DNA of 64,000 bases, from contig NZ_CP094929.1 of NCBI RefSeq assembly GCF_022869165.1, positions 2,976,001 to 3,040,000 on the forward strand, given 5' to 3'. Shown here one piece after another: positions 1 to 64,000 of the stretch (the first letter of the stretch is position 1; every line of letters starts with the position of its first letter). Below the pieces are notes generated by a model. It did no database searches. It worked only from the letters and a program-made list of their open reading frames with translations, and was not told the origin of the DNA. This stretch comes from Sphaerochaeta associata. GTDB lineage: Bacteria; Spirochaetota; Spirochaetia; Sphaerochaetales; Sphaerochaetaceae. The position numbers were made by a program, and so were the translations under genes.

Positions 1-1894
1 CCTGAGCGATGGGCTCACGCACAGGATACCCATAGGAGACCCATCCGCCCTTCGGCTCTTCCGAACCACAATACAGGTGGCTCTCCCAGTGTGTTGAAGC
101 GTCTACTGAAAGGGTGTCCTCTTGATCGTGACCCTGGGCGGCAACGCAATATTTTCTGTACCCGGTTCCTTGGGAAGTGGTGAACTTTGCAACATGGTTG
201 GAAAGAAGCTGGACATCGGTTCCTGCAAAGTTCCAGGTCCAACGCACATCATGCGCTGCTTTTCCCGTCCCTGTCAGATGGTCGATGACAACCATCGACC
301 GGGAATCGTTGAGGAACACCACCTTCCTTCGATGAAATACAGGGTCCTGCATGTACACATACCCATTGTGGGAGATATCGATCAAGGCATAGTGTTCTGT
401 TTTCTCGAAAGCATGACACCAAGTCCTTACACCCCTCACCCGATTGACCTTGGGAACACTTCCCATCTCATGGTCATCAATATATACGGTGTTGTGAGCC
501 AGGGAGCCGGTGAAATAGTGTCTCCAATCCTTCCAACAGGAGCTGTTATAGATGTATCTGCCGCTATCGATGAGGATGTCCTCTCCCCCGATCATCAGCT
601 CCAGATGTCCCGTGTCGTTATGAGAGTGGGAGCTTTTCTCCCCCCGTTCCAACCGGACACCCAATACATGCCAGTAACTGTCGCCTCTCGTCCAACCGGT
701 TCGCATGCAGTAGATCCCTGCATCATGCATCTGATAATCGAGCATTGCAGGAGCATTTCCCCTCTTGCCTGCAGTCGCCATGTATAAGAAGTCACTTCTG
801 CCGGTCAGCTTTGCCATCCACCTGAAGTATGCACGGAGTTCATTCAGGTCATCGGGGAAGAATGACAGGTTCATACCTTCATACAACGACGTATCGGTGA
901 TACGGGTCAACAGGCTCGTGCGATCGGCATCGCCGATCATCGGTGTGGAAAAATCTGGCTTCACCAGGCGCATCACGAACTCAGCACTCTTCTCTAAAAC
1001 CGGCATGGCATACGGGGCTACCTCCATCCCATTGATTGTGCAGAGCTGTACAGCCTGCATGAATGCAATGGAAGCAACCAGATGATAGATCGGGGTATGT
1101 TCCATATGAGCACCGTCATGGTCGAAGCAATAGACGATTTCATGCATAACCCTTTGATACCCTTGCTCACGCCAAGCCTGAGCATCCTTGAACTCGGGGA
1201 ACATGATGCCCAACTGCAACAGGGCGCTTGCTTCCATCGACAACCAATTGCTTGAGCGTTCGTGATTGCTGTAATGCTTGTGCAGGAAGGTTCCGTGATC
1301 GTGGATCGAACAGAGAAAAATCGCCCAGGTCTCGGCATCAAAGGCCTCACTGGTGCGGAAAATCTCCATGCAGGGCAGCCAGGTGGTATAGATACGGATT
1401 CCTGCTTCGATGGTTCGCCATGCATGCCCGGGGAAAGGAGACTTCTTATCCATCTCGTCCCACTCGATGAACTCCTTGGCAGGCCAGGCCTCATAAAAAC
1501 TTCGCACCTGGTCGCAGAATTCCTTCACATACCGCTCATCCTTGGTCAGTGCATAGGCTCTGGCCAGCGGTTGCCAGTAGATGGTCCTGAAGAGCGACCA
1601 ACTCCATTCATTGTCACGGCTTGTCTCAACGGTAGGATTGAACTTCCAATCAATCGGACCGGCAAAATCATGTCCGAACAGGTGATGATCGAGCACCGTT
1701 TGCGCCTCTTGCAGAATGTGCTCATCCTTGAGTGTTTCACAATCCCGGGCAGTAAAGAGATAGTGAGGACCTTTGCGGGTTCGAAAATGATTGACTATCC
1801 GATCCAGCGCCTGGTCTTCATTACCGCAATCCAGGTCCCCGAGACTTGGATTATTGCAATCAATGAGTGAGAGTAATCGTTGCTTGGTGTTCAT
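1..1894 (-). CDS. heparinase II/III-family polysaccharide lyase (3' end outside window)
   Basis: The minus strand is open from an ATG at 1894 through the left edge, giving at least 631 codons. The N-terminal two thirds look like the helical toroid of alginate/heparinase-type lyases, and the later part carries the heparinase II/III beta-sandwich signature, with a KSSHSHNDTGHLEL stretch followed by ILIDSGRYIY. Members cleave uronic-acid-containing polysaccharides or oligosaccharides by beta-elimination. A GGAGGAAA ribosome site sits 5-6 bases before the chosen ATG; an ATG five bases further upstream stops after two codons. It is the last visible gene of the operon, after a binding protein, so it probably acts on the imported oligosaccharide. 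No signal peptide is visible, so a cytoplasmic oligosaccharide lyase is inferred. The exact substrate (alginate, heparin-like or other uronate) cannot be told from sequence alone. Confidence 0.85.
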   Translation of the reverse strand, partial: MNTKQRLLSLIDCNNPSLGDLDCGNEDQALDRIVNHFRTRKGPHYLFTARDCETLKDEHILQEAQTVLDHHLFGHDFAGPIDWKFNPTVETSRDNEWSWSLFRTIYWQPLARAYALTKDERYVKEFCDQVRSFYEAWPAKEFIEWDEMDKKSPFPGHAWRTIEAGIRIYTTWLPCMEIFRTSEAFDAETWAIFLCSIHDHGTFLHKHYSNHERSSNWLSMEASALLQLGIMFPEFKDAQAWREQGYQRVMHEIVYCFDHDGAHMEHTPIYHLVASIAFMQAVQLCTINGMEVAPYAMPVLEKSAEFVMRLVKPDFSTPMIGDADRTSLLTRITDTSLYEGMNLSFFPDDLNELRAYFRWMAKLTGRSDFLYMATAGKRGNAPAMLDYQMHDAGIYCMRTGWTRGDSYWHVLGVRLERGEKSSHSHNDTGHLELMIGGEDILIDSGRYIYNSSCWKDWRHYFTGSLAHNTVYIDDHEMGSVPKVNRVRGVRTWCHAFEKTEHYALIDISHNGYVYMQDPVFHRRKVVFLNDSRSMVVIDHLTGTGKAAHDVRWTWNFAGTDVQLLSNHVAKFTTSQGTGYRKYCVAAQGHDQEDTLSVDASTHWESHLYCGSEEPKGGWVSYGYPVREPIAQ

Positions 1895-1916
1895 TCCATT
1901 TCCTCCAGACAGAATC

Positions 1917-1944
1917 GGGCGGGCCGTTTCGTGTCGGCCCACCC
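1917..1944 (-). promoter_or_regulatory. intercistronic hairpin between binding protein and lyase
   Basis: A GC-rich inverted repeat (GGGCGGGCCG ... CGGCCCACCC, one mismatch, 8-base loop) lies in the 66-base gap between the binding-protein stop and the lyase start. No T-run follows it on the minus strand. It is more likely an mRNA-stabilising or attenuating hairpin, favouring high binding-protein expression, than a full terminator. Confidence 0.5.
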
Positions 1945-1960
1945 TTGTAACATACGAGAA

Positions 1961-3535
1961 TTATTTTGCCATATAGCGATCGTAGTTGGCCTGCTTGATG
2001 GCAATCGCCCGCTCGATACCGAAATTCTTCAGCTGCTTGACATACCCATCGAACTCATTGATGGAAATGGCACCGGTGATGAACTTCGACTCCATCTCAT
2101 TGGCATAGGTCAATACGTTGTTCATGATTTTCGCCAATTCACTTGCTTCCTCGCTGGTTGCCGTCACCGGAGGCATGATGTACTTGCCGTAGTCGGTCTG
2201 GGCCCAAAGATTGATGGCCTCACTCAACTCGGGAATACTGTAATACTGCTCCAGATATCGTGGATCCTGGATAAAAGGTCCATTTACGCTTGAACGCATG
2301 TACATAGCCATCGCCTGACTGAGGGTGAGCCCATCCGCATTCTTGTAGATGACATCGGTATACTTGGGATATCCGTCCACCATGGTATACGTTACGCCTT
2401 CAATGCCGAAGTTGACCAATAGGTGTCCCGCTTCGGAGAAGTTGTAGTCCAGCAGTTTTGCAGCCGCTTCGACATTCTTGCTGCTGGAGGAGATTGCAGC
2501 CGACGGACCGGAGTTTGAGTAAATGTTCGACATCTTGGCAAACTTGGAATATCGGTCGGCCGAAGGAGAAAGGGGACGAGCGGAAACCATGTGCACTGAA
2601 GGATCGCTTTGCTGCATGGCAGGGAGCCATGTCCCGATTCCCGATCCACCCGGTGCATACGTAGCTCCACAGATGCTGTTCAATACCTTTACGGCCTGAC
2701 TCTTCTTGTCAATGGAAAGATAGTCGTTGTCCAGCAGTCCTTCCCTGTAAAGTTTTGCTGTATAGGCAAGATACTCCTTGCGAGCGGGTTCTATCAGACC
2801 ATTGCGAACAACTCCATTCTCAACATAGAAATCATCAAAACTGTCAAAACCCGGAGCGAGCACCCTGCTCACATGGTCCTTGCGAAGTGAAAGGGGGATC
2901 TTCACACCGATGCCTTGAAGAGCCTTCAAAGCGGTATACAGCTCATCAGGAGTACGGGGCGTCCGGGTGATACCGGCTTTTGACAACAGATCCGTTCTCC
3001 ACACCCACCCTTCTGTGAAAAGAAGGTTGTTGTTCTCATAGCTTTCACCGCGAAGGAACGGGAAGCAGTAATAAGTGCCGTCATCGGTGCTGATCATTTT
3101 AGCGATATCGGGGTGCTCGTTCAAAAATTTGGTGATGTTCGGTGCATACTTTGCAAATACATCATTGAGGGGGATGATCACCTTGTCATCAAGGGCCGCC
3201 TGGGGACCGCCTGGATAGTCGATCCACTTGTACTCGATGATGTCAGGGTAGTTGCCGGATGCAATGAGGATGTTGAACCCTTCGGTCATTACACCATCGT
3301 TTGCAGCACTGACATGCTGGAACTCAATGGAGGTATTCGTCCTCTTCATCAACTCCTTGAAGTACTCGGTCTGGGAAAAGTCCTGTACCACCGAAGAGAT
3401 ATTGGGATTCAACGGCGCCCAGTACGTCAACTTGGTTTGCGCAGCAACCTCACTTTTCTTTTCGCTGACACCTGCAGCGAAAACCGTTCCCAGTACCAAC
3501 GAGAGTACCAGAACCACACTCACAATCTTTTTCAT
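1961..3535 (-). CDS. extracellular solute-binding protein of an Lpl-type carbohydrate ABC importer
   Basis: A 524-residue periplasmic binding protein beginning MKKIVSVVLVLSLVLG with a classical Sec signal peptide ending near VFAAG and no lipobox cysteine. Length and style (large, about 500 residues) match the LplA/YtcQ group of oligosaccharide-binding proteins. The open frame extends 31 codons further upstream, but the ATG at 3535 is preceded by an AAAGGAGGAAAC ribosome site and is the start of the signal peptide, so it is preferred. It is separated from its LplB/LplC permeases by four catabolic genes within the same minus-strand run. It should deliver an oligosaccharide, probably a uronate-containing one given the neighbouring lyase. 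No ATPase gene is present, as usual for Lpl-type systems that share a common MsmX-like ATPase. Confidence 0.88.
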   Translation of the reverse strand: MKKIVSVVLVLSLVLGTVFAAGVSEKKSEVAAQTKLTYWAPLNPNISSVVQDFSQTEYFKELMKRTNTSIEFQHVSAANDGVMTEGFNILIASGNYPDIIEYKWIDYPGGPQAALDDKVIIPLNDVFAKYAPNITKFLNEHPDIAKMISTDDGTYYCFPFLRGESYENNNLLFTEGWVWRTDLLSKAGITRTPRTPDELYTALKALQGIGVKIPLSLRKDHVSRVLAPGFDSFDDFYVENGVVRNGLIEPARKEYLAYTAKLYREGLLDNDYLSIDKKSQAVKVLNSICGATYAPGGSGIGTWLPAMQQSDPSVHMVSARPLSPSADRYSKFAKMSNIYSNSGPSAAISSSSKNVEAAAKLLDYNFSEAGHLLVNFGIEGVTYTMVDGYPKYTDVIYKNADGLTLSQAMAMYMRSSVNGPFIQDPRYLEQYYSIPELSEAINLWAQTDYGKYIMPPVTATSEEASELAKIMNNVLTYANEMESKFITGAISINEFDGYVKQLKNFGIERAIAIKQANYDRYMAK

Positions 3536-3596
3536 TGTTTCCTCCTTTGGGAATACAAGCCAGAACCATTTATTCAAACAGGCACATGCCTGCATG

Positions 3597-4718
3597 TTAC
3601 CGGGCATCGTCAAGGGACCAAGCCTCATACGCCTTCAGACAGCGTTCCATCAATGCAGGAACCACATACGTGCCATCCCCTTCAATCAGGTCATATCGTG
3701 CGTTGCAGGGAATCAAAGGCAGTTGCTGGGCAGCAAGAACCACTGCTGTATGGGAAGCTACACCATCGACGGTGCATACAGGTTTCTCATGGTCTCTCGT
3801 ACAGGAAAGGGCGTCCATCAGCTTGTGCATAGTTGGATTCTGCCCCTCTTCGGCATACCGCTTGACCGTCCCATCACCGAACATGGCGGTAAATCCATCA
3901 CCATCCAGCACAATGCGGCCCTTTTCAAACTCGAACTCCCCGATGGGGCCGACTTGCTTCTCCTGTACGCAATGACCGGTATAGTACAAGAGGGGGACCT
4001 CTTGTGTCGTTGTGATTCGAAGAGCGGCAGCGTCATACGTTTCCAAGGTCGGTCGTGCACGATAGCGAAAACCTTCAACTTGCCGGATGCCGGCAGAGTC
4101 GGTCAGCGACGCGCCCAACAGGAACAACATGGTCTGCAGCTGATGGGCGCAGGCATTGGACACAGGACTGTCATAAATCGGTTGTCCTTCGACCATGATC
4201 CTTCCCACCCAATTGTTGCGCTGGTAATACGCATCACCCCGACGCATGAATCGCAGTGCTTTCAATCGGACAGGCTTGCCGAACATACCCGAAAGCACAT
4301 CCTGCTTGAGTGCAAGCAACCCACGGTCAAAGCACTGCTGAAAGCCGACGGCAATAAAAAGTCCGCTCTCTTTCTGTCTTCTCTGCAAATCAGCAAGTTG
4401 ATGCTCATCCAGAACCACCGGTTTCTCACACAGCACATTGCACCCATGCACCAGAGCCTCAACAATATAGGCATAATGGGTATGAATGGGGCTGGATATG
4501 ATCACGAGATCAAACTGATGCTCTGCGTACGCTTGGCAAGGGAACCCGTACTGTGCAACCCCGTGCTCGACGAACTGCTGCTGCAAGCCGCTTGTGGCAA
4601 GACAGGGGTCGGCGACGGCGGAAAACACTACCGCGTCGTCATGCATGCAAAGCAAGGCCTGGACATAATTCTTTGCATACCCGCCTGCACCGACAAGCAG
4701 CACCTTCACCGTTTTCAT
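3597..4718 (-). CDS. Gfo/Idh/MocA-family NAD(P)-dependent oxidoreductase
   Basis: A 373-residue protein with an N-terminal Rossmann fold (MKTVKVLLVGAGGYAKNY) and the conserved EKP motif (VLCEKPVVL) that supplies the catalytic lysine in Gfo/Idh/MocA sugar dehydrogenases. The C-terminal half is the usual alpha/beta substrate domain. Its ATG overlaps the stop of the upstream PreA-like gene by four bases (4715-4718), showing translational coupling. Such enzymes oxidise or reduce a hydroxyl of sugars, inositols or sugar acids; the substrate here is presumably the product of the lyase/isomerase steps. A short palindrome (CAGGCACATGCCTG) at 3579-3592 follows its stop, before the binding-protein gene. 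Confidence 0.85.
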   Translation of the reverse strand: MKTVKVLLVGAGGYAKNYVQALLCMHDDAVVFSAVADPCLATSGLQQQFVEHGVAQYGFPCQAYAEHQFDLVIISSPIHTHYAYIVEALVHGCNVLCEKPVVLDEHQLADLQRRQKESGLFIAVGFQQCFDRGLLALKQDVLSGMFGKPVRLKALRFMRRGDAYYQRNNWVGRIMVEGQPIYDSPVSNACAHQLQTMLFLLGASLTDSAGIRQVEGFRYRARPTLETYDAAALRITTTQEVPLLYYTGHCVQEKQVGPIGEFEFEKGRIVLDGDGFTAMFGDGTVKRYAEEGQNPTMHKLMDALSCTRDHEKPVCTVDGVASHTAVVLAAQQLPLIPCNARYDLIEGDGTYVVPALMERCLKAYEAWSLDDAR

Positions 4719-5950
4719 TGTTTCTCCCCGGAAAAAGCCGATGCAAGAATTGTTGCTTGCTCAACATGCAGGGCCTTGGTGGGACAAACCTGGAAACAAT
4801 ACCCACAACCAATACAGGCATCACGCTTGTGCGCCTTCCTTCCGACGAGCTCAATGCCTTCATGCCAACAAACATCAGCGCAGCGACCGCATCCTATGCA
4901 GAGCTCTTGCTCGACTTGGGCGGCCATATAGGCCGAACCGAGTCGGTTCTGCCGATCTTTTGCAAATGCATCGGGCATGGAAAACAACTTCAAGGCATCT
5001 CCCTTGAGACTGGGGATGTCGGTATACCCATGATCGTCCATCCATGCTCCCACCTGCTCGATCAAGCGCTTGCAGGCCTGGGGTCCTGCACTGCAGGCCA
5101 AGGTGCCCAGCTGGACAAGGTCACTGCCGGCCATGATTAATCTGATCGCCTGATCGAAGCTATAGACCCCTCCTCCGGCGAACATGGGGATGGTTATTCC
5201 CTTGGAGCGAGCCTCGGCCACGGTGTAACAGACGATGGGGTTCGCCTGGGTGCCCCCATAGCCGGCACCAGGTCTTGCTTGGGTCGTCTTCCAATCCAGA
5301 TCAAAGTAAAAACCTTTCCAGCGAGCAGTGGGACCGACCGCTGAAGCCCCGGCAGCGACTGCATGACGCATGGAAGTCAGAGCATCACAACTTTCCACTG
5401 CCAGTTTCACCATGACGGGAACCGTAGGGACGGTCGCCCTGATCATCTGTGTACAGGAGCTTACGAGTTGGTAATAGTTGAATTGACGGTCTTTTGCTAC
5501 CGCGACCCCGGGAGTATTGAAATGCAGTTCAAAGGCATCGGCTCCGGCAAGAGCCAACTCCTTGGCTTGCCGCTTCCATTCAGCCTCCCAGTTCCCACCC
5601 TTCACGATATCACTGTAATGCCCGATGGAGACCCAGAGTTTGATATCGCCATCCATTTGGGCCTTGATGGTTCTCACTTCCTCGCAATATGCTTCCAAGG
5701 TGGTGATGGTATCGGGGATCTGATTTCCGACAGCATGGCTGTGAAATGCCTGCTTCCCCTTGTATACGGCTTCGGCATCGGGATGGAAGAAACTTCCTCC
5801 TCCTGAACCATGCCCGTAATTCCGTAGTACGATTGCACCGGGGCGGCATGCGGCACTTTTAAGGACGTTGCGCGCCCCTTGTGTCGCAGGGCTGGATGCA
5901 ATGACAAACGGGTTTATCATATCAAAGGCGTCACTGTATAGGTTGGCCAT
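4715..5950 (-). CDS. PreA-like dihydropyrimidine/dihydroorotate dehydrogenase-fold protein with two [4Fe-4S] clusters
   Basis: A 411-residue protein, the same length as E. coli PreA. Residues about 1-320 form an FMN-binding TIM barrel of the dihydroorotate dehydrogenase type; the C-terminal 60 residues are a ferredoxin domain with two complete CxxCxxCxxxC motifs (CIGCGRCADVC and CIGCGYCFQVC). In PreA/DPD the substrate loop carries an NxSCP motif with the catalytic cysteine; here the corresponding stretch reads ELHFNTPGVA, so that cysteine is absent. This argues against ordinary pyrimidine reduction. It overlaps the upstream isomerase by 20 bases and the downstream dehydrogenase by four, so it is firmly part of a sugar-acid operon. 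A role as an electron-transfer reductase for an unsaturated sugar-acid intermediate is inferred, not shown. Confidence 0.75.
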   Translation of the reverse strand: MANLYSDAFDMINPFVIASSPATQGARNVLKSAACRPGAIVLRNYGHGSGGGSFFHPDAEAVYKGKQAFHSHAVGNQIPDTITTLEAYCEEVRTIKAQMDGDIKLWVSIGHYSDIVKGGNWEAEWKRQAKELALAGADAFELHFNTPGVAVAKDRQFNYYQLVSSCTQMIRATVPTVPVMVKLAVESCDALTSMRHAVAAGASAVGPTARWKGFYFDLDWKTTQARPGAGYGGTQANPIVCYTVAEARSKGITIPMFAGGGVYSFDQAIRLIMAGSDLVQLGTLACSAGPQACKRLIEQVGAWMDDHGYTDIPSLKGDALKLFSMPDAFAKDRQNRLGSAYMAAQVEQELCIGCGRCADVCWHEGIELVGRKAHKRDACIGCGYCFQVCPTKALHVEQATILASAFSGEKQ

Positions 5951-6713
5951 TTCTCTCTCCTATCTGGTTGTTTTTTTCTATCCATGCAATGAGGGTGTGT
6001 GCATCGTTCTTAAGCTGCTCAAGGCTGTCACCCTTCACAAATTCAAGCAGGGCAAACTTCGATTCCGATGATTGAAAAGCTGCCAGATACTGCATCCACT
6101 CGTCTGTTCCTTCCTCCAACGGCCTTCTTCCCTGCTCGTCCCAGTGGTAGACATGCAGATATTGCACAGCTTTCTTGAGGTTGCATAAACCTTCCAGTCG
6201 CTGTTGTACCGTTAGGTTCTGATGCGGCTGCCACAACGTTTTTAAATTGCTTCTTCCTACATCCGCTAGAAATGTTGCAGCCGTCTCATTGGTGTCGGTG
6301 ATGGTGTTCTTATGCCACTCCAAGGCGACTTGCAACTGGTACTCCCCTGCCAGGTCGGCAACAGCTTTTGTTTCTGCAACCAAGAGCCTGTACGCCCCGT
6401 CGCTGACTTGGTTCGATGGCTTGTCCCCACCCCATATGCGGATCACCGGTGCCTGCATTTGCGCTGCAGCCTTGATTGAGGGAGTCGGGTCCAATCCCGT
6501 TCCGAGGCGAAAATAGGAACCATATCCGGCGACGACCAACCCTGATGCCCGGGTAAGGCGCCCGATCTCACCGGCACGTTGGAGGTCATCAGCCTTGATA
6601 TGCCAATTCTCGCTCCACTCTATTGCCAAGAGACCCAACGCCTTTGCATATGTGATGATTTCTTCGGCGCTGCTGCGCTTGCAGGTAACGGAAACCAACC
6701 CGGGAACTATCAT
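5931..6713 (-). CDS. TIM-barrel sugar (phosphate) isomerase/epimerase
   Basis: A 260-residue protein of the xylose-isomerase-like AP-endonuclease-2 fold. It begins MIVPGLVSVTCKRSS and carries typical strands such as LLAIEWSENWHI, APVIRIWGGD and LQVALEWHKN, with Glu/His residues in positions that bind metal in this family. The open frame runs 120 codons further upstream on top of yiaK, but the ATG at 6713 lies directly after the yiaK stop (TAGGATG), so it is chosen. Its end overlaps the PreA-like gene by 20 bases. In YiaK-type pathways of other bacteria a related epimerase (UlaE/SgbU) acts on L-xylulose-5-phosphate; whether this enzyme acts on a phosphorylated sugar is unknown. Confidence 0.75.
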   Translation of the reverse strand: MIVPGLVSVTCKRSSAEEIITYAKALGLLAIEWSENWHIKADDLQRAGEIGRLTRASGLVVAGYGSYFRLGTGLDPTPSIKAAAQMQAPVIRIWGGDKPSNQVSDGAYRLLVAETKAVADLAGEYQLQVALEWHKNTITDTNETAATFLADVGRSNLKTLWQPHQNLTVQQRLEGLCNLKKAVQYLHVYHWDEQGRRPLEEGTDEWMQYLAAFQSSESKFALLEFVKGDSLEQLKNDAHTLIAWIEKNNQIGERNGQPIQ

Positions 6714-6714
6714 C

Positions 6715-7713
6715 CTATGCCTCCAACACACTCTTCCAAATGCCCTCGTCAACAGGAATGCCGAGCTCAAGATTCTCTTTTCGAACCTGCTGCATTCCCT
6801 GGCCGGGGTAGTGTACGGCAGTTCCTTCCTCCCTGCACACCGATGCCTGCAGATCCTCAAGGGTTGCTGCAATGTTTCGCTTGAGAGCCTGTCTGTCAGG
6901 AAATGAGGAGAGATTGATTGCAATGAAACACTGGCTGAGATTGGTTTCGACAGGCAGTTTTCCAATTTGGCAGGTGGAATTCCCTCCCGAAAGAGTTGCT
7001 GCGATGAGGTCCAGAGCCAAGGACAAGCCTGCCCCTTTCCAATACCCGATCGGCAGAACCTGATGGGTTTCAAGCACCTTGGCAGGGTCCCTGCTCAGAT
7101 TTCCCTGAGCATCGAAACCGGCATCAACCGGACAAAGCACCCCTTCCCGCTTGTATTTCTCCAGTTTGCCGTAGCTGAACATCGACATCGCCACATCGAG
7201 CAGGACCGGTCCCTCGTCATGAGGAATCGCCGCCACCAGTGGATTGTTGCCAAGTTTTGCATCGGTACCTCCCCAGGCAGGCATATTGGGAACTGTATTC
7301 GTCCATAGCAATCCGATGCAGTCATGCTCACAGGCCAAGTGCCCGTAATTGCCCGGACGCATCCAGTGGTTGGTGTTTTTCAGGGCTACGATTCCCACCG
7401 TATGCTGTTTGGCAAGCCCAATCGCCCGCTTCATGCAGATCCATGCATTCAGGTTTCCAGGACCCTGCAGGCCATCCCATCGTTCCAGCATGCCGTAGGA
7501 CTCAGAACATACAGCACGGGCATGGACTTTCACCGACCCGTTTTGGATGGAGGCGATAAATTTGGGAAACCTGTTCAGGCCATGGGTGTACACACCTTCC
7601 AACGAAGCATCGGCAAACAGTTTCGCACTCAAATCTGCATCGTCTCCGGTTATTCCATGCTTATGCAGCACCCGTACAAATTGTGCAACCATTTCATCAT
7701 ACATTACTCGCAT
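6715..7713 (-). CDS. yiaK: YiaK-like 2,3-diketo-L-gulonate (3-dehydro-L-gulonate) reductase
   Basis: A 332-residue member of the Ldh2/YiaK NAD(P)H-dependent reductase family. It matches E. coli YiaK (332 residues) throughout: SLEGVYTHGLNRFP with the catalytic His at residue 44, RNxNHWMR-like ALKNTNHWMRPGNYG, SMSMFSYGKLE, and LPIGYWKGAGLSLALDLIAA. YiaK reduces 2,3-diketo-L-gulonate to 3-keto-L-gulonate in sugar-acid catabolism. It follows the LplC permease by six bases and precedes the isomerase by one base, so is co-transcribed. Substrate specificity in this operon, which also has a lyase and GH43, could be for a related keto-uronate. A second, more distant Ldh2-family gene lies at 27631-28725. 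Confidence 0.85.
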   Translation of the reverse strand: MRVMYDEMVAQFVRVLHKHGITGDDADLSAKLFADASLEGVYTHGLNRFPKFIASIQNGSVKVHARAVCSESYGMLERWDGLQGPGNLNAWICMKRAIGLAKQHTVGIVALKNTNHWMRPGNYGHLACEHDCIGLLWTNTVPNMPAWGGTDAKLGNNPLVAAIPHDEGPVLLDVAMSMFSYGKLEKYKREGVLCPVDAGFDAQGNLSRDPAKVLETHQVLPIGYWKGAGLSLALDLIAATLSGGNSTCQIGKLPVETNLSQCFIAINLSSFPDRQALKRNIAATLEDLQASVCREEGTAVHYPGQGMQQVRKENLELGIPVDEGIWKSVLEA

Positions 7714-7719
7714 GCTTGC

Positions 7720-8598
7720 TTACCCCTTTACCGCGCCGACCATGACGCCTTTTACAAAATACTTTTGAAGGAACGGATAGATGGCCAGGATCGGGGCGGT
7801 AGCCACCACGATTGTTGCATACTTGATCGTATCGCTGGCCATCGCCAAGCCTTCAGCACCACCGGCGCACATGACGCTGGTGTCATCCTGGATAAGGATT
7901 TCCCTGAGTATCAACTGCAATGGATATTGGAATTTCTTATGCAGGAAGATCATGGCGTTGAACCAGGAGTTCCAGTGATATACCGCATAATAGAGGGTGA
8001 TGACTGCAACCGTCGCCTTTGTCAGCGGTGCCATGATGGAGAACAGGATTCGTGCATGGCCCGCCCCATCCATCATTGCCGATTCAGGCAGACTGTCGGG
8101 TACTGCCGCCATGGCGGTGCGCATGACAACCAAGTTGAATGTATTCATTGCGACCGGCAAGATCAACGCCCATCGGGAATTGGTCAATCCCAAGTTCTGT
8201 ACGGTCAGGTAAAAGGGAATGGTCCCTCCCTGAAAGTACATGGTAAAGACAATCATCATAGTGAAAAACTTATTAAACAATACGCCTTTGCGGGAAAGTA
8301 CATACGATCCGATGAGCGTAAGCACAATGTTCAAGGAGGTGCCCACCACCACGATGAACAAGGTGTTCATGTAGCCTGAAATGATATTGGGGTTCTTTGC
8401 AACCGCCTGATAGGCCTGCAGCGTAAACTTCTTTGGCCAAAGGAAAAGACCTTGATGCTTCATCACTTCCACTGGATCGCTCAGTGAAGCAAAGAGGATG
8501 TTGAGTATCGGCAGGATGATGCACAGGGACAATGCGGCGCACATTCCAATATTTACTGCATTGAAAACCTGTTCTCCCGGGGTTTGTCGAATTTTCAT
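7720..8598 (-). CDS. LplC-type carbohydrate ABC transporter permease
   Basis: A 292-residue inner-membrane permease with six predicted transmembrane segments and the EAA-type cytoplasmic loop ESAMMDGAGHARILFSIMAP that contacts the ATPase. It ends YPFLQKYFVKGVMVGAVKG, the characteristic C-terminus of LplC/YtcP proteins. The open frame extends 23 codons upstream into lplB, but the ATG at 8598 (MKIRQTPGEQ) with an AAGGAG site upstream is the likely start, leaving a 17-base gap to lplB. It pairs with the preceding LplB to form the translocation channel for the oligosaccharide bound by the protein at 1961-3535. Its paralogue at 44094-44981 serves the second glycan operon. Confidence 0.9.
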   Translation of the reverse strand: MKIRQTPGEQVFNAVNIGMCAALSLCIILPILNILFASLSDPVEVMKHQGLFLWPKKFTLQAYQAVAKNPNIISGYMNTLFIVVVGTSLNIVLTLIGSYVLSRKGVLFNKFFTMMIVFTMYFQGGTIPFYLTVQNLGLTNSRWALILPVAMNTFNLVVMRTAMAAVPDSLPESAMMDGAGHARILFSIMAPLTKATVAVITLYYAVYHWNSWFNAMIFLHKKFQYPLQLILREILIQDDTSVMCAGGAEGLAMASDTIKYATIVVATAPILAIYPFLQKYFVKGVMVGAVKG

Positions 8599-8615
8599 GA
8601 TGGGTGACCTGCTCC

Positions 8616-9566
8616 TTACCAAAGGCTGTTTCCGCTCACATGCTTGCTGAGCTTGTTGGTGAACCACACCAGGAAGAAACTCACAATGGAGTTGAACATC
8701 CCTACTGCAGCTGAATAACTCCAGTTCATTTCCAAGAGGCCCTTCCTGTACACATAGGTTGAGATGACATCCGCAACCTCATAGGTCAGGGGGTTGTACA
8801 TGAGAATGATTTTTTCATAGCCGACATTGAACATTTTCCCTACCTGCAGTATCAGCATGATGATGATGGTGGGAAGAAGGCAGGGCAATGTCACCGACAA
8901 GAGCTGACGAAACTTGTTGGCGCCGTCAATCCTAGCCGCTTCATACAACTGTGCATCGATGGCGGTCAAGGCTGAAAGGTACACAATGGAGTTCCACCCG
9001 ATGTTCTGCCAGACATTGGAGATGATGTACAATGGAATGAAATACTGCTTCTCATTGAGCATGGTCGTCGGTGCAATACCGAACAGGGACAGGAACTGGG
9101 GAATGACCCCGTCCCGGCACGTAAGGTCCATCATGATCGATACAACCACAACAATTGAGATGAAGTGAGGGATGTAGGTGATGGTCTGTACGGCTCTGGA
9201 ATAGAGCTTGCTGGACAACTCATTGATGAGAAGTGCCAGGATGATCGGCATGGGGAAAGTGAAGAGCAGGGTCAGAAAACTTATCCGCAGCGTATTCATC
9301 AAGACTCTTTGGAAGTAATAATCGGTGAAGAAGTCCCGAAAATGCTGAAGCCCCACCCACTTGCTGCCCAAAAATCCAGTGCTTGGCTTATAATTCTGAA
9401 AGGAAATCACCAGGCCGAGCATCGGCCCGTATTGGAACACCACATAGTATACGAGTACAGGAATGAACAGTGCATACAGCGTTTTGTTCTGCTTCCAATC
9501 TCTTTGCAATTTTGCTGAAAGCGGCAAATTACAGGTTGCCGACACTTCAGATGTACGTTGCTTCAT
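8616..9566 (-). CDS. LplB-type carbohydrate ABC transporter permease
   Basis: A 316-residue inner-membrane permease with the EAA loop YEAARIDGANKFRQLLSVTLP and the LplB-type C-terminus (SYSAAVGMFNSIVSFFLVWFTN...). The ATG at 9566 has a perfect GGAGG ribosome site six bases upstream; the open frame continues 90 codons further but that extension lacks membrane or family character. It is the first gene of the long minus-strand operon and faces the divergent GH43 gene across a 318-base control region. Together with LplC it forms the heterodimeric channel of the importer; no dedicated ATPase is encoded nearby. Confidence 0.9.
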   Translation of the reverse strand: MKQRTSEVSATCNLPLSAKLQRDWKQNKTLYALFIPVLVYYVVFQYGPMLGLVISFQNYKPSTGFLGSKWVGLQHFRDFFTDYYFQRVLMNTLRISFLTLLFTFPMPIILALLINELSSKLYSRAVQTITYIPHFISIVVVVSIMMDLTCRDGVIPQFLSLFGIAPTTMLNEKQYFIPLYIISNVWQNIGWNSIVYLSALTAIDAQLYEAARIDGANKFRQLLSVTLPCLLPTIIIMLILQVGKMFNVGYEKIILMYNPLTYEVADVISTYVYRKGLLEMNWSYSAAVGMFNSIVSFFLVWFTNKLSKHVSGNSLW

Positions 9567-9884
9567 GAAACCTCCAAGTTCCGTCAAGTCACTCATCATT
9601 GTTCTCATGCATCCGGAAATCTGTAAATTGACAGTTCGAAAACCCATATGCCAAAATTTTCCAGCCGATATTCCTCTCGTCGTCTTTCCAGTTTTTACTT
9701 GTTCCCTTATCGTGGTTTGCAATTTCCACACACAGTATTGAAGAATTTGGCACAGCAGAAAAATGTGTCGCATCGGCCTCATGCTTGTCCATTGACCCGC
9801 TCTTTCCGCTCTTTTATGCTTGAAACCGATATCCATGCCGCTATCTCAAGCCAGCATACGTCTCACGCTAAAGGACTCCCACCC
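9567..9884. promoter_or_regulatory. divergent control region between lplB operon and GH43 gene
   Basis: This 318-base gap holds a good plus-strand promoter for the GH43 gene: TTGACC at 9792-9797, a 17-base spacer, and TATGCT at 9815-9820. This leaves an untranslated leader of roughly 55-60 bases. I could not identify a convincing promoter for the minus-strand lplB operon. No clear operator palindrome was seen. Confidence 0.55.
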
Positions 9885-11366
9885 ATGATCGAAAACCCCG
9901 TTCTCAAAGGCTTCAATCCTGATCCATCCATTTGTTACGCTGATGGTTGCTACTATATTGCGGTGTCAACCTTCGAATATGTTCCCGGTGTTGCGGTGTA
10001 TGAAAGCACCAATCTGGTTCAATGGACGTACTGCACGTCGATTCTGACAGAGCCGGAGCACCTGGATCTGGCCGGGTGCAACAACAGCAGCGGCATCTAT
10101 GCACCGACTTTGAGGTTTCATGCCGGTCGGTTTTATTTGGTGACCACAAACAAGCATAAGAAAAGTAATTTCCTGATGACAAGCACCTCCATCAAGGGTC
10201 CCTGGAGCAAACCTATGCACATCTGTGAAACAGGAATAGACCCCTCTTTGTTCTTCGATGAGGATGGTCGATGCTTCTATACTTCCAACGGGATGTTCAA
10301 TGGGAAAAAAGGTATCCATGGTGCTTATCTTGACTGCTCGACAGGGACATTGCTTGAACCGATGCAGCTACTCACCGCCGGAGTAACCGGATGTGCGACC
10401 GAAGCCCCTCACATCTACTTTCGCAACCAATGGTACTATCTGTTGATTGCAGAAGGTGGAACCGAATACGGGCATCACTGCCAAGTTTTCCGTTCTAAAA
10501 ACCTGCAAGGCCCATACGAGGAACATGCATCCGCCCCGATCCTTTCCCATGTCCATAGGAAGGGCCACCCCATCCAGGCAACAGGGCATGCCGACTTGTT
10601 CTGCACTCCCGACGGGCAGTGGTTCGCCGTCTTTCTGGGTGTCAGGGTATTCGGCAAGGCACTGCTGCATAATCTGGGCAGAGAGACCTTTTTGGCTCCT
10701 GTGAGCTGGATCGATGATTGGCCGATCATTGGAAGCCAGGGTCATGTCGAGCTCTCCTACCCGCTGCTTTATGATACTTCAAGACAAAGGCCTGAACTGC
10801 TGGTCGATTTCTCCCGTCCGCTTGCAGAGTATCCGCTGCTGAAGGTACGACTTCCCAAATCCGATTGCTATGTACAGATTGAAGGGAATCTCCTACTCTG
10901 TGGAGAGGATGAGCTGGGAACAAGCCTGGGCAACCCCACCCTTCTGGCACTGAGGCAGACATCGTTCCGCTCTACGTTCACGTGCAGGCTTTCTCTTACC
11001 GACCTCCAAGGAAAAGCGGGTTTGGTTGCATGGTACAACAGTGATTATCATTGCAAACTAGTCGTCCAGCGGATATCCGATGATTGCTTGCACATCTCCC
11101 TGGTCAGGCACATCCATGACATGGAAGCTGCAACCAACTCCCTGCTGTTGCGCTGCGAAGGGACCGAGGTGACACTATCCTGCACAACCGACACCACCTC
11201 ATACCAATTTTTTGTAGGGGACACACTCATCGGTTCAGCATCCATCGCTTCCTTCTGCAGTGAGACCACCATGTATATGAGCTTCACCGGTACCTTGTTG
11301 GGCATCTTTGCAGAGCAAGGCAAGGCAACATTCCTTTCGAGCATGAGCTTGATCGATCATGATTGA
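9885..11366 (+). CDS. glycoside hydrolase family 43 (beta-xylosidase / alpha-L-arabinofuranosidase type)
   Basis: A 493-residue cytoplasmic glycosidase. The five-bladed propeller carries all three GH43 carboxylates in context: Asp13 in GFNPDPS (base), Asp119 in GIDPSLFFDEDG (pKa modulator) and Glu173 in ATEAPH (acid). GHADLFCTPDGQWFAVFLG is typical of the beta-xylosidase-like subfamilies, and the C-terminal 170 residues form the usual DUF1349-like beta-sandwich. The open frame begins 79 codons earlier, but the ATG at 9885 starts the conserved IENPVLKGFNPDPS and follows an AAGGA site. No signal peptide is present, so it should hydrolyse imported oligosaccharides. It diverges from the lplB operon and probably trims neutral (xylose or arabinose) residues from the uronate-containing glycan. 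Confidence 0.9.
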   Translation: MIENPVLKGFNPDPSICYADGCYYIAVSTFEYVPGVAVYESTNLVQWTYCTSILTEPEHLDLAGCNNSSGIYAPTLRFHAGRFYLVTTNKHKKSNFLMTSTSIKGPWSKPMHICETGIDPSLFFDEDGRCFYTSNGMFNGKKGIHGAYLDCSTGTLLEPMQLLTAGVTGCATEAPHIYFRNQWYYLLIAEGGTEYGHHCQVFRSKNLQGPYEEHASAPILSHVHRKGHPIQATGHADLFCTPDGQWFAVFLGVRVFGKALLHNLGRETFLAPVSWIDDWPIIGSQGHVELSYPLLYDTSRQRPELLVDFSRPLAEYPLLKVRLPKSDCYVQIEGNLLLCGEDELGTSLGNPTLLALRQTSFRSTFTCRLSLTDLQGKAGLVAWYNSDYHCKLVVQRISDDCLHISLVRHIHDMEAATNSLLLRCEGTEVTLSCTTDTTSYQFFVGDTLIGSASIASFCSETTMYMSFTGTLLGIFAEQGKATFLSSMSLIDHD

Positions 11367-11423
11367 AAAGGGGTCTTCCATCCTTGACAAACATTGCCCC
11401 TAGGGAAATGATGAACCATCATC

Positions 11424-12356
11424 ATGCAACAGGTAATCATCCTCCATAATCACATCCCCCAGAACGCCCCAGAGGACGTACTGGACATTCTCCGTCAAGC
11501 CCAATGGATTGAAGAAATCCTTAGACAAAAAGGATATTCGGTGACACTGCTCCCCTACTCTCTCTCTGCTCTCGAGCAGCTGGATAAGAACGTCGTTGTC
11601 TTCAATCTCGTAGACTCGGCACCCGGGGAGGAGATGCTCTCCTACCTGGTCCCGGGAATACTTGAAAGCCTTAAGCTGAAGTATACCGGTTGTTCCCTGG
11701 CAAATCTCTTCTTGACAACCAACAAGGTACTTGCCAAGAAGCTGATGGCCGAGCATCATCTGCCGACTCCCGCCCCATACAGCAAGGAGAGCGAAAAAGG
11801 GCTGTACCTCATCAAACCCACCGCCCAGGACGCTTCAGTAGGCCTTGACGAACACTGCCTTGTCGAACACGCAGAGGTTCAGACGAGGCTGAAAGAGAAG
11901 GAAGCCCAAATAGGCTGCCCCTGCTTTGCCGAACAGTACATCGACGGCAGGGAGTTCACCGTCTGCATGTACGGCACGAGGAAGGATGTGCACATCCTCC
12001 CCCCCTATGAGTGGGTGTTCAATGAGTATGGGAATCGGGCCAAAATCATCACCTACGATGCCAAATGGACCGAGCAGACGTTCGGGTATGAGCACATCAG
12101 TGCAAAATACACCCACGACGAGGCTGACAAACCCCTCATCGTGCAGTTGGAACATCTTGCAAAGGATTGCTGGAAGGCCTTCGACCTCAACGGTTATGCA
12201 CGGGTGGACTTTCGCATCGATGCAAGCCATCGGCCGTTTATTCTAGAGCTGAATGCAAATCCGAGCTTCTACGGTTTCTACCATCTGGCCCAGGAGTGGA
12301 ACTTCAGCTTTGAGGATCTGATTGTATCATTGGTTAACCAAGCCGCTATTTTATAA
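11424..12356 (+). CDS. ATP-grasp ligase, D-alanine-D-alanine ligase-like (copy A)
   Basis: A 310-residue ATP-grasp protein with the Ddl-type layout: an N-terminal Rossmann-like region (VVVFNLVDSAPGEEML), central ATP-binding segment (YLIKPTAQDASVG; CFAEQYIDGREFTV) and metal-binding C-terminal motif GYARVDFRIDASHRPFILELNANPSF. Such enzymes join a carboxylate to an amine with ATP. True D-Ala-D-Ala ligases differ in the N-terminal half, and three divergent copies lie together here, so a cell-wall role is unlikely. It is convergent with the GNAT gene at 12351-12809, overlapping by six bases. A TTGACA hexamer at 11384-11389 could be its -35 box, but the -10 is weak. A peptide or beta-lysine conjugate product is inferred from the neighbours. 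Confidence 0.8.
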   Translation: MQQVIILHNHIPQNAPEDVLDILRQAQWIEEILRQKGYSVTLLPYSLSALEQLDKNVVVFNLVDSAPGEEMLSYLVPGILESLKLKYTGCSLANLFLTTNKVLAKKLMAEHHLPTPAPYSKESEKGLYLIKPTAQDASVGLDEHCLVEHAEVQTRLKEKEAQIGCPCFAEQYIDGREFTVCMYGTRKDVHILPPYEWVFNEYGNRAKIITYDAKWTEQTFGYEHISAKYTHDEADKPLIVQLEHLAKDCWKAFDLNGYARVDFRIDASHRPFILELNANPSFYGFYHLAQEWNFSFEDLIVSLVNQAAIL

Positions 12357-12809
12357 ATACTTGTCCACCCAGACCAAGCTCTCAAGCTCAAACCCTTCAG
12401 CTTTATAGAGGCTCTGCGCCCGCTCATTCCTTGGATGGGTCACCATCGCAAGGTAGGTGCAGCCGCTTTCCTTCGCCCAACGTTGGACTTCCGCCAACAG
12501 ATGCGTCCCCAAGCCGTGGGCTCTAGCCTCTTCTGCAACATAGAGCTCATTGAGCCACAGGTAGTCACCCCCGCTTTCCAGCCCGCAGCAGACATTGCCG
12601 AAGGCTATACCGACCGCCTTATCCTGCAAATAGGCCACCCAAAGGACTGCACGGCTTTCCGGTTTCATTGCATTTGAGAGGACGGCCTCAATGTCATGCT
12701 GATCCGGCTCATATCCGATGAACGTCAGTTGATGTCTCACAAGGATGCGTACACCTTCGATATCACTGATATCAGAGGTGTGTTGGAAGCTCCGAATTTC
12801 AATGTCCAT
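12351..12809 (-). CDS. GNAT-family N-acetyltransferase (first copy)
   Basis: A 152-residue single-domain GNAT protein. The acetyl-CoA pyrophosphate loop region reads LYVAEEARAHGLGTHLLAEV, followed by the NERAQSLYKAEGF helix common to amino- and peptide-acetyltransferases. It is the last gene of a five-gene minus-strand operon (kamA, two ATP-grasp ligases, two GNATs), three bases after the other GNAT, and its tail overlaps the convergent ATP-grasp copy A. It could N-acetylate a beta-lysine-containing product, or resemble AblB functionally. It is much shorter than AblB (about 270 residues), so it is not an AblB orthologue by length. Confidence 0.8.
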   Translation of the reverse strand: MDIEIRSFQHTSDISDIEGVRILVRHQLTFIGYEPDQHDIEAVLSNAMKPESRAVLWVAYLQDKAVGIAFGNVCCGLESGGDYLWLNELYVAEEARAHGLGTHLLAEVQRWAKESGCTYLAMVTHPRNERAQSLYKAEGFELESLVWVDKYL

Positions 12810-12812
12810 GCC

Positions 12813-13289
12813 TTACCACCCTTTGACGTACAGCAGCTTGTCATCGCCGGGAGCGTAATAATCTTTCAGCTGCCCTTCCAACATATATCCATGACGGGTG
12901 TAGAAGCTTCGGGTGGGGACATAAAGAGGCTGTGAGGAGGTCTCGATGTAGATGCGCCTGCCTCCCCTGCGCTCGATCTCCACCTCGGTCTGCCTGAGCA
13001 ACTGTGCTCCGATACCCTGCCGTTGGTACGCAGGGTCGACTGCTATCCAGTACAGGTCGTAACTGAATTTGGTACCAGGAATGGGCCCGAAGCAGGTATA
13101 CCCGAGCACCTGCTCCCCTTCTTGGGCGAACTGGAAAAAGTAGAGGCTCGCCTCTCCTTGCTCGAGTCGTTCGCGTACCAGCGATACGCCGACCTCCTGC
13201 TCCTCTTCATTGAAGAAGCCTGAGTTTTTCAAGATGGAGGCTACAGCCTCCATGTCCTTCTCTATGGGTTGTTCACGAAACTGCATCAT
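12813..13289 (-). CDS. GNAT-family N-acetyltransferase (second copy)
   Basis: A 158-residue GNAT domain with the core motif LYWIAVDPAYQRQGIGAQLL for acetyl-CoA binding and the conserved terminal strand YYAPGDDKLLYVKGW. Its start overlaps the stop of ATP-grasp copy B by four bases (ATGA), and the next GNAT follows three bases later, so the genes are translationally coupled. It is related only in fold to the adjacent GNAT, so two distinct acyl-transfer steps, or one resistance and one biosynthetic step, are possible. The substrate is not recognisable from sequence. Confidence 0.8.
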   Translation of the reverse strand: MMQFREQPIEKDMEAVASILKNSGFFNEEEQEVGVSLVRERLEQGEASLYFFQFAQEGEQVLGYTCFGPIPGTKFSYDLYWIAVDPAYQRQGIGAQLLRQTEVEIERRGGRRIYIETSSQPLYVPTRSFYTRHGYMLEGQLKDYYAPGDDKLLYVKGW

Positions 13290-14230
13290 CGACTCCTGAG
13301 CAACTGCTCGATGACCTCACAATAGGTCATGCCTGCTTGCGAAGCGGCAGCGATGAAGCCGCTGTCGGCAGTTATGCACGGATTGCTGTTCATCTCCAGG
13401 ATGAACGGCCTATTCTGCTCGTCAACTCTGAAATCGACGCGGGCATACCCACTGTTCCCAAACAGTGTATATACCGCTTGGGCAAGCCGTTTCAGCTCTT
13501 CGATCAAACCCTGCTCCTGTGCAGGGAAGATGTAGGAGCGCTGGGTATGCTGGTAGGCAAATGATTGCGGCAGCCACTTCGCCTCATACCCTACAATCTT
13601 CACCTTTTCTTTCGGGTAGTCGACAAAACGCATCTCACAGACCGGCAACACCCTGCCTCCCGGCAGGATGGAGAGATTGAACTCCCTGCCGTCGATATAC
13701 CGTTCTGCAAAATGATCGGGATGGTCAATCAAGTACGAAGCAAGCTCACCAGCTTCAGCAAACGTCCTCACCGAAGCATCGCTGATACCCACCGACGCTT
13801 CTTGGGCGATGGGCTTGATCATCAACGGGACGCCAAGGAAGCTTGAGCCGCCATGGCCTTCCTCCAGCCACGGGGGAGTGGGAAGACCTGCCAAGTCCAG
13901 TTGTTTCTTGGCAACCACCTTGTCCCCTGTCACCGAAAGCGTATAGGCACCACCCCCGCTGCAGGGAATGGAGAGGGACTGGCACAACAGGGGAACCAGA
14001 TGTAAAAGACGGCTTGAGCTGAGATTCTCCACCAGATTGAACACAAGATCGCACCCCGATTTCTCAATGCGGCGGGCAGTGAGAATCAGGTTCAAGGAGA
14101 AGGCCGCCACTTCGACGGTATGACCAAGGCGGATCAGAGCTTTCCTGACCGCCTTTACTTGGGCGATGGTGTCCGCCTCATCCTCTCGCATGCCGCTTCT
14201 TCGAACATCGGTGAGAATCAGAACCTTCAT
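13286..14230 (-). CDS. ATP-grasp ligase, D-alanine-D-alanine ligase-like (copy B)
   Basis: A 314-residue ATP-grasp enzyme beginning MKVLILTDVRRSGMREDEAD. Diagnostic parts are CDLVFNLVENLSSS in the N-terminal region, MIKPIAQEASVGIS in the ATP-binding lid, HFAERYIDGREFNL, and the metal-ligand motif SGYARVDFRVDEQNRPFILEMNSNP. It shares the EASVG and YIDGREF signatures with copy A and is clearly its closer paralogue. Its ATG overlaps the stop of ATP-grasp copy C by four bases and its stop overlaps the GNAT start, placing it in the middle of the kamA operon. It probably makes an amide bond between amino acids or a beta-amino acid and a carboxylate. Confidence 0.82.
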   Translation of the reverse strand: MKVLILTDVRRSGMREDEADTIAQVKAVRKALIRLGHTVEVAAFSLNLILTARRIEKSGCDLVFNLVENLSSSRLLHLVPLLCQSLSIPCSGGGAYTLSVTGDKVVAKKQLDLAGLPTPPWLEEGHGGSSFLGVPLMIKPIAQEASVGISDASVRTFAEAGELASYLIDHPDHFAERYIDGREFNLSILPGGRVLPVCEMRFVDYPKEKVKIVGYEAKWLPQSFAYQHTQRSYIFPAQEQGLIEELKRLAQAVYTLFGNSGYARVDFRVDEQNRPFILEMNSNPCITADSGFIAAASQAGMTYCEVIEQLLRSR

Positions 14231-15204
14231 AGGCCAAGCCTCTTTTGGGCCGAATGCACAATCCTTGCGATCAGCTCATCGTAGGAGAGCCCATGCATCC
14301 TGCTCAGAATCGGAAGGTCGGAATCGATGGGATGAAGACCGGCAAGGGGATTCACTTCCAAGAAGTGCACCACCCCTTTCTCGTCCATCTTCACATCGAC
14401 TCTCCCTCCGTCCCGACACCCGAGCGCTTGCCAGGCCGCCAAGGCGACTGCCTCGCAGGCTTTCCATGCAGCTGCTTCAGGCTTCTCATAACGGGTCGTG
14501 GTCACATACTCCTGTTTGGTCTTGTAGGAGTAGATGCCTCCGTCGCTCTGGTGATCGATGATGATTTCCATCACGCCGGTACTCACCGCATCATCACCGG
14601 TTCCGGTGATGCCGACGGTGAACTCCCTGCCGCTCAGGTACGTCTCAACCAAGACCGGCTGCTCATAGGCAGCCAGCATGGCTTGGGAAACGCTCTTAAG
14701 CTGCCCCGGATTTGTGACTTTACTGGAAGCGGTGATCCCGATGCCGGTTCCACCGGCAACCGGCTTGAGAAAGAGCGGATAGGGAAGATCGACTTTCTTG
14801 TAGTCCTCTGGATGAGAGAGCGTACAAAAGTCAGCGGTTGCCACCCCGGCCTTTCTCACCACATCCTTGGTGAAACCTTTATGCAGGCAGATTGCCAGCA
14901 CAAACCCTTCACTGAAAACATAGGGGATCTGATAGGCGTCCAGGAGGGCCGGAATCTGGGACTCACGCAACAGGCCGAACAACCCTTCTGCGATGTTGAA
15001 CACCAGATCCCAACGCCTGCCCTCGGCAAGCCTTGCCACCAAGGCCTTCACGTTGCCGATTCGCACCGTCTGATGCCCGAGTTTCTGCAAGGCGGCATCG
15101 ATGGCATCGATAGTGACAAGGCTGTCGCACTCGGCAACCGACTCCGGCTCATAGCCTTCCTTCAGGTAGTCGTCCTTCAGGTCATAGGTCATTCCGATCA
15201 GCAC
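14227..15204 (-). CDS. ATP-grasp ligase, D-alanine-D-alanine ligase-like (copy C)
   Basis: A 325-residue ATP-grasp enzyme. The N-terminal domain has GMTYDLKDDYLKEGYEPES and RRWDLVFNIAEGLFG, the lid has LFLKPVAGGTGIGI, followed by VETYLSGREFTVGITG, and the metal site is GGRVDVKMDEKGVVHFLEVNPLAG. Start is GTG at 15204 (overlapping the kamA stop by seven bases) or ATG at 15192; both are in frame. It is the most divergent of the three ligases here and directly follows lysine 2,3-aminomutase, which makes it the best candidate for the enzyme that uses beta-lysine. This is a positional inference only. Confidence 0.82.
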   Translation of the reverse strand: MLIGMTYDLKDDYLKEGYEPESVAECDSLVTIDAIDAALQKLGHQTVRIGNVKALVARLAEGRRWDLVFNIAEGLFGLLRESQIPALLDAYQIPYVFSEGFVLAICLHKGFTKDVVRKAGVATADFCTLSHPEDYKKVDLPYPLFLKPVAGGTGIGITASSKVTNPGQLKSVSQAMLAAYEQPVLVETYLSGREFTVGITGTGDDAVSTGVMEIIIDHQSDGGIYSYKTKQEYVTTTRYEKPEAAAWKACEAVALAAWQALGCRDGGRVDVKMDEKGVVHFLEVNPLAGLHPIDSDLPILSRMHGLSYDELIARIVHSAQKRLGL

Positions 15205-16463
15205 GTTGCAGTCTCCCTTGCAGTGGGATAGGAGAACACCTTTCCCTCATAGTTTCTGAGGTACAGGTGCTCGTCATCCTGTCCTACTTCATACTGAGGG
15301 AGAATGGGGACCTTCCCGCCACCTCCGGGTGTATCGATGACGTACTGGGGAATGGCATACCCGCTGGTAAAGCCCCTCAGCCCCTGCATCAACGCCTTAC
15401 CCTTGTCCACAGTCGTCCTGAAGTGCTCGGAGCCCGAAATCGGATCACACTGGAAGAGGTAGTAGGGTTTCACCCTGGCTCGCAGCAGCTTGTGAAACAA
15501 GTCGGTCAGAATCGGTACCGAATCATTGACACCTTTGAGCAGAACTGTCTGACTGCCCAAAACAACACCTGCGTCAGATAATGCATTGCAGGCTCTTGCG
15601 GCTTCTGCTGTCATTTCATCGGGATGGGTTGCATGGATGCTCATGTAAATGGGTTTGTATTTTCGCAGAACGGCAAGCAGGCCTTCATTGATTCTCTGCG
15701 GCATGACCATCGGCACCTTCGTACCGATGCGTACCATCTCCACATGTTCGATGCCGGTTACCTCAGAGAGCAGGTAATCGAGCATTTCATCGGAAAGGGT
15801 AAGAGGATCGCCGCCGCTGATGACCACGTCACGCACCTCAGAGTGTTCTCTGATGTACTCCAACGCTTTTCCCCAATGGTTCTGCAGAGCCTCGGTGTGA
15901 CCTCCGACCATCCGCGATCGGGTACAGTACCTGCAATAGGTGCTGCAAAAGCTGGTGGTCAAAAAGAGCACCCGGTCGGGATAGCGATGCACCAACCCCT
16001 GTACGGCGGTGGTGTGCTCCTCGGCCAGAGGATCTGAGCTCTCGCCTTTTCCCACATACGACTCCTCGATGGAGGGTATGACGGTCCTGCGAATGGCGTT
16101 ATTCACATCATTCGGATCGATGAGGCTGAGATAGTAGGGGGTTACCGAGAAGGGAAACAAGGTATCCGCACTCGCCAAGGCTTCACGTTCGCTTTGTGTG
16201 GGAGTGAGGAACCGACAGAGGTCGGTGTAGGTGGTGATTCGATGAAAAAGCTGCCAGTGCCAGTCATTCCACATCGCATCGGTCGCGTCCGGGAAGTAGT
16301 GCTTCCTGAACTCTTCGATCCTGCCTTCCAGAGGAAATCTCGACTCATGAAGGCTGCCGTTCTGGTGATGGGGTTTCGGTGCAACCGAGGCTGCACCGCT
16401 CCGTATAAGCGGAGGCTCGACATCATCAATAATAACACGCTCGTTAGTATTGAACTGTCCCAT
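15198..16463 (-). CDS. kamA: lysine 2,3-aminomutase, radical SAM / PLP enzyme
   Basis: A 421-residue KamA-family enzyme that converts L-lysine to L-beta-lysine using S-adenosylmethionine, a [4Fe-4S] cluster and PLP. The radical SAM triad is Cys173-Cys177-Cys180 (FCSTYCRYC). The PLP lysine is Lys384 in DTPGGGGKVPI. The two aspartates that hold the lysine substrate in the Clostridium enzyme are conserved as Asp340 (FQCDPISG) and Asp377 (YVIDTPG), favouring lysine over glutamate as substrate. Start ATG 16463 follows AAGGA by eight bases; the frame opens eight codons earlier without a ribosome site. It leads an operon with ATP-grasp copies C and B and two GNATs. In methanogens and some bacteria beta-lysine is made into the osmolyte N-epsilon-acetyl-beta-lysine; here the partners differ. 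Confidence 0.92.
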   Translation of the reverse strand: MGQFNTNERVIIDDVEPPLIRSGAASVAPKPHHQNGSLHESRFPLEGRIEEFRKHYFPDATDAMWNDWHWQLFHRITTYTDLCRFLTPTQSEREALASADTLFPFSVTPYYLSLIDPNDVNNAIRRTVIPSIEESYVGKGESSDPLAEEHTTAVQGLVHRYPDRVLFLTTSFCSTYCRYCTRSRMVGGHTEALQNHWGKALEYIREHSEVRDVVISGGDPLTLSDEMLDYLLSEVTGIEHVEMVRIGTKVPMVMPQRINEGLLAVLRKYKPIYMSIHATHPDEMTAEAARACNALSDAGVVLGSQTVLLKGVNDSVPILTDLFHKLLRARVKPYYLFQCDPISGSEHFRTTVDKGKALMQGLRGFTSGYAIPQYVIDTPGGGGKVPILPQYEVGQDDEHLYLRNYEGKVFSYPTARETATC

Positions 16464-16752
16464 AAAAATCGTCCTTGACGACCACACTCACGGTCCTTTC
16501 GACTCTCCGTGTTCGTCAGCATCAGTGTATCACCAAGGCAAAAAAAGGTCGCTATATTTTGCGTATTTTTCTGCATGATTTTACAGGTATTTTATGCACG
16601 ACGGCTCGACCGAAAAGGGATCATATCAAACGAGAGAGAACCACAAAAATCTGCTCGGATTTGCCTGCCTTCACAAGCAAGGTGAACATGTCGATTTCTG
16701 TTTCCTTCCTTCATCCTCTCTGCTACCATCTACCCATTACAGAGGAAGCAGC
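16464..16752. other. divergent intergenic region, kamA / tocopherol-cyclase-like gene
   Basis: This 289-base gap must contain the promoters of the minus-strand kamA operon and the plus-strand cyclase-like gene. I see no unambiguous -35/-10 pair, no strong palindrome and no riboswitch-like conservation that I can support by eye. Confidence 0.5.
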
Positions 16753-17724
16753 ATGAGAAAATGGAATGTCTTCCACCCAGAACGGTTCCAAGGATCCAAG
16801 AAAAAGAACAACTATTTTGAAGGTTGGTACTTCAAGATCGCCATGCACGATGAGGTACTGTGCCTCATTCCCGGTATCTCCCTCTCCTCGGATCCTCATG
16901 CCTTCATTCAGGTTGTCTCAAGCACCCGGAACAAACCGTGGTATGTACGTTTTCCACTCTCAACATTCTCTGCTGACAAGGACAGCTTTCTCATTCACAT
17001 CGGCGAGAACTCGTTCAGCAGGGAGGAGGTGCATGTCCGACTCAAGGACGTGGATCTTGACTTGCAAGCAGACTTCTCGTTTACCGAGTTAAAGAAGTAT
17101 CCTGTCACCCTCACCAGTCCCGGCATCATGGGCTGGTATGCCTATGTGCCGAAGATGGAGTGCCTGCACGCCGTCGTAGCCACCACCTGCTCGGCATCAG
17201 GTACGTTTATGCTCAACAGCCGCAGTGTCGAATTCGAACATGCAAACGGGTACATGGAAAAGGACTGGGGATCCTCGTTTCCCAAAGCCTATCTTTGGAT
17301 GCAGGCCAATTCATTCTCCAGAGAAGGAGTATCAGTCATGCTCAGCATCGCCCATATTCCCTTCCACGGCCTCGCCTTCATTGGGTTTTTGGGCTTTGTG
17401 CAACTGAAAGACTCCCTGATCCGCTTCGGAACCTACTCCCGCGCGCGCTTCGTAATTCAGCATGCAACAGAAACCCACATCGAGGCGGTGATCATCACCA
17501 AGAAACACCGCCTGACCCTCAGAGGCGCATTGGGAGGTGCAAGCGGTCTTGCCGCCCCTAAAGAAGGAAGTATGGAGCGTACCATCTATGAAAGCATTGA
17601 CGGGACACTGTATCTCCGACTTGAGACCGCCCAAGGGGACTTGCTCGTTGAGGATACCAGCATTCATGCAGGTTTGGAGTTCAGTGAAGCAGCCAAGTTG
17701 ATGGATGGCAAGCAGAAATTATAG
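16753..17724 (+). CDS. tocopherol-cyclase-like family protein
   Basis: A 323-residue protein beginning MRKWNVFHPERFQGSKKKNNYFEGWYFKI. The PERFQG...YFEGWYFK opening and GYMEKDWGSSFPKAYLWMQAN near residue 165-185 are hallmarks of the tocopherol cyclase-like family (a lipocalin-type beta-barrel). Bacterial members are common in anaerobes and have no known reaction; tocopherol itself is not expected here. The open frame extends 53 codons upstream, but the ATG at 16753 follows an AGAGGAAG site and begins the conserved domain. It lies 12 bases before the MscS gene, so the two are probably co-transcribed, and it diverges from the kamA operon. Confidence 0.75.
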   Translation: MRKWNVFHPERFQGSKKKNNYFEGWYFKIAMHDEVLCLIPGISLSSDPHAFIQVVSSTRNKPWYVRFPLSTFSADKDSFLIHIGENSFSREEVHVRLKDVDLDLQADFSFTELKKYPVTLTSPGIMGWYAYVPKMECLHAVVATTCSASGTFMLNSRSVEFEHANGYMEKDWGSSFPKAYLWMQANSFSREGVSVMLSIAHIPFHGLAFIGFLGFVQLKDSLIRFGTYSRARFVIQHATETHIEAVIITKKHRLTLRGALGGASGLAAPKEGSMERTIYESIDGTLYLRLETAQGDLLVEDTSIHAGLEFSEAAKLMDGKQKL

Positions 17725-17736
17725 TATAGTGGGTGT

Positions 17737-18813
17737 ATGACAGACATCACACACATTATCCAAACCTTTCAAGAGAACTATATGGTCTCCTTTTTCATGC
17801 TCATGGGAACGCTGTTGGTACTGCTTGCGGCGAATGCAATCCTGGGCAAGCGCATCAAGAAGCTTGAGAGCATGAAAATGCAGGACGAAAGGAGCGTAAA
17901 GGCCCCTGCTCTGCCCATGCTGCGCTTTATCAAGCGCATCGCCATCCCCCTGCTCTTCCTCGCTTCCCTCTCCGTCTTTCTGAATAGTGTTTCGTTCGCA
18001 GAGGGCATACAGAGAGTGGTTCAGATTATCTTTGCCGTAATCATGACCATCATCATCGTTCGGTCGGTCAACAAAGCCCTTGAACTGAGTTTCTCCAAGT
18101 ATTTTGAGAAGGAGTATGCAAACCGCGAGCATGAGAAGAACCTCAAGCCGCTGCTCTCCTTTGTCAAGCTCCTATTATGGGTGATAGGTTTTCTCATCCT
18201 TATCAGCAACCTGGGCTTCAACATCACCACAGCCCTTGCAGGACTGGGAGTCGGCGGTATCGCGGTAGCCATCGCCGCCCAGGGCATCCTGGGAGATTTG
18301 TTCAGCTACTTTGTGATTTTCTTCGACCATCCCTTCGCCCTCGGTGACTTCATCGTCTTCGGTGACAAGTCGGGTATAGTCGAACGGATCGGCATCAAGA
18401 GCAGCCGCATCAGGGTCCTCAGCGGAGAGGTTCTCATTATCTCCAACTCCGATCTGACCTCAAGCAGGATTCACAACTACAAGCAGATGCAACGAAGACG
18501 TGTGATCTCCTCCATATCAGTTCCATTTCACACACCTGAGGAGAAGCTGAAAAGGATTCCTCAGCTCATCAAGGACATACTGGCATCAATTCAGGTTGTT
18601 GAAGGGGTTGTCTGCGACAGGTCGCACTTCCAAAGCATCGGCTCTTCGGCTTTCATCTTTGAGACCGTATATTATATACCTGCCCCAGAATACGTTGCCT
18701 TCATGAACGTACAACAGGAATTCAACCTCAGATTGGTAAAAACCTTCCGAGAGGAGGGCATTGAATTTGCTTACCCGACGCAACGAATCCTTTCGCCAGA
18801 TCAGATGACCTGA
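17737..18813 (+). CDS. MscS-family mechanosensitive ion channel
   Basis: A 358-residue inner-membrane channel with four or so hydrophobic segments in the first 200 residues. The pore-lining helix ALAGLGVGGIAVAIAAQGIL is rich in Gly/Ala as in MscS TM3, followed by the beta-domain signature FALGDFIVFGDKSGIVERIGIKSSRI and ISNSDLTSSRIHNY. Such channels release solutes on hypo-osmotic shock. It follows the cyclase-like gene by 12 bases, and its 3' end overlaps the convergent histidine-kinase gene by 13 bases. Proximity to kamA (beta-lysine derivatives are osmolytes elsewhere) may point to a shared osmoadaptation theme, which is inference. Confidence 0.9.
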   Translation: MTDITHIIQTFQENYMVSFFMLMGTLLVLLAANAILGKRIKKLESMKMQDERSVKAPALPMLRFIKRIAIPLLFLASLSVFLNSVSFAEGIQRVVQIIFAVIMTIIIVRSVNKALELSFSKYFEKEYANREHEKNLKPLLSFVKLLLWVIGFLILISNLGFNITTALAGLGVGGIAVAIAAQGILGDLFSYFVIFFDHPFALGDFIVFGDKSGIVERIGIKSSRIRVLSGEVLIISNSDLTSSRIHNYKQMQRRRVISSISVPFHTPEEKLKRIPQLIKDILASIQVVEGVVCDRSHFQSIGSSAFIFETVYYIPAPEYVAFMNVQQEFNLRLVKTFREEGIEFAYPTQRILSPDQMT

Positions 18814-21800
18814 ACCTCGCCCTCCTCTTCCTTATCCACACTCAGGATGCGGTCCATCTCATCATGGACTGCCTGGGTGTAGGGACCGAAGTCGAAGAGG
18901 GTTCTAAGCCGTGAGAAGAGCGGCCGTACAAAATGCCTGAGCTGGCTTCTGTCCTTCTCAAGGGTGGATTTGCTTTGCAACACCATCACCGTAACTGCAG
19001 AAGGAGAGTTGTAGGAGCCTACCTCCACAAAGCCGAACTTCTTGTACAACTTGATCGTCTTCTCATCATCGGCAAACACATCGATGATCAACTCCTCCAC
19101 CCCTGTCGCCCGGGCGAGCAAGAATACTAAAATGATCAAGCCGATGGAAGCGGAGGTGTTGCGCATCTCCGGAAGTACGGCAAGGCGAATGATCTCAGCC
19201 GCTTTGCGTGTCTTGAGAACCGACTGGATATCGAAGTACTTGGAGATGGGAAGCGGCCAGAAGTGTTCGCTGGTCATCAGCGAGACGGTTCCTACCGGAT
19301 GCAGACCCCGGAAGGCAAGGATGTGCATCGCCTTCTCATCCACCTTGCGGTGAATCGACTCCTCAAGATAGCCCTTCTCGCCCACCAGCACCTTGCGTTG
19401 GATGAAGAATACGTCGTTCATGCCGTTTTGGTCGGTCACCAGCTGGAAACGTATGTTCTCCTTGTTCTCCTCATTGAGGGCGAAGATGGTGGTGAACTCA
19501 GAACCCACCTGCTCTTCACTCTTGACCCTGATGCGTCCCCCCATTTTTTCTACGATGTTGTAGCAGTTGGAGAGCCCGAGACCTGTGCCGCTGCCAGGGG
19601 CCTTGGTGGTGAAGAACGGGGTGAATATCTGGCTCATATGCTTTTCGGATATACCGCAGCCGGTATCGCCGACCTTCACCTGGACAAATCCATCCTTTTC
19701 CACGCAACTGAGGGTCAACTTGCCGTTGCCGTCCATCGCCTGGATGGCGTTGACGATGAGGTTGAGGAAGAGTTGCTGCAATTCGCCCTCATTGGCTTCA
19801 ATGGAAGGAAGCGCATGGTAGTTGCGCTCAACACGAATATTCTGTGAATCGACGCCGCGCAGTGCCAGACGAAGGGAGAACTCCAACACCCTGACCAGTT
19901 CCACCTGCTGGGTCTGCTTCACCTCTTCCTTACGGCTGTAGATGGAAAGTTCCTTGATGACATCGCTTGCCGTCTTGGAGTAGGTCAGGATATCCTGGAC
20001 ATACTCATGGTGCGGACTTTGCTCTTCCATCTCGCTGAGCATGATCTCGGCAGTCCCGACGATACCTGCAAGCGGATTGTTCAGCTCATGGGCGATGCCG
20101 GCGGCCAGTGTTCCGATACCAGCCATCTTCTCGGTCCGCACCAGCTCCTCCTGCATGTGTTTCTGCTCGGTGATGTCGTTGATGATCTCGATGAAAACGC
20201 TCTTGCTCTTGTCAGGGGAGCGGACCGAATGGAACTGAAATGAGAAGACTTGGTCGGCCACATCGGCCTCTGTCTCCTGCAATACCCCGGTGTGCAGGCA
20301 TTCAAGACCCTGACAGAACGGACAGGGACGGCTGCGGTGGAAGAATGCACGGTAGCACTTGCCGCCGATGAGCGTCTGGCGGTCCTGTCCGAAGAAGTTA
20401 ACCGCAGCCGTATTTGCCTCTTGGATGGTATAATCGATATCGATCAGGCAAACCGGGGAGGCAATCCCGTTGAAAATGGCTTCCAGCTTGTTCTTGCTCA
20501 TGGTCAGTTCATCACCTTGGATGCGCAGCTGCTCAAATGAAAGTGCATTCTCCAAGGAGAGACTGCTCTGGGCGGCAAGGATTTCCAACGCCTCACGCTC
20601 GATTTCACTGATCAAGGCCTTGGCATGGTCGTAGCCGATGAGGATGTAGCCGGCGATCTGCTTGCGGAAAACCAAGGGGATGAGCACATCAGCCGGGGGA
20701 AGGGAGTTGCTGACCTCCATGCGCTGCTCGTCGGGATTCACACTGATGACCGAACTTTGGTTCTCCTTCTTATACAACTCGAGTTTCTGCTGTACCTCAT
20801 CGGAGAATGAGAAGGAGACTTCCTGGCCGATTTTGCAGGGGGTTGGACAGTTGTTGTGGGCCACCAGGAAAAACTTCTGACTCTCGTCATTCCGTTTCGC
20901 CACAAAGACTACCCACTCGGTTTTCAGCCCCGAACTCAAGCTCTTGACCACCTCGTTGCCAAGGTCGTGGAGGTTGACGATGGTAGTAAGCCGTTTGCTC
21001 AGGTTCTTGATCGTCGTCTGATAGGGATGGCGCTTGGGAATAATGACGACATCGACAATATAGGAGAGCAGGTTGCGCAGTGGATGAATGATCAGAACCG
21101 TAGCAACTCCGAGGATGAACGAGAGCTGGAAGATGTTGCCCGGGTCGAAGTTGGAGTTGTTCATCTGGATGAAGGAGAAGATCAGTAAATACACCACCGA
21201 GGCAGCTGCCGCGAGTATGGTGGAGTAGATGATGGAGAGCCCCAGACGCGAGTAGTTGATCAGCTTGTACTTGTAGATGGTGTAGAACAGGAGAACGGCG
21301 TTGATGGTGGCGGCAAAAATATCGATGGGATAGCGACCGAGCTCGGGAAAGACGTTCATGAAAATGCCGATGAGCATGATGGCCACACCGATCAGGGGAA
21401 GGGCGAGATTCTTGTGAAACCCTTGGCTGGAGCGTCGTTTCGCCCCGAAGAGCAGCATAAGCAAGGTGAAAATCAGATAGACGTAGCTTAACGAGTATGC
21501 AGAGAGAGCTCCAGGAGCGAGCTTATAGTAGAATAAATTATCCGCAGTAAAACCTACATCGCTGACGATATTTCCGGAGAAATTGAGGTACATCAGGGGG
21601 ATGATCAGCAGGTAACTGAGCTTGATGATGACAAAAATCGTCCGTTTTTGTATTTCCAGGATGTCGACAACAAAGCTGCACAGGGCGTAGGGAACCGAAA
21701 GAAGGCCGATGAGCATGATACGGTTCCAGAACAGGGGCGTATACAACGGGCTGTTGAGGTGCATCATCATCGAGCCGAAGCTCCAGATGGAGACAAAAAT

Positions 21801-21923
21801 CATGTAGAGCTGGAAGGACCAATAGAAACGATCTTTCTTGTATTGGAGAAATCCGAATATGACAAATGACACATATAAGATAAACGCTACCGCAGGGATG
21901 ATGGTCGAGACATCAATAATCAT
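18801..21923 (-). CDS. hybrid sensor: 7TM-type membrane histidine kinase with GAF, PAS and C-terminal GNAT domain
   Basis: A 1040-residue protein. Residues 1-290 contain about eight or nine transmembrane helices resembling the histidine-kinase N-terminal 7TM region. A GAF-like domain spans about 310-465, a PAS domain about 475-585 with a CPFC cysteine pair (534-537), then HisKA with His612 in [14 protein letters not shown], and a HATPase with the N box ([10 protein letters not shown], 721-730), GDTGCGIS (752-759) and GTGLGLS. Unusually, about 825-985 is a GNAT-like domain ([36 protein letters not shown]). There is no receiver domain. The divergent HD-GYP response regulator at 22516-23541 is the obvious partner candidate. 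The 3' end overlaps mscS tail-to-tail. Confidence 0.87.
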
Positions 21924-21982
21924 GGGGATTCCTCGTTTTTTCTTTCACTTACGTAAAATTTGTATTAGTATAAAGTCAATTT

Positions 21983-22489
21983 ATGAACTTAATCAAACTA
22001 TTTCTGCTGGGAGCATGCGGGTATTTGCTTGCAGCCCTATACGATATTGCGTTGCTGTATAAAAAAACCTGGCTTGTCAGGCTTTTGTATGCAGGCTTCT
22101 TCCTGACAGGACTTCCGTTTGTCTTCTTTTTCTTTCTCCATACTTCCCCCCACCCTGTTGCTCTGCAAGTCGTCCTTCTGCTTCTGATGGGCTTTTTCCT
22201 GCTGCTGACCATCTATTCGGTCCTCTTGGAGCTCCCCTTGCACGGGGACGGGACACTCTATACCAAGGGAACGTACAGCATATGCAGGCATCCGGGTTTT
22301 CTTTGGTATTCTCTTTTCACCTTGTTGACCGCCTCATATTTCTGGTATGCTCCACTTGCTTGGGTGTGCCTCGGATACATATGCTGCAATCTCGCCCTTA
22401 TAACGTTGGAGGATTTGGTGCTGTTTCCCAGAATGTTCACCCAATATGAGTCCTATAAAAAGACAACACCTTTCCTCATCCCCTTTTAG
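21983..22489 (+). CDS. small integral membrane protein, isoprenylcysteine/phospholipid methyltransferase-like
   Basis: A 168-residue protein with about five hydrophobic helices. The C-terminal half carries the ICMT/PEMT-like signature: KGTYSICRHPGFLWYSLF, then LEDLVLFPRMFTQYESYKKTTPFLIP. In that superfamily the RHP motif binds S-adenosylmethionine and the final E...Y-K-K-x-P segment closes the membrane active site. The substrate is unknown. The gene sits 59 bases from the divergent sensor kinase and 26 bases upstream of the HD-GYP regulator, so it is probably co-transcribed with the latter. No strong ribosome site precedes the ATG; a TATAAA hexamer lies only eight bases upstream, hinting at a very short leader. 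Confidence 0.7.
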   Translation: MNLIKLFLLGACGYLLAALYDIALLYKKTWLVRLLYAGFFLTGLPFVFFFFLHTSPHPVALQVVLLLLMGFFLLLTIYSVLLELPLHGDGTLYTKGTYSICRHPGFLWYSLFTLLTASYFWYAPLAWVCLGYICCNLALITLEDLVLFPRMFTQYESYKKTTPFLIPF

Positions 22490-22515
22490 GGCTGGCGGAA
22501 CCGGAGAAGCTCGCA

Positions 22516-23541
22516 ATGACTAGACATATTGTTACTACTGATGATGATCCTGCTATCCGTAAAATTCTGCAAATCATGCTGCGCAAAGAGGGGTACCTGG
22601 TGACTGCCTGCGAGGAGGGCAACGCTCTTCTGAACCTTCTCAAGGGTAGTGAGAACTCCATCGACCTTATTCTGCTGGATATTAAAATGCCGGGGTTTTC
22701 AGGACTTGAGCTGCTGGAGATGATTTCAGCAAGCTATCCCCAGATTCCCATCATTATGATCACCGCCTTCAACGACCTCGATACCGGCATGCGTGCCATC
22801 CGCCTCGGCGCCGCCGATTACCTGGCAAAGCCGGTGCACCGCGAGGCTCTGCTTGCCACCGTCAAGCGCGTGCTTGAACAGGCCGAGAAAGAGCGGCAGT
22901 TGCTGGAAAAGCAGTTCAAGTCTCAGCATCAACAGGCGTTGCTGGAAACCGAGCTCAAGGAGGTTCTCATCTCCCTCAAGGACACGACCATGGCTACCTT
23001 GGAAGCGTTCAGCGAAACCATCGAGCAAAAGGATTCCTATACGAAGGGGCACTGCAACCGGGTGCGCAACCTAGCTGTCGCGCTGGGCAGGGTACTGAAC
23101 CTTCCCGGTGAGACTCTGGATATTCTTGAAGGTGGATCACTGCTCCATGACATCGGCAAGATCAGCATTCCTGAAGACATTCTCAATAAGGACACCTCGC
23201 TCAGCGAAGAGGAGTATGCGATCATCAAGACTCATCCGGAAGCCGGGCAACGCATCGTAACACACCTTCCCTACCTCAAGCGCTACATCCCCATTGTACG
23301 CAACCATCACGAGCGAATCGACGGGCTGGGATACCCCGATGGGCTGAAGGGTGAGGATATTCCCCTTGAAGTGAGAATCGTCAGTCTTGCCGATGCCTAT
23401 GATGCCATGACCAGCAGCCGGGCCTACCGGGCCGCCCTTCCCACCGAGATTGCCATTGAGGAGCTCAAGTTCTTCAGCGGAACTCAGTTCGATACCGATT
23501 TGGTAAATATTTTCATCGAAAACGAGTTATATCTGCTCTAG
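22516..23541 (+). CDS. response regulator with HD-GYP cyclic-di-GMP phosphodiesterase output
   Basis: A 341-residue RpfG-type protein. Residues 1-120 are a receiver domain with the acidic pair Asp10/Asp11, the phosphoacceptor Asp55 (LLDIKMPG) and the conserved Lys105. A coiled linker leads to an HD-GYP domain with His211-Asp212 (LLHDIGK) and the complete HHERIDGLGYPDGLKGE motif (264-280). The output is expected to hydrolyse cyclic di-GMP. The ATG at 22516 follows GGAGAAGC. It is encoded divergently from the 1040-residue sensor kinase and is its probable partner. Its TAG stop lies inside the left arm of the palindrome-bounded element that follows. Confidence 0.9.
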   Translation: MTRHIVTTDDDPAIRKILQIMLRKEGYLVTACEEGNALLNLLKGSENSIDLILLDIKMPGFSGLELLEMISASYPQIPIIMITAFNDLDTGMRAIRLGAADYLAKPVHREALLATVKRVLEQAEKERQLLEKQFKSQHQQALLETELKEVLISLKDTTMATLEAFSETIEQKDSYTKGHCNRVRNLAVALGRVLNLPGETLDILEGGSLLHDIGKISIPEDILNKDTSLSEEEYAIIKTHPEAGQRIVTHLPYLKRYIPIVRNHHERIDGLGYPDGLKGEDIPLEVRIVSLADAYDAMTSSRAYRAALPTEIAIEELKFFSGTQFDTDLVNIFIENELYLL

Positions 23542-23702
23542 TGGGCTGTAAACACCAGTACTTGAATATTTGCTTCGAGCGAAAACGGTGAGTAGCAAGG
23601 CCAAGAAGGAGAAGATATCTACGATATCTGATCCGACGAGAACGCTGCTACCCGGCGTTTGGGCCGAAGAAAATTAAAGAAATATGATTTACAGCCCACT
23701 AG
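23538..23702. repeat. 165-bp element bounded by a perfect 15-bp inverted repeat
   Basis: CTAGTGGGCTGTAAA (23538-23552) is exactly repeated in inverse orientation as TTTACAGCCCACTAG (23688-23702). Inside, further complementary pairs follow the same nesting: AATATTT/AAATAT near the ends and GTAGCA/TGCTAC further in, plus a near-direct repeat of GATATCT (GATATCTACGATATCT). No open frame of note is contained. The left arm includes the stop codon of the HD-GYP gene. It could be a MITE-like palindromic repeat, a structured RNA, or a terminator-like structure without a T-run. The integron attC core sequences were looked for and not found. Confidence 0.6.
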
Positions 23703-23746
23703 ACCTATGTGCCAAATCGAGCGAGACTGAGACAAGGAGGCTTTTT

Positions 23747-24991
23747 ATGGCGGATCCTTGGTATGTCTCTCTGTTCAAGAATTATGCCGAGCACTACGAC
23801 AACGAATCCTTCACCCAAGGTACGCTTGGTGAGTGCGACTTCATCGAACAGGAATTGGGCTATGACAAGAGCCTTAGTATTCTCGATGTAGGCTGTGGAA
23901 CCGGCAGGCACACCATCGAGTTGACCAAGCGCGGCTATAGGGTGACAGGAATCGATTTAAGCGAGGCGCAGCTCAGACGCGCCAGAGAAAAGGCGGCCAA
24001 GGAGATGCTGGACATCACCTTCCTCCAAGCCGATGCCCGCCGTTTACCCTTTGAAAGTCGATTCGATGCCGCCATCATGCTCTGCGAAGGCGGCTTCTGC
24101 CTGATGGAGACCGACGAGGAGAATGAGGCAATACTTGTCAGCATTGCAAGAGCACTGAAGGATGACGCCCTTCTTCTCTTCACCGCCCTCAACGGACTGT
24201 TCCCGCTCACCCACTCCCTGACCGAGTTCTACGGCAACGTCGATGATGCAGGCTCGGCATGCCAAGAGAACCACTTCGATGCAATCAGCATGCGCGACAG
24301 TAATACAACCATCTTCACCGATGACGATATGATCGAGCACAGCGTCAGCAGCACCGAACGTTTCTACATTCCCAGTGAGATTCAGGCGATGCTTCAAAAG
24401 CTTGGGTTTTCGACCATAGAATTCTTTGGTGCAACACTGGGTTCTTTCAGCAGGGATAAGCCGTTGACCAGCGATGATTTTGAATTGCTGGCTGTTGCAA
24501 AAAGAAAGCTTGCTTCCAATACCCTGCTCAGTCTCTACACCAAAAGCCTTCAGTCGGGCATGCATCAGAGGGCTTATCGTATGGTTCTCTCCTTCCTAAT
24601 CACTTTGCAGTCAGCATTGCAAGAGGATTTTCCCCAAGCAAAGGTCACGTCTCTCTATCAGGGGTATCAGGATATGAGTTATATAGCCCTCGTTCCCAAA
24701 GCATTTGAACCTCTTGGACTGAAGCTTGCCGTCGTTTACCTGCACAGGGAGAACTCTTTCGAGTTCTGGTTGGCTGCCAGGAACCGCAGCCTGCAGGATG
24801 TTTGGAGGGAGAAGCTCAGAACCAAGGTGCATGAGCCTTATACCTTGGTTGAGAAGGGCAAGGGCATCGATGCCATTGTCAGCACCACGTTCGATGGTGA
24901 AATTTCCTTCGACAACCAAAGCAGGCTGATCGCCCGATTATGTGATACAATACAGGCGATGCTTTCGGATCTGGACGAACTACTGCAGTAG
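23747..24991 (+). CDS. class I SAM-dependent methyltransferase fused to a C-terminal DUF7000-like domain
   Basis: A 414-residue protein. Residues about 40-150 are a class I methyltransferase with motif I ILDVGCGTGRHTIEL, the acidic adenosine-binding position (GIDLSEAQL), and LQADARRLPFESRFDAAIM. After residue 270 there is a separate domain containing YQGYQDMSYIALVPK and LKLAVVYLHRENSFEFWLAARN, resembling stand-alone DUF7000 proteins. The ATG at 23747 follows AAGGAGG; the frame opens 21 codons earlier inside the palindromic element. It lies nine bases before the PARG-like gene and probably starts a four-gene run. The substrate is unknown. Confidence 0.75.
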   Translation: MADPWYVSLFKNYAEHYDNESFTQGTLGECDFIEQELGYDKSLSILDVGCGTGRHTIELTKRGYRVTGIDLSEAQLRRAREKAAKEMLDITFLQADARRLPFESRFDAAIMLCEGGFCLMETDEENEAILVSIARALKDDALLLFTALNGLFPLTHSLTEFYGNVDDAGSACQENHFDAISMRDSNTTIFTDDDMIEHSVSSTERFYIPSEIQAMLQKLGFSTIEFFGATLGSFSRDKPLTSDDFELLAVAKRKLASNTLLSLYTKSLQSGMHQRAYRMVLSFLITLQSALQEDFPQAKVTSLYQGYQDMSYIALVPKAFEPLGLKLAVVYLHRENSFEFWLAARNRSLQDVWREKLRTKVHEPYTLVEKGKGIDAIVSTTFDGEISFDNQSRLIARLCDTIQAMLSDLDELLQ

Positions 24992-25000
24992 GAGTTGGGT

Positions 25001-25930
25001 ATGTGGGACGCTGGAAGGTGGTATGAGCAATTCGAAAAGGCTTCTCGCGAGCAGGACTATGACAAGCTGCATGCTCTGCGGCGGGATGTGTTTCTCGATA
25101 CCGTCGGGGATGTAAGGAAGGGATTTTATACGTCCTCCGGCGGGAAAAAACGTATCTTTGGTGATGAGAAGCCGATGCTTGAAGGTTCAGTCCTCTACCA
25201 GAATGAGCTGAAGGCGAACCGACACGAAGAGAAGAAGAGCTCCGTCGTAGAGGTAAGACAACTCGATACTCTGCAGGCCGCCAGGTTGTTGGAAAACCCT
25301 CTGGTGCTGAACATGGCCAACCGCCACCAGCCCGGCGGAGGAGTACTCAGCGGGGCAGGAGCCCAGGAGGAGTATCTCTTTCGAGTTTCCAACTACTATC
25401 GTTCGCTCTACCAATTCAGCGATATCGGCCTCTCTTTCGACGTCCCTAGACGACAGGAGTCCTATCCGCTGGACCGAAACCATGGCGGTGTCTACTCCTC
25501 TCATGTCGCGGTGTTCAGAGGAACGGAACAGGAAGGTTATCCCAAGCTCGAACACCCGTCGGTCTTCTCGTTCGTGGCGGTGGCGGCGATCAACGAGCCC
25601 AACTTGATGCGGGACCACAACGACCACTACTGGCTTGAGGACTCCTTCATCGAGCCGACCAAGCGAAAAATCAGGACCATATTCAATATCGCCCTCGTCC
25701 ATGACCATGAGAACTTGGTGCTCGGGGCTTTTGGTTGCGGGGCGTTCAAGAATCCACCGAACCATATCGCACGGTTGTTCAAGGAGGTTCTTGAGGAACC
25801 TCTCTACAAGAACCAATTTTCGCATATCATCTTCGCAATTCTGGATAATCATAATTCATACAGGTATTTCAACCCTGAAGGCAATTTCAAACCATTTCAG
25901 CAGGTGTTTGAACCCATCCAAGGACGTTAG
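25001..25930 (+). CDS. TIGR02452-type microbial poly(ADP-ribose) glycohydrolase-like protein
   Basis: A 309-residue macro-fold protein with the PARG signature GGG-x(7)-QEE (GGGVLSGAGAQEE) preceded by VLNMANRHQP, and later GAFGCGAFKNPP. Bacterial PARG-like enzymes hydrolyse the ribose-ribose bond of ADP-ribose polymers or related adducts. The ATG at 25001 lies six bases after an AGGAG site that overlaps the methyltransferase stop; an in-frame TTG at 24995 is less likely. Two bases separate it from the macro-domain gene. The consecutive PARG-like, macro and VWA genes suggest handling of ADP-ribosylated substrates. Confidence 0.85.
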   Translation: MWDAGRWYEQFEKASREQDYDKLHALRRDVFLDTVGDVRKGFYTSSGGKKRIFGDEKPMLEGSVLYQNELKANRHEEKKSSVVEVRQLDTLQAARLLENPLVLNMANRHQPGGGVLSGAGAQEEYLFRVSNYYRSLYQFSDIGLSFDVPRRQESYPLDRNHGGVYSSHVAVFRGTEQEGYPKLEHPSVFSFVAVAAINEPNLMRDHNDHYWLEDSFIEPTKRKIRTIFNIALVHDHENLVLGAFGCGAFKNPPNHIARLFKEVLEEPLYKNQFSHIIFAILDNHNSYRYFNPEGNFKPFQQVFEPIQGR

Positions 25931-25932
25931 AC

Positions 25933-26907
25933 ATGCCATTTTTTCTCATCAAAGGTGACATTACCACGCTTTCGACGGACGCCATCGTCAATGCAGCCAA
26001 TACCGAGCTTAAGATGGGTGGTGGGGTGTGCGGCTCGATTTTCAAGGCTGCAGGCAGAGAACAGATGGAAAATGCCTGTTCAGCCCTCGGCCCCATCAAA
26101 ACCGGGGCGGCGGTTATCACCCCGGCTTTCAATCTCAAGGCAAGGTATGTCATCCATACAGCCGGTCCTGTCTACAGGGACGGAAAGAGCGGCGAGGAAG
26201 CAGAGCTTCGTGCCTGTTACACAAACAGTCTTGCACTCGCAAAGCAACACCGATGTAGAAGCGTCGCCTTTCCTCTGATCAGCAGCGGCATCTACGGCTA
26301 TCCGAAGGAAAAAGCCGTCAAGGTGGCAACTGATGCAATCCGAAGCTTCCTCAAGGACTCTGACATGGAAGTCTCCTTGGTACTCTTCGATCGGACACAG
26401 ATACACACACCCCTGCTCAATGAGGTGCAGAAATACCTTGATGCGGCATATGATCCATCGCAGGCCCGATCATTGCTGGATGAAGAGCTGCAGGCTCTAC
26501 ACCATGTCTTTGAGCCGGTGACAGGGGCACCAATGCAAGATGGTTTACAGGCCATGTTGCAAAACCTTGATGAACCATTTTCTGATACGCTGTTACGAAT
26601 GATCAGGGAACAAGGCAAATCAGAAGTGGAAGTCTACAAGAGGGCCAATCTCGACCGCAAGCACTTCTCCAAGATCAGGAGCGGCAAGGGCTACCTGCCA
26701 AGCAAGAAAACAATTCTAGCCCTCGCCCTGGCACTGGAGCTGGACATACAGGATACGGCCTGGCTGCTTGAGCGTGCCGGCTATGCTCTCTCGCCTGCAA
26801 GCAAGTTCGATGTCATTGTCGAATATTTCATCAAGGAACAGATCTACGACATCTTCGCAATCAATGAGGTGCTGTTCAGTTACGACCAACCGCTGCTTGG
26901 CAGCTGA
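25933..26907 (+). CDS. macro-domain protein (ADP-ribose hydrolase type) with C-terminal helical domain
   Basis: A 324-residue protein. Residues 1-170 are a canonical macro domain: GDITTLSTDAIVNAANTEL, GGGVCGSIFKAAG and the phosphate loop LISSGIYGYPKEKAV. Such domains bind or remove ADP-ribose or O-acetyl-ADP-ribose. Residues about 195-324 are a helical extension with an HTH-like core (SEVEVYKRANLDRKHFSKIRSGKGYLPSK), seen attached to macro domains in some bacteria and possibly DNA- or protein-binding. An AAGGACG site within the PARG gene precedes the ATG. It belongs with the preceding PARG-like gene. Confidence 0.85.
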   Translation: MPFFLIKGDITTLSTDAIVNAANTELKMGGGVCGSIFKAAGREQMENACSALGPIKTGAAVITPAFNLKARYVIHTAGPVYRDGKSGEEAELRACYTNSLALAKQHRCRSVAFPLISSGIYGYPKEKAVKVATDAIRSFLKDSDMEVSLVLFDRTQIHTPLLNEVQKYLDAAYDPSQARSLLDEELQALHHVFEPVTGAPMQDGLQAMLQNLDEPFSDTLLRMIREQGKSEVEVYKRANLDRKHFSKIRSGKGYLPSKKTILALALALELDIQDTAWLLERAGYALSPASKFDVIVEYFIKEQIYDIFAINEVLFSYDQPLLGS

Positions 26908-26951
26908 AAATGTCGCTTTCCAAGTGACCGCCTTGCATGAAGGAAATGGTA

Positions 26952-26971
26952 CTCCTTAGGGGCCTAAGGAG
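26952..26971 (+). promoter_or_regulatory. hairpin that sequesters the ribosome site of the VWA gene
   Basis: The sequence CTCCTTAGG-GG-CCTAAGGAG is a perfect 9-base inverted repeat. Its right arm contains most of the Shine-Dalgarno AAGGAGG (26966-26972), nine bases before the ATG at 26981. In the mRNA the stem would pair the ribosome site with CTCCTT, so translation should depend on opening it (temperature, a protein, or coupling to the upstream gene). This is read directly; the regulatory effect is inferred. Confidence 0.65.
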
Positions 26972-26980
26972 GGCGTTCAC

Positions 26981-27622
26981 ATGCAAACTGGATTAACGGA
27001 ATTGGTTTTCATCCTGGACAAGAGTGGTTCGATGAGCGGTTTGGAGTCCGATACCATCGGAGGGTTCAATGCGATGCTGGACAAGCAGAAGAAGGTTGAG
27101 GGAGAATGCTTCATAACGACGGCTCTCTTTGACAACACGTATGAACTGCTTCATGACCATCTCCCGATCAAAGCGGTTAATCCTCTTACGGAGAAGGAGT
27201 ATTGTGTGGGCGGCAGTACTGCGCTGCTTGATGCCATCGGTCGGACGGTGCATACAATAGAGAATGTTCAAAGGCATATGAAAGCAGAGCAGATCCTGAT
27301 GGTCATCATCACTGACGGGCAGGAGAATGCAAGCAGGGAGTACAGCTCTGATGCGATTAAGGAAATGATCAAGGCAAAACAGCAAGAGAAGTGGGAGTTC
27401 CTCTTCCTTGGTGCAAACATCGATGCGATAGAGACTGCTTCCCACTTCGGCATCCAAGCTGACCGGGCTCAGAGCTTTCATGCCGACAGCGAGGGGATTC
27501 AGGTCAACTTCAATGTTGTCTGTGATGCGGTCAGCAGCGTCAGGACATACAAGAAGGTTCCCGAGAACTGGAAAGAAGGGATCAAGCAGGATTTTGAGAA
27601 GCGCCGAAGCAAGAAGCGGTGA
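26981..27622 (+). CDS. von Willebrand factor A domain protein (TerY-like)
   Basis: A 213-residue, essentially single-domain VWA protein. The metal-ion-dependent adhesion site is complete: DKSGSMSG (DxSxS) near residue 13-20, the threonine in GGSTALLDAIG, and the aspartate in VIITDGQENAS. No signal peptide or membrane segment is visible, so it is cytoplasmic, like TerY-type VWA proteins. It lies 73 bases after the macro-domain gene, with the ribosome site buried in a hairpin. In other bacteria VWA proteins of this size accompany tellurite/stress or ADP-ribose-related operons. Its 3' end is eight bases from the convergent Ldh-type gene. Confidence 0.82.
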   Translation: MQTGLTELVFILDKSGSMSGLESDTIGGFNAMLDKQKKVEGECFITTALFDNTYELLHDHLPIKAVNPLTEKEYCVGGSTALLDAIGRTVHTIENVQRHMKAEQILMVIITDGQENASREYSSDAIKEMIKAKQQEKWEFLFLGANIDAIETASHFGIQADRAQSFHADSEGIQVNFNVVCDAVSSVRTYKKVPENWKEGIKQDFEKRRSKKR

Positions 27623-27630
27623 CAACCAAG

Positions 27631-28725
27631 TCACAAAAGGGGCTGGGGAAACTCCACCCCGGCCCTCTTCCCGATCGCGCTCAGCTGTTCAAACACCTTC
27701 AATGAGAGAGGGACGCCGTTGAGGTTGCTGTTTCTTTCTGCTTCATGCTCCTTCTGACCAGCATAATAGACCCGTTCACACCCTTGAGCAGGCTCGGTGT
27801 TGTTCAATTCTTCCAACAGCCTGTCCATATCGGTTTTCAATTCCTCGGGGTCCCGGAATACGTCAAGGCGGATGGCTCCGAAGAAATGGCAGACGCGTGC
27901 ACTGGTGGCCTCACTGTCCATGACGGACTTGCCGAATACCCCGCCGCTGGTGATAGCGGTCATGATATCGACCATGACTGCCAAGCCATATCCCTTGTGC
28001 CCGCCAAAGAGTTCTCCCGCACCTCCGAGGGGAATGAGCCCGCCTCCCCTCTGATAGAGCATGTCCTGAAGCAATTGGCCTGCATTGCCGGTTACTTGTC
28101 CCTTGGTATCAACCGCCCATCCTTGGGGCAGCTCCCGCTGCTCGCGCTCATACACTTCAATCTTTCCTCTTGTCACCGCCGTGGTGGACATATCCAGGGT
28201 GAAGAGCTTGCCTGAGTGACCGGGTATGGAGAAGGCGATGGGATTGGTGCCGAACATCGACATCCGACCGAAGGTGGGCACCCCCAACGCAGCGGTATTG
28301 GTCATGCAGATGCCGATCATGTCGTGTTTGGCAGCCATCTCCGCATAATAGCCGGCTATTCCATAATGATTGCTGTTACGAATTGAAGCAAATGCGGCCC
28401 CGCTTCCTTTCGCTTTCTCAATCACCTTGGTCATCGTCTGTTTGCTCAGGTACATACCCATGGCTCCGTTTGCATCCAGAACCAAGGAAATCGGTGTTTC
28501 ACGGAGGATTGACGGAATAACAGAGCTTGCCATGATGCCTTTTCGTATTCCATTCTCATAGCGCCAAAGCCGGGCCACCCCATGGCTGGGGATGCCGCGG
28601 GCATCGGCTGCAACCAGAATCTCAGCTGAATCAGCAGCCTCCTCGGATGAGAGGCCCAGGTTGCTGAAAACACCTGCAACAAACTGTTCCAACGCGTTTC
28701 GCCCGATCCTGATTTCTTCTTTCAT
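27631..28725 (-). CDS. Ldh2/YlbC-family malate/lactate/ureidoglycolate-type dehydrogenase
   Basis: A 364-residue NAD(P)-dependent 2-hydroxyacid/keto-acid oxidoreductase of the non-Rossmann Ldh2 family. It carries DARGIPSHGVARL with catalytic His49, NSNHYGIAGYYAEMA, PIAFSIPG, and HKGYGLAVMVDIMTA. Family members act on malate, L-lactate, ureidoglycolate, sulfolactate or sugar-derived keto acids; the precise substrate is not apparent. Its ATG overlaps the mutarotase stop by four bases and uses an AGGAGG site inside that gene. The divergent TRAP transporter and the GntR regulator next door imply that it processes an imported acid. Confidence 0.82.
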   Translation of the reverse strand: MKEEIRIGRNALEQFVAGVFSNLGLSSEEAADSAEILVAADARGIPSHGVARLWRYENGIRKGIMASSVIPSILRETPISLVLDANGAMGMYLSKQTMTKVIEKAKGSGAAFASIRNSNHYGIAGYYAEMAAKHDMIGICMTNTAALGVPTFGRMSMFGTNPIAFSIPGHSGKLFTLDMSTTAVTRGKIEVYEREQRELPQGWAVDTKGQVTGNAGQLLQDMLYQRGGGLIPLGGAGELFGGHKGYGLAVMVDIMTAITSGGVFGKSVMDSEATSARVCHFFGAIRLDVFRDPEELKTDMDRLLEELNNTEPAQGCERVYYAGQKEHEAERNSNLNGVPLSLKVFEQLSAIGKRAGVEFPQPLL

Positions 28726-29645
28726 GCGTGACCTCCTGTGAGATTTCCATATGGTAGTGATGATATCTGAAGTGTGCTCTGATGGGTTCGGCCTTTTTCA
28801 AGGACCACGGCTGCCTTCCCGCTGTTGACCTGCTCGACACAGACAAAATCCTTCCAGGCATCCAATACTTCCGGATTCTGCCTTGCTTTCTCATCACCGG
28901 GATTCCAGACAAAGACCTGTTTCAGGTTTTCCTGTTCCATTCGGATGGTTCGTCCAAGAATAGGATCGTGGAGCACCACAACCGGTCCTGCATGCTCAAA
29001 GATGCGGACAAATTCCCCGCCGACGAACACAAGCCCGTTTTGGGAGTACTCCCGATTGCCGTCAGCTCGGTCAACGACGGGACATCCCTCCAGCCCTGTG
29101 ATCGAGCAGTCCGGCAAGCTGCCGATGTGAAAATACGTGTGGAAGGCTTCTTCAAACGAGATTGGCTGTTCATCAGCATTGGTCACCTGCAGCTCCAATC
29201 GCAGGAAAGCGGCGACGGTTATCGTCAGCTGCAGGGAGAATCGATGCGGCCAAATGGAGCGGGTGCATTCGTCATCCTCAGTGGCCAAGATGATCTTGGT
29301 CGAACCGTCGGCAATATCATTCACCTCTCTCAGTTCCCATGCCTTGGTGCGAACCAAGCCGTGGAGATACAGATCATCCCTTTTCGGATGCTTGCCAAAC
29401 CAAGGAAAACAGATTGGAATGCCTCCCCGAAACGGCTTTCCTTTCTCGTATGCACTGTATGGACTCATGAATAATAGATTGCCCTGGCCATTCGGAGTGA
29501 AAGAGGCTACATGAGCTCCCTGCAGGTATACCAGGCACCGGGCTTGCTCATTTTCAATAAGGAGAACGCTCAATCCAGCAGGCTCTGAGGCCATCCGAAC
29601 TGTCTGGGAGAGCTGATGCACGTGTACATGTGCTGCTGTTTCCAT
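28722..29645 (-). CDS. D-hexose-6-phosphate mutarotase-like (YeaD family, aldose 1-epimerase superfamily)
   Basis: A 307-residue galactose-mutarotase-fold protein with YeaD-type motifs: LQGAHVASFTPNGQGNLLFMSPYSAYEKGKPFRGGIP (core read in parts), PICFPWFG, LHGLVRTKAWEL, FEEAFHTYFHIG with the catalytic-type His, and FVWNPG. YeaD-like enzymes interconvert anomers of hexose 6-phosphates. The ATG at 29645 follows GGAGACG. It is the first gene of a two-gene minus operon with the Ldh-type dehydrogenase and faces the TRAP operon across a 103-base control region. Confidence 0.82.
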   Translation of the reverse strand: METAAHVHVHQLSQTVRMASEPAGLSVLLIENEQARCLVYLQGAHVASFTPNGQGNLLFMSPYSAYEKGKPFRGGIPICFPWFGKHPKRDDLYLHGLVRTKAWELREVNDIADGSTKIILATEDDECTRSIWPHRFSLQLTITVAAFLRLELQVTNADEQPISFEEAFHTYFHIGSLPDCSITGLEGCPVVDRADGNREYSQNGLVFVGGEFVRIFEHAGPVVVLHDPILGRTIRMEQENLKQVFVWNPGDEKARQNPEVLDAWKDFVCVEQVNSGKAAVVLEKGRTHQSTLQISSLPYGNLTGGHA

Positions 29646-29682
29646 CGTTTCGTCTCCTTCTGTGATGGTGAAAACAAGAGCC

Positions 29683-29727
29683 TTTACAAATCGATAATGC
29701 TAAGATATCATTTATCTAAGATATCAG
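29683..29727 (+). promoter_or_regulatory. TRAP operon promoter overlapped by a tandem operator-like repeat
   Basis: TTTACA (29683-29688), 17-base spacer, TATCAT (29706-29711) form a plausible promoter for the TRAP genes. Two exact copies of TAAGATATCA (29701-29710 and 29717-29726), spaced 16 bases start-to-start, cover the -10 region. A related sequence sits on the GntR gene's own promoter (17 of 24 positions identical over 29704-29727 versus 34112-34135), suggesting that the GntR protein binds both. Confidence 0.55.
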
Positions 29728-29748
29728 CAAGCCTAAAGGAGGTTCGTT

Positions 29749-30762
29749 GTGAAAAAGATCATCAGTATCATCTCACTCTTGCTCATCATCGCTTCCGTAC
29801 TGCTTCCCGCCGCAGGGGTACAGGAAGCGCCCGCACAAAAGCAGTATGTTTTGCGTTTCAATCATGTATTAACACCGCAAGATCCGTATCATGCTGCATT
29901 CTTGAATTGGGCTGAAGCGGTCAAGGAAAGGACAAACGGAGGCTTGACCGTCGAAGTCTATCCCAGCGCCCAGTTGGGGGTTGAAGAGGACATCCTCGAG
30001 CAAATCCGTCAGGGGGCGAACATCGGACAGAATACCGATGCAGCACGTCTAGGCATGTATGTTCCCGACATGGCCGTGATGAATGCCCCCTACTTTGTCG
30101 AGACGCTCGATGAAGTTCAAAAACTGAACACGTTGCCGACCGTACAGGCATGGAAAGCCGAGCTCGAACGGACCCAAGGCTTCAAGGTCCTTTCATTCTT
30201 CTGGGTGCAGGGATTCAGGCAAACGGTCACCAATAAGCCGATCACCAGCCCCAAAGACTTGAATGGACTGCGCATCAGGACACCGGGTGCGCCGATCTGG
30301 CAGGAGTCCATCAGGGCCATCGGGGCCATTCCGGTAGCCATGAACTACGGGGATATGTTCAGCGGCTTGCAGACCAAGGCCATCGACGGGCTCGAGCTCT
30401 CCTTCACCGCCACCTCGACAGGGAATTTCCATGAGGTTTGCAAGTATGTGAATGAAACCAAGCATATCTTGCTGATCAATTTCGAGGTCATCAGCAGCAA
30501 GTGGTTCAATTCACTGCCTCCCGAATACCAACAAATCTTGGAAGAAGAGTGCAACAAGGCAGGATTGGAGGTTTCCCGCCAATATCTTGAGGAGTTGGAT
30601 CCGAAAAACCTTGCACTGCTGAAGAGCAGGGGCATGACCGTCATTCCCGAAGCGCAAATCGACATGAAGGCGTTCAAGGCTGCAGGAGAAGCTGCTTACG
30701 TAAAACTCAACCTGCAGGCGGCCCGGGACAAGATCTATGCTGAAATGGGCAAAGCCAAGTAA
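29749..30762 (+). CDS. dctP: TRAP transporter solute-binding subunit (DctP/TAXI-independent type)
   Basis: A 337-residue periplasmic binding protein with an N-terminal signal peptide (MKKIISIISLLLIIASVLLP). It has the DctP fold features FNHVLTPQDPYHAAFLNWAEAVKERTNGG, YPSAQLG, and the carboxylate-binding arginine region LNGLRIRTPGAP. Translation starts at a GTG (29749) nine bases after AAAGGAGG. DctP-type proteins bind sugar acids, dicarboxylates or related carboxylates. It is the first gene of dctPQM followed by an SDR dehydrogenase. The gap to dctQ is 134 bases, which is long and may hold an attenuating structure, though none was clear. Confidence 0.92.
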   Translation: MKKIISIISLLLIIASVLLPAAGVQEAPAQKQYVLRFNHVLTPQDPYHAAFLNWAEAVKERTNGGLTVEVYPSAQLGVEEDILEQIRQGANIGQNTDAARLGMYVPDMAVMNAPYFVETLDEVQKLNTLPTVQAWKAELERTQGFKVLSFFWVQGFRQTVTNKPITSPKDLNGLRIRTPGAPIWQESIRAIGAIPVAMNYGDMFSGLQTKAIDGLELSFTATSTGNFHEVCKYVNETKHILLINFEVISSKWFNSLPPEYQQILEEECNKAGLEVSRQYLEELDPKNLALLKSRGMTVIPEAQIDMKAFKAAGEAAYVKLNLQAARDKIYAEMGKAK

Positions 30763-30896
30763 GCAAGCAGGGTCTTGATTCGATTGTACAGTCGGTATTC
30801 TTTTACCACTTTTACCAGGTATGCGGGTGCGTGCAACACGCTCCCGCATCATGATACCAATGCATGTTTTCTGCAGTCTTGAGAAAGGGGGTTTCC

Positions 30897-31373
30897 ATGC
30901 GGAAATTCTATGAACGAATATGTAGACTGGAAGTCATAGTCTCGGCAGTATTCCTGTCAGCCAGCTGCCTGCTCATATTCATTGGCGCCTTGGCCAGATC
31001 GGTGGACAAGCCGGTGAACTGGTCCCAGGATTTTTCTCTTTTCTTGTTTGCTTGGAGTGTTTTCTTGGCTGCAGATGTTGCATTGCGCCATGACAAATTA
31101 GTGAAAATGGAGCTGTTGCTGCTCAAAATCTCGGAAAAGAGTGCCAGAATCATCACCATCATCAACTACCTGCTCATCGTCGTATTTCTTGCCGCTCTCG
31201 CAGTCTACGGGGTGAAGCTCAGTTTCATCTCCTATCGAAGAGTGTTCCAGGGCATTCCAGGCTTCAGCTATACCTGGGTGATCCTCTGTGTACCTGTTGG
31301 TTGCACGCTGATGATCATCACCTCGATTCTAAAACTCAAGAATCTGTTCCAGAGCTGCAGGAAGGGGGTCTGA
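30897..31373 (+). CDS. dctQ: TRAP transporter small permease subunit
   Basis: A 158-residue membrane protein with four hydrophobic helices, the DctQ topology. Conserved features are NWSQDFSLFLFAWSVFLAADVALRHDKLVKMELL and the terminal pair of helices. The ATG at 30897 follows an AAGGGGG site; the open frame starts 11 codons upstream without one. Its stop is one base before the dctM start, so the two permease subunits are translationally coupled. It scaffolds the large subunit for sodium-driven import of the ligand delivered by DctP. Confidence 0.88.
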   Translation: MRKFYERICRLEVIVSAVFLSASCLLIFIGALARSVDKPVNWSQDFSLFLFAWSVFLAADVALRHDKLVKMELLLLKISEKSARIITIINYLLIVVFLAALAVYGVKLSFISYRRVFQGIPGFSYTWVILCVPVGCTLMIITSILKLKNLFQSCRKGV

Positions 31374-31374
31374 C

Positions 31375-32652
31375 ATGCTGCTTGTAACAATCCTATTCAT
31401 CGTATTTCTTGTCATGGGCATGCCTGTGGCCTTCGCAATCGGAATATCAGGAATGGCATTCTTTCTTCAGCATCCCGAGCTGCCCTTCACCATCACGGTC
31501 CAGCTGCCTATTTCCCAGACACAGAACTTTGCCATGCTTGCTGTCCCCCTGTTCATTTTTGCAGGGAATCTGATGAACTCATCGGGAATCACCAAACGCC
31601 TGATGAAGCTCTCCTCGGTCCTGACCGGACATATGCACGGGGGACTGGCACAAGTCAGCGTGGTGCTCTCCACCTGCATGGGAGGGGTTTCCGGTTCTGC
31701 CATTGCCGATGCCTCCATGGAGGCACGGGTGCTCGGGCCTGATATGATCGAACGGGGATACTCAAAGGGATATACCGCAAATGTCATCAGCTGGACGGCC
31801 CTCATTACTGCAACCATTCCTCCAGGGGTGGGCATCATCCTGTATGGGACTGTCGGAGAGGTCTCCATCGGCCGGCTTTTTGCTTCAGGCATGCTGGTGG
31901 GCCTGCTTATGATGATCGGCTTGATGATTACCGTTTGGATCACTTCCACACGCCGCGGCTACGGGGCTGAACGGAAGAAAGCGACCACAAAGGAAGTATT
32001 CTCTGCAATCGGAGAGAGCATTTGGGCTCTATTATTCCCCATCCTCTTGTTGGGAGGCATCCGCAGCGGCATCTTCACACCTTCTGAAGTGGGAGCCTTT
32101 GCCTGCATCTACGCCATAATCATAGGCGCTTTCATCTATCGGGAGCTGGACTTCCTCAAAATTGCCAGAACACTCGGAGACACGGTCATCGATGTCGGGG
32201 CTATTATGTTCATCATCGCCCTCTCAGGTATTTTCGGATATGGGATTCCTCTGGAAAACATCCCCAAACTGCTTACGGATGCAATATTGGGTATTTCCCA
32301 AAACCAATATTTGGTCATGCTCATCATCCTCGGAATTTTAGTCATTCTTGGCATGTTCATGGATGGTTCGGTCATCATCCTCCTTTTCACCCCGATCTTC
32401 CTTCCTTTGGCGAAGGCGGTCAATATTGATCCGGTCCACTTCGGCATCCTGTTCTGTACCATCATCACAATGGGAAACATGACCCCGCCGGTGGGCTTGG
32501 CTATGTATGCAGTGTGCCAGATACTCGATATTCCATTAACCGACTACATCAAGGATATGTGGGCGTTTTTCTTCACCGTCATTGTATTGGTGGTGATCCT
32601 GATGTTCTTCCCCAGACTTGTTTTATTCCTGCCGAACTTGTTGTTCGGGTAA
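31375..32652 (+). CDS. dctM: TRAP transporter large permease subunit
   Basis: A 425-residue integral membrane protein with about twelve hydrophobic segments, the size and layout of DctM/SiaM. Recognisable parts are FAMLAVPLFIFAGNLMNSSGI near residue 55-75, GGVSGSAIADASMEA and NMTPPVGLAMYAVCQI near the C-terminus. It forms the ion-coupled transport path of the TRAP system. An AAGGGGG site within the end of dctQ precedes the ATG. The SDR gene follows 19 bases later and is in the same transcript. Confidence 0.92.
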   Translation: MLLVTILFIVFLVMGMPVAFAIGISGMAFFLQHPELPFTITVQLPISQTQNFAMLAVPLFIFAGNLMNSSGITKRLMKLSSVLTGHMHGGLAQVSVVLSTCMGGVSGSAIADASMEARVLGPDMIERGYSKGYTANVISWTALITATIPPGVGIILYGTVGEVSIGRLFASGMLVGLLMMIGLMITVWITSTRRGYGAERKKATTKEVFSAIGESIWALLFPILLLGGIRSGIFTPSEVGAFACIYAIIIGAFIYRELDFLKIARTLGDTVIDVGAIMFIIALSGIFGYGIPLENIPKLLTDAILGISQNQYLVMLIILGILVILGMFMDGSVIILLFTPIFLPLAKAVNIDPVHFGILFCTIITMGNMTPPVGLAMYAVCQILDIPLTDYIKDMWAFFFTVIVLVVILMFFPRLVLFLPNLLFG

Positions 32653-32671
32653 ATCATAAGGAGAGTCGACT

Positions 32672-33412
32672 ATGAAATTGGATGGAAAACTTGCCGTCAT
32701 CACCGGTGCAGCCCGCGGTATAGGAAGAGAGATTGCAATCCGCTTTGCAAAGGAGGGTGCTGCAGTAGTCCTGGTTGATGTACGGATTCCGGCCGAGACC
32801 GAGCAAGTAATACAAAGCTTCAGCCCGAATGTGTTGTCCGCTGTTGTTGACATTGCCGATGCTGAGGCTGTGGAGCGCCTGGTCCAACAGGTTCATGCCT
32901 GGAAAGGTCCTGTTGATATTGTAGTGAACAATGCAGGTATCATCACACGGGAAGGAATCCTCGACTTGACCCCGCAGCAGTGGCGCAAGGTCATCGACGT
33001 CAATGTGAACGGAACGTTCTATATGTGCAAGGCATTCCTGCCCGATATGGTGGCCAAACGCTGCGGGAAAATCGTCAATGTGACGTCCATAGCGGGAAAG
33101 ATCGGCGACATCACCGCAAGTCCTGCATACGGCACCTCCAAAGGTGCTGTCAATACCTTCACCCGTTCACTTGCCCGCCAGTTGGCGGAGTACGGCATCA
33201 CAGTCAATGCCGTGGCTCCCCATGCCATTGAGACGGACATGAGTGCTGAATGGTCGGAGGAGAAACGAAGAAATGTGGTCGCTTCGATTCCTCTCAAGCG
33301 GATGGGGACATCCGGCGAGGTAGCCGCTGCAGTACTCTTCCTGGCCTCTGATGAGGCTTCCTTCATCACCGGGGAGACGTTGAACGTCAATGGTGGTTAC
33401 TTGATGGACTGA
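32672..33412 (+). CDS. short-chain dehydrogenase/reductase (FabG-like)
   Basis: A 246-residue classical SDR. It shows the nucleotide-binding TGAARGIGRE, NNAG at the end of beta-4, the catalytic Ser in NVTSIAGK, and YGTSKG with the active Tyr/Lys. The C-terminus LFLASDEASFITGETLNVNGG is typical. Although FabG-like, its place immediately after dctM and before the GntR regulator points to oxidation or reduction of the imported sugar acid rather than to fatty-acid synthesis. An AAGGAGAG site precedes the ATG. Its 3' end overlaps the convergent gntR-type gene by 16 bases. Confidence 0.87.
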   Translation: MKLDGKLAVITGAARGIGREIAIRFAKEGAAVVLVDVRIPAETEQVIQSFSPNVLSAVVDIADAEAVERLVQQVHAWKGPVDIVVNNAGIITREGILDLTPQQWRKVIDVNVNGTFYMCKAFLPDMVAKRCGKIVNVTSIAGKIGDITASPAYGTSKGAVNTFTRSLARQLAEYGITVNAVAPHAIETDMSAEWSEEKRRNVVASIPLKRMGTSGEVAAAVLFLASDEASFITGETLNVNGGYLMD

Positions 33413-34089
33413 GATTCTTCATCGCCGGCAAGAAAAGCACCGCTGAGGATGTTTTTCTTGCTGGTATGCAGATGCTTCTCTATGATTTTCAGTGCAACCG
33501 GCGAGTGATGTTCCAAGGCTTCCAGGAGATCGATATGGTCTTGGAACGTCTGTGAGTAGTTCGGCTTGATTCCGATATCATACATATACTTCATATTCAG
33601 GTGCAGGTTCAACTCCTTGTAGGACCGATGGATGAACTCATTGTCACACAGGGAGCAGAGCATGAGATGATATTGGCAGTCGAATTTTATATACGTAGGG
33701 AGATTCTCTTGCGCCAGAGCTTCCGCCATCGCAGAAGTGAGGGCCTTCAGGGGTTCCAACCTCTCTTTCTCAATGGTTTCATAGATGCTCTTTACGGAAT
33801 AGACTTCCAGCAACTCCCTCATCGCAATTGCAGAGAGGATGGTTTTCTTGGTCGGCGTCCTGAGCAAGCACATGCTTCTGGGCCTGATTTCCACCAAACC
33901 ATCGATTTCCAACCGCTTCAGGGCCTCACGGATCGGCATCATGCTGACATCAAGTTCCTTGGCCAGCTGCTTGGTACTCAAGGTATCACCATAGTTGAAT
34001 CGGCCACCGATGATGGAATCACATAGATACTGATAGACTTGCTCCGCCAAACTCCGTTTATCAATTACAGCAACCGGTTCCTGCTTCAT
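33397..34089 (-). CDS. GntR-family transcriptional regulator, FadR/FCD subgroup
   Basis: A 230-residue regulator: an N-terminal winged helix (LAEQVYQYLCDSIIGGRF; STKQLAKELDVSMMPIREALKRL) and a C-terminal all-helical FCD ligand domain (residues about 85-215) with acidic and histidine residues suited to metal-dependent binding of a carboxylate. Such regulators usually repress uptake and catabolism genes for sugar acids. It is convergent with the SDR gene, overlapping by 16 bases. Its own promoter carries a sequence resembling that at the TRAP promoter, consistent with autoregulation and control of the adjacent divergent operons. Confidence 0.88.
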   Translation of the reverse strand: MKQEPVAVIDKRSLAEQVYQYLCDSIIGGRFNYGDTLSTKQLAKELDVSMMPIREALKRLEIDGLVEIRPRSMCLLRTPTKKTILSAIAMRELLEVYSVKSIYETIEKERLEPLKALTSAMAEALAQENLPTYIKFDCQYHLMLCSLCDNEFIHRSYKELNLHLNMKYMYDIGIKPNYSQTFQDHIDLLEALEHHSPVALKIIEKHLHTSKKNILSGAFLAGDEESQSIK

Positions 34090-34111
34090 AGGACTCCCTG
34101 ATACTCATTAT

Positions 34112-34155
34112 TCTATCTTAAATCTATTATATCAGAATTTGAAATCGTTTTACAA
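34112..34155 (-). promoter_or_regulatory. gntR-type gene promoter with operator-like sequence
   Basis: On the minus strand TTGTAA (34150-34155), an 18-base spacer and TATAAT (34126-34131) form a promoter for the GntR gene. The segment CTGATATAATAGATTTAAGATAGA (plus-strand 34112-34135) covers the -10 and resembles CTGATATCTTAGATAAATGATATC at the TRAP promoter, identical in 17 of 24 positions. Confidence 0.5.
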
Positions 34156-34254
34156 TGCACCGAAAGGTGAGAGGGTAATTTACACCCAGGCACTCTTTGT
34201 GGTTTGCGTGTCACGATGGTTTTCAGATTCCTTTCCAGCTTCCTTCCTGCATTG

Positions 34255-34290
34255 AATCAGCATATTCTGCCATGGTAGAGTATGCTGATT
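34255..34290 (+). promoter_or_regulatory. 36-bp palindrome upstream of the ABC importer operon
   Basis: AATCAGCATA-TTCTGCCATGGTAGAG-TATGCTGATT is a near-perfect palindrome. The outer 10-base arms are exact, and the inner mismatches become G-U pairs in RNA, so the transcript can form one continuous stem. It ends 16 bases before the start codon at 34307, just upstream of the ribosome site. No T-run follows, so an operator or translational control hairpin is more likely than a terminator. Confidence 0.55.
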
Positions 34291-34306
34291 TATTGATGAG
34301 GAACCC

Positions 34307-35230
34307 ATGTATAAAAATGCCCTGATCGTCCTTATGCTCTTTTCTGTATTGTTCTTTTCCAGCTGCCAGAAGTCGGAAGGGACTTCCGAAAACGCCAGCC
34401 CCCCAACCCTGACCGTCGGTATGATGAGTGCCGTCGACGCTGCTCCCTTTTATGTTGCGCTTGAAAAGGGGTATTTTGCAGAGGCCGGAGTCGATGTAAA
34501 TCTGGTTCTCTTCACCAACGGCCAAAACCGCCAGACTGCCTTGCAGACCGGGCAGGTCGATGGGGCCATGACGGACCTCGTCGCCCTCATCACCCAGACA
34601 GCCAGCGACTTCAAGCTCATCGGTACGCTTTCAACCGACGGCGACTTCCCTCTGCTTGCAAAGCCGGGCCTTGAGGAGAAGCAGGCTGTTTCAGCTGGAA
34701 CAATGGAGATCAGCGTGACCAACTACCTGGTCGACCAGTACTTGTCCAAAAACCATTCGGTCTCCAAGGTCTATATCAATGAAATCCCCGCTCGCCTTGA
34801 GGCGGTTGTCTCCGGTCAGCTGGACGCCGGCATATTCCCCGAGCCCTTCGCCTCCATCGGGGCCCTCAGGGGCTTGGAGAAGCTTTTCTTTCCAGGTATT
34901 CCGTCCGAAAGCCTGAACCTCATCGCCTTCACTGAGAAAGCAATCCAAGAGAAAGCGCAGGCGCTCAACATTTTCCATAAAGCGTATGCAAAGGCGGTGA
35001 AGGCCATCAAGGCGGACGAGAATCTTGCACGTGATGTCCTGTTGAAATACATTCCCAACCTTCCCTCTGAAATCCAGGATTCAATCCATCTGCCGGCCTA
35101 CCAGGACCCCAGGCTCCCCAGCACTGCTTTCATGCAGGAAATCATGGACTGGACGGCTTCGGTTACCGGTGCATCCTACCAATTCGCTCCTACCGCCATG
35201 ATCGACTCCCGCTTCATAGAGGGCCTTTGA
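34307..35230 (+). CDS. SsuA/NMT1-type ABC transporter substrate-binding lipoprotein
   Basis: A 307-residue lipoprotein: signal peptide MYKNALIVLMLFSVLFFSSC with the lipobox cysteine at residue 20. The mature part has the SsuA/THI5-like fold (PFYVALEKGYFAEAGVDVNLVLF; ALQTGQVDGAMTDLVALI). This group binds sulfonates, nitrate, taurine or thiamine pyrimidine precursors. The ligand here is not determinable; no TPP riboswitch core was found upstream. An AGGAA ribosome site lies close to the ATG. Its stop overlaps the ATPase start by four bases. Confidence 0.85.
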   Translation: MYKNALIVLMLFSVLFFSSCQKSEGTSENASPPTLTVGMMSAVDAAPFYVALEKGYFAEAGVDVNLVLFTNGQNRQTALQTGQVDGAMTDLVALITQTASDFKLIGTLSTDGDFPLLAKPGLEEKQAVSAGTMEISVTNYLVDQYLSKNHSVSKVYINEIPARLEAVVSGQLDAGIFPEPFASIGALRGLEKLFFPGIPSESLNLIAFTEKAIQEKAQALNIFHKAYAKAVKAIKADENLARDVLLKYIPNLPSEIQDSIHLPAYQDPRLPSTAFMQEIMDWTASVTGASYQFAPTAMIDSRFIEGL

Positions 35231-35916
35231 TGCTGAGCATCCAACATGCCGAGCTGTGCTATGGCACCAAGGTCGCGTTCTCCAACTTCTCGTTGGAAGT
35301 ACAAGAAGGCGATATGGTGAGCATCATCGGCAAGAGCGGATGTGGAAAGACCAGCCTGCTGTATGCAATAGCCTCATTGCTGCCGCTGAGCAGGGGCGCT
35401 ATTGCAACGCAGGGTGAGTGTTCGATTATGTTTCAGCAGGACCGTCTCCTTCCGTACAAGCGGGTGTTGGACAATGTATTGCTGGGCCTTCCTAAAAAGA
35501 TGGAAGACGAGGCGCAGGCGTTGCTCTCCTTGGTGGGACTCGAGGAGAAAACAAACAACTTTCCCAAGCAGCTCAGCGGAGGGGAGAGGCAGCGTGTCGC
35601 CTTGGTGCGCAGCTTGATCCGCAATCCTCGTCTTCTCTTGCTCGACGAGCCCTTTGCTTCCTTGGATGAACAGACACGCGAGCGGCTGCAGGATGAGGTG
35701 AAGATGTATGTCCGGGAGCATCAGATTACGTTGCTGCTGGTCACCCATAGTATCAGCGAGGCTGTGTTCATGGGCAGGCGAATCATCGTTATGACTAAAG
35801 AAGGTATCTCCTTTGAGACGGAGAATCCTTATCATGAGCTTGGCGACGTACGCAGCAAAACCCAGGCATTTGAGTTGCAACAGACCTTGCGCTTGCACTT
35901 GGGAGGCAACCGATGA
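35227..35916 (+). CDS. ABC transporter ATP-binding protein (SsuB/TauB type)
   Basis: A 229-residue ATPase with Walker A GKSGCGKTS near residue 38, the signature LSGGERQRVALVRSL, Walker B LLLLDEPFASLD and the switch histidine in LLVTHSISEAVFMG. It energises the importer with the adjacent binding lipoprotein and permease. Its ATG overlaps the binding-protein stop and its stop overlaps the permease start (both ATGA), so all three subunits are translationally coupled. Confidence 0.92.
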   Translation: MMLSIQHAELCYGTKVAFSNFSLEVQEGDMVSIIGKSGCGKTSLLYAIASLLPLSRGAIATQGECSIMFQQDRLLPYKRVLDNVLLGLPKKMEDEAQALLSLVGLEEKTNNFPKQLSGGERQRVALVRSLIRNPRLLLLDEPFASLDEQTRERLQDEVKMYVREHQITLLLVTHSISEAVFMGRRIIVMTKEGISFETENPYHELGDVRSKTQAFELQQTLRLHLGGNR

Positions 35917-36641
35917 AGTACCTGAGAGGTTTTCTGGTTGTGCTCATTGGTTGGTACCTGCTTGCCTTCTTACTGCAGGGACCGATCATCCCCTACCCGC
36001 ATGCAGTCTTCTTGCATCTGGTTTCCAGCATGCAGACGTCAAAACCTTACCTGCACTTGTTGTTCTCTCTGTATCGGATTGTCATGGGGATGGCTTTTGC
36101 CCTGCTCTTGGCAATTCCTGTTGGTATGCTGGCAGGAAGGACCCAAAAGCTCGACCAGCTCATTTCCCCGGTGCTCTACCTGCTCTACCCCCTGCCCAAG
36201 ATTGCGTTCCTTCCGGTTTTCATGGTGCTTTTCGGTATCGGGGACCTCTCCAAGATTATGCTCATCGCTGTCATTGTGTTCTTTCCTGCGGCGGTTACGA
36301 TCCGTGATGGAGTGAAGGAAATCCCGTTTCAATATCTTGAGCTGGCTGCAGCGTACCATCTGACCGCGAAACAGATTATCGCCCATATCGTGTGGCCGGC
36401 AATCCTTCCCAGAATCTTCTCTTCCCTCAGGATCACCGTGGGCATTTCGCTTTCTGTTCTGTTCATCAGCGAAAACTATGCAGCTGAGTATGGGCTGGGC
36501 TACTACATTATGAACAACTGGGTGATGGCCCAATATGTTGGAATGTATGCAGGCATCGTCCTGCTCAGCCTGCTTGGGTTGAGTCTCTATATAGTCTTGG
36601 ACGGTCTTGAACGGCTGGCAATTCCAGAAGAAGCCCGATAA
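35913..36641 (+). CDS. ABC transporter permease (SsuC/TauC type)
   Basis: A 242-residue inner-membrane permease with about six helices and the EAA-type loop QYLELAAAYHLTAKQIIAHIVWPAILPRIF. The central part VGMLAGRTQKLDQLISPVLYLLYPLPKIAFLPVFMV is typical of nitrate/sulfonate/HMP permeases. It completes the three-gene importer that starts at 34307. A strong hairpin terminator follows nine bases after its stop. Confidence 0.9.
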   Translation: MKYLRGFLVVLIGWYLLAFLLQGPIIPYPHAVFLHLVSSMQTSKPYLHLLFSLYRIVMGMAFALLLAIPVGMLAGRTQKLDQLISPVLYLLYPLPKIAFLPVFMVLFGIGDLSKIMLIAVIVFFPAAVTIRDGVKEIPFQYLELAAAYHLTAKQIIAHIVWPAILPRIFSSLRITVGISLSVLFISENYAAEYGLGYYIMNNWVMAQYVGMYAGIVLLSLLGLSLYIVLDGLERLAIPEEAR

Positions 36642-36649
36642 CAAGCAAA

Positions 36650-36678
36650 GGAGGAACAAGCCAACGGCTTCTTCCTCC
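36650..36678 (+). terminator. intrinsic-type hairpin after the ABC importer operon
   Basis: GGAGGAA-C-AAGCC-AAC-GGCTT-C-TTCCTCC forms a 13-base-pair stem interrupted by one C-C mismatch with a 3-base loop, followed by CAACGTTTATTT. It lies between two convergent genes and may stop transcription from both sides. Confidence 0.65.
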
Positions 36679-36713
36679 CAACGTTTATTTGCTTACTGTA
36701 GTGAATATACTGA

Positions 36714-37292
36714 TCAGGCTTTCTCGCGTGCACTCTTGAGTGCAGTCGCCCACCAGGAGAGCTGGTCGAGCATGTTATTGACCTGGGGCTCAAGATTGGC
36801 AAGGTCCTTGACCTGCTTCTCACCGTTCATGATTGGGTAGAAGTCATTGCCCATAATCAGTACCGACTGACGTACCGGTGCCATCTGAAGCTCTACACAG
36901 ATGTCACGAAGGTGCTGTACTGCCCGTGCACCACCAGCTGAGCCATACGAGAAGTATGCTGCGGCCTTGCGGTTCCATTCGGGATATGCATAGTCCAGGG
37001 CGTTCTTTAGGGCTGCAGTGATGCTGTTGTTGTATTCAGCGGTGACGAAAATGAATCCGTCCAGGCTGGCAATCTTTTTCTGCCAGGTTTGTGCAACCTC
37101 ATTGGTTGAGGGAACGTATGCGTTCGAGGCGACTTCATCGAAAAACGGCATGGGGTAGTCGCGAAGATCGACAATCTCAAAGGCGAGGTCGGTGCGCTTC
37201 TTTGCCACTGTTGCTACATATTCTGCTGCCTGCTGTCCTACACGAGCGGCTCTGGTACTGCTTATGATAATTCCAATCTTTGGTACGTTCAT
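36714..37292 (-). CDS. NAD(P)H-dependent FMN reductase family protein
   Basis: A 192-residue flavodoxin-fold protein of the NADPH-dependent FMN reductase/azoreductase group. It begins MNVPKIGIIISSTRAARVGQQ (FMN phosphate loop) and contains FIFVTAEYNNSITAALKNALDYAYPEWNRKAAAYFSYGSAGG, read in parts, with the conserved P-E-Y-N-like TAEYNNS. It reduces flavins or quinones/azo compounds. ATG 37292 follows AAGGAG by seven bases; the frame opens six codons earlier. Its promoter is overlapped by a palindrome, so a ligand-responsive regulator probably controls it. Confidence 0.87.
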   Translation of the reverse strand: MNVPKIGIIISSTRAARVGQQAAEYVATVAKKRTDLAFEIVDLRDYPMPFFDEVASNAYVPSTNEVAQTWQKKIASLDGFIFVTAEYNNSITAALKNALDYAYPEWNRKAAAYFSYGSAGGARAVQHLRDICVELQMAPVRQSVLIMGNDFYPIMNGEKQVKDLANLEPQVNNMLDQLSWWATALKSAREKA

Positions 37293-37312
37293 GTTCAATC
37301 TCCTTAACAATG

Positions 37313-37359
37313 TTGTATTGCTATATATGTAGCATACAATTTTATTTTGTAATCGTCAA
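37313..37359 (-). promoter_or_regulatory. promoter of the FMN reductase gene with overlapping palindromic operator
   Basis: On the minus strand TTGACG (37354-37359), 17-base spacer, TATGCT (37331-37336) form a good promoter. The 27-base sequence TTGTATTGCTATATATGTAGCATACAA (described in two parts: arms TTGTA/TACAA and TGCTA/TAGCA) at 37313-37339 is an imperfect palindrome covering the -10 and start point, suited to a MarR/HxlR/TetR-type repressor not encoded in the window. Confidence 0.55.
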
Positions 37360-37462
37360 GTAGTTCAATAGGAATTATTTTCTTCCCCGCCTTGTCACAA
37401 CCTTTACGACGCACTGACCGAGCAGTACACTGTGAATACATAAGCGAAAAAGGAGTCAGGAC

Positions 37463-37894
37463 ATGGCAAAAGATCCCAAGGCATCACTACAGGCAGTTGC
37501 ATCCAAAAAGTCACTGCAAATTCTTATTGCACTCTTGTTTGTTTCGATGGGAATCATCGGGTTCACCTCGGGACGTGGATTGGGCAACCAGATTTCCCGT
37601 GAACTTTCCAACATGTTCGGCGGTGACAGTGAACTGTTGCTCTATCTCATCTCCACACTGCAACTGGTCAGCGGTTTGTTTTTGGGCGCCCAGCTCTTCT
37701 CCAATTTGATTCCCGACAAGATTGCCAAAATCGCCCATCTGGCCATCCTGATTTTCTGGCTCGCCCTGATCGTCATCCTCGATGTCCTTACCATCGACTT
37801 CGGTCGCATCAGCGGTTCCGATTGGTTCACCTGGATCGAGCAGGTGGTGCTGCATTTGATCGTGCTCTCCGGTATTGTGCAGATCCAGAAGTAG
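37463..37894 (+). CDS. small membrane protein of unknown function
   Basis: A 143-residue protein with three strongly hydrophobic segments (about 19-36, 60-80 and 88-106) and a fourth near the C-terminus (125-139). It starts MAKDPKASLQAVASKKSLQI after an AAAAAGGAG site. No catalytic motif is recognised. It diverges from the FMN reductase gene and ends seven bases before the toxin remnant. Its composition fits a real inner-membrane protein. Confidence 0.7.
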   Translation: MAKDPKASLQAVASKKSLQILIALLFVSMGIIGFTSGRGLGNQISRELSNMFGGDSELLLYLISTLQLVSGLFLGAQLFSNLIPDKIAKIAHLAILIFWLALIVILDVLTIDFGRISGSDWFTWIEQVVLHLIVLSGIVQIQK

Positions 37895-37900
37895 GATGCA

Positions 37901-38439
37901 TTATTGGGTAGCTCTTGTTCTCCACACTGCCATTGGATGATTATGGATTCGTTCAATGGTTGTTTCATCATCGAACAGCAGTCCAGGATTATAAGCACCA
38001 TTCCTAAAGTCTTTACAGAACTGTTTTTCCTTTTCGTTGAGGACAAGTACTTCATCCAAAAACTCTTTGACTATCAATAGTGCCCGATCACATGAGAAAT
38101 CATCATTCTTTGCAAGTACAGGTTTCAGATACTTCTTTATTTCATTATACGTATACTTTTTTAGGACATTCGATGAGATTGTATCAATATCCATTCCACC
38201 ACCGACCAAGTTATAAAATACCAAACACTTACGAAATAAAGGTATGTCTGAGATTATTCCTTTTTGGATCAATTGATACATATCATAGAGGTCTCTGGAA
38301 GCCTGCCTGGAAAGCAGTGCATTTGCCTTACTGGCAATGAGCTCAAGAGGATCAAGCATACGTGTTTGTGCCTTGTGTGATCCCAACATGATTGTTGACA
38401 GTACGCAATAGGGAAGGATATGAGCTCTGTCCAAGTAAT
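37901..38439 (-). pseudogene. AbiEii-type toxin, C-terminal fragment (interrupted by IS)
   Basis: This fragment encodes the last 177 residues of a type IV toxin of the AbiEii nucleotidyltransferase family (LDRAHILPY... to the stop at 37901, plus strand coordinates). The open frame meets the insertion sequence at 38440. Joining it to the N-terminal fragment after removing the IS and one copy of the 5-base duplication gives the uninterrupted junction RVEINYLDRAHILPY and a 313-residue toxin, the normal family length. The interruption separates the catalytic part from this helical part, so the toxin should be inactive unless the IS excises precisely. Confidence 0.88.
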
Positions 38440-38470
38440 CTCTAATTCCCTAAATCTTTTCTCACCACAA
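38440..38470 (+). repeat. IS left terminal inverted repeat
   Basis: Starts CTCTAATTCCC and ends TTTTCTCACCACAA; paired with the right repeat at 40129-40159. Eleven outer and fourteen inner bases match exactly and the middle six differ mostly. Confidence 0.9.
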
Positions 38471-38541
38471 GGTGGGAAACCAGTTTGATCTATACTAACC
38501 AAGATTCCAGCGGCTTTTCCGTATAATTTCCTGCAAACATG

Positions 38542-38604
38542 TTGTATTTATGTCCGAGTCGTGCTATAAAAGTGGTGAGAATATTTATTATCACCACATG
38601 GAGG
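38542..38604 (+). promoter_or_regulatory. transposase promoter, 5' hairpin and ribosome site
   Basis: TTGTAT (38542-38547), 17-base spacer, TATAAA (38565-38570) form the promoter. GTGGTGA (38572-38578) pairs with TCACCAC (38591-38597) in the leader just before GGAGG (38600-38604). A transcript starting near 38577 would begin within the left arm, whereas read-through transcripts from outside would form the whole hairpin, a known way for IS elements to limit translation from outside transcription. Confidence 0.5.
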
Positions 38605-38614
38605 CATGCATCAC

Positions 38615-40117
38615 ATGGCCAACAAATTCATCCGGTATGAGCTGAAAAACGGAGCCGAATACGCCTCGGTCTGCCTCCCTATGCGCGTCGACGGCAGGAA
38701 AGTCAACAAAACCGAGAACCTCGGGCGTGTTCTGGACAAGCAACAGGGTATTTTCAAGAACCGTGAACGCGGCGTCTTCCGGTACACCCTCGAGCAAGGC
38801 TACCAGGACGCTCCCGCAGAAAGCCATGCCATGGCATTGAAACCCAAAGGGCCGGAACGTCTGATCCTCGATTTCGGCGACGTGCATGTCCTGCATGAGT
38901 ATCTGAAGACGACCCCCTACCATGCGGTTCTGACATCCCTGCTTCCAGACCAGGGCGACACGCTGCTTGCCCTGGTATACTACCAGATCCTTGCAAGCGG
39001 GGCCCGCTGGTATGCCGGGTCCTGGTACGAGGGAAGCTACGCGAGGCTGCTGCTCCCCCGCGCCGCCCTGGGCAGCCAGCGGATCAGCGAGTTCCTTTCC
39101 GTTTTGGGTGACGAGGCCCTGCAAAGACGGTTCTTTTGCACATACCTGGCCAAGCAGTTCCCCGCCGAGACCGTCCACGGGCTGCTGCTCGACAGCACAG
39201 GACTGCCGAACAGCATCGATTTCCCCTACACTGCATACTCCAACCATGGCGGGCAGGTGAGCGTGGAGACAAGGCTCATCTATGTCACCGACCGGCTCAG
39301 CGGGATGCCCTTGTACTTCAGGTATGTTGCGGGCAACGTGATCGACGTATCGACCCTCAAGGCGACCATCGGGGAGCTGCAGATGTGCGGGATCGCTGCC
39401 GACTACGCCATCCTGGACGCCGGATACTTCACCGAGGACAACATCAAGGCTCTGCATGAGAACGAGATAGCATACCTGACAAGGCTGAAGCCCAACCGCA
39501 AGCTGTACAAGCAGCTGGCCGCCGCCCATGCGCAGGCTCTGCAGCACGGGGGCAATCTGGTCAGCTACAATGGCAGGGCTGTCTATATCAAACGGGTCCC
39601 CTGCACTGTAACCTCCGGCATCGACGCCTTCGCTTACATCGGCATCGACATGCTGCGCAGGTCCTATGAGATGAATGCGATGCTGGTGAATGCCGTCGAG
39701 GATGATCTCGGCCCGGAGGAGATCGACGGCAACCTCTCCAAGCTCGGATTGTTCATCATGATATCATCCGAGGAGATCGACACCAAGGAGTTGCTTCCCC
39801 TGTACTATGCCCGCCAGCAGATCGAGCAGGTGTTCGATATCACCAAGAATTATGCCGACATCCTTCCGCTGAGGGTACATGGTGAGGATACGTTCAGGGG
39901 GCACCTGTTGCTGTGTTTCATCGCCACCATCATCTGTAAGCGGCTGCAGGGGGAGTTGGACGCAAAGGGTGTAAACCTCATCGGCTTGTTCAAGGAGCTG
40001 AGGAACCAGAAGTGCAAGGTGTACGATTCTCTGGTGGTGGTCCAGGAAGCAACCAAAAAGGTGAACGACTCCTACAAGGCGCTCAAATTGAAGAGCCCGG
40101 ACAAGATCCCTAGGTAG
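38615..40117 (+). CDS. IS4-superfamily DDE transposase
   Basis: A 500-residue transposase. The IS4-type Y-(2)-R-(3)-E-(6)-K signature is present exactly as YYARQQIEQVFDITK around residue 395-410, followed by LRVHGEDTFRGHLLLCFIATII. Upstream catalytic aspartates lie in GLLLDSTGLPNS and YAILDAGYFTEDNIKAL. The ATG at 38615 (MANKFIRYELK) is ten bases after GGAGG; an in-frame ATG at 38606 is too close to the ribosome site. The frame is intact, so the element may be active. Confidence 0.92.
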   Translation: MANKFIRYELKNGAEYASVCLPMRVDGRKVNKTENLGRVLDKQQGIFKNRERGVFRYTLEQGYQDAPAESHAMALKPKGPERLILDFGDVHVLHEYLKTTPYHAVLTSLLPDQGDTLLALVYYQILASGARWYAGSWYEGSYARLLLPRAALGSQRISEFLSVLGDEALQRRFFCTYLAKQFPAETVHGLLLDSTGLPNSIDFPYTAYSNHGGQVSVETRLIYVTDRLSGMPLYFRYVAGNVIDVSTLKATIGELQMCGIAADYAILDAGYFTEDNIKALHENEIAYLTRLKPNRKLYKQLAAAHAQALQHGGNLVSYNGRAVYIKRVPCTVTSGIDAFAYIGIDMLRRSYEMNAMLVNAVEDDLGPEEIDGNLSKLGLFIMISSEEIDTKELLPLYYARQQIEQVFDITKNYADILPLRVHGEDTFRGHLLLCFIATIICKRLQGELDAKGVNLIGLFKELRNQKCKVYDSLVVVQEATKKVNDSYKALKLKSPDKIPR

Positions 40118-40128
40118 CTTGGCCAAAT

Positions 40129-40159
40129 TTGTGGTGAGAAAAATCATCGGGAATTAGAG
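40129..40159 (-). repeat. IS right terminal inverted repeat
   Basis: Reads TTGTGGTGAGAAAAATCATC then GGGAATTAGAG on the plus strand, the inverse of the left end. It is followed immediately by the second copy of the 5-base target duplication GTAAT (40160-40164). Confidence 0.9.
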
Positions 40160-40567
40160 GTAATTGATTTCTACTCTGATATTATCCGTATTTCCACTTA
40201 TCGTGTCATACGTAAGAAGAAAACTGTCCATCGCATAGTGCCCTCGAGCTTTCTCAGAGATGGAATAACCTGAATCCAACACAAATTCATAAAATGTTCT
40301 TTTGAAGGCTTGCCTGACTACTGCAGTATCCTCTTTTGAAAGGTTTTGTGCAAAGTCCAAATCAATGTCAACAGAAAGTCTCGGTATATCCAGTATACAT
40401 AGATTTATTGCTGTCCCCCCTTTCAAGGCAAATTCACCTGTATCCGGGGAAGTAGTATGTATATATGAAAGTATATCAATCAAACGCACAACCTTTTCAA
40501 CATTACTCTTGATAAAATGAGTCTTCGCCGCAATAGCCTCTATCTCTTGTTTTGCATACACGTTCAC
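40160..40567 (-). pseudogene. AbiEii-type toxin, N-terminal (catalytic) fragment (interrupted by IS)
   Basis: The first 136 residues of an AbiEii-family nucleotidyltransferase toxin. It keeps the polymerase-beta-type active site: LKGGTAINL followed by RLSVDIDLDF with the DxD metal ligands. Translation would run one codon into the IS end and stop at 40154-40156. Start ATG 40567 lies two bases after the antitoxin stop. The intact system would be a type IV toxin-antitoxin pair acting in abortive infection or plasmid maintenance. Here the toxin is split by the insertion. Confidence 0.88.
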
Positions 40568-40569
40568 AT

Positions 40570-41328
40570 CTACCTTCCTCCATGCAGAAGCGTTTCCAAA
40601 CTTTCATAAGCAGGGGCATACAGCTTCCAATCAGGATGATAGATGTAAGGCATGCCCATGTCGGTCAGCCAATATTTCTTTCCCTCACCTACCTGACTTT
40701 GCATGTACCAGAAGAAAGCATCGGACAAGAGAAGCTCCTCCTTGAACATCGATAGGAGATACCCTGCTTTCTGGTAGAGCCGCTTGTTGTCGTATTGCTT
40801 CAATATCTCAAGGACATGTTGTTCCTTGAGATGCTTGACTGCATCCAAGGCGTAGATTACTTCTTCAATTCCTCCTGCATATTTCAGATTGTCTATGCAA
40901 TCGATGATTGTCCGTTCCTTGCTCGTAACTCGCAGTATTGCACCATAGTTGATGTGCTCAATCCAATCAGGACTGGTACTGATTACATATTCGTAACGGA
41001 CGTCGTCATATTCAAAAGGTCGAAATTTTTTTGAATCGGAGATGTATAGAGTAGCATACGCTTGATTTGCTAAACCATGATAATCGAGAGCTGCATGATA
41101 AGAGACGTAGGCTGTCTGGCTGATGGAAGAACCGATTAAGAATTTATTAGCATAAACACTCCCTGTGGTCAAATCCATGACTGCATACATATCCCTTCGA
41201 ATGCGTGCAATGAGATGATTCTCGATCGCCATTTCCAGCCAGTATCGACAAGCTGAGGGGGTTTCGAATAGAGGAAGGATATCATTTTTTGTAAACACTA
41301 CTTTGCTGGTAATATCGATTATGTTCAT
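40570..41328 (-). CDS. type IV antitoxin, AbiEi family
   Basis: A 252-residue AbiEi-type antitoxin/repressor: an N-terminal winged helix (residues about 1-50; CRYWLEMAIENHLIARIRRDMYAVM) and a C-terminal antitoxin domain (AYVSYHAALDYHGLANQ; VTSKERTIIDCIDNLKYAGGIEEV). It should repress its own operon and counteract the AbiEii toxin. The toxin gene follows two bases downstream but is broken by the IS, leaving an apparently intact orphan antitoxin. Two similar palindromes in its promoter fit the known two-site autoregulation of AbiEi proteins. Confidence 0.88.
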   Translation of the reverse strand: MNIIDITSKVVFTKNDILPLFETPSACRYWLEMAIENHLIARIRRDMYAVMDLTTGSVYANKFLIGSSISQTAYVSYHAALDYHGLANQAYATLYISDSKKFRPFEYDDVRYEYVISTSPDWIEHINYGAILRVTSKERTIIDCIDNLKYAGGIEEVIYALDAVKHLKEQHVLEILKQYDNKRLYQKAGYLLSMFKEELLLSDAFFWYMQSQVGEGKKYWLTDMGMPYIYHPDWKLYAPAYESLETLLHGGR

Positions 41329-41337
41329 ATGCAGACC

Positions 41338-41398
41338 TTCTATTCTTAGAATAACTCAATAGAGTTGCTTTAACAACCTTTATGTTCTATTTTTAGAA
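41338..41398 (-). promoter_or_regulatory. abiE promoter with two operator palindromes
   Basis: TTCTATTCTTAGAA (41338-41351) and TTCTATTTTTAGAA (41385-41398) differ at one base and are near palindromes. The minus-strand promoter is TTGTTA (41371-41376), 17-base spacer, TATTCT (41348-41353); one operator covers the -10, the other lies upstream of the -35. Confidence 0.65.
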
Positions 41399-41490
41399 TT
41401 TTTATCAAAAGTCCAACCAGTTTATACGAAATACGGGCAATACACCCATGCCGGATACATTTCCCATCCTATGACATGCTGAACCGTGTA

Positions 41491-42390
41491 TTACACTCTG
41501 CCAATGAACTCCTTGATCCCCTCGTGATATACCTCGGCATCATCCCACATGGCCATGTGACTGCCCTCGGGACAATACAAATAGGAGCCATTTGGCAGCT
41601 GTTCGCTCATCCACTTCATGTAGGCAGGGTCCATGGTGTCATACTCCGCCCCGATGACAAGGGCGGGTGTCTTGATATGCTTGAGGTCTTTTGATCTGTC
41701 CCAGGTTGCCAAAACACCGGAAATCCCGAATTCACTGGGTCCCTGCATGTAGACGTAGAGGTCCTGATTGACATGAGTCAGGGCGTTCATAACGCACTCA
41801 GGCCACTGATCCATGGGACGGCGAAGCACGTGCTTCTCGTAGTGATGAGGCATTAAAAGAGATTCATATTCCTCGCTGGAGTACTGCCCTGCTGCTTCTA
41901 GATCCTTGATGCGGGCAAGCACCTTAGGGTCCATCTGCGGCCCGAGTACGTCATCTGCATACTTCTGATAGGCCGTACAATCTGCCATCATGTTGCTGAT
42001 GATCAGGCCCTTGAGCGCCTCTGGGTGGGCAAGTGCGTACTCCATTGCCAGCACCCCGCCCCAGGAGTGGCCGAGCAGAAAGAAGTTCGAGGCATCAAGG
42101 CCCAAAGCCTTGCGTACTTGATCGACTTCATCGACAAAGCGCGCAATGGTCCAGAACTTTCGATCGGCAGGATTATCGGAGTTGAGGCTTCCAAGCTGGT
42201 CGTAGTAGATGTACTCGATATCACTGTCGGCAAAGTGGGTATCGAAACTCTGAAAGTACTCGTGCGTCATCCCAGGTCCACCGTGGAGAAGAAGCAATCT
42301 CTTGGTTGGATTGCTGCCGCACCGCTGCGTCCAGACTTTATATTCGCCGTACGGGGTGGTGATGGGTATCATTCTGACTTCTGTTTGCAT
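41491..42390 (-). CDS. proline iminopeptidase-family alpha/beta hydrolase
   Basis: A 299-residue alpha/beta hydrolase. The oxyanion motif HGGPG (LLLLHGGPGMTHEYF), the nucleophile elbow GHSWGG, and the acid/His near AEYDTMDP and GSHMAMWD match the tricorn-interacting-factor F1 type of proline iminopeptidase, which removes N-terminal residues (often proline) from peptides. GGAGG lies six bases before the ATG. It is separated from the upstream sulfatase operon by a 164-base gap with a hairpin, so is probably its own transcript. Confidence 0.87.
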   Translation of the reverse strand: MQTEVRMIPITTPYGEYKVWTQRCGSNPTKRLLLLHGGPGMTHEYFQSFDTHFADSDIEYIYYDQLGSLNSDNPADRKFWTIARFVDEVDQVRKALGLDASNFFLLGHSWGGVLAMEYALAHPEALKGLIISNMMADCTAYQKYADDVLGPQMDPKVLARIKDLEAAGQYSSEEYESLLMPHHYEKHVLRRPMDQWPECVMNALTHVNQDLYVYMQGPSEFGISGVLATWDRSKDLKHIKTPALVIGAEYDTMDPAYMKWMSEQLPNGSYLYCPEGSHMAMWDDAEVYHEGIKEFIGRV

Positions 42391-42462
42391 GAAATGCCTC
42401 CATTGGGGTTAGATGATACCAGTATAGCGTAGTATTGGGATTTATTCTCGATTGGTTGAAAT

Positions 42463-42496
42463 ACGCAGAAGAGTAAGTATCACTACCCTTCTGCGT
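42463..42496 (-). terminator. hairpin after the sulfatase operon
   Basis: ACGCAGAAG (42463-42471) and CTTCTGCGT (42488-42496) form a perfect 9-base stem with a 16-base loop, about 60 bases after the sulfatase stop on the minus strand, followed by ATTTC. It is a plausible but weak intrinsic terminator. Confidence 0.5.
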
Positions 42497-42554
42497 CAGT
42501 ATTCATACAATCGTGATGATGCATACAGTCCTGTGTCGAGAATTGCCTTTCCTT

Positions 42555-44090
42555 TCAGCTTTTCGGAACCTGCAACACTCCTGGGTCCGAGGCATGGAAT
42601 TCCTTGTCAAACCAGAACCCCTTGGGATGCAACTTTGTCCTGTAGCGATTACGGGGGGCTGGTATAGGGTCGGTTGCCCGAAGCATCGCAGCCGTCAACT
42701 CAGTGAGCATGTCCGCCTTTATCGCTTGATACATTTCTCCATCCCAGAGGTTATTAATTTCCATCGGGTCGTCTTTCAAGTTATAAAGGTACCCTGTCCC
42801 CAGCATATCAACTTGAATCTTGTACTCACCTTTTCTGAGCATTCTCACCTGGCTGCACTGCGTCCAGGTATTGAGACAGTCGAAGGTCTCCCACAGGTGG
42901 CAGGCTTTCTCCTCTTGAGGAGTGAGATTGTCTTCTTCGTCCCAATAGAGACCTCCAAATCCAGTCTCACTATAAGCAACCTCATACTCCTTGGGATCAT
43001 AGGCAGTGTTTTCCAAGAGCGGGCGAAGACTCTTTCCCTGCACTCCGAACGGTGTATGAACACCCAGGTAATCACAGAGGGTGGGAAGAATATCTACGAT
43101 ATTCACAAAATTGGCTCCCACCCTGCCCTGGTTGGCAATACCCGGGCCCCGCCAGATCATCGGAATATGAGTCAACACATCACTAAGGTCGGGACCTTTG
43201 CGTACCAAGCCATACTCTCCCATGAAATCGCCATGGTCGGAGAGGAAAATCACCAGGGTGTTGTCCAACAGGTTTCGCTGCTCAAGCCCCTCGATGAGGC
43301 GTTTGAACTGGTCATCGATCAGGCGCAACATACCCAAGTAGTTTGATCGGTCTCGATTGATTCGTTGCTCGATCTCAGTTCCCAGTACCTTCTCCCAGAT
43401 ACCACGAATCCACGTATACCGAGGACCTTTCCCTTCCAAGTTTTCCGGTCCTGTAGAGAGTGGAGGAAGCAGGTGGGGAGGAAACATGCTGAAGTACGGC
43501 TCACACACTTGGTACGGATTATGAGGTTCAGCGAAGGAAACCCATGCAAAGAATGGTTTTCCAGTTTCCTTCACTTCGTCCACAAACTTCAGTGCCGAAC
43601 TCACATTGCGATACGGAAGCTGGTCTGATACATCACCAGGAGAGGGCTCCATTGAGTCAATGAATTTGAGTGTTTTTAAATAGTCATCAAGTTTCTGCTC
43701 AGACTGAGAAAGATGTTGCCTATCCTCCACCCCCAGATGCCCGTTCACCTCATGAAAATCAAATTCCTCTACCTTGTGATGGCTGTGGTTTTTCCCGCAG
43801 AGAGCGGTTGTATAGCCTTGTTGTTTCAGAACGTCCAACAAATCCTCGGTATACACGGCATCAGCTGCATTATGGTTGGTACGCACACAGTGCGATTGGC
43901 AGTAGCGGCCGGTGAACATGCTTACCCGAGCAGGCATGCAGGTAGGATTGGGCGTATAGGCTTGTGAAAAATCAACACCCTTTTCTGCAAAGGAGTCAAG
44001 AAAAGGCATGGTATCCAGAGAATACCCTGCCGCCTTCCTAAGGTCGTGGCGTTGCTGGTCGGTCATCACAATGACAATGTTTGGTTTCAT
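42555..44090 (-). CDS. family S1 sulfatase, cysteine type
   Basis: A 511-residue sulfatase. The formylglycine site is Cys51 in TCMPARVSMFTGRY, so it needs oxidation by an anaerobic sulfatase-maturing enzyme, which is not in the window. Metal and sulfate-binding residues are visible: MTDQQRHD near the N-terminus, CGKNHSHH, and FLSDHGDFMGEYG near residue 280. No signal peptide is seen, suggesting that it desulfates imported sugars in the cytoplasm. Its ATG is three bases after the lplC stop. With GH2 and an Lpl importer upstream, a sulfated oligosaccharide (glycosaminoglycan, fucan or algal type) is the likely substrate. Confidence 0.9.
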   Translation of the reverse strand: MKPNIVIVMTDQQRHDLRKAAGYSLDTMPFLDSFAEKGVDFSQAYTPNPTCMPARVSMFTGRYCQSHCVRTNHNAADAVYTEDLLDVLKQQGYTTALCGKNHSHHKVEEFDFHEVNGHLGVEDRQHLSQSEQKLDDYLKTLKFIDSMEPSPGDVSDQLPYRNVSSALKFVDEVKETGKPFFAWVSFAEPHNPYQVCEPYFSMFPPHLLPPLSTGPENLEGKGPRYTWIRGIWEKVLGTEIEQRINRDRSNYLGMLRLIDDQFKRLIEGLEQRNLLDNTLVIFLSDHGDFMGEYGLVRKGPDLSDVLTHIPMIWRGPGIANQGRVGANFVNIVDILPTLCDYLGVHTPFGVQGKSLRPLLENTAYDPKEYEVAYSETGFGGLYWDEEDNLTPQEEKACHLWETFDCLNTWTQCSQVRMLRKGEYKIQVDMLGTGYLYNLKDDPMEINNLWDGEMYQAIKADMLTELTAAMLRATDPIPAPRNRYRTKLHPKGFWFDKEFHASDPGVLQVPKS

Positions 44091-44093
44091 ACA

Positions 44094-44981
44094 TTACCCC
44101 TTTACCGCCCCGATCATGACGCCCTTCACGAAATGCTTCTGAACGAAGGGATAAAGAACCAGGACTGGAACACTCGAAACTACGATTACTGAATATTTTA
44201 TACCTTCGGCCATCTTGATCTTGTCCCCCATGCCTACATCATTGGTACCCATCTGCTCGGTTTGACCCAGCAGCAGGATGTCGCGCAGGATGATTTGCAG
44301 CGGAAACAGTTCCTCGTTGCGCAGGTAGATCAAAGCACTGAAATAGGAATTCCAGTGGGAGACTGCATAGAAGAGAATGAGAACGGCAATGATCGAGGAA
44401 GAAAGCGGTAGAACTATGCTGATCAGCGTCCGGATATTGGAGCTGCCGTCGATCATTGCCGACTCATACATTTCATGGGGAATGCTATTCTCAAAAAACG
44501 TCTTGGCAACGATGAAGTTGTATGTGGTGATGGCCACCGGAAGCACAATGGCCCAGATGGAGTCGTAGATCCCCAAATCACGCACCAACAGATAGGTAGG
44601 AATCATGCCGCCGTTGAAATACATCGTAAAAACTACAAACAATGTGATGGGACGTCGGAAAGGCATGTCCTTTCTGGAAAGCGGGTATGCAAGCATGATG
44701 GTCATCACTACGTTGATGATGGTGCCCAGCACGGTATACAGAATCGTATTGCGATAGCCGAGCCAGATGCTTTCGTTTTCCAGCACCATTTTATAGGGTT
44801 CCAGGGTCAATCCTCTCGGAAACAGTATCACTTTGCCCCTGAGGACCAAATCAGGGTCGGAGAAGGAGGCTGAAAGTACAAAAATCAAGGGATACAGGAC
44901 GATGAGAATCGTACCAATGGAGAGCACATTGACCACAGTATTGAAAAGCCGGTCATCGGAGGTTATCGAGCGGTGTGCCAT
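44094..44981 (-). CDS. LplC-type carbohydrate ABC transporter permease (second system)
   Basis: A 295-residue permease with six helices, the ATPase-contact loop ESAMIDGSSNIRTLISIVLP and the LplC ending YPFVQKHFVKGVMIGAVKG, close to the permease at 7720-8598. It begins nine bases after the LplB stop and ends three bases before the sulfatase start, so it is in the middle of the operon. It forms the translocation channel with LplB for the ligand of the binding protein at 45966-47537. Confidence 0.92.
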   Translation of the reverse strand: MAHRSITSDDRLFNTVVNVLSIGTILIVLYPLIFVLSASFSDPDLVLRGKVILFPRGLTLEPYKMVLENESIWLGYRNTILYTVLGTIINVVMTIMLAYPLSRKDMPFRRPITLFVVFTMYFNGGMIPTYLLVRDLGIYDSIWAIVLPVAITTYNFIVAKTFFENSIPHEMYESAMIDGSSNIRTLISIVLPLSSSIIAVLILFYAVSHWNSYFSALIYLRNEELFPLQIILRDILLLGQTEQMGTNDVGMGDKIKMAEGIKYSVIVVSSVPVLVLYPFVQKHFVKGVMIGAVKG

Positions 44982-44990
44982 TTCTGCCTC

Positions 44991-45899
44991 CTACCACAAA
45001 CTGGTTTTGGTGAATTTTTTCACCAATGTATTGGAGAAGAGCAACAGCAGGAAATTTATCAAGGAGTTGAAAAGTCCTACTGCAGCACTATAGCTGAACT
45101 GCCCTTTCTGGATGCCGTTCTTGTAAATGAACGTGGAGATAATCTCGCTGCTGCTCATGTTGATGGGATTCTGCATCAATAAGACTTTCTCAAAGCCGAT
45201 CTCCATCAGGCTTCCCATGCGCATGATGAACAGTATGAGAATTGTCGGCAGCAACCCTGGCAGTGAGATGTGAATGATTTTCTTAAAGCGGCTGCAACCG
45301 TCGATGGTAGCAGCTTCATAGAGCGTGGAATCGATCGCCGTCAATGCAGCGATGTAGATGATCGAGTTGAATCCCATCGACTGCCAGACGTTGGAGAAAA
45401 CAAACAATGTTTGGAAATACTGGGCCTTGGCCATGTAATCGGCAGCGGGAAACCCAAAAAGTCCTAGGAACTTATTGAAGATCCCATAATCAACATTGGA
45501 AAACAGGTTGAGCATGCTTACCACCACAACCACTGAGAGAAAGTGCGGAATATAGGTGATGTTCTGTACGGTTCTTTGCAGGCGCTTATGCTGTATCTCA
45601 TTTATCAATAATGCGAGGAAAATCGGAATCGGGAATCCGATTGCCAGCTGATAGATACTCAATGAGATGGTGTTGTAGATAATCTCCCAGAAATAGTATG
45701 AATCGAAAAATTGGCTGAAATATCTCATTCCCACCCAGGGACTGGCGGTAATACCCAAGGAAGGGTTGAACCTTCTAAACGCTATCTGCAACCCATACAT
45801 CGGCACATATTTGAATACAACATACCAAGCAAGGGGAATGAGCAACAAAAGGAACAAGTCCAGCTTTGCGTACACACGCTTCCAAACACGTTTAGACAT
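44991..45899 (-). CDS. LplB-type carbohydrate ABC transporter permease (second system)
   Basis: A 302-residue permease with the EAA loop YEAATIDGCSRFKKIIHISLPGLLP and the LplB-type end SYSAAVGLFNSLINFLLLLFSN. It starts MSKRVWKRVYAKLDLF after a GGAGG-like site. It follows the binding-protein gene across a 66-base gap containing a 12-bp hairpin, a usual arrangement for making more binding protein than permease. Confidence 0.92.
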   Translation of the reverse strand: MSKRVWKRVYAKLDLFLLLLIPLAWYVVFKYVPMYGLQIAFRRFNPSLGITASPWVGMRYFSQFFDSYYFWEIIYNTISLSIYQLAIGFPIPIFLALLINEIQHKRLQRTVQNITYIPHFLSVVVVVSMLNLFSNVDYGIFNKFLGLFGFPAADYMAKAQYFQTLFVFSNVWQSMGFNSIIYIAALTAIDSTLYEAATIDGCSRFKKIIHISLPGLLPTILILFIMRMGSLMEIGFEKVLLMQNPINMSSSEIISTFIYKNGIQKGQFSYSAAVGLFNSLINFLLLLFSNTLVKKFTKTSLW

Positions 45900-45918
45900 A
45901 CAGCCTCCTCAGCCAATT

Positions 45919-45950
45919 TGCAGGCTTTCCGTGTGTTGGGAAAGCCTGCA
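45919..45950 (-). promoter_or_regulatory. intercistronic hairpin between binding protein and permeases
   Basis: TGCAGGCTTTCC and GGAAAGCCTGCA form a perfect 12-base stem with an 8-base loop. No T-run follows on the minus strand. It probably stabilises the binding-protein mRNA 3' end or partly terminates transcription. Confidence 0.65.
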
Positions 45951-45965
45951 GTTACTCGTATGGTT

Positions 45966-47537
45966 TTACAGCCGATCGAAGGCCTGCTGATACAATTTTT
46001 CGAGCTTTGCAATGCCAATCTTATCCAAGGTGGCGCAGTATTCGTCCCATTTGTCGAATTTCCATTCTCCGAGGATGAACTTTGTCACTGCTTCGTCACG
46101 ATACTTATAGAGGTCTTGAACTATGGTGACAAACTCCTCGCTCTCCTCCTGGGTGAAGCTCGGTTGCAGGTAGACTTGCTCGGGAAGGTAGGGCACCATC
46201 ATCGCCGACACTTCTTTGGTGAGAGCTGACGCAACCACACCGTCGGTATCGTTGGTGATGACCTGCGGGAAGCCGCCGCCGGGTACCAGGTTTATCTGCC
46301 CGAGAGCTGTCATGAAGCCCTTGGGATCCTTGAGGATGGAGTCGACGAAGACCGGGGTGCCGTTTGCGTCAAGCGTATAGGTTTCATTCTCAATCCCGTA
46401 GCGGAAGAAAAGCGATCCTTCTTCAGAGTAGAAGTAATCGACCCAGCGCATGGCCACTTCAGGATTCGTACACACATTACTGATCGCAAAGGCCCCGACT
46501 GCCAGAACGCCGGAGTTGGCATCGCTCCACAGCTGGTCTCCATAGGGGCCCTTGATCGGAGCATAGCCGGTGAACTGGTTCTCAACCTTGAGGAAGACAT
46601 CACTGTAGGGCATGTAGAAAGCGCCGAAGAGTGCGTTGGAGAGGTTCGAACGCCAAGAGGGAAGGTCACGCTTGTAGTAGTCCTTCCACAAGAGTTTCTC
46701 TTCATACAACTGGTTGAGGAATTGCAGGTAGCTCTTGAACTTCGCGTCCTTAAGCCAAATATGCACCTTGCCGTTTTCAATGTTGATCGTTTCCTTCATC
46801 TGATGATCGAGACCGAAGGAACCTCCGAGCACATAGATGGAGCTTGCTTCACGGATTCCCAGTGGAATTTCATCCTTCAAGCCGTTGCCGTTCGGGTCCT
46901 TGTCGCGGAAGGCTCTCAGGACTGTAATCAGCTCATCTGTGGTGGTGGGAGCCTTCAGACCAAGCTTTGCCAGCCACTCCTTGTTGATCCACTGCTTGAA
47001 TCCCATGCGGCCGGTATTGCTCAGATCCAGCTCCGGCAGGGCATAGATGTTACCGTCTGCACTGGTGATGGAGGCAAGAATCGTGGGATACTTGGCCATG
47101 AGTGCCATGAAATTGGGAGCGTACTGCTTAAGCAGATCGTTGAGAGGAATCAGCTGGCCGCTTTCCATACCATACTTGGCAATTTCCACTTTTGACAGCT
47201 GGGCACGTACGAAGACATCAGGAAGGTCGTTGGAGGCAAAGAGAAGGCTCTTTTTCTCATCGTATCCCTGGGTGGGAACTTCCTGGTAGTCCATAATCAC
47301 ATTCGAAAGCTTCTGGTATTCAGTAAGCATCTTCACGTTCTTCCACTCTGCGGTATTCTGGTCGCGAACACCAAAAACCTTCAAGGTAACCGGCTCGGCA
47401 ACAATTGGAAAGCCGGATGCGTTCAGTCCAGCCGTTGGGGCTGCGGGAACTGTGACAGCAACTTCCTTGTTTCCTGCTGCAGGGATTGACATCAGCAGCA
47501 CAACAAGCACAAACAGTACCATTACTGATTTTTTCAT
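45966..47537 (-). CDS. extracellular solute-binding protein of the second Lpl-type importer
   Basis: A 523-residue binding protein with signal peptide MKKSVMVLFVLVVLLMSIPAAG and no lipobox. A calcium-binding-type loop DKDPNGNGLKDEIPLG, common in LplA-like proteins, lies near residue 215, and the overall length matches that group. It is transcribed after the YesM/YesN-type regulators and before LplB/LplC, so the regulators probably sense its ligand or a related sugar and induce the operon. Confidence 0.9.
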   Translation of the reverse strand: MKKSVMVLFVLVVLLMSIPAAGNKEVAVTVPAAPTAGLNASGFPIVAEPVTLKVFGVRDQNTAEWKNVKMLTEYQKLSNVIMDYQEVPTQGYDEKKSLLFASNDLPDVFVRAQLSKVEIAKYGMESGQLIPLNDLLKQYAPNFMALMAKYPTILASITSADGNIYALPELDLSNTGRMGFKQWINKEWLAKLGLKAPTTTDELITVLRAFRDKDPNGNGLKDEIPLGIREASSIYVLGGSFGLDHQMKETINIENGKVHIWLKDAKFKSYLQFLNQLYEEKLLWKDYYKRDLPSWRSNLSNALFGAFYMPYSDVFLKVENQFTGYAPIKGPYGDQLWSDANSGVLAVGAFAISNVCTNPEVAMRWVDYFYSEEGSLFFRYGIENETYTLDANGTPVFVDSILKDPKGFMTALGQINLVPGGGFPQVITNDTDGVVASALTKEVSAMMVPYLPEQVYLQPSFTQEESEEFVTIVQDLYKYRDEAVTKFILGEWKFDKWDEYCATLDKIGIAKLEKLYQQAFDRL

Positions 47538-47621
47538 GGCATTATCTCCTTTTCTAGAAAAAGCGTACCATGGTGTTTTCGTTCGATGGAAAACTTGTAC
47601 TCTACATACTTTATCGATTAC

Positions 47622-48719
47622 TCAGTTTTTTTTACCCAACTCTTGTTCCATGTACCCAATTGGTGTAATTCCTTCTACATCCTTGAATACCTTGAAAAAG
47701 TAATTATAGTTTTTAAATCCGCAATCGCCGGCTACTTGCTTGAGAGGGCACCCTTGGAGAATCTTGGTTTTTGCCTTTTGAATTCTTGTCAGGCTGAGAT
47801 ACTTGGAAAAGGTAACCTTCATCTCATGGTGGAAAATCCTGCTTAGATACGATGCATTCACTCCAATGCTTTTTGCGCATTTCTCAAGGGAGATGTTCTT
47901 GTAGTAGAAATGATCAACATAGGAAGCCGCCAATTGGACATTATGAGAGGCTGAGCTCTGCTGCAGCAATTCCAGAAGCGAACGATATCGATCTGAGAGA
48001 CCTGCAGCCAACAGTTGTCCATCCCCCTGATCAATCAGGCGTATAAGAAGGGACAACTCAGGTTCGCTCTGAAAGGAAAGAGAGTACTTGGAAGCAAATG
48101 CTGCAAGGAAATCGAGAATTTCCTTGGTGATCATCAGCCTTGAAGCGGTAAACTGCATTGCAGGCAGACTGTAGACATCCTGCAAGGCGGTGGTGAAGGA
48201 AACCAGGTTCCTCTGTTCGATGGCAAGCAATATATGGTTTTGTTGCTCAAGGGTAAGAGCCAGTTGATGACTCTCTCCCGGTTTTTGAGGTTCGATTTGC
48301 AGTGATGTCTCGATGCTTGGCTTTGCCGTTGATGACGAAGGAGCGAATATCAGGTTGGCTTCCATGGATTTCAAACATGCCAGCAATTGATCTCCGGTAA
48401 CACGGTGCTTGAGGATGTAGTCATGAGCTCCATTTTTCAGGATCTCACGTACATAGTCATAGGTATCATAACTAGAGAGCGCCAGCATCCCGACTCTTGG
48501 ATAGTATTTGGCTATGAAGGATGAAAGCGACACCCCGTTCTCCTCGGGCATGAAAACATCGAAGATTACGATGTTGATGACCATTGTTTCCAAGGCCTGC
48601 TTCGCTTCAGCAACGCTATGTGCAATGGCGCAAACCCGATATCCATTGGCAGACCAATCGACAAGGCCGGCAATATATTGAATGGCTAGGACTTCATCGT
48701 CCACTAATAATATGTTCAT
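47622..48719 (-). CDS. YesN-type response regulator with AraC DNA-binding domain
   Basis: A 365-residue regulator. The receiver domain (1-120) has Asp7/Asp8 and phosphoacceptor Asp54 (VIFDVFMPEE). The C-terminal 100 residues are an AraC-type double helix-turn-helix (SLEKCAKSIGVNASYLSRIFHHEMKVTFSKYLSLTRIQKAK, read in parts; CGFKNYNYFFKVFKDVEGITPIGY). Its ATG overlaps the kinase stop by four bases. Such regulators activate polysaccharide-use operons in response to extracellular sugar sensed by a YesM-type kinase. Confidence 0.92.
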   Translation of the reverse strand: MNILLVDDEVLAIQYIAGLVDWSANGYRVCAIAHSVAEAKQALETMVINIVIFDVFMPEENGVSLSSFIAKYYPRVGMLALSSYDTYDYVREILKNGAHDYILKHRVTGDQLLACLKSMEANLIFAPSSSTAKPSIETSLQIEPQKPGESHQLALTLEQQNHILLAIEQRNLVSFTTALQDVYSLPAMQFTASRLMITKEILDFLAAFASKYSLSFQSEPELSLLIRLIDQGDGQLLAAGLSDRYRSLLELLQQSSASHNVQLAASYVDHFYYKNISLEKCAKSIGVNASYLSRIFHHEMKVTFSKYLSLTRIQKAKTKILQGCPLKQVAGDCGFKNYNYFFKVFKDVEGITPIGYMEQELGKKN

Positions 48720-50410
48720 AAGGGTATGTGTAGTTCCACAACGGTACCAACATTCACAAAGCTGGTGATGAACCCATTATATGGCTCCCCATAAATCATG
48801 CGGATCCTGCTGAAAACATTGGAAATCCCCACACTGCTCAAGTAGTGCATATCCTTGGACACCTGGGCCACCAGCTTGTCAAGGTGCTCCTTCTGGATTC
48901 CTTTTCCATTGTCGGTGACGGTGATATGAATGCCATCGTCAAGTTTGTACGCTTTTACGGTGATGTTCCCGTCCTTCTTGTTGGCGATGCCATGAATGAG
49001 CGCGTTCTCCACGATTGGCTGCAGTAGCAATTTAGGAATCTTATGGGACAAAAGCTCTTCATCTATCTCCCAAACGGTTTCAAATTCCTGCTGATACTTG
49101 AAGCGCTGAATCAGAAGGTACTGCTTGATGTAGTGAATCTCCTGCGAAAGAGGTATGAACTCATCACCTTGTCCCAATACTGCTCGCAGTAGTTCCACCA
49201 TGGCTGTTGCCACTACCTCGATTTCCTTCACTCCCTTTAAATGCGCATAGTATTTCATGCTGTTGATGGTGTTGTAGACAAAGTGCGGCTGAATCTGCGA
49301 CTGCAGGATGGCAAACTCGCTTTCACGTTTTTGCTTCTCTGTCTGCTTGATTTGCTCAAGCAGATCCTCAATTTGATCCATCATGGTGTTGAAAACGGCA
49401 GCCATCTCCCCTATCTCATCTTCAGATACTACAGAAGAGCGGACGTGGAGGTTGCCCTTCCCCACTTCGTGCATGCTCTTTCTCAGCTCGCTGATATTAC
49501 GGTACAGCCGGGATGTGAGCAGCCAAGAGGCGAGGAAAATCAAAGGAAGTGAAATGAGAATGATCAGGATGACCGTCGAACGAAGCCTCAGTGCATCCCC
49601 GAGTAGCACCTGGTAGGAGATGATGCCTATAGTGGAGATACCTTCAGTCTGCCCATCTTGAACCAACATGAGGTTTTCACGGGTATAGCTTTCCATATCT
49701 GTTTCGCCCAACAGTACCGCAGCTATTTCGCTCTGTGAGATTGGTTGCTGCGCAGACGCTTTATTATCAAAGAGCAGTTGCCCGTTGAGATAGGTGGCAA
49801 GGTAGAGCTGCTCGGCCGAGGTAAAAGAGAAAAGTTTCGAGGAGAGATAGGAATAATCGAGCTCTGCCACCACCAAGGCGAGAGGCTCCTTGTCGGCAAA
49901 CAATGTACGAGTATAGACTAATCGTTTTTCTTTTGCAAAGTAATGGAGTTTGGGAGCGAGCGTCGCAAAGGCAGCCTGCATCCAAGGTTGCATCATCTGG
50001 CCTTTCAGCAAGAGGCTGCCTCCCGATTGAAACACATTCCCGTTGGCACTGAAGACCGATAACTGGCTGATGTACTCCTTGTTAGTCACGAGATTGCTCA
50101 GGTAGGAATCAACTGCTTTCTTCTGGAGAAACCACTCATAGGAAGCTTCCACCAAGGAAGTAGTTGCAGCTTCCTTGATAACGGGATTCATGGTGACCAT
50201 CAGGGTAATGCCCCGGGAATCCTCCAGCATGGAGTCCAACTCGGAAGCATTGTTCCCGATGATGCCCTGCATATATTGCAGGGCATTGCGTTCAATGATG
50301 ACCACTACTTGGCGATAGATGAATACGAGTGAGATTACCATGACCAGCAAGGCTACCAGCATGGTCATCAGGAAGATTTTGCTTTGCAGGGAAAGTCTCT
50401 TTCGTTGCAC
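48716..50410 (-). CDS. YesM-type membrane sensor histidine kinase
   Basis: A 564-residue sensor. Two transmembrane helices (about 12-33 and 280-300) flank an extracytoplasmic dCache-like sensor region; a HAMP domain follows (to about 355). The phosphoacceptor lies in ILQSQIQPHFVYNTINSMKYY, the His_kinase (PF06580) type, and the HATPase has LLLQPIVENALIHGI and VTDNGKGI. It overlaps the YesN-type regulator gene by four bases and follows GH2 by 20 bases. It should sense an extracellular sugar and activate the operon. Confidence 0.92.
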   Translation of the reverse strand: MQRKRLSLQSKIFLMTMLVALLVMVISLVFIYRQVVVIIERNALQYMQGIIGNNASELDSMLEDSRGITLMVTMNPVIKEAATTSLVEASYEWFLQKKAVDSYLSNLVTNKEYISQLSVFSANGNVFQSGGSLLLKGQMMQPWMQAAFATLAPKLHYFAKEKRLVYTRTLFADKEPLALVVAELDYSYLSSKLFSFTSAEQLYLATYLNGQLLFDNKASAQQPISQSEIAAVLLGETDMESYTRENLMLVQDGQTEGISTIGIISYQVLLGDALRLRSTVILIILISLPLIFLASWLLTSRLYRNISELRKSMHEVGKGNLHVRSSVVSEDEIGEMAAVFNTMMDQIEDLLEQIKQTEKQKRESEFAILQSQIQPHFVYNTINSMKYYAHLKGVKEIEVVATAMVELLRAVLGQGDEFIPLSQEIHYIKQYLLIQRFKYQQEFETVWEIDEELLSHKIPKLLLQPIVENALIHGIANKKDGNITVKAYKLDDGIHITVTDNGKGIQKEHLDKLVAQVSKDMHYLSSVGISNVFSRIRMIYGEPYNGFITSFVNVGTVVELHIPL

Positions 50411-50430
50411 CCGTTCATTCCACCTATTGG

Positions 50431-52212
50431 TTACTGATATGTTTTGGGAACCTTGGAGAATATGGCGGCTATCCGCTGCATGTCAAACTTCAAGGTTCTG
50501 TCGTAGTAGTATATGCCATTTTTCTCCTGTTCGACATCAGTAAGCTGTGTGTAGCAGTAGCCGCACGCATGATCCATTTCGAGAATAACATCGGTAAGGG
50601 CCTCAAGCCGGGCATAGAACTCTTCCAAGGTTTTCGGTGATTCGCCATAGCCCCATGAAACAAGGTTCTGGCCTACAATCAGTTCTGAATTCAATTGCGT
50701 TGCTGGATCCCACTTGATGCCTCCGTACTCATCGACCAGATAAGGCTGGCCGCTGTACTCGCTCTCGAACTGAGGGAAGTTGCGGAAGGGCTTGCCATCC
50801 TTCATCTCCAGCTTGGCTGCAAACTTTTGGGGATCCTGATCATAGGCATGTACTGTCCACAAGTCGGTGACAAAGTGAATGTACCCACTGCTGTCATTTA
50901 CCGGACGCGATGGGTCGAGCATCTTGCATAAGTTGTATGCATCGCGGTGGAGGCGACGATGTGCATGGGCATCGGTGAAACGGAAGGTTTCGTTCAGCGG
51001 CGTCCACGTGATGATCGAGGGATGATTACGGTCGCGCGCAATGATCTCCGCCCATTCGGAGAGGAAATTACGAGCAGGTAATCCCTCCTGATTATATTCC
51101 AGACCCCAGCTCGGGCTTTCGCCCCAGCATAAATACCCAAGTCGGTCGGCCCAGTAGAGATAGCGAGGTTCAAATACTTTTTGGTGCAGACGAGCGCCGT
51201 TGAATCCTGCCTGTTTGGCAAGCAGGATGTCTTGTCTCAACGCTTCGTCGGAAGGGGAAGTCCATTGGCTGGATGGGTAGTAGCCTTGATCCAGGACAAG
51301 GCGCTGATAGAGTTTCTTGTGATTGAGGTAGACTTGATTGCCTTGCACTTGAACATGGCGCATGCCCATGTAGGAGGAGACGGTATCTACAACCGAATTC
51401 CCAACCAGTACGGTAAGCTCAAGGGTATACACATAGGGTTTATCAGGGTCCCAGAGTTGCATGAAGGGAATGCTGAGGACGACGGGCGAACCTTCATTGG
51501 CCAAGCATTTAGCGAAAGCAGCCAACGAACCATCCTCAGTGAACACTTTGCAGCCGAATTCCATTCCTTCTGCAATTGCTGAGAACCGTGGGATTATTGT
51601 CAGCTGTTCACTGTCAATATCGCAGTTCATCTGCACACTTTCCAAACTGAAGGGAGAGACGGCTTCCATCCAGACGGTCTGCCAAATGCCGGTAGTCCGG
51701 GTATAGAAGCATTTATAGGAGTGAAGGAAGCTTGATTGCTTTCCCGATGGAATACTTCCATCCTGCAGGTTGCTGGTTGCCTTCACGACAAGGTTATAGC
51801 TTTTTCCAGCGCTGACATGCCTTGTAAGATCAATGGTAAAGGGGGTGCTGCCTCCGTCGTGAAAGCCTACCTGCATACCATCGATAAAGACATCGGCATG
51901 GTAAAAAACAGCTCCAAAATGCAACAGAACCCTTTTGCCTGCATAGGAGAAAGGAATCTCAAGCGTTCGGTGGTAGAAGATCGAGAAGATCAGGTCCTTG
52001 TAGGCCACACCCGACAGCTCACTCTCTGGTGAGAACGGAACAACAATGGTCTTGTCAAAGCCGGTACTCTTCTCTTCCTGGTTGAAGGACTGTTTCTCAG
52101 AGAAATAGGGCGGCCTCATATTGATGGTATAGGTCCACTCTCCATTGAGGTTGGTCCACTCCGACCGCATAAATTGCGGATTGGGATGTTCTGGCTTAGG
52201 CAGGATTGTCAT
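50431..52212 (-). CDS. glycoside hydrolase family 2 (beta-glucuronidase/beta-galactosidase-like)
   Basis: A 593-residue GH2 enzyme: N-terminal jelly-roll sugar-binding domain (about 15-185), an immunoglobulin-like domain (185-285) and a TIM barrel. The acid/base is Glu408 in TPLNETFRF and the nucleophile Glu495 in YLVDEYGG. The length is like beta-glucuronidase rather than LacZ. ATG 52212 follows GGAGAG; the frame opens 13 codons upstream. It is the first gene of the operon that includes the two-component pair, importer and sulfatase. No signal peptide is visible, so it should act on imported oligosaccharides. The sugar specificity cannot be assigned by eye. Confidence 0.88.
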   Translation of the reverse strand: MTILPKPEHPNPQFMRSEWTNLNGEWTYTINMRPPYFSEKQSFNQEEKSTGFDKTIVVPFSPESELSGVAYKDLIFSIFYHRTLEIPFSYAGKRVLLHFGAVFYHADVFIDGMQVGFHDGGSTPFTIDLTRHVSAGKSYNLVVKATSNLQDGSIPSGKQSSFLHSYKCFYTRTTGIWQTVWMEAVSPFSLESVQMNCDIDSEQLTIIPRFSAIAEGMEFGCKVFTEDGSLAAFAKCLANEGSPVVLSIPFMQLWDPDKPYVYTLELTVLVGNSVVDTVSSYMGMRHVQVQGNQVYLNHKKLYQRLVLDQGYYPSSQWTSPSDEALRQDILLAKQAGFNGARLHQKVFEPRYLYWADRLGYLCWGESPSWGLEYNQEGLPARNFLSEWAEIIARDRNHPSIITWTPLNETFRFTDAHAHRRLHRDAYNLCKMLDPSRPVNDSSGYIHFVTDLWTVHAYDQDPQKFAAKLEMKDGKPFRNFPQFESEYSGQPYLVDEYGGIKWDPATQLNSELIVGQNLVSWGYGESPKTLEEFYARLEALTDVILEMDHACGYCYTQLTDVEQEKNGIYYYDRTLKFDMQRIAAIFSKVPKTYQ

Positions 52213-52268
52213 TGTTCTCTCCTCTGTATTATAAAGTCTACCAGCAACCACAAGTCAGCTGGATTCTA

Positions 52269-52295
52269 AGTACTCCCAATATTTTGGGGGGTACT
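52269..52295 (-). terminator. hairpin between RES gene and GH2 operon
   Basis: AGTACTCCCAA ... TTGGGGGGTACT forms a 10-11 base-pair stem with a TATT loop, with one G-U pair and one bulge. It lies 160 bases beyond the RES gene stop and upstream of GH2. Only TTAG follows on the minus strand, so terminator activity is uncertain. The rest of the 241-base gap is AT-rich with no evident gene. Confidence 0.45.
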
Positions 52296-52453
52296 CAGAG
52301 ATTTTTACTTGAAGTAGCATTATAAAACTACATTTAAGAGTGAACGATGAAGGAATTGTTATCACCATGTTGATAAACCAAGCAAAAAACTTCGATATAG
52401 AAACAGATTTTCGCTGAAATATGAAGGCATCTTCTGTGAATCATCAAAAGGAT

Positions 52454-53548
52454 TTACGCCCTCTTTGAAACTACATCATACTCATATTCGATTGCTTTAA
52501 TGTCCAGAACCTTGGTTTTAGTGCAGTGAAACACTGACTCCTTGAAAACTGCAAGGTTTCTCCCCTCTTCGCTCATGGTACTCGTATATTCAATTCCATC
52601 GAATCCAAGGCTTTTGATAAAGTCACTGATATACTGTGTTGGCAGATAGTCCAAGGTACTGTCATGTCTGCGAAGAGGTTTTGCAATTTCCGCTCTCATC
52701 TTACGTAGGACATCCTGATTGACTGCATACTGTACATAGTCGATATCTAATAAAGAGTTGGCAATAAATGGACTGACTACATCAATTTCAGCAAGATTGA
52801 TGACTTCGATTTGCTTGAGCAGTCTAAAAGTTCCGATTGAAACATAATCATACATACCAGCACAAATTTCATGCAGTGTCGTTTTCTCTGTATTGGAAAG
52901 GTAAAGAACTTGAACACCCTCGGGATTGGCCCTCCCTGCATTCACCCTATGAGCCGGAGGAGCACCCATTTCACTCTTCTTGAATCCTTTTAAATTGGGA
53001 CAGATTCGCGCCCGATAGAAAACCTCAGCAGGTACATACGTTTTTCTCACACATCGAACGAACGCCTTCAGGACTTCCCTATTCACAAAATTTGTGTGAA
53101 ATCTGTTGTTCCTCTTAATATCATCAACAAACTTCTGCCATGAGTAGGTTTTTAGGATAGCGTTATGCTCCAGATATTGAGGATTGCAATACTCCGCTAT
53201 CCCTACTTGTGATTCAAAAAGCTCAGGCTGGGCTAAATACTTGTCATTGCATATCGCAATCATAAGTTTCTGAATAGCTTCGGGATTACTTGAAAAGAGT
53301 GTCCAATCTCGAAACAGGCATTCACACAATAAGGCTTTACGCTCATCAGGGTACTCTGAAGGCAAATCTTCAACCACCGAATAGATGTCCAGAAATCCTT
53401 CGAATAGTTCTGTAAGAATTGTATTTGATGATATCTCATAGACAGCAGTATGCTCATGTCCACAAAAATCACAGGTCCCAATAGCTTTGGTTGCTTCAAC
53501 AACTGCAATGATTTCAGAATCCTTAAAACAATGAACACAACATTTCAT
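52454..53548 (-). CDS. RES-domain NAD+ phosphorylase with N-terminal zinc ribbon and HEPN-like domain
   Basis: A 364-residue protein. The N-terminus has two zinc-knuckle pairs (Cys4/Cys7 in CCVHC, Cys26/Cys29 in CDFCGHEH), then a helical HEPN/RES N-terminal type domain (about 45-165), then a RES domain with its three signature positions: Arg180 (VFYRARI), Glu228 (TTLHEICAG) and Ser324 (GIEYTSTMS), with GRANPEGVQVLYLSNTEKTTLHE (read in parts) between. RES proteins of toxin-antitoxin systems degrade NAD+. Its ATG overlaps the sce7725 stop by four bases. No Xre-type antitoxin is adjacent; instead it is joined to sce7725/sce7726, so NAD+ depletion may be the effector output of this trio. Confidence 0.82.
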   Translation of the reverse strand: MKCCVHCFKDSEIIAVVEATKAIGTCDFCGHEHTAVYEISSNTILTELFEGFLDIYSVVEDLPSEYPDERKALLCECLFRDWTLFSSNPEAIQKLMIAICNDKYLAQPELFESQVGIAEYCNPQYLEHNAILKTYSWQKFVDDIKRNNRFHTNFVNREVLKAFVRCVRKTYVPAEVFYRARICPNLKGFKKSEMGAPPAHRVNAGRANPEGVQVLYLSNTEKTTLHEICAGMYDYVSIGTFRLLKQIEVINLAEIDVVSPFIANSLLDIDYVQYAVNQDVLRKMRAEIAKPLRRHDSTLDYLPTQYISDFIKSLGFDGIEYTSTMSEEGRNLAVFKESVFHCTKTKVLDIKAIEYEYDVVSKRA

Positions 53549-54504
53549 ACAAATAAACCCCCATCAAGCAATTTCTCCATCAATTCGAGATGATGCATAA
53601 TGGTGAGCTTCTTTAAACTTCCAAGCCCGGGATACGTTTGAGCCTGATAATGATCCAACAATATCTTCAACCCCAATGTTAGAGGCACAACTCTCTCGTT
53701 TTCATACCATTCAACCATTTTCTTCAAGGCTTGATAGAATTTCTGGGCAGGATTGTTGATGTCTTGGTTGGAATCAGAAACAAAGTGCCTGACCCTCAGG
53801 CTTTTATCGATAGCTGGATACACAATATGGATTGCCACAGCGTAGGGAGCAAAACCAGCCGCATTGTATGAATCACCGATTATTGAGTAGTCTGCGAATC
53901 CAACATACCCTTCACTCCTATAATACAGATGAGCATCAGAAAAGAATTCGTCTTCTTTCTGAGAGTAATCGGCATTACGCTCCTGCCGTTGAAAGGAGTC
54001 TGTCAGCAAGACTTTATTCGTTGTAATATTGCGCCTGAATACGCCTTCATCTGGAATTACTGTAAAGCGGGGCGCATCCGGGGCAAACAAGCTCTGATAC
54101 GGTTTGAGCATGTCCCGATCGTTAAGCACGACTACCAAATCTTGCTTCTCAATGCCTGACTCAGTTACAGCAGAGAGAACTCCAGGCAAATCGTTATTCA
54201 TGATCAGGGCTTGCAGCATAAAAGGTTGCAACATCTCTGCAGCAAAGTCCTGTTTTCTTGAAACATTCCCGGTCGCTCCATCGAAAGCTCCAAACTCTTC
54301 CGAAAAGGAACCCACTTCAGGGTTACGAATTATTGCAAGCGGATGCTTCCTTGCATTGAACTGAGTGATTGTGGATACCAAGGTTGAGGAAAGACTGACC
54401 GGTTCGATTATCGGGACAATGTGGTCATGCAATAGGTTCTTCTCTACCAAATCACGCAGTGCAAGCAAATCAAATTGTCGCCCTCGAATATAAGGAAAAT
54501 ACAT
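53545..54504 (-). CDS. sce7725-family protein
   Basis: A 319-residue protein beginning MYFPYIRGRQFDLLALRDLVE, the hallmark start of the sce7725 family. A barrel-like pattern of strands (VPIIEPV; LAIIRNPEVG; LVVVLND; FTVIPDEG; VGFADYSIIGDSY) resembles the phage beta-protein fold. Its function is unknown. GGAGG lies seven bases before the ATG. The sce7726 gene ends four bases upstream and the RES gene overlaps its stop, forming a tightly coupled trio. sce7725 and sce7726 proteins are commonly encoded together, which fits a two-component defence or sensing module. Confidence 0.82.
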   Translation of the reverse strand: MYFPYIRGRQFDLLALRDLVEKNLLHDHIVPIIEPVSLSSTLVSTITQFNARKHPLAIIRNPEVGSFSEEFGAFDGATGNVSRKQDFAAEMLQPFMLQALIMNNDLPGVLSAVTESGIEKQDLVVVLNDRDMLKPYQSLFAPDAPRFTVIPDEGVFRRNITTNKVLLTDSFQRQERNADYSQKEDEFFSDAHLYYRSEGYVGFADYSIIGDSYNAAGFAPYAVAIHIVYPAIDKSLRVRHFVSDSNQDINNPAQKFYQALKKMVEWYENERVVPLTLGLKILLDHYQAQTYPGLGSLKKLTIMHHLELMEKLLDGGLFV

Positions 54505-54508
54505 GCGA

Positions 54509-55363
54509 TCACCTCCGATATTGCTGATTCAGAAAGGATTGCAGGGATGCAGCATCCAGAGCTGTTCCCGTATTGAAATAGGCAAGAGAACGCAAGGAAT
54601 ACGGAACTGCTTGTATCTGTTCCTGTTCTATGGATACACGATTTTTCAGCGTTTTCAGTACCACTCGATAGGCTTGATCCAGAGGAATCTTGGAAAATAA
54701 TGCTTCACATGCTTCATACCAGAAGACAGGAGTCGCTTCAGGCAGGAATCCATGATAGGAGTAAACGACATGCTCGTATTCCCGTTTTCGGAGTAGCTTG
54801 AACAAGGCTTGATGAGAAAGTTTACTTGAATCGGCAACAGGCTCTTTTTTCTGCTTTGTGCTGATAGTATTACGCGCTGTCAGGACATAGATGCCGACCG
54901 GGCTGTTTGAGAACATGGTGTTCAACCTCGAAAAGGAAGACTCGGGGGCCACCACACAAACATGGTCGAACGCATGGTAATAGGCTTCTATCTGACTTTC
55001 CAACCGATCAAACGAATCCAGGTCAGACTTGATCTCATACACCACCGCTTTTCCATTGATGAGGATGAAATCTGCAACAGCCTTTCCAACGGTAACCTGG
55101 CTTAATGCCGTTGTCGTGCGTACGCTATGTTTTCCAAGCAGCAAGGTATTGAGCAATGTGTTCTGGTAGAAATACTCATTACGGTAGCACTTGGACATCT
55201 GACTATAGAGCTTGTGAATAATCTCACCATTGCTCAATAGATGGGGATGCTGAAAATCAGCTTCAGCCAGTGCTTGATACACTGCATGGCCCTTCTTGGA
55301 CATTAATGCTTCAAACACTTTCTGTGTAAAGAGTTTATTGTAAAGGCCGTCATGCTTACTCAT
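54509..55363 (-). CDS. sce7726-family protein with PD-(D/E)XK nuclease motif
   Basis: A 284-residue protein. The nuclease-like motif is clear: Asp98 in GKAVADFILING, then Glu110-x-Lys112 in AVVYEIKSDLDSFDRLESQI. This is the arrangement of restriction-endonuclease-fold enzymes. A helical C-terminal region follows. The start is placed at ATG 55363 (MSKHDGLYNK), with AGAGGAA upstream; an ATG at 55405 in the same frame is possible. It is first of the trio with sce7725 and the RES protein. The 231 bases to the HNH gene upstream show no certain promoter. A DNA- or RNA-cleaving or sensing role is inferred. Confidence 0.82.
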   Translation of the reverse strand: MSKHDGLYNKLFTQKVFEALMSKKGHAVYQALAEADFQHPHLLSNGEIIHKLYSQMSKCYRNEYFYQNTLLNTLLLGKHSVRTTTALSQVTVGKAVADFILINGKAVVYEIKSDLDSFDRLESQIEAYYHAFDHVCVVAPESSFSRLNTMFSNSPVGIYVLTARNTISTKQKKEPVADSSKLSHQALFKLLRKREYEHVVYSYHGFLPEATPVFWYEACEALFSKIPLDQAYRVVLKTLKNRVSIEQEQIQAVPYSLRSLAYFNTGTALDAASLQSFLNQQYRR

Positions 55364-55594
55364 CCCTATCTGTTCCTCTTCACTGCCTGCCTCATCTTCG
55401 CACATCTGCTATACAGATGCAACGATTCTGAAGTCTTGCTTCAAATGGCATCTGTAAGGCTAAGGTTAATCGGATTCTATTTTGCTTGCATGGTATCATT
55501 GTCTACAGGAACTTGGCATGAGCAAATCGGATTTGGCCTCTTGAGAGAAATTTCGAAATGCCAATTGAAATCAATCAAGGCTATCAAAGATAAC

Positions 55595-56503
55595 TTACCT
55601 ATATACATGCTCTGCATGCCACATAAGGTACTCTTTTAATGGTCTCTCCTCTGGATTATTCGGCAGATTTGGAAGTTCCTGCCCATGGTAGGCATAATAA
55701 ATCTTTCCGTTACCGTAGTCCTGTTTCAGACGGGAACTGACTTCCACATGGTAGGAGGGAGTGACTGTCAGGTATCCTTTGTCATAGAGCGTGTGGATAT
55801 CCGTTCGGAGCAGCAAGCCATTCTGTACAGAGTAACTACCCTCTTCACTGAAGGGAACGATGTGGGCGGCATCGAGTACGGGAAGCGTCTTCTCCCCGCT
55901 GATGGCGCACCTTCTATGGTAGGCCTCGGTAACCATGACTCGGAAGGTCCCTTGCCCGATGCGGTATTTTGCCAGAGTCAAGCCCTCTCTGGCTCCTTCT
56001 TCCTTACCTACTGATTCTCTCTCATAAGGCTTTCTGATTCTCTCAAACACAGCATCCAGCAAAGAGTTTCCAATTGGGCTATCCGAATCATACGTTTTAC
56101 CTTGCACGATGCTCTTGCCCCAATCAGATGGCGCCGGTATCCAATCAGATTCGGGAAAGAAGAAGGGAGAACCGAGAATGATGCACCCAATCTGAGGATT
56201 TGAATCGGTGGTCTTTCGATATTTAGCGATACGATTCTCCAGCTCCTCGAAGCTCCGCGTACCATTCTTCTGTCCAAAAGCTTCCCAGGCAAGAAAGCTT
56301 GGAAGAATATGGAACCGCACGAAGTAAGCGCCACCGACAATGTAATTCAGCGGGGCATGGAGCTTGAACAAGAAGAGCTCCCCTGGTTCAAGCGCCTTGA
56401 AATTGGTACTGCCACCTGGTTTCCAGAAGTTCACTTCGTCATAGGCTTGGGAAGACAACCTCTGATACCACTCATAGTCGGTCACCCCGACAAATGCTTT
56501 CAT
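55595..56503 (-). CDS. HNH restriction-type endonuclease
   Basis: A 302-residue protein. The C-terminal third is an HNH_2 nuclease: a zinc/structural start RRCAISGEK, then His214 (DAAHIVPFSE), Asn228 (VQNGLLLRTDIHTLYD) and His237. The N-terminal part (ELFLFKLHAPLNYIVGGAYFVRF) is a PUA/EVE-like beta domain of the kind that reads modified bases in restriction enzymes. GGAGG precedes the ATG, which overlaps the stop of the helicase gene by four bases. It is the third gene of the MazG-helicase-HNH operon. A restriction-like role in defence is inferred. Confidence 0.82.
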   Translation of the reverse strand: MKAFVGVTDYEWYQRLSSQAYDEVNFWKPGGSTNFKALEPGELFLFKLHAPLNYIVGGAYFVRFHILPSFLAWEAFGQKNGTRSFEELENRIAKYRKTTDSNPQIGCIILGSPFFFPESDWIPAPSDWGKSIVQGKTYDSDSPIGNSLLDAVFERIRKPYERESVGKEEGAREGLTLAKYRIGQGTFRVMVTEAYHRRCAISGEKTLPVLDAAHIVPFSEEGSYSVQNGLLLRTDIHTLYDKGYLTVTPSYHVEVSSRLKQDYGNGKIYYAYHGQELPNLPNNPEERPLKEYLMWHAEHVYR

Positions 56504-58455
56504 CTCGGCTCCTCCGCTGCCAGCACTCCACTCTCTTCGAAGGCATACCCATCTATTCTGGTCCTGAGAAACAGAGCCAAAGCCTTATCGGTGCAATACA
56601 CATAGCAACCCTTCATGCCACGACTCATCAGAGTCCTGTAGGTATTACGGATTATGATGTCCACATCCTTGGTTGCTTGTATGTCGCCTTTTCTTACTTT
56701 GCCAATCAAGCCATGCAGGGACTTGTCACTCTTTGCACGCTTGGAGAAATCGGTAATGACGCGCCCTTTTTCAAAACGCAGGTCGTTGCCGATGATTACG
56801 CCGACATAGGAAAATTCCAGACCTTGAGTGGTGTGGATACACCCAACTTGGTCGATGGAACTCTTGGAAATTGCAAAGGTCGGATCGCTGCTAAGGTTCC
56901 AACGCATGGCAAAGTCACCAAGTATAATGTCATTCTCGGTATTCGAACCATTTTTGCTGACCCACTCCCAGCAGTAGCCGGCAACCAGGCGGGCTTTGTT
57001 GTCAATACAGTTCTTCTCCTCAATGAGCCTTCTGAGCTCGATGGGGTCATCGAGTACTTTAAAATCGTACTTGATTCCTTCCAGTGTTGGATTAGCCGTC
57101 TCCTTCTGGATTCCCAATACACCATCCAACCAAGACAGGTACCCATCCGATCCGTTGCAGCGGAATTGGGAGACAAGCTCCCCTTCCTGCACCTGTGCTC
57201 CATACTGCTTTGCCCAGTAAAGGATTTGCTCCCTGTCTCCGTAATCCTGGGCAGTGACCCGCTGATCCTCGTCTAGGAAGAAGACACTGCAGGCGGCAGC
57301 GTTCATGATTTCTTTAATCTGGTCTTCACCTGTGATCTTCGGCCCAAGCTGGGTTCTCTTGTTCAGTCGATGTGCCTCATCAACAATGAGCGTCCCGAAG
57401 TCATTGGAGTCTGAATCAATGAAACCAGATGAACTCCTGAACAAACTGGATATATTCTTGGTCTTGAACGAACCTTCTTTCAGCCGTCTTTCAAACACGT
57501 TGCGCGGAGCACTGTTTTTCGTAACGTATGAGCAGACTTGGCCTTCATTGCTCAATTGGACCAGGAGGTTGATTGCAACGACAGTCTTACCGGTTCCAGG
57601 CCCTCCTTTGACCAGAAAGACGCGTTTCTTACCATCAGAGAAGGACTTTCTTGAAAGGGAGAGTATCTGCTCATAGACGATTTTCTGCTCGTCAATGAGC
57701 ACAAACTCCCGGTTGCCCCGAAGCATTGAGGCTAGAGAGTCCTGCAGGCTCTTCGAAGGCCTGATCGTCCCGTTCTCGATGTAATATAGGGTCTGCTTGG
57801 CGTCACCCTTACGGATGTATTTCTTAATAAATGAGCAAAGCTGTTCTGCATCAGAGCGACAGAACAATGGCGACTGTTCAAGCAATCCCGAGAAATAGGG
57901 CATAAACAAAGGGTCATTCTGAGCTTTGCTGTAGTAGTTATGCAGGTAGGCGCAGCTCTGCAAAGCAATAGGAACATCTTCAACGCTGGAGTTGTAGTCG
58001 GTTATAAACGCTCGGTAGGACCATGCTTGGTAGGAGGGATGCACAGCCTTGTGCTTTCCTCCTCCAAGAAACGTCTTCACGTGCTTGATCTCAGCCTCTT
58101 CTTCGGCAAGCAGTAGTTGATCAACTGCTTCCAGAGGGGATACCTCACTCCACTGCTTAAGCTCAATAATTACAGCATTGTGGCGATTGTTTTCATCCAG
58201 ACCGCTGATAATGAAGTCGACACGCTTGGAGGTATTGGGAATGGCAAACTCGATGGCTACTCCCGAGTCCTGGGGTATCTCAGGATCGAGAAGAATATTC
58301 TGCATATGGGTCAATGAGTTGATCCACGACTGCTTTTCACTGCTTCCCACCCGTTTATGCAGCTTTGTTGCCACCAAGTCCTCAATCTTGCGATCGATGG
58401 CGTTGGTACGAACGTCGTGAAGAAATTGCTGTTTATCCCCTGCATATACAAGCAT
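56500..58455 (-). CDS. DUF2075/Schlafen-like helicase with N-terminal PD-(D/E)XK nuclease motif
   Basis: A 651-residue protein. Residues 60-105 carry a nuclease motif (Asp80 in KRVDFIISG; Glu98-x-Lys100 in AVIIELKQW). The central helicase has Walker A VKGGPGTGKT (282-291), DEAH at 359-362, LDEDQRVTAQDYG (motif III-like), and a C-terminal motor half with HTTQGLEFSYVGVIIGND and LMSRGMKGCYVY. This is the DUF2075 family related to the group 3 Schlafen helicase domain. GGAGG lies five bases before the ATG. It is 13 bases after the MazG gene and overlaps the HNH gene. A DNA/RNA translocase-nuclease in antiphage defence is inferred. Confidence 0.85.
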   Translation of the reverse strand: MLVYAGDKQQFLHDVRTNAIDRKIEDLVATKLHKRVGSSEKQSWINSLTHMQNILLDPEIPQDSGVAIEFAIPNTSKRVDFIISGLDENNRHNAVIIELKQWSEVSPLEAVDQLLLAEEEAEIKHVKTFLGGGKHKAVHPSYQAWSYRAFITDYNSSVEDVPIALQSCAYLHNYYSKAQNDPLFMPYFSGLLEQSPLFCRSDAEQLCSFIKKYIRKGDAKQTLYYIENGTIRPSKSLQDSLASMLRGNREFVLIDEQKIVYEQILSLSRKSFSDGKKRVFLVKGGPGTGKTVVAINLLVQLSNEGQVCSYVTKNSAPRNVFERRLKEGSFKTKNISSLFRSSSGFIDSDSNDFGTLIVDEAHRLNKRTQLGPKITGEDQIKEIMNAAACSVFFLDEDQRVTAQDYGDREQILYWAKQYGAQVQEGELVSQFRCNGSDGYLSWLDGVLGIQKETANPTLEGIKYDFKVLDDPIELRRLIEEKNCIDNKARLVAGYCWEWVSKNGSNTENDIILGDFAMRWNLSSDPTFAISKSSIDQVGCIHTTQGLEFSYVGVIIGNDLRFEKGRVITDFSKRAKSDKSLHGLIGKVRKGDIQATKDVDIIIRNTYRTLMSRGMKGCYVYCTDKALALFLRTRIDGYAFEESGVLAAEEPR

Positions 58456-58468
58456 TCAAGCCTCCAGG

Positions 58469-59017
58469 CTAATCGGTTTCTGAGAACTCGGTGTACTTCT
58501 TTGCATTTCCATATGCTTTATCTACGGCATACTTCTCACCGTTCTTCTTGAGCTTGTTATGTATGATGGTAGGAATATCGACACCAATTGCATCGGCAAA
58601 GAGCACGCTGTAGATAAGAATGTCAGCAAGCTCTTCCTCCATCCGAGCATGCTTGCTCTTTGCTTCTACGTCACTACCCGACCACTGAAAGCATTCAAGC
58701 AACTCAGCAGCCTCAAGGCTCAAGGAAATCGAGAGATCCTTAGGGGTGTGGAACTGTTTCCAGTTGCGCTCGTCCCGAAAAGCAAGGATGTCAGAAACAG
58801 GGAGAGTACAAGTTGAAAACATAGGACCGACTCCATCAACAAGATACTGCTTGTTCACACCAAAGACAGAAGAGAGGGTCTTAATCAGGGATGAGGGAGG
58901 ATCTAGAACACTAAGAAGGTATTCTTCCTCAGTAATACCTAGCTTCTCAGCAATCTCGGCAGAAGAGAGTCCAAGGTGTTTCTGAAGAGTGAGTATAGGG
59001 TTGTAGTTGGTTGGCAT
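58469..59017 (-). CDS. MazG-like nucleotide pyrophosphohydrolase with N-terminal HTH
   Basis: A 182-residue protein. Residues 1-60 look like an Xre/cro helix-turn-helix (LGLSSAEIAEKLGITEEEYL). The rest is an all-alpha NTP pyrophosphohydrolase with the split E-rich metal motif: SLEAAELLECFQW and then MEEELADILIYSVLFADAIG. MazG-like enzymes hydrolyse NTPs/dNTPs, possibly including modified phage nucleotides, or alter alarmone levels. The ATG at 59017 follows AAGGA by eight bases; a TTG at 59035 is less likely. It leads the operon with the helicase and HNH genes. Confidence 0.85.
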   Translation of the reverse strand: MPTNYNPILTLQKHLGLSSAEIAEKLGITEEEYLLSVLDPPSSLIKTLSSVFGVNKQYLVDGVGPMFSTCTLPVSDILAFRDERNWKQFHTPKDLSISLSLEAAELLECFQWSGSDVEAKSKHARMEEELADILIYSVLFADAIGVDIPTIIHNKLKKNGEKYAVDKAYGNAKKYTEFSETD

Positions 59018-59125
59018 GCGGGTGTCCTTTTTCAAGGTGATAGTATAGCACTTGTAAAACTGAACACAAAGCTACTTTTATGCCCTGCCGGATTATTCAT
59101 GGTAGTAAAACCCATCGAAGAAGAA

Positions 59126-60124
59126 TCAGACCAAACCCTTAACCAACATCTCCTCAATAAAGTCCTCAGTTGTAACATCATCCGTCGGCTCAAAGCTATA
59201 GATGAATTGAGTATGATAATCCAAGAATTTGCCGACGCCATCAGGAACCTCTCTCAGACATATATTGTCATCGACATGCATCCTGTTGAGATTATTCCAC
59301 ATGGTACGGGACTGGTGTTCTGGCAATATTATTTTCCCATTGCTTGACGAGAAGGAAATCACTCCTCGATCAAAAAGCTTGTCAAAGTTCGGAGTCAACA
59401 AGAGTGAGTTATGTGGATCCAGCCGCTCTTCATCTGTAGATTCACGCCATGGCTTTATATGACTTGCAATAAGCCAGCCTTTATTATCGACACCGGTGAC
59501 AGCACACTGTTCGTGCCAAAACGATAACACATTCTTTCGATAAGTTGATTGAGCTGTACGTATGGTAGAAAACTTCTCGGTTTCAGTTCGTTCAGGCAGA
59601 CTTGAAACTGCATACCCATGCTCTGTTTGGATAACCTCGTCTGCCTGATATATTTTACTTGATCGCAAGTTCATAGCTTCAAGGGATGCAGCATACTCAA
59701 CCAACTCAAAGACAATATGCGATGGCTTGCCCGGTTCCCAATTAATCTGCATCCGGGTTGGGATTGCCCGACCATAATACACATACGGAGTCTTTCGGCG
59801 CTCCTGAAGAAAGATGAACGTGTCATGGGTACCTGCAATAAGCTTTTTCTCAGTTGCCTTGAGTACGTTCTGCCCAGTCCAAAAAAGCCTGGAACCAGAC
59901 AAGTGATCAAAGTACCCGGGAGTCGAATACTTATCTTTTTCAAGAGTCACAAGCAATATTTGGGCATCAGAACCATCACTGGTAAGCACACCTTTCCTAG
60001 AAACCGCATTCGGTTTCTGATTAAGGATGCTCGCCATTTCTTCAAGCGTATAAGCATTCCCGATTTTTAGGATTGATACCAGTTTTCTTGCCAACCCATC
60101 CTGTTTTTCCGCAAGGCCATTCAT
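59126..60124 (-). CDS. DUF3427-like / HNH endonuclease
   Basis: A 332-residue protein. The N-terminal two thirds resemble DUF3427 modules of restriction-type helicases (LLVTLEKDKYSTPGYFDHLSGSRLFWTGQN; TFIFLQERRKTPYVYYGRA). Residues about 200-280 are an HNH nuclease: CAVTGVDNKGWLIASHIKPWRES, then DPHNSLLLTPNFDKLFDRG. Stand-alone fusions like this are thought to be restriction enzymes. The start is uncertain: ATG at 60124 has no clear ribosome site and an in-frame TTG lies at 60142. It is 108 bases upstream of the MazG gene on the same strand and may be part of the island's transcript. Confidence 0.8.
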   Translation of the reverse strand: MNGLAEKQDGLARKLVSILKIGNAYTLEEMASILNQKPNAVSRKGVLTSDGSDAQILLVTLEKDKYSTPGYFDHLSGSRLFWTGQNVLKATEKKLIAGTHDTFIFLQERRKTPYVYYGRAIPTRMQINWEPGKPSHIVFELVEYAASLEAMNLRSSKIYQADEVIQTEHGYAVSSLPERTETEKFSTIRTAQSTYRKNVLSFWHEQCAVTGVDNKGWLIASHIKPWRESTDEERLDPHNSLLLTPNFDKLFDRGVISFSSSNGKIILPEHQSRTMWNNLNRMHVDDNICLREVPDGVGKFLDYHTQFIYSFEPTDDVTTEDFIEEMLVKGLV

Positions 60125-60196
60125 AAAGCCAGGGTACAACAAGTCTGTCTTGAATTCCAGGTATTTTCTAATCTAAATATGCAAGAAACAACTCCC

Positions 60197-61324
60197 CTAC
60201 ACCCCCATCCCCGCCTCAAACACTGCTTTCAATCCCTCTGGAATCTCTCCTGTGAGTACATAGCCCATGTAGTTGAGGTCATGGTTATAGCCTTCGTAGA
60301 CTGAGACAGTGAGATTGTGTTTGCCCAGCTTCTTGAAGAGTTCTTGTGTTGCATAGACACCATTTACTGAGGAGTTCTGATCGAACGTGCCGTGAATGAT
60401 GTGGATGGGGATATCAAGTTGGGGAAGAATCTCCTTGTTTGCCGGCATCTGCTTGTGGGCAGCAAACCATTCGGGAGTGAGATGAATTCCATAGTCGTTC
60501 TTCAGGTATTCACGATCTCCTTCTTCAATTGCTTTATAGAGCTCATTTCGTGAAGGTTCGAGCATAATTGCAAAGTCAGCTTCATCAAGAATTCCATCCT
60601 TGTTCTGATCCATGTAGTCATAGGTAATGCCAAAGTATCCGGCAATCCCGTTCCTATCTTCAGCAAACTCCTCGGGCGATACAATGCCATCCTTGTCGTA
60701 GTCGAAATAGTTGCGATAGAACACCATGCTTGAACCACCGGTCTGCTGCCAGTCCAGGATGGTCATCATATCATCGTACATATAACCACAGAGAATCAGG
60801 CCGTCGATGTGCGTTTCTTTTGCAACAAGCGGGGCGATCAGGGTGCCTTCGCTCCAGCCCAAGAGAATAATCTTTGCATGCTTGAGTCCAGGAAGTTTTC
60901 TGAGGTACTTCACCATTTCAACCACATCTTTCACACTTGTCTGTGGGATATACTGCTTAAAGAGCTCATCATCGACATAGGTGAAGTATGGAGGCTCATC
61001 AGAAGTAGTAACTCCTCGTGTATTGTAACTGAAGAAAGCAATCCCGCGCTTCGTAAACTCTTCTCGAAATAGGTCGAAATAGGTGAATTTCCTATTCTCA
61101 TCAAGCTGACGCTTGTTGTCGTAGGTATTCGGACCCGAGCCATTGACGTAAATGACCAGTGTTTCAGCTGTATTGCCTTCAGGCATGGCAAGCATGCCTT
61201 CAATGGGGTACTCATCGAAAGAAGGAATTATCTGTATTCCCGATTCAATTGTTCTTGTTGAGAGCGAAGCACACCCACTGAGCAACAGTATGGCGCCCAA
61301 AAGACAGAGTAACAGCTTTTTCAT
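60197..61324 (-). CDS. alpha/beta-hydrolase lipoprotein with two EF-hand calcium loops
   Basis: A 375-residue lipoprotein: signal MKKLLLCLLGAILLLSGC with lipobox Cys18. The hydrolase core has VIYVNGSGPNTYDN (oxyanion region), nucleophile Ser158 in LLGWSEGTLIAP, and the C-terminal histidine region YEGYNHDLNYMG. Between the core halves are two canonical EF-hand loops, DYDKDGIVSPEE (208-219) and DQNKDGILDEAD (239-250), with all ligand positions filled. It should be membrane-anchored outside the cytoplasm and calcium-dependent or calcium-stabilised. The frame opens 16 codons earlier, but the signal peptide fixes the start. The substrate is unknown (ester or peptide). Confidence 0.82.
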   Translation of the reverse strand: MKKLLLCLLGAILLLSGCASLSTRTIESGIQIIPSFDEYPIEGMLAMPEGNTAETLVIYVNGSGPNTYDNKRQLDENRKFTYFDLFREEFTKRGIAFFSYNTRGVTTSDEPPYFTYVDDELFKQYIPQTSVKDVVEMVKYLRKLPGLKHAKIILLGWSEGTLIAPLVAKETHIDGLILCGYMYDDMMTILDWQQTGGSSMVFYRNYFDYDKDGIVSPEEFAEDRNGIAGYFGITYDYMDQNKDGILDEADFAIMLEPSRNELYKAIEEGDREYLKNDYGIHLTPEWFAAHKQMPANKEILPQLDIPIHIIHGTFDQNSSVNGVYATQELFKKLGKHNLTVSVYEGYNHDLNYMGYVLTGEIPEGLKAVFEAGMGV

Positions 61325-61403
61325 GAAAACTCCCTTGTTATTGATATCTATCTTATAGTTATAACAATACAAAGAAAGAATTTCCAGTGAAACCCACCCA
61401 TTA

Positions 61404-62810
61404 TCAAATATGTTCTACTATCTCAAACTCATACGACTGGAAATCTGCGTGCAGCTCAATAGACTCTGATTCTGTCTTCCAAGAAAGAATCAAATGCTGC
61501 TTATCATTGAGCTGTTGAGAGAACTCACCCTTGAACGCAGGATGTGTTGAGCGCAGTTCCATCAAAGCAAGAAGCTTTTGCACAACCGGTCGTTTCACTT
61601 CCTGTTCAATCTCTTCCAGGGTGTAATAGTGACGGTTGATGTTCCTGCCCTCTTTTGTTTCTTCCAGCAATTGGATGTCATTTTTACCTGCCAGCATCCC
61701 CACATAATAGACCTGGGGTGTACCAGGGGAGAAGAACTGCAGGGCACGGGCGAAAAGGTATGCCTTGTCATCCTCCCCGAGGGCTGAGTAATACGTGCAG
61801 TTGATCTGATAAATATCCAGGTTGTTGTACTTGGCCGTATTGTAAATGCGCTTCACATTCGCCCCGTAGGTGAACAGATGCTCCTTGGTCGCTTCAATCT
61901 CCTCGTCAGGGAGCAAACCTCGCACATCCACCACTCCGATGCCATCGTGGGTATCGAGGGTGGTGAACTGGTTTCTCGGACAAATCTCGTACCAGTTCGA
62001 AAGGTAGGAGGCTTCATGAAAGTACAAGGCATGCAATACGAGCATCGGCAGAGCGAAGTCATAGACCGGATAGCCATTTCTCGCAAGCTTCTCCTGAATT
62101 GAAAAGTGCTCGTGGATTTCTGGAAGAAGACCCACATCGTAGGCCCTAAGTACATCGGCACAACGCTTTAAAATCTCCCAAACCTTCGGCTCTACGAAGA
62201 AGCAATCGGTATCCTTTACTTTTGTCGTATAGGCAAAAGCATCGAGGCGAACCATGGCAGCCCCATGCTCAGCCAAGAACCTTAAGTTATCGTCGAGAAA
62301 GCGAAGCCCTTCCTCAGTCTCCAAGTTGAGGTCCACCTGATCATCACCAAAGGTGAACCAGATATTGCGCTTCGTCCCATCAAAGAAGGTAATTGAGCGG
62401 ATGGGGGCCAGCGGCTTGCGTTTGTAAATCCTGCCGATCTGCTCCTCGGTGGGTGTGCTCCCCCAGAACTTGTCGAAATCGATGAACAGATTTTTGTACT
62501 GTGAATCATCACCCTTATCAACGAAGTCTTGAAAATACTCGCTGCTCGTAGAGATGTGGTTGATCATATAGTCGAACATAAGATCATAATCGTCGGCAAG
62601 CTTTTTCATATCCGCCCAATCACCAAAGGAGGAGTCGATCTGACGATAGGTCATGGGGGCGAAGCCCCGGTCACCCGAGGAAGGGAAGAACGGCAGAACG
62701 TGAATGCCGGTTACGGCCTTTGAGAAATACTTGGAGACGACTTGTTCCAAATCGCTAAGATTGCGACCAAGAGAATCAGGATAGGTTATCAGCATTACAC
62801 CGTTCTTCAT
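61404..62810 (-). CDS. gtfA: sucrose phosphorylase (GH13 subfamily 18)
   Basis: A 468-residue enzyme that phosphorolyses sucrose or a related alpha-glucoside to glucose-1-phosphate. The start MKNGVMLITYPDSLG matches the known N-terminus of Bifidobacterium sucrose phosphorylase. Catalytic residues: nucleophile Asp190 (VRLDAFAY), acid/base Glu231 (LLPEIHEHF), stabiliser in TTLDTHDGIGVVDVRG with His288-Asp289. YYVGMLAGKNDIQLL and GRDINRHYY-like GRNINRHYYT are also conserved. Related GH13_18 members act on glucosylglycerol, glucosylglycerate or sucrose 6'-phosphate, so specificity needs testing. The start codon lies only seven bases after the promoter -10 box, with no ribosome site, implying a leaderless or near-leaderless mRNA. 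Confidence 0.9.
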   Translation of the reverse strand: MKNGVMLITYPDSLGRNLSDLEQVVSKYFSKAVTGIHVLPFFPSSGDRGFAPMTYRQIDSSFGDWADMKKLADDYDLMFDYMINHISTSSEYFQDFVDKGDDSQYKNLFIDFDKFWGSTPTEEQIGRIYKRKPLAPIRSITFFDGTKRNIWFTFGDDQVDLNLETEEGLRFLDDNLRFLAEHGAAMVRLDAFAYTTKVKDTDCFFVEPKVWEILKRCADVLRAYDVGLLPEIHEHFSIQEKLARNGYPVYDFALPMLVLHALYFHEASYLSNWYEICPRNQFTTLDTHDGIGVVDVRGLLPDEEIEATKEHLFTYGANVKRIYNTAKYNNLDIYQINCTYYSALGEDDKAYLFARALQFFSPGTPQVYYVGMLAGKNDIQLLEETKEGRNINRHYYTLEEIEQEVKRPVVQKLLALMELRSTHPAFKGEFSQQLNDKQHLILSWKTESESIELHADFQSYEFEIVEHI

Positions 62811-62817
62811 GTAATGC

Positions 62818-62846
62818 ACTATAAGAGAACAACATTCAACAGTCAA
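62818..62846 (-). promoter_or_regulatory. promoter of the sucrose phosphorylase gene
   Basis: TTGACT (62841-62846), 17-base spacer, TATAGT (62818-62823) on the minus strand form a near-consensus sigma-70 promoter. Seven bases separate the -10 from the ATG, so transcription should begin at or next to the start codon. Confidence 0.7.
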
Positions 62847-62866
62847 TTCTTCCTTGTATTTGCCCC

Positions 62867-62895
62867 TTGCATCCTCTTCATATCCTACCTATACT
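62867..62895 (+). promoter_or_regulatory. promoter of the rubrerythrin-like gene
   Basis: TTGCAT (62867-62872), 17-base spacer, TATACT (62890-62895), followed by a short leader with GAGGAGG before the ATG at 62917. It is divergent from the sucrose phosphorylase promoter. Confidence 0.65.
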
Positions 62896-62916
62896 GTAGG
62901 AAACGAGGAGGATGAA

Positions 62917-63396
62917 ATGGATCTATTTGACATCGCAATCAAGCTCGAGCAGGAAGGTGCTCAACTGTATAAGGAATTAGCAAAGAAGGCTCCGACAGAG
63001 GGCTTTGCCACCATCTTCAAGATGCTCGCCGACGATGAGAAGAAACATGAAAGCTATTTTAGGGCACTGCAAGGAAAGAGTGCCTTGGTAACGGTCAATT
63101 CCACGGTTCTCGAACAGGCAAAACAGGTATTCAAGGCCTTCGACCCCGAAAACTTTACTGTGACCGACGGCCAGATTCCTGCCTATGAGGAAGCTTTGGC
63201 AGTAGAGAAGAAAAGCATCGACTTCTATTCAGAGCAATTGTCTTCTCTAGAATTCGAAGCGGAAAAGAAAGCCCTTTCTCAGATTATCTCCGAAGAAAAG
63301 CGTCACTATGCAATTCTTGAAGAGATGCTCAAGCTCGTCACCCGCCCCCATCGCTGGGTTGAGGATGCCGAGTTCGGAGTACGGGAAGAGTATTAA
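62917..63396 (+). CDS. ferritin-like diiron protein of the rubrerythrin type
   Basis: A 159-residue four-helix protein with duplicated ExxH-type iron ligands: DIAIKLEQEGAQLYKELA and DDEKKHESYF in the first half, AVEKKSIDFYSEQL and EEKRHYAILEEM in the second. It lacks the C-terminal rubredoxin domain of classical rubrerythrin. Such proteins protect anaerobes by reducing peroxide. The ATG at 62917 follows GAGGAGG; the frame opens 21 codons earlier within the promoter. A hairpin terminator follows. Confidence 0.88.
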   Translation: MDLFDIAIKLEQEGAQLYKELAKKAPTEGFATIFKMLADDEKKHESYFRALQGKSALVTVNSTVLEQAKQVFKAFDPENFTVTDGQIPAYEEALAVEKKSIDFYSEQLSSLEFEAEKKALSQIISEEKRHYAILEEMLKLVTRPHRWVEDAEFGVREEY

Positions 63397-63404
63397 GGCT
63401 AGAC

Positions 63405-63438
63405 GGGCATGCTGAAACGGCATGCCCATTCCATTTTT
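63405..63438 (+). terminator. intrinsic terminator after the rubrerythrin-like gene
   Basis: GGGCATGC - TGAAACG - GCATGCCC is a perfect 8-base stem with a 7-base loop, followed by ATTCCATTTTT, nine bases after the stop codon. Confidence 0.8.
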
Positions 63439-63490
63439 CATCAATTCTCGCGTTTCGCAGAGGAGAATCAGACTAGAGCGGCAGAGTTTT

Positions 63491-63652
63491 TCAGAAGGTT
63501 TTTATAGCACGACCAAGTTCTGATGTTATTGCCTGTAGGATATCCTCTGAACTGAATCGTCTCTGGTCACTCTCAGCTTCCTGTTCTGCAAAGAGAAGGC
63601 TTTCATATACCAAATCAGCAACATCACGTTCATACTCTGTGTCTTGGCTCAT
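63491..63652 (-). CDS. small acidic hypothetical protein
   Basis: A predicted 53-residue protein from MSQDTEYERDVADLVYESL to the stop at 63491 (the frame opens 12 codons earlier). It is acidic and mostly helical, with no recognised domain. There is no clear ribosome site. It lies back-to-back with the AbiEi-like gene at the right edge, sharing a 99-base intergenic region. It could be a small regulatory or antitoxin-like protein, or a chance frame. Confidence 0.4.
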   Translation of the reverse strand: MSQDTEYERDVADLVYESLLFAEQEAESDQRRFSSEDILQAITSELGRAIKTF

Positions 63653-63714
63653 GGATTTAGCATACCATAGTACCAAGACGACCATCACAAATTCCTTTCG
63701 CCATACTCATGTTC

Positions 63715-63760
63715 TTGTTTTGTTTCCAAAATGCACTATAATTAGTGCATCATGGAAACA
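63715..63760 (+). promoter_or_regulatory. AbiEi-like gene promoter embedded in a 40-bp operator palindrome
   Basis: TTGTTT (63715-63720), 16-base spacer, TATAAT (63737-63742). The 40 bases 63721-63760 are an almost perfect palindrome: arms TGTTTCCA and ATGCACTA facing TAGTGCAT and TGGAAACA, with mismatch only at a 2-base step and the central TAAT. It covers spacer, -10, predicted start and the ATG at 63752. Confidence 0.7.
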
Positions 63761-64000
63761 AATGAACGTGCTTCATATCTCACATTCCGGTCTATCTTCT
63801 CTGAAATGGGTTGTTTCTCGATGAACCAAATACGCTTTGGTGGAGGATACAAGGTAGGCAGGAACTCCATCTCCCGTTGGGTCAAGGAGGGCAAGCTGAT
63901 ACAACTCAGACAGGGTATGTATGCGTTTCCTGAAGCATTGCAGGACGGGGACGCCCCGTTCTACATTGCCAACAAGCTCTATGCCCCATCCTATGTCAGC
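63752..64000 (+). CDS. AbiEi-like type IV antitoxin/regulator (3' end outside window)
   Basis: The first 83 residues of a protein beginning METNERASYLTFRSIFSEMG. The segment FSMNQIRFGGGYKVGRNSISRWVKEGKLIQLRQGMYAFPE resembles the winged-helix start of AbiEi-type antitoxins (a short helix-turn-helix ending in a GMYAF-like wing). It differs from the AbiEi protein at 40570-41328. The ATG is nine bases after the -10 box, so a near-leaderless mRNA is likely, and it lies within its own operator-like palindrome, fitting tight autoregulation. A toxin gene would be expected just beyond the right edge. Confidence 0.65.
   Translation, partial: METNERASYLTFRSIFSEMGCFSMNQIRFGGGYKVGRNSISRWVKEGKLIQLRQGMYAFPEALQDGDAPFYIANKLYAPSYVS

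Follow-up and report, generated by a model that had tools for sequence, protein, structure and literature searches.

What does a lysine 2,3-aminomutase do in an operon that also encodes ATP-grasp ligases with the fold of D-alanine–D-alanine ligases (Ddl) and N-acetyltransferases of the GNAT family? The question is raised by a locus within a 64,000-nucleotide stretch of Sphaerochaeta associata DNA, here called the window. Our analysis indicates that the product of the operon is probably an acetylated beta-lysine amide or oligopeptide of small size, its likeliest role being that of a cytoplasmic solute or stress metabolite.

Arrangement and conservation of the locus

Gene families were assigned with Pfam and NCBIfam. 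The minus strand carries kamA (15198..16487, with an alternative ATG start at 16463), encoding a radical-SAM, PLP lysine 2,3-aminomutase of an operon-specific clade, followed by ligase C (AGC, 14227..15204), a Ddl-fold ATP-grasp ligase that is the near-constant partner of kamA. Next come ligase B (AGB, 13286..14230), a second Ddl-fold ATP-grasp ligase, which forms a module with GNAT1 (12813..13289), an N-acetyltransferase of a defined subfamily accompanying this type of operon, and finally GNAT2 (12351..12809), a second GNAT and a lineage-specific addition. The third ATP-grasp gene, ligase A (AGA, 11424..12356, plus strand), is a paralogue of ligase B. The overlaps are 7 bases for kamA/ligase C and 4 bases each for ligase C/ligase B and ligase B/GNAT1; GNAT1 and GNAT2 are separated by a 3-base gap, and GNAT2 overlaps ligase A tail to tail by 6 bases. 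A five-gene minus-strand operon with a third, convergent ATP-grasp gene had been proposed in the sequence-only reading, and the coordinates and family assignments bear this out.

Linkage was counted in 80 related loci from about a dozen phyla, the denominators being the informative cases. kamA lies directly upstream of ligase C in 75/78 loci, ligase B is next in 64/79 and GNAT1 in 56/70. Ligase C is present in 22 of 198 genomes sampled within the phylum, and each of the 22 has a KamA of 300 bits or more (p about 6e-19); the GNAT1 subfamily is found in 19 of the 198, every one of them with KamA. Chance does not account for an arrangement that recurs across phyla and whose genes are found together in whole genomes. 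The linkage is genuine and ancient, and the lack of conserved linkage that would have refuted the sequence-only reading was not observed. A search of a plasmid collection for ligase C gave no match.

Two modules emerge from these counts. KamA and ligase C form the minimal one, present without ligase B in several genomes (no B-type match in 8 of the 15 checked), and ligase B with GNAT1 forms the other. In Sphaerochaeta-type relatives, and only there, the set has been expanded by ligase A and GNAT2, GNAT2 being found in loci L024, L025, L026 and L028 only. The set of three ligases and two GNATs originally described therefore holds as a conserved unit for KamA, C, B and GNAT1, while its two remaining members belong to this lineage. 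Because the gene set recurs in a dozen phyla, its product is probably a small molecule of wide occurrence.

The aminomutase

KamA matches the lysine 2,3-aminomutase structure 2a5h with E=8e-121. The cysteines of its CxxxCxxC motif, which serve SAM and 4Fe4S binding (C181/C185/C188), align with C125/C129/C132 of 2A5H, R190 aligns with R134, and the PLP lysine K392 with K337. Asp340 and Asp377 in the numbering from the ATG start, which are 348 and 385 in the GTG numbering used here for the other residues, align with D293 and D330, the aspartates that bind the side-chain amine of lysine in 2A5H. All of these residues (C181, C185, C188, R190, K392, D348, D385) are invariant in 67/67 operon KamAs, in agreement with the earlier claim that both substrate aspartates, the PLP lysine and the SAM cysteines are kept. 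We therefore strongly infer that KamA would convert L-lysine to beta-lysine.

The enzyme is not an AblA. It scores 436.9 bits against TIGR03820, below the AblA cut-off of 525.4, the genome has no AblB over its cut-off, and the operon-type KamAs form a single clade of their own (support 95/96), apart from AblA and the fermentative lysine 2,3-aminomutases. Separately, the genome encodes an EpmB-like paralogue of KamA, whose form is present in most members of the genus.

Ligases with a Ddl fold and an altered pocket

The predicted models of the ligases are confident Ddl folds, and the ATP/Mg residues K97, K144, E180, E187, K215, D257, E270 and N272 (DdlB numbering) are invariant in 94 C, 52 B and 12 A-labelled sequences. 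The D-Ala pocket was tested at S150, Y216, S281 and L282, together with the curated score cut-offs. The pocket residues are fixed within each ligase family and differ from those of DdlB. Ligase C keeps G276 and S281 but has T150 and D282 (DdlB numbering), and its S295-D296 are invariant residues of its own pocket. In ligase B, S150 is mostly replaced by A, Y216 by W and G276 by C, with G at position 282. Ligase A, 33.5% identical to ligase B, has NPSFYGF where the acceptor-pocket motif would read NPC..PD.

It is hardly conceivable that the three are ordinary D-Ala-D-Ala ligases lying beside an unrelated kamA. Such an assignment follows the names given by NCBIfam and the PDB matches, but ligases A, B and C score 95.8-152.8 against a cut-off of 243 for NF002378, all far under the Ddl cut-offs, and the S150/Y216-type pocket residues are absent. 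A proper, canonical Ddl is encoded elsewhere in the genome, adjoining a Mur-ligase-like gene. These findings speak strongly against D-Ala-D-Ala ligases proper, an outcome that would have refuted the sequence-only reading. The top matches of a PDB fold search with the ligases were solely Ddl and Van ligases, which gave no nearer clue to the substrate.

Acetyltransferases and accessory genes

Both GNAT1 and GNAT2 contain the PF00583 GNAT domain, and GNAT1 has a relative of known structure in 2r7h (E=1e-37). When tested against AblB (TIGR03827, cut-off 205.1 bits), neither had a listed match, and the AblB search of the genome itself found only a 20-bit match, located elsewhere. Nine related loci carry an extra GNAT in fusion with a domain like acetylpolyamine amidohydrolase, so that acetyl-amine chemistry is a recurring theme. 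The 590-aa insert gene encodes this GNAT-deacetylase fusion and not, as had been considered, an amidotransferase resembling asparagine synthase of the kind used to make NAGGN. No conserved riboswitch, stress regulator or dedicated transporter accompanies the operon in related loci. Neither the window nor any of 33 related loci scanned with Rfam showed a riboswitch near kamA, whether for lysine, c-di-AMP or another ligand.

Proposed pathway and alternative explanations

In the proposed pathway, KamA would supply beta-lysine, and ligase C, by way of an acyl-phosphate formed at the expense of ATP, would link beta-lysine through an amide bond to a second amino acid or amine. This ligase chemistry is expected from the family, and beta-lysine as the substrate is suggested by the near-constant KamA-C pairing. 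Ligase B would add a further unit and GNAT1 would acetylate an amino group; in the Sphaerochaeta-type lineage, ligase A and GNAT2 may decorate the product further. The core of the sequence-only reading, beta-lysine feeding ATP-grasp ligases with acetylation by a GNAT, is well supported by the linkage, the KamA residues, the intact ATP-grasp residues, the lost Ddl pocket and the separate Ddl, while the product itself we infer.

The logic of the proposed route, but no homology, is shared with pyrrolysine synthesis, in which the radical-SAM lysine mutase PylB feeds the ATP-grasp amide ligase PylC. KamA has its match in lysine 2,3-aminomutase and the ligases have theirs in Ddl, not in PylC; a gene resembling PylD is not seen. 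NAGGN osmolyte synthesis, which uses a GNAT/ATP-grasp fusion and an amidotransferase to make an acetylated dipeptide solute, likewise pairs ATP-grasp with GNAT; here, however, no amidotransferase is seen in the operon and the likely precursor is beta-lysine. Ddl and Van ligases have the fold and the ATP/Mg residues in common with the operon ligases, which differ in their replaced, family-specific and fixed pocket residues and in scoring below all curated cut-offs.

AblA-AblB makes N-epsilon-acetyl-beta-lysine in methanogens and some bacteria. Plain synthesis of this compound, with GNAT1 as an AblB analogue and the ligases acting elsewhere or in a side reaction, is an improbable account of the operon, even though an aminomutase and an acetyltransferase share one operon in both systems and sister species within the genus carry ablAB in place of the present operon. 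AblB is a GNAT family of 266 positions that is absent here, and AblA-AblB works without ligases. Moreover, it is ligase C that has KamA as its most constant neighbour, and there are operons in which KamA+C stands without ligase B or GNAT1. Export of a beta-lysyl peptide as an antibiotic, metallophore or signal is similarly improbable: a MATE-family transporter gene lies near the operon in five Sphaerochaeta-type loci, and in L093 an MFS-transporter-like membrane protein follows KamA-C, but no transporter is a constant companion of the operon, and a compact four-gene unit in about a dozen phyla looks more like core metabolism. Protein modification in the manner of EF-P, with a ligase attaching beta-lysine to a protein and a GNAT trimming or capping it, would have a precedent in EpmB-EpmA, which place beta-lysine on a protein (EF-P). 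We consider it very unlikely, given the separate EpmB-like paralogue, the lack of a recurring small carrier-protein gene in the operon and the closest resemblance of the ligases to small-molecule dipeptide ligases.

A cell-wall function, in which the ligases may add beta-lysine or a derived peptide to peptidoglycan precursors, is unlikely, though in line with their Ddl fold. It resembles a proposal for lichen Nostoc, where an extra operon with a Ddl-like (type 3 D-Ala-D-Ala) ligase has been reported and assigned a role in peptidoglycan; lysine 2,3-aminomutase appears in the abbreviation list in the accessible text of that article (PMC5987646). As far as that text goes, the Nostoc operon is only a possible match to the present one. 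Next to the operon, related loci show no recurrent mur, pbp or transpeptidase gene family, and the GNATs and the deacetylase fusion suit a free amine better. A literature search on aminomutases with ATP-grasp, D-alanine ligase, osmolyte and gene clusters found no description of the pathway, save possibly that passing Nostoc mention in the accessible text.

Possible osmotic role and wider meaning

All 16 genomes of the genus that are at least 90% complete have either this operon or ablB, and only two have both. The ablB-only species form one clade, so the either-or pattern amounts to a few evolutionary events. In the wider phylum ablB occurs in only 3 genomes, too few for judging mutual exclusion with the operon. 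This near-exclusive presence weakly supports an osmolyte role, in which the acetylated beta-lysine product may substitute for N-epsilon-acetyl-beta-lysine as a cytoplasmic solute or stress metabolite. The osmotic role suggested earlier survives on this weak footing, and not on the neighbouring MscS gene, which is no evidence for it because MscS adjoins the operon only in close relatives.

It is tempting to speculate that the pathway is ancient, extends over a dozen phyla or more whose bacteria are mostly uncultured, and yields an acetylated beta-lysyl peptide or amide that takes over from N-epsilon-acetyl-beta-lysine as a general solute inside the cell, although we hold this only tentatively. 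If the proposed pathway is correct, a conserved unit of four genes, at present labelled as D-alanine ligases plus a generic acetyltransferase, would be a dedicated route to a beta-lysine compound in many bacterial phyla, and many database annotations would be corrected. A beta-amino-acid peptide would join the known microbial metabolites, and the operon would offer a short list of directly expressible genes for finding the product.

Results

The window covers positions 2,976,001-3,040,000 of a genome that consists of one contig of 3.55 Mb and has Sphaerochaeta-type spirochaetes as its nearest named relatives. The gene layout described in the sequence-only reading was borne out, with overlaps of 7, 4 and 4 bases and a gap of 3 in the minus-strand operon (kamA, ligase C, ligase B, GNAT1, GNAT2) and a 6-base tail-to-tail overlap with the convergent ligase A gene. 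Pfam and NCBIfam assign the products to one radical-SAM lysine-aminomutase-type protein, three Dala_Dala_lig_C ATP-grasp proteins and two GNATs. Elsewhere in the window, a tocopherol-cyclase-like protein (PF14249; 16759-18813, plus strand) adjoins an MscS channel, a 7TM/PAS histidine kinase (18801-21923, minus strand) is unusual in being fused at its C-terminus to a FeeM/GNAT-type N-acyl amino acid synthase domain, and DUF7000 is joined to a methyltransferase (23684-24991, plus strand).

Scanning contigs from one genome per species gave 524 relatives of ligase C. Going by record names, the best 80 of the 524 loci span roughly a dozen phyla, candidate ones included, such as Spirochaetota, Thermodesulfobacteriota, Myxococcota, Bacteroidota, Planctomycetota, Alphaproteobacteria, Sumerlaeota, Fibrobacteres, WOR-3, KSB1, Neomarinimicrobiota, CSSED10-310 and Kiritimatiellae; since metagenome bins make up most of the records, individual taxon names may be mistaken. 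On contigs that were long enough, these best 80 loci had kamA upstream of ligase C in 75/78 cases, and ligase B and GNAT1 downstream in 64/79 and 56/70. Of 198 genomes sampled evenly from the window's phylum, 22 have ligase C, all together with a KamA scoring 300 bits or more (hypergeometric p ~6e-19), and 19 have GNAT1, all together with KamA. Because the sampled genomes are related, p-values from this sample overstate independence. Stronger evidence comes from the linkage recurring in many phyla; lack of a conserved linkage of kamA, ATP-grasp and GNAT genes would have told against the earlier reading.

Roles of the catalytic and substrate residues are established for lysine 2,3-aminomutase 2A5H. 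Aligned with this solved structure, KamA keeps both lysine-side-chain aspartates, the PLP lysine and the three SAM cysteines, as had been claimed, and also the carboxylate-binding arginine; all are invariant in 67/67 operon KamAs. In a maximum-likelihood tree, 28/28 operon KamAs form one clade (support 95/96), separate from sister-species AblA, fermentative LAMs and the EpmB-like paralogue. Many operon KamAs (loci L024-L103) carry a short EEPP-type motif at the N-terminus, ahead of the catalytic domain.

The ligases were compared with E. coli DdlB, whose sequence and residue roles we take from general knowledge. All ATP- and Mg-binding residues checked are present in ligases C, B and A, and the D-Ala pocket has fixed differences particular to each family. 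Ligase C keeps R255, G276 and S281 and has S150 replaced by T, a free Y216 position and L282 replaced by an invariant Asp (Asp296); its counterpart of Glu15 is uncertain, since the invariant Ala24-Glu25 can be aligned two ways. Ligase C would thus still grip an amino-acid carboxylate, and the acidic contact it may have gained would suit a basic substrate, for example beta-lysine. In ligase B the changes are S150 to A (mostly), Y216 to W, G276 to C and L282 to G. The altered acceptor motif of true ligase A proteins suggests a different acceptor. AlphaFold models of ligases C and B (mean pLDDT 91.9 and 91.5) give TM-scores of about 0.78 with Ddl structures. The true Ddl of the genome is encoded at another site, where its gene directly follows a Mur-ligase-like one downstream; with 283 against a threshold of 262 it clears one of the curated Ddl cut-offs. 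With the pocket changed and this enzyme encoded elsewhere, the three proteins do not look like ordinary D-Ala-D-Ala ligases, the outcome that would have told against the proposed pathway.

Discussion

Among 15 genomes lacking ligase B near ligase C, a B-type match occurs elsewhere in 7 (6 strong) and none in 8, among them rumen bacteria and a WOR-3 MAG that consists of a single chromosome, and in four loci (L132, L133, L135, L138) a separate B-type gene adjoins or is close to GNAT1. There are thus two modules, KamA with ligase C as the minimal unit and ligase B with GNAT1 as an add-on. Only Sphaerochaeta-type loci have ligase A and GNAT2. In five rumen bacterial loci (L076, L079, L080, L081, L085) a butyrate kinase gene follows the KamA-ligase C pair, in L080 with phosphate butyryltransferase between.

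The nearest solved relative of GNAT1, 2r7h, bears the name putative D-alanine N-acetyltransferase, which seems to stem from structural genomics rather than from an assay. In nine loci of several phyla (L053, L059, L067, L068, L069, L086, L088, L092, L097), in or beside the KamA operon, a protein of ~590 aa joins an N-terminal GNAT to a deacetylase domain at the C-terminus that most resembles acetylpolyamine amidohydrolases, which suggests an N-acetyl group that may be added to and removed from a lysine-like amine.

The closest known pathway is AblA/AblB (e.g. PMC3543383). A Nostoc genome paper (PMC5987646) that has lysine 2,3-aminomutase among its abbreviations speaks of a second D-Ala-D-Ala ligase operon, of 'type 3', which may be the same operon; apart from this possible mention, our literature search found no paper treating these genes together.

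The osmotic role suggested earlier draws support from the genus, where operon and ablB are nearly exclusive: ligase C occurs in 14 of 26 genomes, ablB in 11 and both in 3 (Fisher p 0.045), and the 16 genomes with a completeness of 90% or more comprise 7 with the operon only, 7 with ablB only, 2 with both and 0 with neither. Against it, the ablB-only species form one clade in the marker tree, so that the pattern reflects a handful of events. The PF14249-MscS pair stands divergent to kamA just in close relatives and is no evidence for an osmotic role. Neither a riboswitch near kamA, in 33 related loci and the window, nor a transporter conserved with the operon was found. A beta-lysine amide pathway is on balance the probable function of these genes, and a solute role of its product is possible, though less likely than not.
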